This document shows positions 1-35,723 of a stretch of 35,723 nt of DNA, piece after piece. The DNA comes from an uncultured Oscillospiraceae bacterium (lineage in GTDB: Bacteria > Bacillota > Clostridia > Oscillospirales > Oscillospiraceae). Below the pieces are notes generated by a model that was given only the letters and a program-made list of their open reading frames with translations, was not told where the DNA came from and did no database searches. The first letter of the stretch is position 1. Each line of letters starts with the position of its first letter. Made by a program: the position numbers and the translations under genes. The stretch is taken from contig CANRLF010000019.1 in NCBI GenBank assembly GCA_947631395.1, forward strand, positions 1 through 35,723, read 5' to 3'.

Positions 1-189
1 GTACATTGCCATGTTTTTCGGTTCCCGGCGTAAGCCGGGGAGAAAAACGGCTAAAATTAATATAATATCCGCCACTGCGGACATTGTACCATACACGCTT
101 CGCGTGGTGGTACATTGCCATGTTTTTCGGTTCCCGGCGTAAGCCGGGGAGAAAAACGGCTAAAATTAATATAATATCCGCCACTGTGG
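1..189. repeat. Tandem direct repeat, two 80-bp copies in a 109-bp period
   Basis: Positions 1-80 and 110-189 are identical except for one base (C at 77, T at 186). Each copy contains a hairpin with stem CCCGGC/GCCGGG and loop GTAA, flanked by GTTTTTC on the left and GAAAAAC on the right, so the whole unit folds as a long imperfect stem and resembles a bidirectional terminator. The linker between copies holds a second inverted repeat, TGTACCA (85-91) with TGGTACA (108-114), around an inner CACGC/GCGTG stem. No open reading frame of note lies here. It is probably a non-coding interspersed repeat of this genome. The first copy starts at the window edge, so more copies may lie to the left. Confidence 0.85.
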
Positions 190-251
190 ATATTATATCA
201 TATGTCCTGCAATATTCATAGTATCAAATATTGAATTTTTTTGAAATTCTC

Positions 252-273
252 GCCTCCCGCCACCCCGGGAGGC
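252..273 (+). terminator. GC-rich hairpin upstream of spoIIGA
   Basis: GCCTCCC (252-258) pairs with GGGAGGC (267-273) over an eight-base loop. A moderately T-rich stretch follows (274-292). It could terminate a transcript arriving from the left or insulate the spoIIGA promoter. The T-run is weak. Confidence 0.4.
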
Positions 274-277
274 TTAA

Positions 278-311
278 TTCGTCCTATTTTTCACCCTCCC
301 CGGCTTATAAT
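278..311 (+). promoter_or_regulatory. Possible spoIIGA-sigE promoter
   Basis: A perfect TATAAT lies at 306-311, 25 bp before the spoIIGA start codon. No good -35 hexamer sits at 17 bp. This would fit the Spo0A-activated spoIIG promoter of Bacillus, which has unusually wide spacing; TTCGTCC at 278-284 partly resembles an inverted 0A box (TTCGNCA). The -10 is seen directly; the Spo0A link is inference from the family. Confidence 0.4.
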
Positions 312-335
312 CTGGACGTGCGGAGGTGATGGGAC

Positions 336-1175
336 TTGTACGTCATATACGCCGACGAGTTATTTCTGGAAAATCTTATCATTGACTACATACTTCTCAT
401 CGTCACCTCCCGCCTTTCCGGCATAGCCGCCCGGAGGCTCCGGGTCCTGGCGGCGGCGATGCTCGGCGCGGTCTACGCGCTCTTGGCGGCCCTGTCCGGC
501 GCGGGCTTCTGGGTCACCTGGGCCTTCAAGCTGGGTGTGGGCCTTCTGATGGTCACCGTGGTGTTCGGCGCGGCCCAAAATCTGCTCCGGGTGTGCCTTG
601 TGTTCTTCGGCGTATCCGCGGCCTTCGCCGGGGCGGTAATGGCCTCCGCCATAGTCCGGGGCGAGGGCCTGGCCCCGGCGGCCGTGGGCCGGGTGAGCCT
701 CGCCGGACTGCTCCTGGCCTTCGCCGTATTTTATGTGCTCTTCTCGGCCGTATTCAGATCCGTCACCAGGCACAGGACCCACGGCAACATCGGCACCCTC
801 ACCGTCACATACCGTGGCCGCCGTGCCTCCATACCGGCGCTTCTCGACACCGGCAACGGCCTTCGGGAGCCCGTCAGCGGTCTACCCGTGGCCGTGTGCG
901 CGCTAAAAAGCGCCCTGCCCCTCTTTGACGGCCCCGCCGCCGAGATCCTCGGCCGTGAGCCCGACCCGTACCGCGCCCTGGAGGCCCTTTACGACGCCGG
1001 TATCTACTCCTTTCTGCTGGTCCCCTACCGTGCGGTGGGGGTGAGCTCCGGTATGCTCCTGGCCTTCCGTCCCGACGGGATGAGGCTCGGTACCAGGGAG
1101 CTTTCGTGTCTCGTGGCCCTGTCGCCGGAGGACGTGGGCCAGGGCTCAGGTTACAGCGCCATCGTGGGCGCTTGA
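336..1175 (+). CDS. spoIIGA: Sigma-E processing aspartic peptidase SpoIIGA
   Basis: Membrane-embedded aspartic peptidase that cleaves the pro-sequence of pro-sigma-E in the mother cell during sporulation. The 279-residue protein begins [18 protein letters not shown], the typical SpoIIGA opening. About five hydrophobic helices fill residues 1-135, followed by a soluble C-terminal domain with the aspartic-protease-like motif [12 protein letters not shown] near residues 168-179, whose DTGN carries the catalytic Asp. The start is TTG at 336, chosen because GGAGGTGAT (322-330) lies just upstream and the homology begins there. It sits ten bases before sigE with an independent Shine-Dalgarno, the conserved spoIIGA-sigE operon. 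The length is slightly short of the ~300 usual, with no sign of damage. Confidence 0.95.
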
Positions 1176-1185
1176 AGGAGGTAAT

Positions 1186-1902
1186 ATGCGACTTATTCTT
1201 TTGCGCCTCAGGGCGCTTTACTCCCGTATCCGCGCCTTTTTCTTCCCGCCGGAGGGCGTGTATTACGTGGGCGGCAGTGACACCCTGCCCCCGCCGCTGA
1301 CAAGGGACGAGGAGCAGGTGATGCTCGCCGAGTACGCCGAGGGCTCCGAAAGCGCCCGCCGCTCCCTCATTGAGCACAACCTGCGGCTCGTCGTCTACAT
1401 CGCCCGCCGCTTTGAAAACACCGGCATAAACCTTGAGGACCTGATAAGCATCGGCACCATCGGCCTCATAAAAGCCATCGGCACCTTCAACCAGGCCAAG
1501 AACATAAAGCTGGCTACCTACGCCAGCCGCTGTATCGAAAACGAGATACTCATGTACCTTCGAAAGGTCAGCCAGCGCAAAAATGAGGTGTCCCTCTCCG
1601 AGCCCCTGAACACCGATTGGGACGGCAACGAGCTTCTGCTCTCCGACATCCTGGGCACCGACGGCGACACGGTCATGCGCTCACTGGAGGACGACGTGGA
1701 CATGGAGCTCCTGCGTGACGCCCTCTCCAAGCTCAACGACCGGGAAAAGACCATCATCTCCCTGCGCTTCGGCCTGGGCGGCGTCCGGGAGCTCACCCAG
1801 AAGGAGGTGGCCGACAGGCTGGGCATCTCCCAATCCTACATATCCAGACTTGAAAAGCGCATAATCCTCAGACTCCGACGTGATATGACCCGCCGGATGT
1901 GA
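1186..1902 (+). CDS. sigE: Sporulation RNA polymerase sigma factor SigE
   Basis: Early mother-cell sporulation sigma factor. The 238-residue sequence carries the family hallmarks: a hydrophobic pro-sequence (about residues 1-25, with [14 protein letters not shown] near the cleavage region), sigma region 2 with [16 protein letters not shown] and [13 protein letters not shown], and sigma region 4 with the helix-turn-helix [14 protein letters not shown] near the C terminus. It is expected to be inactive until SpoIIGA removes the pro-sequence. GGAGGTAAT precedes the ATG. In many Firmicutes sigG follows directly; here a SleB-type hydrolase follows instead. Confidence 0.97.
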
Positions 1903-1915
1903 GCCCGGGAGAATT

Positions 1916-1943
1916 AGTTTACATATTATTTATTATGTTAACT
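1916..1943. promoter_or_regulatory. AT-rich inverted repeat between sigE and the hydrolase gene
   Basis: AGTTTACATA (1916-1925) is a 9/10 match to the reverse complement of TATGTTAACT (1934-1943), with an eight-base AT spacer. It lies 83 bp before the hydrolase start in an otherwise GC-rich region. It could be an operator or part of a sporulation promoter; I could not match it convincingly to sigma-E, -F or -G consensus elements. Confidence 0.35.
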
Positions 1944-2025
1944 ACATTTCGCCACGTTTCGCCGCCCTCCCGGGGTAAAATATCCCCGCGCCTCAGGGCG
2001 TGAATACTTATGAAAGGATGTTTTT

Positions 2026-2871
2026 ATGCGAAAGACAATGCTTGCGCTGACCCTGGCGCTGGCCGTATCCACCTGTGCCCGGGCCAGCGTGGTGCCGCCG
2101 GCGGCGGTCGTCGACGGCCAGGTCACAGTGACGGTGAACGGCGCCCGGATCGACACCTACGGCCTCGCCCGAAGGCAGGGCGGCGAGGTGGTCGTCCCCC
2201 TGCGCCCCGTGTCCCAGGCCCTTGGCGCCACGTCGGTCATGTGGGAGCCGGAGGCCGACTGCGTCAAGGTCACCGCCCCCGACCTTGAGCTCTGGGTGCC
2301 CTTTTACAAGGAGTACGCCGAGGCCAACGGCCGGTGCTGGTACATCCCCGGCGGCGTGGACACTGTGAACGACAGGACCCTGGTGCCCCTCGATTTCCTT
2401 CTCTGGGCCTTCGGGGCCAAGGCGGCCTCATCCGGGCAATACGTGGAGCTCACCCCCACAGGAAAGCCCCTGGCCGCCGCGGGAAGCTTCTATGACAGCG
2501 ACGATCTTTACTGGCTGTCGCACATAATCTACGCCGAGGCCGGCAATCAACCCCTGGTGGGCCAGATCGCCGTTGGCAACGTGGTCATCAACCGCACCTA
2601 TGACGATGAGTTCCCCGGCACCATAAAGGCCGTCATCTTCGACCGCCGCTACGGCGTCCAGTTCACCCCCGCCTACTCCGGGTCCATAGACATGTCCCCC
2701 TCCTCCGACAGCGTCGCCGCCGCGAAGCTCGCCCTTGAGGGCTTCGAGACCGTAGACGGCGCCCTCTACTTCGCCTCCCGCCGCGCCGCCCAGCACTGCT
2801 GGGCCTCCCGCCACTGCCCCGTAGTGGCCGAGATCGCCGACCACGTATTCTTCGGCGACGAGATAACCTGA
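2026..2871 (+). CDS. Secreted SleB/CwlJ-type cell-wall hydrolase with stalk domain
   Basis: The 281-residue protein has a signal peptide (residues 1-21), then a copper-amine-oxidase N-terminal-like stalk domain (about 25-145, with VVVPLRPVSQALGA and RTLVPLDFLLWAFGA). A C-terminal SleB/CwlJ hydrolase domain (about 160-281) follows, with LSHIIYAEAGNQPLVGQIAVG and a GALYFASRRAAQHCWAS segment. Family members cut peptidoglycan, often spore cortex. Its place directly after sigE suggests a sporulation or germination role, but this is inferred from position. The start is ATG 2026 after GAAAGGATG. The domain order (stalk then SleB) is common in Clostridia. It ends six bases before a strong hairpin. 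Confidence 0.88.
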   Translation: MRKTMLALTLALAVSTCARASVVPPAAVVDGQVTVTVNGARIDTYGLARRQGGEVVVPLRPVSQALGATSVMWEPEADCVKVTAPDLELWVPFYKEYAEANGRCWYIPGGVDTVNDRTLVPLDFLLWAFGAKAASSGQYVELTPTGKPLAAAGSFYDSDDLYWLSHIIYAEAGNQPLVGQIAVGNVVINRTYDDEFPGTIKAVIFDRRYGVQFTPAYSGSIDMSPSSDSVAAAKLALEGFETVDGALYFASRRAAQHCWASRHCPVVAEIADHVFFGDEIT

Positions 2872-2876
2872 CAAAT

Positions 2877-2904
2877 CGCCCCCCGAGGTCCACCTCAGGG
2901 GGCG
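2877..2904. terminator. Strong hairpin between convergent genes
   Basis: CGCCCCCCGAGGT (2877-2889) pairs almost perfectly with ACCTCAGGGGGCG (2892-2904). A T-rich stretch follows on the plus strand. It lies between the hydrolase gene (plus) and the sigma/anti-sigma operon (minus) and probably serves both. Confidence 0.8.
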
Positions 2905-2950
2905 TCTTGATTTATCTTACTTGCTCCGCTCGCCTTGCGGGCTCCCGGGA

Positions 2951-3085
2951 TCAGTACACTCTGTCGCTCCAGGTCATGTCTCTCGACTCCTCCGCAAGCT
3001 CTCCTCCCACGGCGTAGGCGTATCCGCAGACCACAAGAGCCGCGAGAAGCACAAGGCAGTATATTGTAACAATAAGCTTTTTCAT
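2951..3085 (-). CDS. 44-residue single-pass membrane peptide, last gene of the ECF sigma operon
   Basis: A short open reading frame starts at ATG 3085, preceded by a GGGGGAGAG Shine-Dalgarno, and stops at TGA 2951-2953. The product begins MKKLIVTIYCLVLLAALVVC, a short basic N terminus followed by one hydrophobic segment (about residues 4-25), then a charged tail rich in Glu, Asp and Arg (GELAEESRDMTWSDRVY). It starts 15 bases after the anti-sigma-like gene stops. The motif-free sequence gives no family. It could be a small membrane partner of the anti-sigma protein or an unrelated small membrane protein. The Shine-Dalgarno and clean membrane topology are the main evidence that it is real. Confidence 0.6.
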   Translation of the reverse strand: MKKLIVTIYCLVLLAALVVCGYAYAVGGELAEESRDMTWSDRVY

Positions 3086-3100
3086 ACTGCTCTCTCCCCC

Positions 3101-5758
3101 TTAGAAGTCCCTTTCAGATGTGTCCTTAAATCCAAGCTCCGGGCCCGGGTCCTCTCCGGCCACGCCCTCTTTCCACTCCCAGCCGGTGACCCGGATGACG
3201 ACGATCTTCCCGTCGCCCTTATATACCCGGCTTATCTCCGCGCCGGACATGTTGGAGTAGTATAGCCCCAATGTGTGGTCGTCACCGTAGATGTGAAGGC
3301 TTGAGTGGGCGCTGTCAAGCTCCCCTATCTCCTCGGCCCTGCCGCCCTTGGCGGTGTAGAAGGTCCAGCTGTCGCCGTCCGAGACTATGAGCTCCCGCAC
3401 TCCGTCAAAGTCCATGTCAAAGGTCGCCCACTTCGCTCCCTCAGGGGCCTTGTCGAGGATAGCGTCATACCCCGTATACTGCCCCACTCCGTCAAGGAGC
3501 CAGCTGTCGCCCACGTCGGCGGTTGGTACAGCCGTACCGGGCACGGCGTACTCGTCGTCCCTCCCCAGCAGCCTGTGGGAGAGCTCCTTTTCCGTCACCA
3601 CATACCCGTTGTAGCCTATCTCGCTTATGGTCTCATAGCCCATGTGGCCCTCAAGCTTTATAAGCTTCCCGTCCTTATCGTATAGCAGCGAATGGCTCAT
3701 GCCGAACTCGCCCAGCACCATAAGGCCGCCCTTCTCCATGGTGTATACCCTTGCCGTGGCCTCGGCCTCATTCGCGCCCGTCACGACGATGAGCTCCGGG
3801 TAGTGGTCGCCGGTAATGTCGAACATGGCGTATTCCCGGTACAGCGCGTCCTTCGCAAGCTCCCGATCAAGCGCCGCCAGCACACCGGCGTAGTCGTTGG
3901 GCTTGCCGGAGTCATCAGGCAGGGGCTCATTATTGCCCGAGTACGTCGTCTTTTTGCTGTCCACCAGCACCAGGTTTCCGTTTTTGTCGGGCTTATAAAA
4001 ATCTCTGGTGTACTCGCTCCCGCCCTCTCCGGATTTATACTCCGCGATGACCTGGCCGTTTTCCTTATCCACCGTGGCCCCCTGGAGCCTCATGGCGTAC
4101 TCGAACCTGCCCGCCTCGCTGTGCCAGAAGAAGTAGTAGTGTGGTATGGTGTTGTTCGTCACCCAGCCGAACACCTCGATGTCGGAACTGCCGTCAAAGT
4201 TCATGTCAAGCACATTGACCGCCTCGTCCACGCTCCAGCAGTCGGTGTAGCCCTCGCCCACACTGCCGGATACGAAGTCCTCGCCGATGTCCGCAAGGCG
4301 TATTATCTGGGCTGGCTTTGTCCGGCCAATGGCCGACATGTCGTATATCCTCAGCTCGCTTACGCCGTATCTGCCGTCCCCGCCGGCCTTGCCGATGACG
4401 TCAAGCTCCATGGGAATGTCCTTCTGGCCTCCACGTCCCGCCACGGCAAACTCTATCGTTTTCAGAACGCTGTCGCCCGCGGGCAGGTCGTTCACGCTCA
4501 TTTTCTTTTTGCAGTAGTCGCGCACGGCCCTGACGTCCAGCTTATCGTTGGGTATATCCGCCTTTATGCTGTCCATGAGCTCCCACTCAAGCCCGTATTC
4601 CTTCCCCTCCAGGTACGTGAATATCCTCACGTCCCTGTAAGCCTGCCCGGCGGGACTCACGTAGTCGAGGAGCACCAGCACGTCTGTCTTGTCATCGCCG
4701 TTCAGGTCCTCAAAGCTCACCGCCGCCACGCTCTTCAGCTCAGAGTCGTTATACATTGGGTGGAACTCGTAGTCCGAGACTCTGCCGTCCTCCGAGAGGA
4801 AGAACCGCACGTCGTCAAACTCCGGAGTGGGCCGGTAGGTTATGAAGTTTGTCTTGCCCCAGCCGGGCATTACCTCCTCAAAGCTCTGTCCCTCCCAGAT
4901 ATACTCAGGATCCAGCACCACGTCCGCGCCGTATTTGACCGCCGGGATCTCCGGGGGCAGGTCCGGGACATTCACCCGGCTCAACACTTCCCAGTTTATG
5001 GAGCCCGCCAGCTCCTCAAGCTCCGCCCTGGATATGGGCCCGCCGAAGATATTGTCGCCCTGGGTGCCGGTAAGCACGTTTATGATGACGAAGCACCCGT
5101 CAAAATCCGCGGCGATGATGGACTTGGAGTCGCCCAGCACCAGGCACACCTTAGTGCCGTCAACGTCGATGTTCCAGTTCTCCGGATCATCCCCCAGAGC
5201 CGACGCCTGAAGGGATGTATCCACCAAGCTCCCCTTCACCGAGCGGAACAGCTGATAGCCGATGGTCGTGCCGTCGGCGCGCTTATACTCCCCGTCCATG
5301 CCGAAGGTGCCGTTTTCGTAGATAAAGGCCGCCCATCTCTCGTGGCGCTCGTCGAAAAGCTCTCCGCCCTGGAGCTTTTTCATGTCCTCGTAGGTGAAGG
5401 TCTCGCACCGCTCAGGCACCGTGAGGCCGTACTTCTCAGCGGCCGCCTCCAGCGAGAGCACGCCGTCCAGATATTCGCCCAGCGCCTTCGACTCCGCCGT
5501 GTCGGTAAGGCCGAGCATGGATATGATGCCGCCGTCCTCGCGGTTTTTCTCCATGACAATGTCCGACATACCGAAGAAGCCCGTGGCCGAGGCCGTTATC
5601 CCCAGCGCCGCCAGTACCGCCACGGCGGCGGCGATGAGCATGGTTTTCCTTATGGGAAACACCTTTTTATTAGTCTTCATTTTCTCGAAATCCTCCAGTT
5701 TGAACTCGTAGGAGGACGTGACGTGAGAGAACGTCTCTTTATAAAGATTATTACTCAT
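3101..5758 (-). CDS. Anti-sigma-like one-pass membrane protein with FG-GAP-like extracellular repeats
   Basis: An 885-residue protein encoded immediately after an ECF sigma factor; its ATG overlaps the sigma stop by four bases (5755-5758). Residues 1-38 are a short cytoplasmic part (YEFKLEDFEKMKTNKK) that could bind the sigma factor. Residues 39-60 form one membrane helix, and the remaining ~825 residues are predicted outside. The outer part has four Asp-rich blocks of FG-GAP/VCBS style, near residues 351-360 (DLNGDDKTDV), 518-527 (DMNFDGSSDI), 647-656 (DITGDHYPEL) and 781-790 (DMDFDGVREL). These resemble calcium-binding loops of integrin-type propeller blades. There is no zinc-anti-sigma motif. 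Position and topology argue for an anti-sigma sensor; this is inference. No known ligand can be assigned. Confidence 0.7.
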   Translation of the reverse strand: MSNNLYKETFSHVTSSYEFKLEDFEKMKTNKKVFPIRKTMLIAAAVAVLAALGITASATGFFGMSDIVMEKNREDGGIISMLGLTDTAESKALGEYLDGVLSLEAAAEKYGLTVPERCETFTYEDMKKLQGGELFDERHERWAAFIYENGTFGMDGEYKRADGTTIGYQLFRSVKGSLVDTSLQASALGDDPENWNIDVDGTKVCLVLGDSKSIIAADFDGCFVIINVLTGTQGDNIFGGPISRAELEELAGSINWEVLSRVNVPDLPPEIPAVKYGADVVLDPEYIWEGQSFEEVMPGWGKTNFITYRPTPEFDDVRFFLSEDGRVSDYEFHPMYNDSELKSVAAVSFEDLNGDDKTDVLVLLDYVSPAGQAYRDVRIFTYLEGKEYGLEWELMDSIKADIPNDKLDVRAVRDYCKKKMSVNDLPAGDSVLKTIEFAVAGRGGQKDIPMELDVIGKAGGDGRYGVSELRIYDMSAIGRTKPAQIIRLADIGEDFVSGSVGEGYTDCWSVDEAVNVLDMNFDGSSDIEVFGWVTNNTIPHYYFFWHSEAGRFEYAMRLQGATVDKENGQVIAEYKSGEGGSEYTRDFYKPDKNGNLVLVDSKKTTYSGNNEPLPDDSGKPNDYAGVLAALDRELAKDALYREYAMFDITGDHYPELIVVTGANEAEATARVYTMEKGGLMVLGEFGMSHSLLYDKDGKLIKLEGHMGYETISEIGYNGYVVTEKELSHRLLGRDDEYAVPGTAVPTADVGDSWLLDGVGQYTGYDAILDKAPEGAKWATFDMDFDGVRELIVSDGDSWTFYTAKGGRAEEIGELDSAHSSLHIYGDDHTLGLYYSNMSGAEISRVYKGDGKIVVIRVTGWEWKEGVAGEDPGPELGFKDTSERDF

Positions 5759-6234
5759 TTTACCCTGACCTCCTCAAGCTCAGCACGTAATATTGCCCTG
5801 GCGCGTGAAAGCCGCGTAGTCACCGCCGACTCGCTTATTTCCATTATGCGCCCTATCTCTTTGACGGAATATTCCTCATAATAAAACAGGTACAGCGGCA
5901 CACGGTATTTTTCAGGCAGCGACATGACCGCGGTGAAGAGCCCTATCTGCTCCTCCGCCTCGAATGGCACCGAAATGGCCATCTCCTCCGGCGGCGTGGG
6001 GAAGCGGCGTTTTTCCGCCCTCGCCAGGTTCTTGCAGAAGTTCAGCGTCACCCTGATCATCCAGCGTTTCACGTGTTCGTCGCCCTCGAACCGCTCTCCG
6101 GATAAGTAAAGGCGCATCAGCACCTCCTGCACCGCGTCCTCGGCGTCCTCCGGGTTCCCCAGAAAGTTCAGGGCCACCCGGTACACCGTGTCCTTATATC
6201 TCTCAGCGTAACCGCTGAATATTTCGCTGTCCAT
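5755..6234 (-). CDS. ECF-family RNA polymerase sigma factor
   Basis: The 159-residue protein has the two-domain layout of extracytoplasmic-function sigma factors. Sigma region 2 (about residues 5-75) contains FLGNPEDAEDAVQEVLMRLY, and sigma region 4 (about 105-155) contains LPEKYRVPLYLFYYEEYSVKEIGRIM followed by the recognition helix ESAVTTRLSRARAILR. It is first in an operon with the membrane anti-sigma-like protein and overlaps its start, the standard sigma/anti-sigma arrangement that balances their amounts. An ECF-type promoter just upstream suggests autoregulation. The trigger is unknown; a cell-surface signal is likely given the partner's outer domain. Confidence 0.92.
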   Translation of the reverse strand: MDSEIFSGYAERYKDTVYRVALNFLGNPEDAEDAVQEVLMRLYLSGERFEGDEHVKRWMIRVTLNFCKNLARAEKRRFPTPPEEMAISVPFEAEEQIGLFTAVMSLPEKYRVPLYLFYYEEYSVKEIGRIMEISESAVTTRLSRARAILRAELEEVRVK

Positions 6235-6264
6235 AAAACCACTGTCCTTCGAAAGCTTTCACTA

Positions 6265-6293
6265 TTAAGACACACCCGAGGGCCAATTTGTCA
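6265..6293 (-). promoter_or_regulatory. Putative ECF-type promoter of the sigma/anti-sigma operon
   Basis: Reading on the minus strand, TGACAAATT (6293-6285) is followed by GTCTTAA (6271-6265), with 16 bases between the ACAA and GTCT cores, about 30 bp before the sigma start. It lacks a sigma-A-like -10. The layout fits an ECF-sigma autoregulated promoter, by analogy with other clostridial ECF operons. The exact recognition motif is inferred. Confidence 0.4.
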
Positions 6294-6376
6294 CAAAAAG
6301 GGAGAAAAAATTTTTTCGCTTATACTTATTTTATCACGTTCAAAACCCCGTAGATATGTTTTTTTATTACAAAAAT

Positions 6377-6400
6377 GCCCGGGCCATACCGGGCCCGGGC
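6377..6400 (-). terminator. Terminator of the ECF S-component gene
   Basis: GCCCGGGCC pairs with GGCCCGGGC around a short loop. On the minus strand the stem is followed by ATTTTTG and then an AT-rich tract, typical of an intrinsic terminator. It lies 18 bases after the S-component stop codon. Confidence 0.85.
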
Positions 6401-6417
6401 AACAGATATGAGGAAAA

Positions 6418-6963
6418 TCAGTCGTTTAATGTAAGCTTCGCCTTTTCAAGCGCCATAACGATTATGGGGATAAGCACTATATGCAAAATTATCCCCGGCA
6501 CGGCATCAAGCACCGCCCCGGCCAAAAAGGCCGAGAAGGGGAAGGTCGAGTGCTGAAGCCCCGCCAGCGCGAACCGGACTACGCCCCACACGACCCTTCC
6601 GGCTATCATGGCGGAGATGAGCGATACGTATACGCTCCATGGCTTTCTCGGCAAGAGCTTATATAGTAGCCCCGACACCGCCCCGTAGGTGGCTATCTCG
6701 AACGCCATCCCTATGGCCTTCGGCATCATTGGCGGCATACCGAAAATAAGCGAGCGCAGTATGGGCGAAATGAACCCCACCGCCAGCCCCCAGGGCCAGC
6801 CGCATATAAAGCCGCACAGTATGGCCGGTATATGCAACGGCGACAGCGCCGCTCCTATCTCCGGTATCTGCCCCGTCAAAAACGGCAGTACCATCGCCAG
6901 CGCCAGAAACAGGGCCGAATAGACTATTTTACGTACATACAGCGTCGATTTTGTCTTTTCCAT
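6418..6963 (-). CDS. Energy-coupling-factor transporter substrate-binding (S) component
   Basis: A 181-residue integral membrane protein with about six hydrophobic segments (roughly 11-30, 44-75 as two, 82-103, 111-133, 145-171). The N-terminal KIVYSALFLALAMVLPF and the segment LSPLHIPAILCGFICGWPWG followed by GMPPMMPKAIGMAFE are typical of S components of group II ECF transporters. These bind a vitamin or precursor and dock on a shared EcfA-A'-T module, which is not in this window. Similar sequences have been annotated as predicted pantothenate or other vitamin carriers, but I cannot fix the substrate. Start ATG 6963 is preceded by AAAGGAGGTAG. It is a single-gene unit with its own promoter, leader and terminator. 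Confidence 0.85.
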   Translation of the reverse strand: MEKTKSTLYVRKIVYSALFLALAMVLPFLTGQIPEIGAALSPLHIPAILCGFICGWPWGLAVGFISPILRSLIFGMPPMMPKAIGMAFEIATYGAVSGLLYKLLPRKPWSVYVSLISAMIAGRVVWGVVRFALAGLQHSTFPFSAFLAGAVLDAVPGIILHIVLIPIIVMALEKAKLTLND

Positions 6964-6986
6964 AATATACTACCTCCTTTATTTCC

Positions 6987-7037
6987 CCGATGCCAAAATA
7001 AAAAGGCACCGGTCCCCCTTCCAGGGGCTCCGATACC
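6987..7037 (-). promoter_or_regulatory. Leader with terminator and competing hairpin (candidate attenuator)
   Basis: On the minus strand, GGTATCGG (7037-7030) pairs with CCGGTGCC (7012-7005). Inside it is a CCCCT/AGGGG stem, and TTTTTATTTT follows, so it forms a complete intrinsic terminator 40 bases before the gene. The same CCGGTGCC can instead pair over all eight bases (one G-T pair) with GGCATCGG (6994-6987), which would place the U-run in a loop and break the terminator. An extra GGTATC copy (7047-7042) lies just upstream. I did not match it to a known riboswitch class. Confidence 0.6.
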
Positions 7038-7049
7038 TTCGTGATACCA

Positions 7050-7055
7050 ATTATA
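7050..7055 (-). promoter_or_regulatory. Extended -10 promoter of the S-component leader
   Basis: The minus strand reads TGTTATAAT, a perfect extended -10 (TG-N-TATAAT). No good -35 is seen at 17 bp, which is acceptable for extended -10 promoters. The expected transcription start near 7043 puts the transcript's 5' end at the GGTATC repeat, just before the leader hairpins. Confidence 0.6.
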
Positions 7056-7190
7056 ACAATATAAGTAATACTCACTCCCCGCGACTCCAGCCGCGCCCGC
7101 CGACTTCAGCCGACAACCCCATTATATCCCCCAATCTCCCCCCTTGTCAACCCCCCCCCAATAAAATCACAGCCCATACTTGAGCTTTTT

Positions 7191-7361
7191 TCACTCAATT
7201 TCGTCGTCCTCCGCCGTCTCAATGTCCTCCTCAGTGATACCCAGGTCCTTCATTACCTGCTCCCAAGGTATAGGCTTACACGCGGCCCCGTCGTGCTCCG
7301 GCACTGTCTCAGGTTCCGTCTTTTTAACGGGCTCAAATATATTCCCGGCCATTTTTGTCAT
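7191..7361 (-). CDS. Small acidic hypothetical protein
   Basis: A 56-residue product starting MTKMAGNIFEPVKKTEPETV and ending in the acidic tail ITEEDIETAEDDEIE. The start at 7361 is chosen because its ATG overlaps the TGA of the DUF951 gene (ATGA) and GGCGGAGGA lies just upstream; a longer frame upstream is only the overlap with that gene. It is last in the exonuclease-rarA-DUF951 operon. No domain is recognised. Confidence 0.65.
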   Translation of the reverse strand: MTKMAGNIFEPVKKTEPETVPEHDGAACKPIPWEQVMKDLGITEEDIETAEDDEIE

Positions 7362-7543
7362 TCCTCCGCCCTCGCAATCCTCTTTATCCCCTTCTCCACC
7401 TTGCTTCGCGGGGCCATGATCTCCCGGCCACAGCCGAGGCACCGCATCTTAAAATCCGCGCCCACTCTCGTGATCTTCCACTCCGCGCTTCCGCAGGGGT
7501 GTGGCTTTTTCATGGTGACCACGTCGCCGACTCTAACGTCCAT
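7358..7543 (-). CDS. DUF951 family protein
   Basis: A 61-residue protein opening MDVRVGDVVTMKKPHPCG, with CLGCGREIMAPRSKVEKGIK. This is the DUF951 family (COG4481), small proteins widespread in Firmicutes with a conserved Cys pattern (PHPCG and CLGCG) that suggests a metal site or fold stabilisation. Its function is not established. It starts inside the last codons of rarA (7533-7543 overlap) and its stop overlaps the next start, so the three genes are translationally linked. Confidence 0.9.
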   Translation of the reverse strand: MDVRVGDVVTMKKPHPCGSAEWKITRVGADFKMRCLGCGREIMAPRSKVEKGIKRIARAEE

Positions 7544-8807
7544 CGTCCTCCCCCTTTATGAGCTCCCAATATTTTTTCGCCGCCTGCTCTGTCTTGTTAT
7601 CGCCGTATTCATAATACTTCGCGTCCTTTATATTGTCCGGCAGATACTGCTGGCGCACCCAGTGGCCCGGGAAATTGTGGGGATACAGGTACCCCTGCTC
7701 CCGCTCAAAGCCCGCGCCGTCGGCGTGGACGTTCTGGAGCTCCCGGGGTATGGGCCCCGCCTTTCCCGCCCTCACGTCGTCAAACGCCCGGTCGATCGCC
7801 ATGACCACGGAATTTGACTTGGGGGCCGTGGCTAAAAGTATCACCGCCTGGGCAAGGGGCAGTCTGGCCTCCGGAAGTCCCAGCTGAAGGGCCGAGTCCA
7901 CGCAGGACTTGACTATCGCCGCGGCCTGTGGATAGGCCATACCTATGTCCTCGCTTGCTGAGCACAGTATCCTCCTGCATGCCCCCGCCATGTCCCCGGC
8001 CTCCAGGGCCCTTGCCAGATAGTGGAGCGCCGCGTCCACGTCGGAGCCCCGGAGGGACTTCATAAGGGCGCTGACCGCGTCAAAGTGCTGATCCCCGTCC
8101 CGGTCATAGCGCAGGCTGTTCTTCTGGGCGGCAATCTTGGCGTCGTCGAGGGTTATCCTGAGCTTCCCGCTCTCCCCTCTCGCCGCCGCGGTGAACAGGA
8201 GCTCCACGGCGTTGACGCTCTTTCTCACGTCCCCTCCCGAGGAGGCGGCGATGTGTTCCAATACCCCCTCCTCGATGTCCGCCTCGCCGAAGCGTTCCGC
8301 GGCGATCTTCGCCGCACGCTCCACCGCCTTTAGCACGTCCTGTGTTGTGAGCTCCTTGAACTCAAATATGGTGGAGCGGCTGAGCACCGCGTTGTATACG
8401 TAAAAATACGGGTTCTCCGTGGTGGAGGCGATGAGTGTTATTTTTCCGTTCTCGATAAACTCCAAAAGGCTCTGCTGCTGCTTTTTGTTAAAATACTGTA
8501 TCTCGTCGAGGTACAAAAGCACCCCGTTCGGCACAAGGAAGGTATCCAGCTCCGCTATTATGTCCTTTATGTCCTGCAATGACGCGGTGGTGGCGTTGAG
8601 TCGCCGGAGCTCCCGCTTCGTCTCTTTGGCGATTATATTTGCCACCGTCGTCTTGCCGGAGCCTGAGGGGCCGTAGAATATCATGTTTGGTATCTGCCCG
8701 GATCGTATTATCCGCCGCAGGAGCCCGTCCTCCCCCAGTATGTGCTGTTGTCCGTATACCTCATCCAGGGTCTGCGGCCGTATCTCGTCAGCTAAGGGTC
8801 TGTACAT
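7533..8807 (-). CDS. rarA: Replication-associated recombination protein A (RarA/MgsA), AAA+ ATPase
   Basis: A 424-residue AAA+ ATPase of the clamp-loader clade that acts at stalled replication forks. Walker A is GPSGSGKT at residues 46-53, Walker B is LLYLDEIQ with D101 and E102, sensor 1 is ASTTENPYF near 127-135, and an arginine finger candidate is SRS at about 143-145. The C-terminal half contains the lid and tetramerisation region (SRxGD-like SLRGSDVDAALHYLARAL) and the family ending PGHWVRQQYLPDNIKDAKYY. Length and motifs are complete. GAGGTGAGATGTC precedes the ATG, eleven bases after the exonuclease gene. Confidence 0.96.
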   Translation of the reverse strand: MYRPLADEIRPQTLDEVYGQQHILGEDGLLRRIIRSGQIPNMIFYGPSGSGKTTVANIIAKETKRELRRLNATTASLQDIKDIIAELDTFLVPNGVLLYLDEIQYFNKKQQQSLLEFIENGKITLIASTTENPYFYVYNAVLSRSTIFEFKELTTQDVLKAVERAAKIAAERFGEADIEEGVLEHIAASSGGDVRKSVNAVELLFTAAARGESGKLRITLDDAKIAAQKNSLRYDRDGDQHFDAVSALMKSLRGSDVDAALHYLARALEAGDMAGACRRILCSASEDIGMAYPQAAAIVKSCVDSALQLGLPEARLPLAQAVILLATAPKSNSVVMAIDRAFDDVRAGKAGPIPRELQNVHADGAGFEREQGYLYPHNFPGHWVRQQYLPDNIKDAKYYEYGDNKTEQAAKKYWELIKGEDDGR

Positions 8808-8818
8808 GACATCTCACC

Positions 8819-9391
8819 TCACATTGGCTCTCCCACAGGCGGGAGGTAATATTCTCGCTTGAACTCCCCGATGCTCATGCCGTGGGAAAGCTCGTCTATA
8901 AGTATCATGGCCGCGGCGTGGGCGTCGCTCCCGGCCCGGTGGTGATCCAAGGCTATGTCCAGATAATCGCACAGCGTGTCCAGCTTTTTGTTTGGTAAAA
9001 AGGGATAACAGCGCCTCGCCATCTGACAGGTGCAGGCGTAGGGCGCTGAGTGCCGCCAGAATATGCCGTAATGCCCCAGGCATTTTGCCAGCACACCCAT
9101 GTCGAAGGGGGCGTTGTGTGCGATTAACACCCCGCCGTCAAATATCGGCCGGAGCTCCCGCCAAACCTCCGGGAATGTGGGAGCCTCCGCCGCCGCGGCT
9201 GGCGTTATACCGGTGAGGGCTATGTTGAACCTGTCGAACCTCGCCTCCGGGTTTATGAGAGTGTCGAAATCCCATACTATATGTCCGTCCTCCACCACCG
9301 TGACCCCGATGGCGCTCATCCTGTCGTTTTTGAAATTCGGCGTCTCCACGTCGAATACCACAAATCTGTCCGTACCCTCACCCTCTTTCAT
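8819..9391 (-). CDS. DnaQ-like DEDDh 3'-5' exonuclease
   Basis: An exonuclease of the DNA polymerase III epsilon type. Motifs are VVFDVETPN (Exo I, D and E), HNAPFDMGVL (Exo II, D) and HHRAGSDAHAAAM (Exo III, H and D), so the active site is complete. It stands alone, without a polymerase domain. The frame is open upstream to 9430, but a good sigma-A promoter occupies 9402-9430, so translation must begin at or after ATG 9391. That start would leave a leader of only a few bases; GTG 9361, behind GAGGGTGAGGG, is the alternative. It heads the operon with rarA, consistent with a DNA repair or replication role. Confidence 0.88.
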   Translation of the reverse strand: MKEGEGTDRFVVFDVETPNFKNDRMSAIGVTVVEDGHIVWDFDTLINPEARFDRFNIALTGITPAAAAEAPTFPEVWRELRPIFDGGVLIAHNAPFDMGVLAKCLGHYGIFWRHSAPYACTCQMARRCYPFLPNKKLDTLCDYLDIALDHHRAGSDAHAAAMILIDELSHGMSIGEFKREYYLPPVGEPM

Positions 9392-9401
9392 CCCTGCGGA
9401 T

Positions 9402-9453
9402 ATTATATCACCGCCCGTGGACTGTTGCAAGTATCCGGGATAAGTGTTATAAT
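9402..9453. promoter_or_regulatory. Symmetrical divergent promoter with one shared -35 box
   Basis: The palindromic hexamer TTGCAA (9425-9430) reads as a -35 box on both strands. On the plus strand it is followed by 17 bases and an extended -10, TGTTATAAT (hexamer 9448-9453), driving nth. On the minus strand it is followed by 17 bases and TGATATAAT (hexamer 9407-9402), driving the exonuclease operon. Both spacings are exactly 17 and both -10 boxes are perfect with a TG extension. Only one polymerase could occupy the site at a time. Confidence 0.85.
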
Positions 9454-9483
9454 GTGAAAAAGCTCAAAAAAGGTCGTGAATAC

Positions 9484-10116
9484 ATGGATAAAGCCGTTTC
9501 CGATGAGATAGTGGCGAGACTTGAAAGGGAGTACCCCTTAGCTGAGTGCACCTTAGATTACGACGACGCCTACCACCTCTTAGTCAGCGTCCGCCTTGCC
9601 GCCCAGTGCACCGACGAGCGCGTGAACCAGGTCACCCCCGCCCTCTTTGAACGCTACCCCACGGTACACGATATGGCCGTGGCGAACGTGGAGGACGTGG
9701 AAAATTACATACGCTCCTGCGGCTTTTACCACGGCAAGGCCCGCGACATAGTGAACGCCGCCATAATGATCGAGACACAGTTCAACGGCCGTGTCCCGGA
9801 CAATATGGATGACCTTTTGAAGCTCCCCGGCGTGGGTCGCAAAAGCGCCAACCTCATTTTGGGCGACGTATATAACGTCCCCGGGAGCGTCGTTGTGGAT
9901 ACCCACTGCATACGAATAACGAACCTCTTAGGCTACGTCGACACAAAGGACCCGGCGAAGATAGAGCCCATCCTCCGCGCCATCCTGCCGCCGGATAAAT
10001 CAAACGACTTTTGCCACCGCATGGTCCTCCACGGCCGCGCCGTCTGCGTCGCCCGCCGCCCCCAGTGCGAATCCTGCGTCCTCCGCGACCTCTGCCGACA
10101 CGCCTCCGGAAATTAA
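9484..10116 (+). CDS. nth: Endonuclease III (DNA glycosylase/AP lyase)
   Basis: Base-excision repair enzyme that removes oxidised pyrimidines and nicks abasic sites. It has the helix-hairpin-helix LPGVGRKSANLIL with the catalytic Lys, the catalytic Asp in VVVDTHCIRI, and a C-terminal 4Fe-4S motif with spacing C-x6-C-x2-C-x5-C (CVARRPQCESCVLRDLC). The start is set at ATG 9484 because the GTG at 9454 directly follows the -10 hexamer and would precede the transcription start. AAAAAAGGTCGTGA gives a modest Shine-Dalgarno. The product is 210 residues, normal for the family. It diverges from the exonuclease operon, placing two DNA-maintenance units under one promoter. Confidence 0.95.
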   Translation: MDKAVSDEIVARLEREYPLAECTLDYDDAYHLLVSVRLAAQCTDERVNQVTPALFERYPTVHDMAVANVEDVENYIRSCGFYHGKARDIVNAAIMIETQFNGRVPDNMDDLLKLPGVGRKSANLILGDVYNVPGSVVVDTHCIRITNLLGYVDTKDPAKIEPILRAILPPDKSNDFCHRMVLHGRAVCVARRPQCESCVLRDLCRHASGN

Positions 10117-10344
10117 GCGAAATCCTCCCCACCCAGGGAAACTTCAGCTTGTCAAAAAACCGTCAGATGATTTTCGTGGCGACATGCGCGTCGCAAAAAT
10201 TACCTTTTGTTTTGCAAGTGTGCCGCCTTCGGCGGCGCGCGTAGCAAAACAGCAGGACCCGGGATTTGAAATTCTAATTTCAAGTCCCGGGTCCGCACGT
10301 TCCCCTTGTCGGAAAAAGGCCGTCAGACCTTTTTCGACAGTCTG
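10117..10344. repeat. Cluster of stacked inverted repeats after nth
   Basis: This gene-free stretch is almost wholly made of palindromes. GTTTTGC (10209-10215) pairs with GCAAAAC (10244-10250) around an inner GCCGCC/GGCGGC stem. GGACCCGGGA (10255-10264) pairs with TCCCGGGTCC (10285-10294) and continues inward. GTCGGAAAAAGG (10308-10319) pairs with CCTTTTTCGAC (10328-10338). GCGAC/GTCGC lies near 10173-10188. Segments GTCAAAAAACCGTCAGA and GTCGGAAAAAGGCCGTCAGA look related, suggesting a decayed duplicated repeat element. Confidence 0.65.
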
Positions 10345-10368
10345 AAGCCTCCCCGTCCGGGGAGGCTT
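10345..10368 (+). terminator. Terminator between convergent nth and rqcH
   Basis: AAGCCTCCCC pairs with GGGGAGGCTT over a GTCC loop, followed on the plus strand by TCTATTTTATTTTA. It lies just after the rqcH stop on the minus strand, where it lacks a following T-run; the neighbouring stem at 10308-10338 may act for that direction. Confidence 0.75.
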
Positions 10369-10374
10369 TCTATT

Positions 10375-12135
10375 TTATTTTACCCTCAGCCTTTCCACCA
10401 GCTCCTCGTCCGGCTCGGCCATTACGGTGCGGTAGGTGTGATAGATCACCATCCCCGGCCTTGCTCCGGCGGGCTTTTTTATTTCCCTGACCTGCGTCAC
10501 GTCCACCGGCACCTTTGATGAGCCCCTGGCCTGGGAATAGAAGGCGGCGATGGCGGCGGCCTCGATGACGCTCTCCTCGTCCGGCTCACGGCCCTCGCAG
10601 GAAAGTATCACGTGTGCGCCGTGGACCTTCCCGGCGTGAAGCCACAGGTCCGTCCTGGCGCTGTCCTTCATGGTCAGATAGTCGTTCTGGACGTTGTTCC
10701 TCCCGGCCCTGATCAGCAGTCCCGAGCCGGACCTGAAGCGCATGGGCTGTCCGGAGCCCGGCTTGTACTGCCTGCCCCTCCGCTCGTCCTTCAGATAGCC
10801 CGTGGCCGTGAGCTCCGCCCTGATCTCCGTAAGGTCCCGCTCGTTCTCCGCCCTCTCAAGCTCCTCAAGGACGCTCTCCAGATACTCAAGCTCCCCCTCG
10901 CCGGCGGCTATCCGCTCGGTCAGATGTGCCCTGGCGGACTTTGCCCGGTTGTAGTCCTTATAATATTTGGCCGCGTTCTGCTGTGGAGTTTTCATGGGGT
11001 CCAGCTGTATTCTCCGCGTCCCGCCGTTTTCGGAGTAAAAGTCCTCCGCCACAAGCTCCCTCTGGCCCTTTTTCATGGCGTAGATGTTGGCTGTTATGAT
11101 GTCGCCGCACTCCCTGAGCCTGTCCCGGTCCTCCGTCTCCCTAAGCTCCCGGCGCTGGACCTCAAGTCGCCTCGCCGTCCGGTCCGCGGCGGTCCTGACG
11201 GCCCTTGTCAGCTCCCGTGATCGCTGTCTGCGCCGCTCCATGGCGTCCCGCCTGGAATAGAAAGCGTCAAGCAACTCCGAAAAGCTCCCGAACCTCGTGA
11301 CCGCATACTCCCGGCCGTACTGGGTTATGGGTATATACGCGAAATCCACCGGCTCGCCCTCGGGATCGGATATGAGAAAAGCGCCCATCTTATTTTCGTT
11401 CACCGTGTCCCGAAGCCCAATGAGCTCCCGCACCGCGGAGTCGAGCCCGTCCCGCTCCCGGGCCATATATACCCCGAGCGACGTATCTCCATACGCAAGC
11501 TCGCATATCTCCCGCGCTATTAGCGGCGAGATGCCGAGGAACGCTGAGAGCACGCTCCTGTCCAGCTCCCGTCCGTCCTCAAAGCCCCTTACAACGTCGG
11601 CTATATCCCCGTCGCCCATGGTGAGAAGGTCCCTCTTGTCCTGGGCCGGCGGCAGGCGGTAACGCATCCCCGGCAGCACCGCCCGTTTCTCCTCCGCGGA
11701 GCCCAGGCGGTAAAGGCAGTCGGTTATCACCCCGTCCCTGTCCGTCAGTATGAGGTTCGCCGTCCTGCCCAGGAGCTCCACCGCGAGCCCCCGCTCCTCC
11801 CCCTCCCCGAACATGCCGGGGGCGGCGAGTCGCATGGTCAGCACCCGGTCGGTGGCCGGCTGGGTTATATCAATTATCCTTGCGCCGATGAGGTGCTTTC
11901 TCAGCAGCATACAGAACATCGGCGGCTCCTGGGGCTTTTCCAGCTCCGCTTCCGTCAGGTGTATCCTGGGCGCTCCCGAGGAGCCCCCGATAAGCAGATT
12001 TACCCGCCGCTGGCCCTTCGCCGTTATGACCACGGTGCCCCGTGCGGGCATGTTTATCTTCTCTATCCTCGCCCCCGTCAGGGCGTCCCGGAGCTCCGAA
12101 ATGAGCCCCCTTAAAAATAACGCGTCAAGAGACAT
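10375..12135 (-). CDS. rqcH: NFACT-family ribosome quality control protein RqcH (FbpA-like)
   Basis: A 586-residue NFACT protein. In Bacillus, RqcH binds stalled 50S subunits and recruits tRNA-Ala to add C-terminal alanine tails that mark nascent chains for decay; older annotation calls these fibronectin-binding proteins. The N-terminal NFACT-N domain opens MSLDALFLRGLISELRDAL and contains ATDRVL. A long charged coiled coil fills about residues 280-440, and the NFACT-R domain holds GRNNVQNDYLTM and TDLWLHAGKVHGAHVIL. The start at 12135 is chosen over an upstream frame start because homology begins there and GGAGGCGAAGC precedes it. It overlaps the end of mrnC by eleven bases. Confidence 0.93.
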   Translation of the reverse strand: MSLDALFLRGLISELRDALTGARIEKINMPARGTVVITAKGQRRVNLLIGGSSGAPRIHLTEAELEKPQEPPMFCMLLRKHLIGARIIDITQPATDRVLTMRLAAPGMFGEGEERGLAVELLGRTANLILTDRDGVITDCLYRLGSAEEKRAVLPGMRYRLPPAQDKRDLLTMGDGDIADVVRGFEDGRELDRSVLSAFLGISPLIAREICELAYGDTSLGVYMARERDGLDSAVRELIGLRDTVNENKMGAFLISDPEGEPVDFAYIPITQYGREYAVTRFGSFSELLDAFYSRRDAMERRRQRSRELTRAVRTAADRTARRLEVQRRELRETEDRDRLRECGDIITANIYAMKKGQRELVAEDFYSENGGTRRIQLDPMKTPQQNAAKYYKDYNRAKSARAHLTERIAAGEGELEYLESVLEELERAENERDLTEIRAELTATGYLKDERRGRQYKPGSGQPMRFRSGSGLLIRAGRNNVQNDYLTMKDSARTDLWLHAGKVHGAHVILSCEGREPDEESVIEAAAIAAFYSQARGSSKVPVDVTQVREIKKPAGARPGMVIYHTYRTVMAEPDEELVERLRVK

Positions 12136-12535
12136 GCTTCGCCTCCAGTATGGCGTCAAAAAGCTCATTGAGCCTGTCCGTCCTGCCCTTCAGATACAGA
12201 TACCCGAAAAGCGCCTCCAAGGCCGTGGCTGTGTGGTACTCCGAAAATGACGCCCCGTGGGGCACGGAGTGGACCTTGGCGTTTCGGCCACGCCTGTATA
12301 CCTGCCTCTCCTCCTGTGTGAAGAGTCCCTCTATCCTCTCCGCCGCCGCGGCCTGCGCCGTGGCCGCCACCATCGCCACAGTGGCCCGGTGCAGCCCGCT
12401 GTTCGTCTCCCGGCCCTCAAGGGCCAGATGTGTGCGGACCATCAGCTCATACACCCCGTCGCCTATGTGCGCCAGGGCCAGATTTGACATGTTACCTATC
12501 TCCCCGTCGCTAAGCTCTACCTTAAAAAGATCCAC
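12125..12535 (-). CDS. mrnC: Mini-ribonuclease III (MrnC)
   Basis: An RNase III-like dimeric nuclease without a double-stranded RNA-binding domain, known for maturation of 23S rRNA ends. The motif LALAHIGDGVYELMVRTHL is the family signature with catalytic acidic residues; a second acidic patch lies in FSEYHTATALEALFGYLYL. The frame is open from 12601, but GAGGCGGTGAT just before GTG 12535 and the resulting 136 residues fit the family better than the longer start. It is translationally coupled to rqcH, linking rRNA maturation with ribosome quality control. Confidence 0.9.
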   Translation of the reverse strand: MDLFKVELSDGEIGNMSNLALAHIGDGVYELMVRTHLALEGRETNSGLHRATVAMVAATAQAAAAERIEGLFTQEERQVYRRGRNAKVHSVPHGASFSEYHTATALEALFGYLYLKGRTDRLNELFDAILEAKHVS

Positions 12536-12642
12536 AGGATCACCGCCTCGGTTACTAAAATCAAAAGCCGCCGCCGGAACGTTATACGGCAATTCTAACA
12601 TATCATCGGCGAAAAATCCACATAATCTATTTGCTTTTACAC

Positions 12643-12671
12643 TTGACCCGGTAAAAAAATAAAACTATAAT
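12643..12671 (+). promoter_or_regulatory. Sigma-A promoter of marR-ABC exporter operon
   Basis: TTGACC (12643-12648), a 17-base A-rich spacer and a perfect TATAAT (12666-12671). Transcription should begin near 12678, about 40 bases before the MarR start. No clear MarR palindrome is seen. Confidence 0.85.
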
Positions 12672-12718
12672 ATGTCGTATGCTACCTTTTAACGGAGCGA
12701 CTACCGGTCTCAAGGAGG

Positions 12719-13186
12719 ATGACAGCCACGGAAAGTACCGAACGGTTGGCGTCGAAGCTGAAGATAATATCCAACAGCTTCCGCCGTATAGCCGATGAGT
12801 CCACCTCGGAGCTTGGCATCACGGGTATGCAGGCGTTCCTGCTCGAGTATCTGCGCAGGAAATCCGGCTCTCCCCCGTGCCAGCACGACATCGAGGAGCG
12901 TTTCAACATAAAGCACCCCACCGCCACGGGACTTATGGCGCGGCTGTGCGAAAAGGGCTATGTGGAATTTAAGCCGGACATGTACGACAGGCGCATGAAG
13001 CGCATATTCATCACCCGGTCCGGCATGGACGCGGCTGAGCGCACCAGGTCCCGGCTGGAGGGCATGGAGGAGCGCCTGACCTCCGGGTTTTCCCCCGAGG
13101 AGCTCAGTACCCTCCACGCGCTTCTGGATAAGCTGGTGGAAAACGCGAAGAACGACGGCCGCTGTCGGCCCAAGGAAGGAGAATAA
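12719..13186 (+). CDS. MarR-family transcriptional regulator
   Basis: A 155-residue winged-helix regulator. The DNA-binding core (about residues 35-105) includes TGMQAFLLEYLRRK, the recognition region IEERFNIKHPTATGLMARLCEKGYV and the wing MYDRRMKRIFITRSG. It is the first gene of an operon with two ABC exporter subunits, and MarR proteins in this position usually repress the exporter until a drug or metabolite binds. An odd feature is that AGGAGG (12713-12718) abuts the ATG with no spacer. No ATG, GTG or TTG lies in frame at normal distance, so either the start is inefficient or a non-standard codon is used. Confidence 0.9.
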   Translation: MTATESTERLASKLKIISNSFRRIADESTSELGITGMQAFLLEYLRRKSGSPPCQHDIEERFNIKHPTATGLMARLCEKGYVEFKPDMYDRRMKRIFITRSGMDAAERTRSRLEGMEERLTSGFSPEELSTLHALLDKLVENAKNDGRCRPKEGE

Positions 13187-13192
13187 GGAGCT

Positions 13193-14938
13193 TTGATACG
13201 AAGATTAGCCCGGTGCGTCCGGGAATATACCCTGGCCGCCATTATGGCGCCGATAACTATGATAGGCGAGGTCGCCATGGAGGTCACCATACCTAAGGTC
13301 ATGGCCTCCCTTTACGATTACGGCATAACCCTCGGCGACATGCGCGTGGTGCTGATACGCTCATTGGAGCTTGTGCTGTGCGCCATCTGCTCTCTTTGCT
13401 TCGGCGTGGCCTCCGCGGCCTTCGCCACAAAGGCCGGTACCGGCTTTGCCAGGAACCTCAGGCACGACATGTACTACCGGGTGCAGGACTTCGGCTTCGG
13501 GAACATCGACAAGTTCTCCACCGCCTCCATCGTCACCCGCCTTACCTCCGACGTGGCCAACCTTCAGATGACCTTCCAGATGATGATCCGCATGGCCATA
13601 AGGGCCCCCATGACCATGATACTGGCCTTTATCTCCGCCATGACCATCTCCGTGAAGCTGAGTCTCGTTTACTGCGTGGCAATGCCCATACTCATCGTTG
13701 TTTTGATACTGCTCGTGCCCCTGGTGCACAGCATCTTCGACCGTGTATTCCGGACCTACGACAAACTCAACAACGCCGTCCAGGAAAACGTCCACGGCAT
13801 AAGGGTTGTCAAGAGCTTCGTCCGTGAGGAAAAGGAGACCGAGAAATTCACAAGCATCTCCGCCTCCATCTACAAGGACTTCTGCAAGGCCGAAAAGATA
13901 CTGGCCCTCAACAACCCCGTGATGCAGACCTGCGTCTACGGGTGCATCCTGGCTATCTCCTGGATGGGTGCGAAGCTTGTCGTGGCCTCCGGCAACGACC
14001 CCGCCGTGGGCCTGACCACCGGGGACCTCAGCTCCATGTTCACCTACACCACCATGGTGCTCTCCTCCCTTATGATGCTCTCCATGGTTTACGTTATGAT
14101 GATAATGAGCCGCGCTCCCCTGAAGCGTACATATGAGATACTCACCGAAAATCCCGACCTCACAAATCCCGCCGGGGCGGTCACCGATGTGGCCGACGGC
14201 TCCATAGATTTTGAGGACGTGAGCTTCAAATACTCCGCCAAGGCCAAGAACATGGCCCTGAAGGACGTAAACCTCCACATCCCCTCCGGTGCCACCGTTG
14301 GTATATTGGGCGGCACCGGCTCTTCAAAATCCACCCTTGTCCAGCTCATCCCCCGGCTGTACGACGTGACCGAGGGAACGCTGAAGGTTGGCGGCGTGGA
14401 CGTGCGGGACTATGACCTTGTGGCCTTGCGTGACAGCGTGGCCATGGTATTGCAGAAAAACGAGCTCTTCTCCGGCACCATAAAGGATAACCTCCGCTGG
14501 GGCGACCCGGACGCCACGGACGAGGAGCTTGAGCACGCCTGCCGCCTGGCCTGCGCCCACGAGTTTATCGAGGGCTTCCCCGATAAATACGACACCTACA
14601 TCGAGCAGGGCGGCACCAACGTGTCCGGCGGCCAGAAGCAGCGCCTCTGTATCGCCCGGGCCCTGCTCAAAAAGCCGAAGATACTCATCCTCGACGACTC
14701 CACCTCCGCCGTGGACACAAAGACCGACGCCCAGATACGCCGGGCCTTCGCCGAGGAGATACCCGGCACCACCAAGCTCATAATAGCCCAGCGCGTGGCC
14801 AGCGTCCAGGACGCGGACATGATAGTCATAATGGACGGCGGCGCCATAGCTGCTGTCGGCACCCACGAGGAGCTTTTAAAGACCTCCACCATATATCAGG
14901 AGGTCTACTATTCCCAGGTGAAAGGAGATGAGGACTGA
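13193..14938 (+). CDS. ABC exporter half-transporter, degenerate-site subunit
   Basis: A 581-residue fused membrane/ATPase protein with six membrane helices in residues 1-310, then a nucleotide-binding domain. Walker A is GGTGSSKST near residue 373, the signature is NVSGGQKQR near 475, and Walker B is ILILDDSTSAVD near 497. The residue after the Walker B Asp is Asp rather than the catalytic Glu, as in the degenerate subunit of heterodimeric exporters (BmrC, LmrC and TM287 type). The start is TTG 13193 behind AAGGAGAATAAGGAG. Its stop overlaps the next gene's ATG by one base. Drug or lipid export is likely; the substrate is unknown. Confidence 0.92.
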   Translation: MIRRLARCVREYTLAAIMAPITMIGEVAMEVTIPKVMASLYDYGITLGDMRVVLIRSLELVLCAICSLCFGVASAAFATKAGTGFARNLRHDMYYRVQDFGFGNIDKFSTASIVTRLTSDVANLQMTFQMMIRMAIRAPMTMILAFISAMTISVKLSLVYCVAMPILIVVLILLVPLVHSIFDRVFRTYDKLNNAVQENVHGIRVVKSFVREEKETEKFTSISASIYKDFCKAEKILALNNPVMQTCVYGCILAISWMGAKLVVASGNDPAVGLTTGDLSSMFTYTTMVLSSLMMLSMVYVMMIMSRAPLKRTYEILTENPDLTNPAGAVTDVADGSIDFEDVSFKYSAKAKNMALKDVNLHIPSGATVGILGGTGSSKSTLVQLIPRLYDVTEGTLKVGGVDVRDYDLVALRDSVAMVLQKNELFSGTIKDNLRWGDPDATDEELEHACRLACAHEFIEGFPDKYDTYIEQGGTNVSGGQKQRLCIARALLKKPKILILDDSTSAVDTKTDAQIRRAFAEEIPGTTKLIIAQRVASVQDADMIVIMDGGAIAAVGTHEELLKTSTIYQEVYYSQVKGDED

Positions 14939-16836
14939 TGCCCCCAGTGAGACCGAGAGGTGACGGCCGGAAGGCCAGAAGCCCGAAAAAGACCCTTATG
15001 CGCCTGCTTAGCTACATGAAAAAGTATATCCCGGTCCTCGTCATTGTCCTTGTGTGCATCACCGTCACCTCCTACGCCCAGGCCCGCATGTCAACGGCAT
15101 TGGGGGATCTGGTGGACGACTACATAAAGCCCATGATAGCCCAGGGCTCCACGGACTTTGGGCCCCTGGCCAAATTCCTTCTCAGGGTCGCCCTTGTGAT
15201 GATTGCCGGCATCTTCTGCGCCTGGCTTTATAACTTCCTGATGGTCTCCGTGGCCCAGGGTACCCAGAAGGTCATAAGGGACGAGATGTTCACAAAGATG
15301 CAGCGCCTCCCCCTTCGCTACTTCGACTCCAACACCGCGGGCAATATCATGTCCCGGTACACCAGCGACATCGACACACTTCGCCAGATGGTCTCCCAGT
15401 CCATCCCCCAGTGCGCCGCGTCCATCATCTCCCTTATCGTCATATCCGTAAACCTCATAATCAAATCCTGGATACTGTGCATAGTCATGGTGTTCACCGT
15501 GTTCGTCATAGTCCTGGTGACCAAGGTCGTTGTGGGCCGCTCCGGCAAGTACTTTTTGGAGCAGCAGCGGGCCCTCGGCCGTGTCAACGGCTATGTTGAG
15601 GAGCTCATAAACGGCCAGCGCGTGGTGAAGGTTTTCAACCACGAGGAGGCCTGCAAGAAGGAGTTTGACGAAATTAACGACGAGCTCTGCCGCAACGCCT
15701 ACACCGCCGGCGTGTACGCCAACGCCATGGGCCCCATCAATAATAACTTAGGCTACGTCCAGTACGCCGTTTTGGCCGTGGTGGGCGGGATTTTGGCCGT
15801 CAGCTCCGGCGGCAAGGCCCTGGGGCTGGGCGCGCTCATGTCCTTCATGCTCCTCTCCCGCCAGTTCAACATGCCCATCGCCCAGATCTCCAACCAGCTC
15901 AACGCCATCGTCCTGGCTTTAGCCGGCGCCGAGCGCATCTTCGACCTCATGGACGAGGAGCCGGAGGTTGACGACGGCTATGTGACGCTGGTGAACGCGG
16001 TCATCGACCCCGACGGCACCGTCCACGAGTCCGACAAGCGCACCGGCCACTGGGCCTGGAAGCACCCCCATCAGGCCGACGGCACCGTCACCTACACCGA
16101 GCTTCGCGGCGACATCACCATGGACAGCGTGGACTTCAGCTACGTGCCGGATAAGCAGATACTCTATGACATCTCCCTCTACGCCAAGCCCGGCCAGAAG
16201 CTGGCCTTCGTTGGCGCCACCGGCGCGGGCAAGACCACCATCACCAACCTCATAAACCGCTTTTACGACATCGAGGACGGCAAGATCCGCTATGACGGCA
16301 TCAATATAAATAAGATCAAAAAGGCCGACCTCCGCCGCTCCCTTGGTATGGTCCTGCAGGACGTGAACCTCTTCACCGGCACCGTGATGGACAACATCCG
16401 CTACGGCAAGCTTGACGCCACGGACGAGGAGTGCATCGAGGCCGCGAAGCTCGCCAACGCCCACGACTTCATAACCCGCCTTCCCGAAGGCTATGACACC
16501 ATGCTCACGAATAACGGCGCGCGGCTAAGTCAAGGCCAGCGCCAGCTAATCTCCATCGCCCGGGCCGCCGTGGCCGACCCGCCGGTTATGATACTTGACG
16601 AGGCCACCAGCTCCATCGACACCCGCACCGAGGCCCTTGTCCAGCGCGGCATGGACCGCCTCATGGAGGGCCGCACCGTGTTCGTCATCGCCCACCGCCT
16701 CTCCACCGTTATGAACTCCGACGCCATCATGGTCCTCGACCACGGCCACATCATCGAGCGCGGCACCCACGACCAGCTAATCGCCCAAAAAGGCACCTAC
16801 TACCAACTCTACACCGGTGCCTTCGAGCTCGAGTAA
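14938..16836 (+). CDS. ABC exporter half-transporter, consensus-site subunit
   Basis: A 632-residue partner of the preceding gene. Six membrane helices lie in the first ~340 residues, then a charged linker insert (about 345-395, with TVHESDKRTGHWAW) and a full ATPase. Walker A is GATGAGKTT near residue 427, the signature is LSQGQRQLISIARA near 529, and Walker B is VMILDEATSSID near 549 with the catalytic Glu intact. The pair therefore has one canonical and one degenerate site, the pattern of heterodimeric type IV exporters. The linker insert is common in this clostridial subfamily. Confidence 0.93.
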   Translation: MPPVRPRGDGRKARSPKKTLMRLLSYMKKYIPVLVIVLVCITVTSYAQARMSTALGDLVDDYIKPMIAQGSTDFGPLAKFLLRVALVMIAGIFCAWLYNFLMVSVAQGTQKVIRDEMFTKMQRLPLRYFDSNTAGNIMSRYTSDIDTLRQMVSQSIPQCAASIISLIVISVNLIIKSWILCIVMVFTVFVIVLVTKVVVGRSGKYFLEQQRALGRVNGYVEELINGQRVVKVFNHEEACKKEFDEINDELCRNAYTAGVYANAMGPINNNLGYVQYAVLAVVGGILAVSSGGKALGLGALMSFMLLSRQFNMPIAQISNQLNAIVLALAGAERIFDLMDEEPEVDDGYVTLVNAVIDPDGTVHESDKRTGHWAWKHPHQADGTVTYTELRGDITMDSVDFSYVPDKQILYDISLYAKPGQKLAFVGATGAGKTTITNLINRFYDIEDGKIRYDGININKIKKADLRRSLGMVLQDVNLFTGTVMDNIRYGKLDATDEECIEAAKLANAHDFITRLPEGYDTMLTNNGARLSQGQRQLISIARAAVADPPVMILDEATSSIDTRTEALVQRGMDRLMEGRTVFVIAHRLSTVMNSDAIMVLDHGHIIERGTHDQLIAQKGTYYQLYTGAFELE

Positions 16837-16878
16837 GCCAAACGCTCACGCATTTGATCCACTGCGAATATAAAAATT

Positions 16879-16902
16879 GCCCCCGGCCCTGTGGCCGGGG
16901 GC
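16879..16902 (+). terminator. Terminator of the ABC exporter operon
   Basis: GCCCCCGGCC pairs with GGCCGGGGGC over a CTGT loop, followed by GTCATTTTGTC. It lies 43 bases after the exporter stop and just before the convergent M56 gene. Confidence 0.85.
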
Positions 16903-16931
16903 GTCATTTTGTCAAAAAGCGATTTACTGGT

Positions 16932-18218
16932 TCATGCAAAATTTTCCTTCAGTTTTATTGCGCCCGGCTCTACCGGGTCGACCGTCGGAATTTCCCAATC
17001 CTCCGGGAACAGCTCATGGAACGAGGGTAATTTTTCCGTTTCGCCGGTGAGCACATTCCCGGTAAATCCCTCATATCCGTCCGCAACCCAACTGTGGTTG
17101 TAGATGACCTCATTTCGGGCTTTAAGTACCTCCTCCCTCTGTTCCGGTGAAAGGGTGTCCAAATTGAGATATGCGCGCCGCAGTGTTTCTTCCGAGGGAG
17201 CGTTATCATTCTCCGGCTCCTCCGGTATTATTACGAACCGTTCCCCCTGATCCTCCGTTCCGGACGTAACACCCACATCCGGGGAGTCACTCGGGCTCTT
17301 TACCGGTCCCTCTGTCCCCGTCGGCGAAGTGGCAAAAGCAACGGTGGTGCCCATGGTAAGGACCAGGGCCGCCAAAAGACCGCAAAATGTGGTTTTCTTG
17401 AATTTCATAATAGCAACGATCCTTTCCTCGGCCCGTTTTGGGCCGAAGCCACGGCAGAAAGCCGGGCTTTCTGTCTTTGTTGAGAGGGTGATCAGCGTGT
17501 TGGCGTACTCCGCCCGACAGTCTGCGCCCATGCGGCACAGCACGGCATGGTCACATGAAAGCTCCACGTCCCGCCTCAAAAGTCCGGCCATCAGCCACAC
17601 CGCCGGATTGAACCAGTGGACCGCCAGGGCCGCGGACATAAGGTAATGCCACAGATTGTCGCGCCGCCGGACATGGACGCTCTCATGGGCCAGCACCCAG
17701 TGGAGCTCACGCTCTCCCAATCCCGGCGTCAGCACCACGCTGGGACGCAGCGCCCCGAATGTCAGGGGGGCTCCCCTCATATCCCCCTCACGCAGATCCG
17801 TTCCGGCCGGCAGGGTGGCGCGGCGCGGGTCGCTCTCCGCCACCGCGACGACACTCCTGACCCTGCGTCGTGTGGAAAACCAGGCCGCCGCAAACAGCGC
17901 CGCCAGCGCGAGGCCAACCGCCAGATACACAAGCACCGCCAGCCCCGTGCAGGAGCCCGTTCCCATATCCTCCGGCGGCACATTTACCTCCGGCACTCTC
18001 ACCGCGCCGCCCCGGTCATGTTTTCCCAACAGCGCCGGAATAGCGTAGAGCGACAGCCCACTACTCCAGCCCACCGGGGTCATAAGCCGCGCAAGGCACA
18101 CCGCCCACAGTAGAAGCGTGACGTTGGGACTTATCCTCCCCCGCAATATTCTCCGCAGTACCGCCACCACCAGGATCATCACGCCGCCCAAGACGGTATT
18201 TTCCAAAATCCGCTCCAT
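16932..18218 (-). CDS. M56-family BlaR1-like membrane metallopeptidase with C-terminal sensor tail
   Basis: A 428-residue protein with membrane helices near 8-20, 32-46, 92-113 and 276-297. The zinc-peptidase motif HESVH is at residues 178-182, with the third-ligand region RRDVELSCDHAVL further on. In BlaR1/MecR1 systems this peptidase, once triggered, inactivates the BlaI repressor; the blaI-like gene lies directly upstream with a four-base gap. The outer C-terminal tail (about 298-428) is not a penicillin-binding domain. It is Pro/Glu-rich and ends with EEVLKARNEVIYNHSW, reminiscent of a YARHG-type domain, so the signal is probably not a beta-lactam. Confidence 0.88.
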   Translation of the reverse strand: MERILENTVLGGVMILVVAVLRRILRGRISPNVTLLLWAVCLARLMTPVGWSSGLSLYAIPALLGKHDRGGAVRVPEVNVPPEDMGTGSCTGLAVLVYLAVGLALAALFAAAWFSTRRRVRSVVAVAESDPRRATLPAGTDLREGDMRGAPLTFGALRPSVVLTPGLGERELHWVLAHESVHVRRRDNLWHYLMSAALAVHWFNPAVWLMAGLLRRDVELSCDHAVLCRMGADCRAEYANTLITLSTKTESPAFCRGFGPKRAEERIVAIMKFKKTTFCGLLAALVLTMGTTVAFATSPTGTEGPVKSPSDSPDVGVTSGTEDQGERFVIIPEEPENDNAPSEETLRRAYLNLDTLSPEQREEVLKARNEVIYNHSWVADGYEGFTGNVLTGETEKLPSFHELFPEDWEIPTVDPVEPGAIKLKENFA

Positions 18219-18222
18219 ACCG

Positions 18223-18576
18223 TCACCTGAGCTTTTCTACAAGCTCCCGAAGCGCCCTGGCCTCGTCCTCCGTCAGCTCCTCGGAGAGGAACGCCGACAT
18301 AAAGGCCGTCTTTGAGCCGCCGAAGAAGCGGCTAATGAGCCCCTCGGTCTCCTGCCTCTGGACGTCCTCCCGGCTCACCCGGGGCCTGCACATGAACCCG
18401 GGTTCGGTCCGCTCGATGACGCCCTTGTCCACCAGCTTCTTTATAACGGTGTAGGTCGTGTTCCTGTTCCACCCGCAGGAGGCGTTCAGCTTCTTCGCCA
18501 GCGTCCCGGCGGACAGCTCCCCTTCCTCCCACAGCGGCTCCATTACCTTAAGCTCGGATTCAAACAGTCTCTCCAT
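18223..18576 (-). CDS. BlaI/MecI/CopY-family repressor
   Basis: A 117-residue winged-helix repressor: MERLFESELKVMEPLWEEG, then the recognition region CGWNRNTTYTVIKKLVDKGVI and the wing RTEPGFMCRP. The C-terminal dimer region (VQRQETEGLISRFFGG) contains the stretch that partner peptidases usually cut. The start at 18576 is chosen because GAAGGAGGTAGG precedes it and the family begins there. It forms an operon with the M56 peptidase, and two dyads in the promoter are its likely operators. Confidence 0.93.
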   Translation of the reverse strand: MERLFESELKVMEPLWEEGELSAGTLAKKLNASCGWNRNTTYTVIKKLVDKGVIERTEPGFMCRPRVSREDVQRQETEGLISRFFGGSKTAFMSAFLSEELTEDEARALRELVEKLR

Positions 18577-18630
18577 TATCCTACCTCCTTCCCGCCGCGC
18601 CACCCCAAGACCCGAACCGGCCCGGCAAAT

Positions 18631-18689
18631 GTGACTATTGCAATAGTTATCACATCTTTAGACTATCACAATAGTCACCCCTTGTCAAC
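18631..18689 (-). promoter_or_regulatory. BlaI-type promoter with two operator dyads
   Basis: On the minus strand TTGACA (18689-18684) is a perfect -35; with an 18-base spacer the -10 is TAGTCT (18665-18660), preceded by TGA. Dyad 1, GACTATCACAATAGTC (18661-18676), overlaps the spacer and -10. Dyad 2, ACTATTGCAATAGT (18634-18647), is a perfect palindrome just beyond the start. Both share ACTAT-N4-ATAGT, with centres 28 bp apart. Binding would block initiation, so autorepression is likely. Confidence 0.85.
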
Positions 18690-18718
18690 ACTTATTTTAA
18701 AAATTCCCCGGACGCAAA

Positions 18719-18752
18719 AAATCTCCCGTGACTTTTTCGTCACGGGAGATTT
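18719..18752 (-). terminator. Terminator of hom-aspartate kinase operon
   Basis: AAATCTCCCGTGAC pairs with GTCACGGGAGATTT over a six-base loop; on the minus strand a run of six T follows (18721-18716). It lies 14 bases after the kinase stop. Confidence 0.92.
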
Positions 18753-18765
18753 GGTTCTAAAATTT

Positions 18766-19974
18766 TTAGTCTCCGAAAAATTTGTCGTGCACCGCCTGAA
18801 CGGCCTTGTCCGCGTCGTCCTCGTCCACAAGTACGGATACCTTTATTTCGCTTGTGGAGATCATCTTTATGTTGATCTTCTTCTTTGCCAGGGCGTCGAA
18901 CATCTTCACCGCCACGCCGGAGGTCATCAGCATACCCGCGCCCACGATGCTTATTTTCGCCACGTGGGTGTCCAGATCCAGCTTCTGATAGCCCAGGGAC
19001 TCGGCGTTGTTCTCCAGGCACTCCTTCGCCGCCTCGGCGTCCGCCCTTGTGACGGTAAAGGTCACGTCCTGGGTGTTCTCCCGGCCCAGGGACTGGATGA
19101 TGATGTCCACGTTGATCTTCTCGTTGGCGAGTATCCGGAAGATCTTAAAGGCTATACCGGGCTCGTCCTTGATGCCCACTAAGGTGAAACGCGCCACGTT
19201 GACGTCCTTCGCGACGCCGCTGACTTCTACCTGTTCCAATTTCTTTACCTCCCTGACTTTAGTACCGGGTTTTCTCTCGTAGCTGGAGAGTACCTCCAGA
19301 TCCACGTTGTATCGCTTTGCCATCTCCACTGACCTGTTGTGCAGGACCTTCGCGCCCATGCTGGCAAGCTCCAGCATCTCGTCGAAGGTTATCTCGTCCA
19401 GCTTCTTCGCGCCCTTGACCTTGTTGGGGTCCGCGGTGTACACGCCGTCAACGTCCGTGTATATCTGGCACAGGTCCGCGTGCATCGCCGCGGCGATAGC
19501 CACCGCCGAGGTGTCCGAGCCTCCCCTGCCGAGAGTCGTTATATCGTCATACTTGTTTATGCCCTGGAAGCCCGTGATGAGCACTACCCTGCGCCCATCC
19601 AGCTCCTTCCTTATCCTCTCGGAGCCCACGGACTTGATGGATGCGTTGGAGTAGTTGGTGTTCGTCTTGAAATCCACCTGCCACCCCGTGAGGCTCACGG
19701 CGGGTACGCCCATGGAGTTGAGCATCATGGCGCACAGCGCCACGGACTGCTGTTCGCCGGTGCTGAGGAGCATATCCATCTCCCGCTTTGAGGGCCTTGG
19801 GTTATACTCCAGCGCCCTTGCTATGAGCTGATCTGTGGTCTTTCCCTGAGCGGAGAGGACCACGATCACGTCATTTCCGGCCCTGTATGTCTCTTCGATT
19901 ATCCCGGCGACCCTCCGGACCTTCTCCACGTCCGCCACGGAGCTGCCGCCGAATTTTTGAACAATGAGTGCCAT
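18766..19974 (-). CDS. lysC: Aspartate kinase
   Basis: A 402-residue monofunctional aspartokinase that phosphorylates aspartate in the first step towards lysine, threonine and methionine. The catalytic domain starts MALIVQKFGGSSVADVEKV and includes TGFQGIN and TTLGRGGSDTSAVAIA. Two ACT domains occupy about residues 265-402, with VGIKDEPGIAFKIFRILA in the first and SIVGAGMLMTSGVAVKMFDAL in the second, indicating amino-acid feedback control. AAGGAGGCC precedes the ATG. It follows hom with a 79-base gap, which suggests co-transcription and a threonine or methionine branch role. The symbol lysC is by family; the regulatory ligand cannot be told from sequence. Confidence 0.95.
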   Translation of the reverse strand: MALIVQKFGGSSVADVEKVRRVAGIIEETYRAGNDVIVVLSAQGKTTDQLIARALEYNPRPSKREMDMLLSTGEQQSVALCAMMLNSMGVPAVSLTGWQVDFKTNTNYSNASIKSVGSERIRKELDGRRVVLITGFQGINKYDDITTLGRGGSDTSAVAIAAAMHADLCQIYTDVDGVYTADPNKVKGAKKLDEITFDEMLELASMGAKVLHNRSVEMAKRYNVDLEVLSSYERKPGTKVREVKKLEQVEVSGVAKDVNVARFTLVGIKDEPGIAFKIFRILANEKINVDIIIQSLGRENTQDVTFTVTRADAEAAKECLENNAESLGYQKLDLDTHVAKISIVGAGMLMTSGVAVKMFDALAKKKINIKMISTSEIKVSVLVDEDDADKAVQAVHDKFFGD

Positions 19975-20053
19975 AATTGGCCTCCTTAAATAATATGTTC
20001 TTACCTGAGCTTTAGTGGGTGGGCCCTATGGCCCCGGTACATTCTATTCACCC

Positions 20054-21274
20054 TCAGAGGATACGGAACCGGCTGCGTATATCCATGCCGGCGCATTTCT
20101 CCTCCAGCTCCCTGCCGGTCAGGCTCGGCGTGGCGAAGGCGTACTCCTCCGGCCCCGCTCCGGGGTAGTCCCCCGGGTAGCTTATGAGCCTCACGTCGCC
20201 GAATGCCCGGCCGATGGCCTCCAGCCCCGAGCCCGTCCGCAGATACCAGCGCATAGGCACGTCATTGGCGTCCACCAGGTATCCCGGCTCCGACTCCTCC
20301 CAGCCCAGGTACTTCCTGGCCTTCAGGTGCTTCACCGCGTCTATGACGTCCGCAACCACCGCGCTGGCTGTGGGCCGCTTGCCCGCCCCCGCGCCGTAGA
20401 ACATACACTCTCCCAGGGCGTTGCCGTGTACCACGATGCCGTTCATCACCCCGTCGACGTTGCTTAAAAGGCTCGTCTTTGATATGAGGTGCGGCGCCAC
20501 ATACGCCGTGATGCGCCCGTCCGCCAGCTTATAGGCTCTGCCCAAAAGCTTCAGCTTGTACCCCAGCCTTCTGGCGTACTCGACATCCTCCAGCGTGACG
20601 CCCGAGATGCCCTCCACCGATATTTTCTCCGGGTCCACGCTCCTGCCGAAGCACAGATCCGCCAGGATACATATCTTCCGCGCCGCGTCGTACCCCTCCA
20701 CATCTGCGGTGGGGTCGGCCTCGGCGTAGCCCAGGCGCTGCGCGTCCTTCAGTATCTCCTCAAAGGGCGCGCCGTCGGTTATCATTCGTGTCAGGATGTA
20801 GTTCGTGGTGCCGTTCAGTATCCCGTATATCTCATCTATCTCGTTTGCCGTCAGGCACTGGGTTATGGGGCGTATGATCGGTATCCCACCGCCCACGCTG
20901 GCCTCAAAGAGGTAATTTACGTTTTTGCGCCTGGCGATCTCCAAAAGCTCATGCCCGTGCGCGGCCACCAGCTCCTTGTTGGAGGTGACCACGCTCTTCC
21001 CCGCCAGAAGCGCCCGCTTTGTAAACTCATAGGCCTTCCCGACGCCGCCTATGGTCTCCACGACGATGCGGACCTCCGGGTCGTTCTCCACGATGTCAAA
21101 ATCCCGGATGAGCTTGTCCGCGAAGGGACTGTCAGGAAAGTCCCTGATGTCCACGATATACCTGACGCCTATCTCCTCCGCGGCGTTGTGGGCTATGCTC
21201 TGGGCGTTCTCGGCCATGACCTCTGCCACTCCCGAGCCCACCGTGCCAAATCCGAGTATGGCGATATTTACCAC
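20054..21274 (-). CDS. hom: Homoserine dehydrogenase
   Basis: A 406-residue enzyme reducing aspartate semialdehyde to homoserine. The N-terminal Rossmann fold has VVNIAILGFGTVGSGVAEVM. The catalytic core includes GKSVVTSNKELVA, FEASVGGGIPII and LNGTTNYILTRM, followed by GYAEADPTADVEGYDAARK. The C-terminal part (about 330-406) is shorter than a full ACT domain but keeps LRTGSGLEAIGRAFGDV. The start is placed at GTG 21274, behind GGAGGGAGTGAC. The open frame extends to 21361, but a promoter lies at 21362-21390, so the longer start would sit at or before the transcription start. Confidence 0.94.
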   Translation of the reverse strand: MVNIAILGFGTVGSGVAEVMAENAQSIAHNAAEEIGVRYIVDIRDFPDSPFADKLIRDFDIVENDPEVRIVVETIGGVGKAYEFTKRALLAGKSVVTSNKELVAAHGHELLEIARRKNVNYLFEASVGGGIPIIRPITQCLTANEIDEIYGILNGTTNYILTRMITDGAPFEEILKDAQRLGYAEADPTADVEGYDAARKICILADLCFGRSVDPEKISVEGISGVTLEDVEYARRLGYKLKLLGRAYKLADGRITAYVAPHLISKTSLLSNVDGVMNGIVVHGNALGECMFYGAGAGKRPTASAVVADVIDAVKHLKARKYLGWEESEPGYLVDANDVPMRWYLRTGSGLEAIGRAFGDVRLISYPGDYPGAGPEEYAFATPSLTGRELEEKCAGMDIRSRFRIL

Positions 21275-21361
21275 GTCTGTCACTCCCTCCGGCGTGAATA
21301 TATTTCCGGAAACAACGCTAAAAATATGCTTGAAAAGCCATGTAAACTTCACGTAAGACAT

Positions 21362-21390
21362 ATAATATCACAGGAAAACGGCCAGCGCAA
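21362..21390 (-). promoter_or_regulatory. Promoter of hom-aspartate kinase operon
   Basis: On the minus strand TTGCGC (21390-21385), a 17-base spacer and TATTAT (21367-21362) with a TGA extension. Transcription should start near 21355, giving an ~80-base leader. I see no lysine riboswitch or T-box core in that leader. Confidence 0.7.
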
Positions 21391-21475
21391 GAAGCAGTTT
21401 AACGCACAAAAGAAAAATTTTGACGAAATATGGCTGTTTCCATGTTAAATCTGACCACATAGGGGGGCTGGCGCG

Positions 21476-22543
21476 GTGGATCCGGTCTTGCGGGGGATAG
21501 TCAAATACGGCCTCTGGGCGGTGGCCGCCATTTTGGGCGGCTACCTCTTTTTCCGGTTCCTCCTGCCGTGTCTCGCCCCCTTCTGCCTCGCCTTTCTGAC
21601 GGCCGCCCTCTGCGAGCCGGTCGTCCGGCTCCTCACCGACAGGCTCCATCTGCGGCGAGGGGTGGCATCCGCCCTCTGCGTCCTCGTGGTGCTGTCGTCG
21701 CTGCTCGGCTTTTTCATGCTCGTGGTGGTGCGGCTCATCGACGAGGCCCTCGGCCTCATAACGGAGCTTCCCCGCCTGGCCTCCGGCCTTCCCCAGATCC
21801 TCAGCCGCGTGGAGGGCGCCCTTCGCCACGCCATGGACTCCGCCCCCCAGGGCGTCCGGGACTACATGGATGAGGCCCTGCTCGCCATATCCGAAAGGGC
21901 CGCCCAGCTCCCCGCGGCCCTGTCCCAGTGGGCTCTCGGAAAGCTCAGCCGCGCCGCCGCCGGAGCTCCGGCGACTCTCCTTTTTCTGGCCACCTTCGCC
22001 ATCGGATCCTTTTTCATAAGCGCCGGCTTCCCCGCCATCCTCGCCTTTCTCCGCCGCCAGATACCCACCGGCGCCCGTGTCACCGCCGGTAACATAAAGC
22101 GCGACCTGCTGGACGGCCTCGGCCGGTGGCTCCGGGCGGAGCTCACGCTTATGGCCATAACCTTCGCCATCCTCACCGCCGCCTTCACCCTGCTCCATGT
22201 GGAGTACGCCGTCGTCATCGCCCTGATCACCGCCCTCATCGACGCCCTCCCCGTGTTCGGCTCCGGCGTCGTGCTCCTGCCCTGGGCCGGAGCGGCGGTA
22301 ATATCCGGCTCCCCCGGCCGGGCCCTGACCCTTGTCCTCACCTGGCTCGTGGCGACCCTGTCCCGCTCCTGTCTGGAGCCCAAGCTCATCGGCGACCAGT
22401 TCGGTGTGTCCCCGGCGGCGGCGCTCTTGGCCATGTACGCCGGCTTTCGCCTTACCGGGGTCATCGGCATGGTCCTCTTCCCGTTTATTTTGATGATGCT
22501 CAACGAGATGAACACAAAAGGATACGTCAAACTATGGAAATAG
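21476..22543 (+). CDS. ytvI: Sporulation integral membrane protein YtvI (AI-2E transporter family)
   Basis: A 355-residue member of the AI-2E/PerM superfamily with about eight membrane helices: two at the N terminus (residues 8-45), one near 62-85, then a long amphipathic region (85-165), and five more from 160 to 345. The C-terminal signature ITALIDALPVFGSGVVLLPWA and ATLSRSCLEPKLIGDQFGVSP match YtvI. In Bacillus ytvI is a sigma-E-dependent sporulation gene of unclear function; expression here is probably sporulation-linked, but I cannot define a sigma-E promoter. The start is GTG 21476 after AGGGGGGC. It overlaps the next gene by ten bases. Confidence 0.88.
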   Translation: MDPVLRGIVKYGLWAVAAILGGYLFFRFLLPCLAPFCLAFLTAALCEPVVRLLTDRLHLRRGVASALCVLVVLSSLLGFFMLVVVRLIDEALGLITELPRLASGLPQILSRVEGALRHAMDSAPQGVRDYMDEALLAISERAAQLPAALSQWALGKLSRAAAGAPATLLFLATFAIGSFFISAGFPAILAFLRRQIPTGARVTAGNIKRDLLDGLGRWLRAELTLMAITFAILTAAFTLLHVEYAVVIALITALIDALPVFGSGVVLLPWAGAAVISGSPGRALTLVLTWLVATLSRSCLEPKLIGDQFGVSPAAALLAMYAGFRLTGVIGMVLFPFILMMLNEMNTKGYVKLWK

Positions 22544-22902
22544 ATAAAAAAGCCAAAATCAAGCTTGCCGTCACCGGGGCGATCTCCGGGGCGATAAACG
22601 GTTTTTTCGGTGGTGGCGGCGGTATGGCCCTTGTGCCCCTTCTGCGGGGCTGGCTCCGCCTTGACGCCCGCCGCGCCTTCGCCACCAGCGTCGCGGTGAT
22701 GCTCCCCATGTGCCTTGTATCCGCCCTGGCCTACTGGCTCAGGACCGGCCTCGACCTCCGCTCCGCCGCGCCGTTCCTCGTCGGCGGCCTTCTCGGCGGC
22801 GTCATCTCCGGCCTCAGCTTCAAAAAGGTCCCGCCCCAGCTCCTCGCCCGCGCCTTCGCTCTGCTCATCATCTACGGCGGCGTCAGGAGCGTCCTGGCAT
22901 GA
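22534..22902 (+). CDS. Half-length TauE/SafE-family membrane protein, first partner
   Basis: A 122-residue protein starting MEIDKKAKIKLAVTGAISGA at ATG 22534, inside the last codons of ytvI, with AAAGGA upstream. It has four hydrophobic segments (about 10-32, 45-67, 72-92, 100-120) and the glycine-rich turn NGFFGGGGGMALVPLL that marks one repeat of TauE/SafE anion exporters. Full-length relatives are ~240-270 residues with two such repeats, so this is half a transporter. Its stop overlaps the ATG of the second half. Confidence 0.85.
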   Translation: MEIDKKAKIKLAVTGAISGAINGFFGGGGGMALVPLLRGWLRLDARRAFATSVAVMLPMCLVSALAYWLRTGLDLRSAAPFLVGGLLGGVISGLSFKKVPPQLLARAFALLIIYGGVRSVLA

Positions 22903-23255
22903 CCGTCATAAACGCCCTGGCGGGCCTTGTCTGCGGCGTGCTCTCCGGCTACGGCATCGGCGGCGGCTCACTGCTTCTGCTCTATATGACCGGCGTCGAC
23001 CGCCTCCCCCAGACCTCCGCCCAGGGGATAAACCTCCTCTACTTCCTGCCCACCTCCGCCGCGGCCCTCATCTCCCACCTGAAAAACGGCCTCGTGGAAA
23101 AGCGCGCCCTCATCTGGGCCGCCCTGCCCGGTATGGCCGCCTCGGCCCTCGCCGCCCTCGCCGCCACAAATCTGAGCTCCCCACTCCTCCGCCGCCTTTT
23201 CGGCATTTTTTGCGTCCTTGCGGGTGTTAAAATGTTTTTCAGGAAAGAGCCTTGA
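22899..23255 (+). CDS. Half-length TauE/SafE-family membrane protein, second partner
   Basis: A 118-residue protein starting MTVINALAGLVCGVLSGYG, with the second glycine-rich motif GYGIGGGSLLLLYM and four hydrophobic segments (about 4-30, 37-58, 68-90, 95-112). Together with the previous gene it makes up one complete two-repeat TauE/SafE unit, split by an ATGA stop/start overlap. The two halves probably pair in the membrane, possibly exporting a small sulfur or organic anion; no substrate can be read from the sequence. Confidence 0.85.
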   Translation: MTVINALAGLVCGVLSGYGIGGGSLLLLYMTGVDRLPQTSAQGINLLYFLPTSAAALISHLKNGLVEKRALIWAALPGMAASALAALAATNLSSPLLRRLFGIFCVLAGVKMFFRKEP

Positions 23256-23285
23256 CTTTCACTGTAAAAGATATTACAATTGTAA
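23252..23285 (+). promoter_or_regulatory. tetR promoter with overlapping operator dyads
   Basis: TTGACT (23252-23257), a 17-base spacer and TACAAT (23275-23280). The -35 overlaps the stop codon of the TauE-like gene. TGTAA-N6-TTACA (23262-23277) lies in the spacer, and the perfect palindrome TTACAATTGTAA (23274-23285) covers the -10 and beyond. The middle half-site is shared by both dyads. This fits autorepression by the TetR protein encoded downstream. Confidence 0.78.
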
Positions 23286-23331
23286 AAGAAAATCAGGCAT
23301 TTTCTACTAAAATATCCCAGGAGGTGGGAGT

Positions 23332-23883
23332 ATGCTCACTCAAAAGCGCGAAAACCCCATGTCCGTCCGCTCCAAGAACGCCCTGAGCCAGACCCTTCTG
23401 AAGCTTATGATGTACAAGCCCTTCGATGAAATATCCATCTCCGACGTCACCGCCCGGGCCGGCCTCTCGCGGCAGACATTTTACACCAACTTCCAGAAGA
23501 AGGAGGACATCCTCATCTACCTCCTCCACGGCCTTTTCCGGCGGTATCTTGACAAGCTGAACGTCTCCAGGCCCGTGCCTGAAAATCTGATGATAGACTA
23601 CTTCATCTTCTGGGGCGACAGCCGGGATTTCCTCTCCCTCCTCTTCAAGCAGGACCTCGGCCGCCTCTTCCAGGACTGCAACCGTGCGTTCTTCATCGAG
23701 GACACCGACATCCTCGACGACCTCTTCACCTGTGAGAGCTGGCAGCTCCCCTACATAAAAGCAAGCCTCGCCGGCGTGACCTATGAGCTCCTGTACATGT
23801 GGATAACCCGCGACCAGGGCCTCAGCGTCGACGTCCTCAGCTCCATGACCAAAAACATCCTAAAAGGCTCCATATTCGCATAA
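23332..23883 (+). CDS. TetR/AcrR-family transcriptional regulator
   Basis: A 183-residue regulator. Residues ~10-60 form the helix-turn-helix domain: SKNALSQTLLKLMMYKPFDE, then ISDVTARAGLSRQTFYTNFQKKEDIL. The rest is a ligand-binding domain of the type with a central YFIFWGDSRDFLSLLFKQDL, similar to the TetR C-terminal domain of Firmicutes 'YfiR/DhaS-like' members. CAGGAGGTGGGAGT precedes the ATG. No transporter or enzyme follows, so its target may be itself or distant genes. A hairpin terminator follows its stop. Confidence 0.92.
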   Translation: MLTQKRENPMSVRSKNALSQTLLKLMMYKPFDEISISDVTARAGLSRQTFYTNFQKKEDILIYLLHGLFRRYLDKLNVSRPVPENLMIDYFIFWGDSRDFLSLLFKQDLGRLFQDCNRAFFIEDTDILDDLFTCESWQLPYIKASLAGVTYELLYMWITRDQGLSVDVLSSMTKNILKGSIFA

Positions 23884-23917
23884 CCACCCCCTCCCCCGCC
23901 CGCAGGCGATAAAATCC

Positions 23918-23943
23918 GCGGCCCTCCCGGGCCGCTCCTTTTT
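23918..23943 (+). terminator. Terminator of tetR
   Basis: GCGGCCC (23918-23924) pairs with GGGCCGC (23929-23935) over a TCCC loop, followed by TCCTTTTT. Confidence 0.85.
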
Positions 23944-24219
23944 CGCCCTCCCCACCCGAGCGTGGGGAGGGGCAGGGGTGAGGTGTGAGACTCGCATATA
24001 AGGAAGCACCCAAATCCCCGCACCCGCTCCAAAAGAGGTTGCGCCTATGGCGCAGATTTGAATGCGCCGCAAGGAGCAACATTTTGGGGGTAGACCCCCT
24101 CAGTCTCGTTGCGCTCGACAGCTCCCCATTAAAACGGGGAGCTGTTTTTCCGCGCGGCGGGGCCGTGGCGGGCGGGTTTCGAATGTCTTACAAAATCTGA
24201 AAACCGCGTGAAACTCCGC
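23944..24219. repeat. Non-coding palindrome-rich region before the cas operon
   Basis: This stretch carries no convincing gene. CCTCCCCAC pairs with GTGGGGAGG near 23946-23972. TGCGCC/GGCGCA forms a tight hairpin at 24040-24054. CAGCTCCCC (24119-24127) pairs with GGGGAGCTG (24136-24144), followed by TTTTTC, an intrinsic-terminator-like hairpin. The segment CAGTCTCGTTGCGCTCGACA before it resembles a recurrent extragenic repeat seen widely in Clostridia drafts (from memory, not checked). Confidence 0.6.
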
Positions 24220-24247
24220 TTGCATTTTTAGCACTTCAGCTGATAAT
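24220..24247 (+). promoter_or_regulatory. Candidate cas operon promoter
   Basis: TTGCAT (24220-24225), 16 bases, then GATAAT (24242-24247), about 108 bases before cas3. The leader then folds as GTGGA-ACGAT (24254-24263) with ATCGT-CC-TCCAC (24273-24284). Moderate match only. Confidence 0.45.
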
Positions 24248-24354
24248 AGAGAAGTGGAACGATTTTCAAACCATCGTCCTCCACATTTTGCACAATATGA
24301 GGCATGATGCTGTCGCGCTTCACATCCTGCCTTCCCGTAAAGGAGGAAAACAAG

Positions 24355-26517
24355 ATGTACCTTGCCCATCTGGCAGAGGATGGCCGGGAGCAGAGCATTC
24401 TGGAACACGCGCAAAATGTGGCCGGACTCGCCGCGGGCTTTGCCGCCCACTTCGGTGCGGAAAAAGCGGCGGAACTCGCCGGACTGCTCCACGATATAGG
24501 GAAATATTCTCAAAGCTTTCAGCGCCGCATCCGAGGCACCAATCTCCGTACGGATCACTCAACCGCCGGAGCGATGGAGATCCTGAAGTATGCGCCGTGC
24601 CTGCTCTCATACTGCGTGGCTGGACATCACTGCGGGCTTCCGGATGGCGGAGGCCAAGCAGACGATCCCTCCGCTCCCACTCTCAGCGGGCGGCTCAAGC
24701 GCCAGGTGGAGCCCTTTGGGGATTTTTCAAATGAGATTCACCCGGAGCTCATCTGCTTCAGGCCCCCTAAGCTCCTGGGCCGGGGCGGCTTTTCCGCCGC
24801 TTTCTGGACAAGAATTGTCTATTCCTGCCTGGTGGACGCGGATTATCTGGACACCGAGGCTTTCATGCTGGGGTCGCCGCCGCCCAGAGACAGCGACATC
24901 ACCATGGATGAGCTGCTTGCCCGGTTAGACGAACACGTCGCGCCTTGGTGGAAAAGCGAAGAACCAATCAACAAGGCTCGGTGTACCATTCTCCGCACCT
25001 GCATGGATGCCGGAACGGCCCAGGGCCCGGGGCTCTTCACCCTGACGGTACCCACCGGCGGAGGCAAGACCGTTTCCTCCCTGGCCTTTGCCCTGTGTCA
25101 CGCCGCGGCTCATGGAAAAAGGCGCATCGTTTACGTCATCCCCTATACCGGTATTATTGAACAGACGGCGGACACCTTCCGAAGTGTCCTCGGCGACAAG
25201 GCGGTCTTGGAGCACCACGCCAATGTGGACTTCGGGGACGACGAGAACGGCCCGCCGGGCCCGGAGAAGGAGCGCAAAAAGATAGCCTCTGAAAACTGGG
25301 ACATGCCTGTGGTGGTGACAACCGCCGTACAGTTTTTTGAGTCCCTGTTCGCAAACAAGCCGTCCCGGTGCCGGAAGCTCCACAATTTAACGGACAGCGT
25401 AATCATTTTTGACGAGGCCCAGACCATCCCGCTGCCATATCTGCGACCCTGTGTTCAGGCAATCGCGGAGCTCATTATCAATTACGGGGCGTCCTGCGTC
25501 CTGTGTACCGCCACACAGCCGGCTCTCGGGCCTCTTTTTGCCGATGTCGCGACAGAGCTCGTCCCACGTGAGATCGCGCCGACGCTCCCCGCCAAGGTGT
25601 TCACACGTGTGCGCTATGTCCATGCCGGACCGCTGTCCGACGGGGAGCTCGCCGGACGTCTCAACGCCCTGGATCAGGTCCTGTGCATTGTCTCCACTCG
25701 GAAACAGGCCCAGGCGATCTACGGCCTTTTGAAGCTGGATGGCAGCTTCCATCTTTCCACCCTTATGACGCCGGAGCACCGGCGAAGGGTCTTGTATACG
25801 ATAAGGGCGCGGCTTATTAAGGGACTTCCATGCCGGGTAGTATCCACCAGTCTCATTGAGGCGGGGGTGGATGTGGATTTTCCCGCAGTCTACCGGGCCG
25901 AAGCGGGCTTGGACAGCATCGTCCAGGCCGCCGGGCGGTGCAACCGGGAGGGAAAACGCCCTGCGGACGACAGCTGCGTATACATATTCCGCCCGGACAG
26001 CGTTTACACCGCCTCTCTGCCCCACTCCATGAAGAGGCCTTTGGAGGCCATGCGCTCCGTCACCCGGGACTGCCCGGCTATGGATGCTCCGGATACGATG
26101 GAAAAGTATTTTACTGCGCTGCGGCAATTCACAGGCGAGGCCATCGACAGCAAGCACATCGTTTCCCGCTTCGAGGACGGCGTCCAGGACCCTCGGCGCC
26201 CCTCCTTTCCGTTTGCCGAAATGGCGCAAAAGTTTAATTTGATCGAGCATAAGACCTGCGCCGTCCTTATCCCGATCACATCGGAAGCAGCGGAGATCGC
26301 CGCACGTCTACAAAGTGGAGAGCGTAGCCGCGCGCTTTTGAGAAAAGCCGGACGGTATTCGGTGAATGTGTATGAACCGCATTTCAACGCCCTCAACGCA
26401 CGGGGCGCGTTGGACATCCTGGAGGAGGACCTGGCCGTGCTGACCGAACAATCCCTTTATAGTGAAGCCACCGGGTTGGCCCTGCTGGCTGACTGGGGGA
26501 TTGGAATTTTCCTGTAA
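24355..26517 (+). CDS. cas3: CRISPR-associated nuclease-helicase Cas3 (type I-C)
   Basis: A 720-residue fused HD nuclease and SF2 helicase that degrades DNA unwound at a Cascade-bound target. HD residues are H18 (LEHAQNV), H46-D47 (LLHDIGK), H68 (DHSTAG), H91-H92 (VAGHHCG) and D161 (LVDADYLD). Helicase motifs are Walker A VPTGGGKT (232-239), DEAQ (353-356), CTATQPA (motif III) and QAAGRCNREG (motif VI). All are intact. The start is ATG 24355 behind AAAGGAGGAAAA; the frame is open upstream but without homology. It heads a cas3-cas5-cas8-cas7 order, which defines type I-C. The complete reading frame contrasts with damaged genes downstream. Confidence 0.96.
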   Translation: MYLAHLAEDGREQSILEHAQNVAGLAAGFAAHFGAEKAAELAGLLHDIGKYSQSFQRRIRGTNLRTDHSTAGAMEILKYAPCLLSYCVAGHHCGLPDGGGQADDPSAPTLSGRLKRQVEPFGDFSNEIHPELICFRPPKLLGRGGFSAAFWTRIVYSCLVDADYLDTEAFMLGSPPPRDSDITMDELLARLDEHVAPWWKSEEPINKARCTILRTCMDAGTAQGPGLFTLTVPTGGGKTVSSLAFALCHAAAHGKRRIVYVIPYTGIIEQTADTFRSVLGDKAVLEHHANVDFGDDENGPPGPEKERKKIASENWDMPVVVTTAVQFFESLFANKPSRCRKLHNLTDSVIIFDEAQTIPLPYLRPCVQAIAELIINYGASCVLCTATQPALGPLFADVATELVPREIAPTLPAKVFTRVRYVHAGPLSDGELAGRLNALDQVLCIVSTRKQAQAIYGLLKLDGSFHLSTLMTPEHRRRVLYTIRARLIKGLPCRVVSTSLIEAGVDVDFPAVYRAEAGLDSIVQAAGRCNREGKRPADDSCVYIFRPDSVYTASLPHSMKRPLEAMRSVTRDCPAMDAPDTMEKYFTALRQFTGEAIDSKHIVSRFEDGVQDPRRPSFPFAEMAQKFNLIEHKTCAVLIPITSEAAEIAARLQSGERSRALLRKAGRYSVNVYEPHFNALNARGALDILEEDLAVLTEQSLYSEATGLALLADWGIGIFL

Positions 26518-26557
26518 ATAACAATCTAAATAATACGAAAGTGAGGTGGACAAACTT

Positions 26558-27211
26558 ATGAGTCAAGGAATCCAGGTGGAGGTGTGGGGAAAGTACGCAC
26601 TTTTTACAAGGCCGGAGCTTAAAGTCGAGCGCGTCAGCTACGATGTTATGACGCCCTCTGCCGCGCGCGGGCTGATCGAGGCCATATACTGGCATCCGGG
26701 TCTCAAATGGCACATTGACTGTATCCACGTGATGAATCCCATCGCCTTCACAAATATCCGGCGCAACGAGGTCAAGGACAAGATTGTGGCCTCCAACGTG
26801 CGCTCCGTGATGACCGGTGCGGCCAAGCCCCTGGCCATCTACACCGGCGAGAGCATCCAGCAACGTGCCTCCACGGTGCTGACCGATGTCCGATACGTTA
26901 TCGATGCGCACTTTACCTTGACGGAAAGGGCAACCCCCGCGGACAACGAGGGAAAATTCATCGACATAGCCCGGCGACGGCTTGAAAAGGGAGGGTGCTA
27001 CCACCAGCCCTGCTTTGGATGCCGGGAATTTCCCGCCCATTTCCGGGCCTGGAGGGGCAGGCCTGTGCCCACCATCCCGGAGAGCCGCTCCCTGGGGCTG
27101 ATGCTCTATGACATGAACTACTCCGATCCCCGGAACATTCAGCCCATGTTTTTCAGAGCCGAATTGACAAACGGCGTATTGGAGTTGGCGGGAGTGGAGG
27201 TGCTGCGATGA
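26558..27211 (+). CDS. cas5c: Type I-C Cas5 (Cas5d) crRNA-processing endonuclease
   Basis: A 217-residue RAMP protein. In type I-C this subunit, rather than Cas6, cuts the precursor crRNA within the repeat and then holds the 5' handle in Cascade. The start IQVEVWGKYALFTRPELKVERVSYDVMTPSAARGLIEAI is split here as the family opening IQVEVWGKYALFTRPE and TPSAARGLIEAIYW. The C terminus has CYHQPCFGCREFPAHF and LGLMLYDMNY. The start is ATG 26558, eight bases after GTGAGGTGG; GTG 26546 is a poorer alternative. Its stop overlaps the cas8c start (ATGA). It appears intact. Confidence 0.94.
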   Translation: MSQGIQVEVWGKYALFTRPELKVERVSYDVMTPSAARGLIEAIYWHPGLKWHIDCIHVMNPIAFTNIRRNEVKDKIVASNVRSVMTGAAKPLAIYTGESIQQRASTVLTDVRYVIDAHFTLTERATPADNEGKFIDIARRRLEKGGCYHQPCFGCREFPAHFRAWRGRPVPTIPESRSLGLMLYDMNYSDPRNIQPMFFRAELTNGVLELAGVEVLR

Positions 27212-28973
27212 TATTGAACGCGCTTTGCGATTACTATGACGCCCTGGCCCGGCGCGGGGAGGTCACGCCTCCCGGTTGGAACGTCGCCAAGGTATCCTTC
27301 GCCCTCGACCTTGACGAACAGGGGACCCTTTGCGGGATCATCCCGCTGAAGGTCAAGCCGGAGGGAGGCGTAAGGGAGATTCCCCAGTCTTTGCAGGTAC
27401 CGGAACAGGTCAAACGGGCCTCTGGCATTGCCGCCAACTTTCTGTGTGAGAACAGCGCCTACTTTCTGGGAATTGATGATAAGGGAAAACCGGAGCGTTC
27501 CCGCCAGTGCTTTGACGCGGCCAAGATCTGCACCGGCGCATCTTAAAATCGGTGAACTCCCCCGCCGCCCGGGCAGTGATTGCCTATTTTGACGCATGGA
27601 TGCCGGAGTGGGCGGCGGAGCACCCGGTCCTTCTCCCCTATCTCACGGATATATTAAAGGGCGCGAACATCATTTTCTCGGTGGACGGACTGTATGTCCA
27701 TATGATCCCTGCCGTCCGCGCCGCGTGGGAGGCCTATCGCTCCGCCTGCTCCGCCGAAGCGCGCTCCGGCCTGTGTCTGGTAACAGGTGAGAGAGCCCCC
27801 ATCGCCCGGTTGCACCCCGCCATCAAAGGCGTACAGGGCGCACAGTCTGTCGGTGCCTCCCTGGTGTCCTTCAACGCCCCGGCTTTCGAGTCCTACGGCC
27901 ACGAGCAGACCGACGGCACCGGCCAGGGGCTCAACGCCCCGGTCTCCGAGGGGGCCGCGTTCCGCTACGGTACGACGCTAAACCGCCTCATATCTGACCG
28001 AAGGCACCTGCAATATATCGGCGACACCGCCGTGGTCTATTGGGCGGAGGATGCCGCCCCCCTGTGCCAGGACATGTTCTCCTGTGCCATGTTTGGCAGC
28101 ACTTCGGAGGCAATTACCGATACGGATCTGTATGGCGCGATAGAGAAGCTTACCCGCGGTGATCCAGTGGACGTAAACGGCATTACGCTCCACCCGGACA
28201 ACCGATTTTATGTTCTGGGACTGGCTCCTAACGCCGCGAGGCTCAGTGCGCGGTTCTTTTTGCAGAGCACCTTTGGGCGGATGCTGGCCAACGTGCAAGC
28301 GCATTACGACCGCCTCGCCATCGCAAAGCCCGTCTATCTTGCGAATGGGACCTTGCCCCTGTGGAAGCTCTTAAACGAGACTGTCAACCCCAACAGCCGG
28401 GACAAGAAGGCGTCACCGCCCATGGCGGGCGCTGTGATGCGGGCCGTTTTGTCTGACGGGCCGTATCCCTTCTCCCTGCTTGAGCAGACCATGTTGCGCA
28501 TCCGGTCCGAACAGAATGTTACCTATGGCCGGGCGGCCATTCTGAAAGCGTTTTTCCTGAAAAACAGAGCATTTAAAGTCCCGGAGGAGGTATTAAGAGT
28601 GGAACTGAATGATCAGAGTAGCTATCTTCCCTATGTGCTGGGCCGCCTGTTCGCCGTGCTGGAGCGGATCCAGTCCGCCGCCAACCCCGGCCTCAACACC
28701 ACCATCAAGGACAAGTATTTCAACAGTGCCTGCGCGACCCCCGCTGTCATCTTCCCCATGCTCACAAAGCTGTCCCAGAGCCACCTGCGTAAGCTGGAGG
28801 GTGGCCTGAAGACATATTTTGAGAAAATGATTGGCGAGCTGGAGAGCCGCATCCATGTGACCCTGCCCGCGCGGATGTCCCTGGCCGATCAGGGGACCTT
28901 CCACCTGGGCTATTATCATCAGGTTCAGAAATTTTATGAGAAGAAAGACAAAGGAGGAAATGAAAATGGTTGA
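27208..28973 (+). pseudogene. cas8c: Type I-C Cas8c (Csd1), single-base frameshift
   Basis: The large Cascade subunit that recognises the PAM. The first 105 or so residues read normally (MILNALCDYYDALARRGE, later GGVREIPQSLQVPEQVKRAS) until FDAAK at 27511-27525, after which the frame runs into a stop at 27544-27546. The frame shifted by one continues perfectly as DLHRRILKSVNSPAARAVIA from about 27525 to 28973. The loss of one base (AAG-GAT to AAGAT) explains both. The downstream frame is open for ~480 codons without another lesion, so the event is recent or a sequencing error. Restored, the protein would be about 588 residues, normal for Csd1. Its end overlaps cas7c. Confidence 0.9.
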
Positions 28974-29856
28974 TCCCATCAAAAACCGCTATGAGTTCGT
29001 GATCCTTTTCGACGTGGAGAACGGCAACCCCAACGGCGACCCCGATGCGGGCAATATGCCACGGCTGGACCCTGAGACCGGCTACGGCCTGGTCACTGAT
29101 GTGTGCCTGAAGCGGAAGATCCGCAATTATGTGGAAACCGTCAAAGAGGATGAGCCCGGCTATCGCATCTACATCAAAGACGGCGTGCCCCTGAACCGCT
29201 CCGACGCGGAGGCTTTCGCCCATTGGAATATCGACGAAAAGGCCGTCAAGGAGGCCAAAAAGAAGGACGAAAAACTTGACGAGAAGGTACGCGGCTTTAT
29301 GTGCCGGAACTTCTTTGACATCCGTACCTTTGGCGCCGTTATGACAACTTTTATGAAAAACAACCTGAACTGCGGCCAGATCCGGGGCCCGGTGCAGCTG
29401 GGCTTCGCCCGGAGCGTGGACCCCATCGTGCCCCAGGAGGTAACCATCACCCGTGTGGCCATCACCACCGAGGCCGACGCGGAGAAGAAAACTACCGAGA
29501 TGGGCCGGAAGTACCTTGTTCCCTACGCCCTCTACCGCTGTGAGGGATACATCTCCGCCAATCTCGCCCGGAAGGTCACCGGCTTTTCCGAGGACGATCT
29601 TGATCTGTTGTGGCAGGCGATCTTAAATATGTTTGAAAATGACCGCTCCGCCGCCCGGGGGAAAATGGCCGTCCGGGAGCTCATAGTCTTCAAGCACGCC
29701 TCCGAGTTGGGTTGCGCCCCCGCCTGGAAGCTTTTTGACACTGTTTCCGTCACCAAAAAGGCAGAAGTCATCAGTCCCCGCAACTACAGCGATTACACCG
29801 TCGCCGTGGACGAGGCGGCCCTGCCCGCCGGCGTCACCTGCGCCCGCATGGGGTGA
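28966..29856 (+). CDS. cas7c: Type I-C Cas7 (Csd2) backbone protein
   Basis: A 296-residue RAMP protein that coats the crRNA guide as the Cascade backbone. Family motifs are RYEFVILFDVENGNPNGDPD at the N terminus, CLKRKIRNYVE, FFDIRTFGAVM, and RGPVQLGFARSVDPI in the palm. The start is ATG 28966, eight bases after AAAGGAGGAAATG. The gene overlaps the cas8c end by eight bases and its TGA overlaps the next start (GTGA). No defects are seen. Confidence 0.96.
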   Translation: MVDPIKNRYEFVILFDVENGNPNGDPDAGNMPRLDPETGYGLVTDVCLKRKIRNYVETVKEDEPGYRIYIKDGVPLNRSDAEAFAHWNIDEKAVKEAKKKDEKLDEKVRGFMCRNFFDIRTFGAVMTTFMKNNLNCGQIRGPVQLGFARSVDPIVPQEVTITRVAITTEADAEKKTTEMGRKYLVPYALYRCEGYISANLARKVTGFSEDDLDLLWQAILNMFENDRSAARGKMAVRELIVFKHASELGCAPAWKLFDTVSVTKKAEVISPRNYSDYTVAVDEAALPAGVTCARMG

Positions 29857-30149
29857 ACACCGTACCGGAGCAGGAATACCTGACTCTGTCCGGCCTCCAG
29901 CACTTCGTTTTCTGCCGCCGCCAATGGGCCCTTATCCACATCGAACAGCAGTGAGCGGAGAATTTGCGCACCGTGGAAGGCGATCTGCTCCACGACCGCG
30001 CCCACTTCGCCTACACTTTACTGGCCAACTCCCGCGCCGGGGCGTTGGATAGCGTTGGCCTGGACGCCTATGTGGGATTCCTTTTTTACCAGCTCGAAAT
30101 AAGCTGTTTTTGGCAAATCATACAATATCCAAGCGGGATATTTGTATAG
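29853..30149 (+). pseudogene. Cas4-Cas1 deletion remnant with in-frame TGA
   Basis: Reading from GTG 29853, the frame opens like Cas4 (EYLTLSGLQHFVFCRRQWAL, then IHIEQQ), has a TGA at 29952-29954 where family members have Trp, and continues AENLRTVEGDLLHDRAH. It then passes without a frame change into FAYTLLANSRAGALDSVGLD and AYVGFL, which is a Cas1 C-terminal segment, and ends in unrelated codons at 30149. So most of cas4, the N-terminal bulk of cas1, the last part of cas1 and all of cas2 have been deleted, bringing the leader next to the remnant. New spacer acquisition by this locus is therefore impossible unless helped in trans. Confidence 0.85.
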
Positions 30150-30156
30150 TTTTGCT
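30077..30156 (+). promoter_or_regulatory. CRISPR leader with inverted repeat
   Basis: This AT-rich 80-base stretch directly precedes the first repeat. It includes the imperfect dyad TACAATATCC (30121-30130) against GGGATATTTGTA (30135-30146), a possible integrase or host-factor site or part of the array promoter. It partly overlaps the end of the Cas4-Cas1 remnant. Confidence 0.65.
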
Positions 30157-30321
30157 GTCTCACCCCGTGAGGGGTGCGTGGGTTGAAATACGGACTCCAA
30201 GGACCCCGATAATCCCCCTCCTGTCACACCCCGCAAGGGGTGCGTGGGTTGAAATTTCAAGTCCGCAACGCAGGTGATGCCGTGACCGGTCGCACCCCGA
30301 AAGGGGTACGCAGAACGCGAC
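30157..30321 (+). CRISPR. Short type I-C CRISPR array: 3 repeats, 2 spacers
   Basis: Repeats of 33 bp at 30157-30189, 30223-30255 and 30289-30321 are separated by two spacers of exactly 33 bp (30190-30222 and 30256-30288). Repeats 1 and 2 end GTGCGTGGGTTGAAAT, the typical I-C 3' handle. They differ at three positions: base 4 and the hairpin loop, CCCC-GTGA-GGGG in repeat 1 and CCCC-GCAA-GGGG in repeat 2. Repeat 3 begins GTCGCACCCCGAAAGGGGT but its last ~15 bases have diverged, the usual sign of the leader-distal end. The spacers have no recognisable target here. Confidence 0.92.
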
Positions 30322-30463
30322 CCTAAAGCTGCGCTGATGAATGAAGATCACAAAAAACTGACCTCCCCAGAGGCGGAACGACCGCGCTTTTGGGAAGTCA
30401 TCACGGAAACGGTTCGTACGCACAGTTAGCGACAAAGATTTATGATCCCTCCTGGACCGGCAT

Positions 30464-30701
30464 CTGTCGGAGGCGAAGTTTAGGAACAAGGTGGAGCTGA
30501 TGTCTACGTTGCGTCCGTTGTTCCGCAGACCCACCACACTTTTACAGTGGCCAGACCGGAGGTGGTAAACTTCACGGCATCCTTATCTTTGGCAGTTTTC
30601 TCACCGAAGTTGATACGCAGGCCGGACTTGTATCCATCTTTTCACTCTTTGCTGCTTGAAGCGATCATCATTGGCAAGTCGAAGTATGACTCCCCATCAT
30701 T
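30464..30701 (-). pseudogene. Remnant of a secreted or surface protein
   Basis: On the minus strand from 30701 the frame reads NDGESYFDLPMMIASSSKE, an in-frame TGA, then KDGYKSGLRINFGEKTAKDK, DAVKFTTSGLATVKVWWVCG and a stop at 30504-30506. A one-base shift continues as NNGRNVDISSTLFLNFAS. The RINFG and AVKFTTSGLATVKVWW patterns resemble beta-rich repeat modules of large clostridial surface proteins. There is no start and no end, so it is a decayed fragment. Family assignment is tentative. Confidence 0.45.
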
Positions 30702-30860
30702 TATGATTATAACAAATTGTTTTTATTATTAATTTCAAATTTACATCTGCATATTTGTTCAAAAAGCTCTTAAAAAAGCAAGCTACATTTCAGTCTTACC
30801 AAAAGACTGGAATATAACTTCTTTCTCTATCAAAACCTCCATGTTATACTGCGCTTACGG
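30702..30860. other. AT-rich intergenic region
   Basis: No gene is seen. CAGTCTT (30792-30798) can pair with AAGACTG (30804-30810). The base composition is much more AT-rich than the chromosomal part of the window, as expected of acquired DNA. Confidence 0.5.
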
Positions 30861-31481
30861 ATGCAGGAAACACGGAGATTTTGTTATGTCCAAATTTGTA
30901 GTGGCGGAAATGAAGAGCCCGGGCCTATTTGTGAACAGCGGCTTCGGGCGGCGGCCTATTGCCAGGTCAGCACGGAGCACAAGGAGCAACAGAATAGTCT
31001 AAGAAATCAAATCGAATTTTACAAAGACTTCATCCAACAAAATCCTTATTGGCGCTTTGTCGCTGTCTATTATGACACCGGCTCCGGCTTGAGGGCAAAC
31101 CATCGGCCGGAGTACCGGCAGATGCCGGATGACTGAGATAATCGAAAAATCGACATGATCATCGTCAAATCCCTCAGACTCTTCGGGCGGAATACTGTGG
31201 AGAAATTACCACAAACAAGGAGGCTAAAGTCCATGAATATTGGCGTATACATCGAGGTCAGCGGCATCAATACGCTGACCGCCAGCAATCTCATCATCGA
31301 ACAGCTGGCCGCCATCTACCCGGCGGAGAGCTGGTCAAGGAGCAGGGACATCGAATTTGTCCTTCGTCATCGAATGATGGATGGAAAGACGCTTCTCAAC
31401 CATACCCGCTTCCTCGGCTGCACCAAAAGTTCGGACGGCGTCCTGCAAATCGTTCCGTAGGAGTCGGAGATGCAAAAATAA
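30861..31481 (+). pseudogene. Serine recombinase (resolvase/invertase family) remnant
   Basis: One frame reads LRAAAYCQVSTEHKEQQNSL, RNQIEFYKDFIQQNPYWRFV and AVYYDTGSGLRANHRPEYRQ. It is interrupted by TGA at 31134-31136, then continues KIDMIIVKSLRLFGRNTVE, IGVYIEVSGINTLTASNLII and ends with TAG at 31458-31460. These are the catalytic and early domain parts of a large serine recombinase. The YCRVS motif has become YCQVS, losing an active-site arginine. SLSRFGRN has become SLRLFGRN. The DNA-binding and C-terminal parts are absent. It is a dead mobile-element integrase. Confidence 0.88.
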
Positions 31482-31553
31482 CAGATAATGGAATATAAAT
31501 TGACGAACAAGAATATAACACCGTCCCCAACGCAGTTGGTAGCAGTGTTCTCC

Positions 31554-34451
31554 TTACAGCTCCTCGATTCTGAACTGTTCCCCAGTGCCAGCCAGGGTGT
31601 CCAGCAGCTCTCCGGCTATGTCGGCGTTCTCAAAACGGATGGCGTCAGCGTCGCGGGCGGGGAAGGCCAGGGGGGTTATGTCGCCGTACCAAACGAGGGA
31701 CTTATCTATGACCGCAAGACGCAAAGTGAGATTCGGGCAGCGGATTACGGTGACGCCGGAGGACTCCAGCAGAGCGATAGCCGCGGCAACGGTGCCCTGA
31801 TATTCAGGCTTATAGCTCTCCGGCGGGGCGGTGTAGACCGTGGCAAGGGTAGCAGTTAAGAGCGGCAACAGGGATTTAACCCGGTTTTTCTGGATATAGG
31901 GGCTGGAGATAACGATCTCCCGCGCCGCGCTTGCCAAATCAGCCGTGATGGGCTCAATATATTCATTTCCTGTATAAATAACGCATGGCGCGTCATCCCG
32001 TCCGCCCAACTTCACCTCATACCCCAGCTCCGCGTAGCCCCGCAGACGCTTATGATACATCCTCTCTAAGATGGGCACTTGGGCATCCACGTAGTCGTAT
32101 ATCCGCACCTCCCGTTTACCCTCATAGCTCCGATGGAGGCGTCCGGCGTACTGCGCCAATGTGCCCTTCCATGAGACCGGCATGGTCAAGAGGAGGGTGT
32201 CCAGCCTCGGCGCGTCAAAGCCCTCGCCGATATACCGTCCCGTAGCCACAACGGCCAGCGTCTCGTTTGGCGGGACATTTTGGAGCGCCGCCAGCTTCTC
32301 CCGCTTCTCCTTCTGTCCCGCGCTGCCGATGAGCAGAATGACATTCTGCACCTTCCCCTCAAGCCCTGAGGCAAGCGTGGCGGCATGTTCCTTCCGCTCC
32401 GTCAGCAAAATGGGCGTGCGCCCCTCCGAGATCGCCGACAGCGCGTCGGAGATAATAAAGTCGTTTCGCGCGTCGTTCTCCACGATCCCTGCGTATGCGT
32501 CCTGAATGCCGCTTATCGCCGGCAATCTGGTCCTTGTAAAACGTGGAATCACAAAATGGGAAAACGACCGCTTTTCCGCCTGACTCTTGGCGTCCACGAT
32601 GTATTGCACGGGGCCGCACTGCATGAAGATGATGGGCTGGTGCCCGTCCTTCCTGACCGGCGTGGCGGACAGGCCGTAGACGTATCTTGCCCGCACCGCC
32701 TTCATAACTTTTTCGAAGGTAAAAGCGGCGATGTGGTGACACTCATCCGCGATGACCATGCCGTAGCCCTTAACGAAGGGCTTGACCTCCCGCTCGTCGC
32801 CCTCGAACAGCGACTGCATCAGGGCGATGTCAATGATGCCGCCCCGCGTATCTTTTCCGCCACCAAGTTGACCGATCAGACGACGTATCTTCTTTCTCCC
32901 CCGTTTTTTCGGCTCCACCGGGAGCGATTCGTTCATCGCCAGAAATTTCTCCAGCGCCTCCCGCCACTGGCTGAGCAACGCGGTGGAGTTGACTAAGATA
33001 AGTGTATTGACTTTACGTTGACCGATGAAATACGCGCCAATGACGGTCTTTCCGAAAGCCGTCGTGGCGGACAGCACGCCGGTGTCCTCATGCAAAAGGG
33101 CCTCGGCTGCTGGCTCCTGCTCCGGGCGAAGGGCCCCGGTAAAAGCCACGTCGATGGGCCGGCCCTCGGCTCGGCGGTCCTCTAATGCGTAGGGCACATT
33201 GTACTCGTCAAGCAATTCAGTCACAGCCTCCGCGCATCCCCGTGGAAGCGCGAGAAAGTCCTGATCCTCATCGGCGCATGAGATTATCCTTGGCACGCCC
33301 CTCACGGGCAGGCGCATGGCCTGCTTTTGCCGAAATTCCGGGTTTGGAAAGGCCGCCAGACGCTTGACAGCGTTGAGGGCGGGGCTTGTAAATCCCGCCT
33401 TGTCAATATAGAGGGCATTGGAAAGCATGAGCCTTGCGGAGAGGGGGAAGTCCTCCCTTGTCAGCTTTCGGCGCGTCCTCTTTTCGGGCCAGGGCCTGGC
33501 GGATTCGACGTCCAAAAGCGGCCCCACGTCGGAGCCGTCCTTTAATTCAGACAAGATTTGTTCCAGCTCCCCGGCGGACAGCCTTGGCAGGGACGAGAGG
33601 AACGCCCACTGGTCAGGATAGGGCTCAAATCCTCCGTCCACAAAGAGCGTATTGCCCTCCCGCTGTGCCATTCCCTGAAACGGCAGGGCGATGAGGTTCC
33701 CAAATCCGCCCCTGGGAAGGAAATCCTGGGCCGGAAAGAGCCTGTCGTAGGAGGTGAAGGACAGCTCGTGACGCTCGCCCATAGCTCTTGTCAGAAGGGA
33801 CGTACCCAGCCTCCGGGCATCCGCGGCCTTGACGGGCTCCGAGAAGAAAAACCAGATATGGGCGCCATCCCCGGAGCGAGACCGTTCCACGGCAGGGGCG
33901 AGACCAATTCCCTCGCAGACCTTTCTCACGGCGGAGACGTCGGCTCTCCAACTTGCCCCGTCAAAATCCATCGCCAGGAGCCGCGTGGTGTCGTCCGGCA
34001 GCATGGGATAGATTGCCGCCACATCCCGGCAAAACTCGTCCCGCCCCACAAGGTGCGCCCTGACGACCTCCGGGGTCAGCGGCGCAAATTCCCGGTTTGA
34101 ACATTCGGCACAGTTGCATTTTCTCTTATCACAGATCCCCTCCCGCCACTCATTCCGGCACACGGGGGCGTAACCGCTCTTGCCCGTATTCGGACTGTAC
34201 CAGCGCCTGGCGTACACGTCCTCGCGACCGCGAAAGAGGTCGAGAAAGAGATCGATCTTATCCTTTGATGAACTGCTTCGATTGACCTGCGCTGTATCCG
34301 CAATGGCGTTCGCCTGCCATACCTCCGCCGGGCAGACATACCGCACACCGTCGGAATCGGCGCACACCACATACTGTCCGCTTCCGTCAGCCGCGTCAAG
34401 ATATTCCACGAATCTGTAAACCCGTCCGCCAATCATTGCCGAATTTTCCAC
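31554..34451 (-). CDS. TOTE-type primase-helicase fusion with degenerate PLD-like domain
   Basis: A 965-residue protein intact amid decayed genes. Residues ~60-275 form an archaeo-eukaryotic-primase-like domain of the type named AEP-TOTE, with a Cys cluster (C98, C107, C112, C114, C117), MDFD (161-164), SGDGAHIW (193-200) and LFPAQDFLPRGGFGNLIALP. Residues ~440-800 are an SF2 helicase: ATTAFGKT (462-469), DECH (569-572), LSATPVR (594-600), QYAGRLHR (767-774). Residues ~835-965 resemble a phospholipase-D-like nuclease, but the HxK motif is replaced by TLR (909-911) before AVID and WYGDI. The start is GTG 34451 behind AGGTGAGG. The fold family is linked to biological-conflict systems; the role here is unknown. 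Confidence 0.85.
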   Translation of the reverse strand: MENSAMIGGRVYRFVEYLDAADGSGQYVVCADSDGVRYVCPAEVWQANAIADTAQVNRSSSSKDKIDLFLDLFRGREDVYARRWYSPNTGKSGYAPVCRNEWREGICDKRKCNCAECSNREFAPLTPEVVRAHLVGRDEFCRDVAAIYPMLPDDTTRLLAMDFDGASWRADVSAVRKVCEGIGLAPAVERSRSGDGAHIWFFFSEPVKAADARRLGTSLLTRAMGERHELSFTSYDRLFPAQDFLPRGGFGNLIALPFQGMAQREGNTLFVDGGFEPYPDQWAFLSSLPRLSAGELEQILSELKDGSDVGPLLDVESARPWPEKRTRRKLTREDFPLSARLMLSNALYIDKAGFTSPALNAVKRLAAFPNPEFRQKQAMRLPVRGVPRIISCADEDQDFLALPRGCAEAVTELLDEYNVPYALEDRRAEGRPIDVAFTGALRPEQEPAAEALLHEDTGVLSATTAFGKTVIGAYFIGQRKVNTLILVNSTALLSQWREALEKFLAMNESLPVEPKKRGRKKIRRLIGQLGGGKDTRGGIIDIALMQSLFEGDEREVKPFVKGYGMVIADECHHIAAFTFEKVMKAVRARYVYGLSATPVRKDGHQPIIFMQCGPVQYIVDAKSQAEKRSFSHFVIPRFTRTRLPAISGIQDAYAGIVENDARNDFIISDALSAISEGRTPILLTERKEHAATLASGLEGKVQNVILLIGSAGQKEKREKLAALQNVPPNETLAVVATGRYIGEGFDAPRLDTLLLTMPVSWKGTLAQYAGRLHRSYEGKREVRIYDYVDAQVPILERMYHKRLRGYAELGYEVKLGGRDDAPCVIYTGNEYIEPITADLASAAREIVISSPYIQKNRVKSLLPLLTATLATVYTAPPESYKPEYQGTVAAAIALLESSGVTVIRCPNLTLRLAVIDKSLVWYGDITPLAFPARDADAIRFENADIAGELLDTLAGTGEQFRIEEL

Positions 34452-34578
34452 AAAGCCTCACCTATGCGCTTTTTATTTGATTATAGCCTCCGGCTTTCTG
34501 GGACGCAAGCCTTGAATTTTTATCCATTCCATTATAAAGCAGGATCAATAATCACACATTTGAAGGAGGTAAAGTACA

Positions 34579-34695
34579 TGGAACAGTATACGTATGACGA
34601 CATACGGGCTATGAGCAAGATGTCCATTATGACCGCGAGGTATCGGTAAAAGGGATCGAGGACAACCTAAACGCCATCATCAAAAGCTTTGATTA
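34579..34695 (+). pseudogene. Small frameshifted accessory gene remnant
   Basis: AAGGAGGTAAAGTAC precedes ATG 34579, which reads MEQYTYDDIRAMSKMSIMTA and stops at 34649. A neighbouring frame continues DVHYDREVSVKGIEDNLNAI to 34695. The good Shine-Dalgarno and the two half-frames suggest a small protein broken by a one-base change. No family is recognised. Confidence 0.45.
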
Positions 34696-34736
34696 ACTGA
34701 AGCGCGACTTGCTTTTTCTATACCGAGGGAAGGGAG

Positions 34737-35085
34737 GTGTCAAACACGGCGGACCTGAAGCGGAGCCACAAGGCGCCCTACGAGGAGGTCCGGGCGGAGC
34801 CCATGATCAAAGTGTCCAAACGATACGGAATGAGCGATAACGGCCTTAGTAAGGTGTTCCGGTCAATGGACATTCCTTTGTCTTATCGTGGATATTGGGC
34901 CAAGGGTTAAGCCGGAAAGCCGGTCAAGGCATTGATCCTCTTCGGCGGAGGTCTTGCATATAATTTTTCTCTGAAGGTCACCGGGGAAACCGTCAGATTC
35001 AGCATCAGCGAGTCAAAGGACGAGATCCCTCACGAGATGACTCAAATGGAGAGAGGTTTCCTGGACAGAGAGTTGCAAGCGCCTG
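34737..35085 (+). pseudogene. Remnant of RGYWAK-motif accessory protein
   Basis: GTG 34737, within GGGAGGTG, opens a 57-codon frame reading EVRAEPMIKVSKRYGMSDNG, LSKVFRSMDIPLSYRGYWAKG, then TAA (34908-34910). The same frame goes on AGKPVKALILFGGGLAYNFS and LKVTGETVRFSISESKDE to TGA near 35085. The helix-turn-helix-like start and GYWAK-x-x-AGKPVK pattern belong to a family of unassigned proteins common on mobile islands. The stop falls inside the conserved block, so the gene is broken; whether the 57-residue piece is expressed is unknown. Confidence 0.55.
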
Positions 35086-35139
35086 GATGATGAGAAAAAG
35101 GAGCGGCGGGAGCGCAAGGAATATCTGCGTCGAAAGAAT

Positions 35140-35415
35140 GTGAGGATAAAGATTGCCCCCAATTTTCTTTTAAATATGGCCGACCAAAATGACCGTAACA
35201 GCCTTGAGCGGTTGAGCGAGGCTTCCTTTACCGTCGGGATTGGCCAGTCCTGGTACGTCTGCTTTGGCTCCCACCTTCAAATCCAGCAAATGAGCAAAGA
35301 AAAGCTAACTCTTCACCTTACTTATTCTGATTTCGTATCCACTTATGAAGAGGCCATCACAATCGACCTCAGCCAATATTTCTGGGCCCTGATCTACATC
35401 TCCGTCAGGAAATAA
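35140..35415 (+). CDS. Hypothetical protein fragment
   Basis: A 91-codon open frame (GTG 35140) includes NFLLNMADQNDRNSLERLSE, ASFTVGIGQSWYVCFGSHLQ and ITIDLSQYFWALIYISVRK. The frame is open further upstream to about 35077 with a highly charged KKERRERKEYLRRKN stretch, and there is no good Shine-Dalgarno, so it may be the C-terminal part of a broken gene. I do not recognise a family. Confidence 0.35.
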   Translation: MRIKIAPNFLLNMADQNDRNSLERLSEASFTVGIGQSWYVCFGSHLQIQQMSKEKLTLHLTYSDFVSTYEEAITIDLSQYFWALIYISVRK

Positions 35416-35723
35416 AGAAAATGGCAAAGGACACACACTCCATCGACCGTTCATTGCAAATAATTCAAAAGCAAACACGCCAGAGTGAGAAATCCAGCAA
35501 CGGCTGACATCCTTATCCAAATATCCAATACTCTCCAAATCCCCGGCATCAAAAAAATTTTAAAAAACGATCCCCCTCATGTAACAAAACCCAGATTTAA
35601 TTACATTGTTATAATAGAGTATCTTCCGACCACATTAACCCATTTTCTCTCAAGAATACGGTAGCCAGCTTTTTTGTCATGTTTCTGGAATGTGTGTATA
35701 ATGGAAGATAATCTCTAATTATC
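35416..35723 (+). promoter_or_regulatory. AT-rich upstream region with two rightward promoters
   Basis: No gene is seen. TTGTCA (35674-35679), 17 bases and a perfect TATAAT (35697-35702) form a good sigma-A promoter pointing out of the window. A second, extended -10, TGTTATAAT (hexamer 35610-35615), lies upstream without a clear -35. The controlled gene starts beyond 35723. Confidence 0.7.

Follow-up and report, generated by a model that had tools for sequence, protein, structure and literature searches.

A palindromic -35 hexamer common to two predicted divergent promoters between nth and an exonuclease-rarA operon in an Oscillospiraceae bacterium

The 52-bp element that separates nth from a DnaQ-like exonuclease gene in an uncultured Oscillospiraceae bacterium very likely functions as a compact back-to-back pair of constitutive sigma-A-type promoters whose -35 hexamers coincide in one palindrome. 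The element reads ATTATA-17-TTGCAA-17-TATAAT at positions 9402-9453 of the window (the whole stretch of 35,723 nucleotides that was analysed), and inspection of the letters confirmed what an earlier sequence-only reading had pointed out, namely that the palindromic TTGCAA lies exactly 17 bp from an extended -10 on either side. As far as sequence can tell, this architecture is real, conserved, and recurrent, and is a novel variant of overlapping divergent promoters.

Geometry of the element and its flanking genes

A mechanical promoter scan rated both halves as promoter-like, each with a score of 10/12, a spacer of 17, and a TG before the -10, and both strands present the arrangement of sigma-A/sigma-70 housekeeping promoters (hexamers near TATAAT at -10 and TTGACA at -35, separated by 16-18 bp). 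Each side of the element resembles the ordinary extended -10 housekeeping promoter of Firmicutes, which combines TG-N-TATAAT with a 17-bp spacer; what sets the element apart is that a single -35 hexamer belongs to both promoters. The start site usually falls 7 bases past the -10, which is the rule behind the two predicted sites of Table 1. Since TTGCAA agrees with the -35 consensus at only four of six positions and the -10s are extended, the -35 could be less important than its degree of conservation implies.

Table 1. Features of the shared -35 element and its flanking genes (positions in the window)
Feature	Position	Strand	Basis or remark
-10 TATAAT of the exonuclease-rarA-DUF951 promoter (ATTATA on the + strand)	9402-9407	-	sequence, promoter scan; invariant in 19/19 congeners
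TG-N extension (TGA) of the leftward -10	9408-9410	-	sequence; TG invariant in 19/19
Palindromic -35 hexamer TTGCAA	9425-9430	common to both	sequence, promoter scan; invariant in 19/19
TG-N extension (TGT) of the rightward -10	9445-9447	+	TG and preceding G 9444 invariant in 19/19
-10 TATAAT of the nth promoter	9448-9453	+	sequence, promoter scan; TATACT in 7/19
Predicted start site, exonuclease operon	9395	-	inferred from -10 position
Predicted start site, nth	9460	+	inferred from -10 position
nth, endonuclease III, from ATG 9484	9484-10116	+	TIGR01083
DnaQ-like/RNase_T exonuclease, likely start ACG 9373-9371 after the GGGTGAGGG stretch	8819-9373	-	
rarA (MgsA/RarA AAA+ ATPase)	7533-8807	-	
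DUF951 protein gene	7358-7543	-	

In the genome (2.57 Mb, 62 contigs), the 52-bp pattern occurs exactly once, and five sites match it with at most two mismatches. On a 22-point score composed of the 18 core letters and two points per TG, the element reaches 22/22, and the best value obtained from 40 dinucleotide shuffles of the window was 13-14.

The identities assigned to the flanking genes by the sequence-only reading hold on both sides. To the right, the nth product matches TIGR01083 with 217.2 bits (cut-off 211.7); to the left, rarA and then the DUF951 gene lie downstream of the exonuclease gene, all on the minus strand. The longest open reading frames begin at TTG 9430 (minus strand) and GTG 9454 (plus strand), both upstream of the predicted start sites, so that the shorter starts already proposed for both first genes follow, provided that the promoters are used. 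For the exonuclease, ATG 9391 would leave a leader of 4 bases only. In this genome and in four congeners (L006-L009), an ACG is aligned with the ATG or GTG exonuclease start of the other congeners and is preceded by a similar GGGTG-rich, ribosome-binding-like stretch; moreover, L006-L009 carry an in-frame TAA upstream and no ATG, GTG, or TTG until a GTG four codons past the ACG. The nth tree places L005-L007 in a separate group from L008-L009, although the forks between them have weak support. The exonuclease would start either at the ACG, or at that downstream GTG, or, in this genome alone, at ATG 9391 with its 4-base leader, and the aligned sequences make the ACG the likely start codon.

Elsewhere in the window, a promoter that matches the consensus at 12/12 positions, with an 18-bp spacer, lies on the minus strand at 7121-7150, approximately 160 bp upstream of an open reading frame at 6418-6963 on the same strand. 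No Rfam family was found in the window at gathering score.

Conservation and history in the genus

When 60 relatives were searched with the nth protein as query, 29 same-genus loci, this one included, were obtained; five of the 34 same-genus genomes were left out, having partial, split, or distant-only matches or a match for which no locus was fetched. The exonuclease gene is divergent to nth in 20 of the 29 genomes, and an alignment of relatives, which the sequence-only reading had named as a check, showed that 19 of these 20 preserve TTGCAA, the 17-bp spacing on each side, and a TG extension at both -10s. These 19 congeners are kin with 17 distinct spacer sequences and do not amount to 19 independent trials; in 12 of them all 18 core letters agree, with TATAAT as both -10s, and in the other seven the nth-side -10 is TATACT. 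Mean pairwise identity among the 19 is 0.973 for the 18 core letters, as against 0.438 for the 28 spacer letters, the pattern of an element kept by selection at orthologous loci; it is 0.383 for the 24 letters just outside the element and 0.650 for the third codon positions of nth. Of the 23 invariant columns, 21 are promoter letters, and the other two are G 9431 and G 9444. A core conserved between diverged spacers argues that selection maintains the promoter letters and the length of the spacers but leaves their sequence free.

The single exception among the 20, L025, carries on the nth side a CATAAT with TTGACA at a distance of 17 bp and lacks a -10 at the mirrored position. On the nth tree, whose root serves for drawing only, L025 adjoins the 19 congeners with the shared element, which form one side of a branch with support 96/96, and a single change suffices to account for their distribution.

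Other congeners are organised differently. Specifically, in six of them nth lies downstream of an NFACT gene and shares the strand of rarA, and in three others (L024, L026, and L033) rarA is directly divergent to nth. In these three, the -10s face each other 14 bp apart, each -35 placed at 17 bp overlaps the opposite -10, and the nth-side -35 (TTTATT) is a poor match. At further rarA/nth loci of relatives, 33 bp separate the -10s, the -35s cross, and TTGCAA belongs to the rarA side alone (L056, L061-L063), or the -35s are separate (L057, L067), or the locus fits none of these registers (L058, L064, L065, L079); all these registers were read from the sequence by a simple score, and L051 repeats L024. 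Close divergent packing thus seems frequent at rarA/nth loci, and the coinciding palindromic -35 would be one solution to it, probably arrived at a single time within the examined part of the genus. Its origin is best placed in a lineage with the exonuclease gene between rarA and nth, and we propose that the element has been retained since then because any change of register would damage one promoter or the other.

Recurrence at other gene pairs

A scan of 394 genomes of the order found the exact 52-bp pattern at 26 sites, distributed over 24 genomes; only three of these sites are at the gene pair described here, most being at other pairs. In the same 394 genomes, a control pattern with 21/21 spacing gave one site, and one with 21/17 spacing gave four, for which the fair equivalent is, by our own reckoning, approximately two, since the 21/17 pattern is not palindromic and has two orientations. 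Reversed-pattern controls gave no site for 17/17 and one for 21/21.

For two of the 26 sites no locus was fetched, and the counts that follow cover 23 fetched sites. Outward open reading frames of at least 150 aa are present on both sides at 18 of the 23, and the remaining five have a short one on one side (L115, L125, L130, L132, and L137); at 6/23 sites, an open reading frame of at least 60 aa spans the element (L117, L119, L122, L128, L130, and L131). Pfam was applied to both flanking proteins at nine sites, where 18 of 18 proteins were matched, in the pairs glycosyltransferase/IMP dehydrogenase (guaB), RecG/sigma-70-like factor, GDSL lipase/IF-2B family, PhoH/IreB (short, L115), YfbR-like/radical SAM, HAD/2-hydroxyacid dehydrogenase, DUF4855/amidohydrolase, hexapeptide transferase/DnaB_2, and MgtC/SpoU methylase. 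Judged by their translations, L121-L123 repeat the glycosyltransferase/IMP dehydrogenase pair, L134-L135 the RecG/sigma-70-like pair, and L119 the GDSL lipase/IF-2B pair. Only 21 of the 46 arms of the 23 sites carry the TG extension, which therefore does not belong to the wider pattern.

In four genomes of one family (L121-L124), the TTGCAA element lies at 1501-1552 of the locus, between the IMP dehydrogenase and glycosyltransferase genes; to judge from these sequences, of which L124 alone has the Pfam assignment, it apparently constitutes a second orthologous set. Beyond the order, few genomes have the exact pattern: it is present in 3/149 genomes of the phylum with this one included (2/148 others). 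One of these phylum genomes (G553) carries two identical 52-bp shared -35 elements, at C15:49637-49688 and C37:7184-7235, perhaps in a duplicated or mobile segment. A near-palindromic TTGACAA with 16/16 spacing was counted, with no matched control, at 29 sites in 27/394 genomes and is, on its face, as common as the TTGCAA variant.

Mechanism, rival readings, and significance

In the proposed mechanism, the self-reverse-complementary TTGCAA would allow sigma region 4 to dock in either orientation, after which sigma region 2 would melt the -10 on the side that it faces; the 17-bp spacers and the TG-extended TATAAT boxes would then direct transcription by the housekeeping sigma factor towards nth one way and towards exonuclease-rarA-DUF951 the other. 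That two polymerases cannot be accommodated simultaneously follows from the geometry, and with a single occupancy at a time their binding would be competitive. At the low, constitutive rates expected of housekeeping promoters, such competition would hardly couple the two outputs, so that the two repair operons should normally be expressed side by side, and a conditional coupling may arise under strong activation of one direction. The regulator genes in the window and the open reading frames that run across some of the order-wide sites weigh slightly against this reading.

The closest relatives of this arrangement in the literature are the Warman/Grainger bidirectional promoters, in which, according to PMC12825309 and PMC10268837, polymerase binds a symmetric core element in either orientation, the -10 is shared, and start sites lie 7-25 bp apart, with 18 bp the commonest distance and 10 and 23 also common. 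The element shares with the promoters so described a symmetric core sequence, its predicted use in either orientation, and the expected exclusion of one binding event by the other. It differs from them in having separate -10s, 40 bp apart, a shared -35, and predicted start sites 65 bp from each other, and so falls outside that class as defined there. The 36-bp bidirectional core of PMC12907893 also shares a -10. In the Pc/Pr pair of the Bacillus subtilis plasmid pLS20, divergent promoters overlap and polymerase occupies one at a time, as would be the case here; the switch reported in PMC4207663 combines DNA looping with promoters of widely differing strength and a regulator that acts on them in opposite directions, whereas the two halves of the present element match the consensus equally. 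None of the adjacent genes that were identified encodes a regulator, but a MarR-like gene lies approximately 3 kb away, and a regulator encoded at a distance may exist.

The sequence-only reading had taken the shared -35 as a built-in flip through which nth (base-excision repair) and exonuclease-rarA (fork repair) would be expressed alternately, a view that went unsupported and that we consider very improbable. The bar on two simultaneous polymerases and the retention of the element in 19/20 congeners with the gene pair speak for it; yet exclusion would span just one initiation and, in the absence of feedback, would leave no memory. Moreover, relatives carry nth and rarA in different registers or on one strand, L025 manages the same divergent genes with another -35, and the element also serves unrelated gene pairs. 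The E. coli shared -10 promoters bear on both sides of the question: in PMC12825309, strong activation of one direction brought out competition and repressed the opposite direction, but five of five tested bidirectional promoters were too weak at basal level for polymerases to compete. Within the window, nothing connects the MarR-like gene (12719-13186) or the sigma-70-like gene (5755-6234), approximately 3 kb to either side, to the element.

Equally improbable is that TTGCAA is mainly the operator core for a regulator of both operons, its promoter role being secondary. A palindrome between divergent promoters is the expected seat of a dimeric regulator, and G 9431, outside the hexamer, is invariant in 19/19 congeners; conservation, however, stops at that base, one beyond the hexamer, the flanks having the low identity of the spacers (0.438), and on this ground the operator reading was disfavoured; a site of 7-8 bp is also short for a dimer, and the hexamer with 17/17 spacing is found at many other gene pairs. 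Slightly less probable still is that one direction alone is a true promoter and the mirror half is a chance or weak by-product: TATAAT and TTGCAA are simple words and both promoters are predicted from sequence, but 19 genomes retain the two halves together, and a chance pairing is unlikely in view of the spacing controls. Chance as the source of the whole element is unlikely, a chance match having been rejected on the shuffles, the order-wide recurrence, and the spacing controls.

Beyond the back-to-back promoter pair at this locus, there is an even chance that the shared palindromic -35 represents a second, unnamed class of bidirectional bacterial promoter, repeatedly selected in clostridial lineages for compact divergent gene pairs. 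Because TTGCAA reads alike on both strands, a TATAAT placed 17 bp away on the opposite side would, under this class reading, suffice for bidirectionality. Surveys built on the definition of bidirectional promoters given in PMC10268837 and PMC12825309, which is based on a common -10 and on start sites separated by 7-25 bp, would miss the shared -35 geometry. Among the matches listed by a literature search in which "-35" phrases were approximated, no title or abstract opening mentions a palindromic -35 common to two promoters. At this locus, the promoters would also correct the gene starts, both first genes beginning later than their longest frames, and the exonuclease possibly at an ACG. Lastly, if the class holds true, polymerase competition may couple or quiet both outputs, and a conserved, sequence-searchable set of shared -35 elements would offer a direct test of the extent to which polymerase competition at the -35, by itself, couples adjacent genes.
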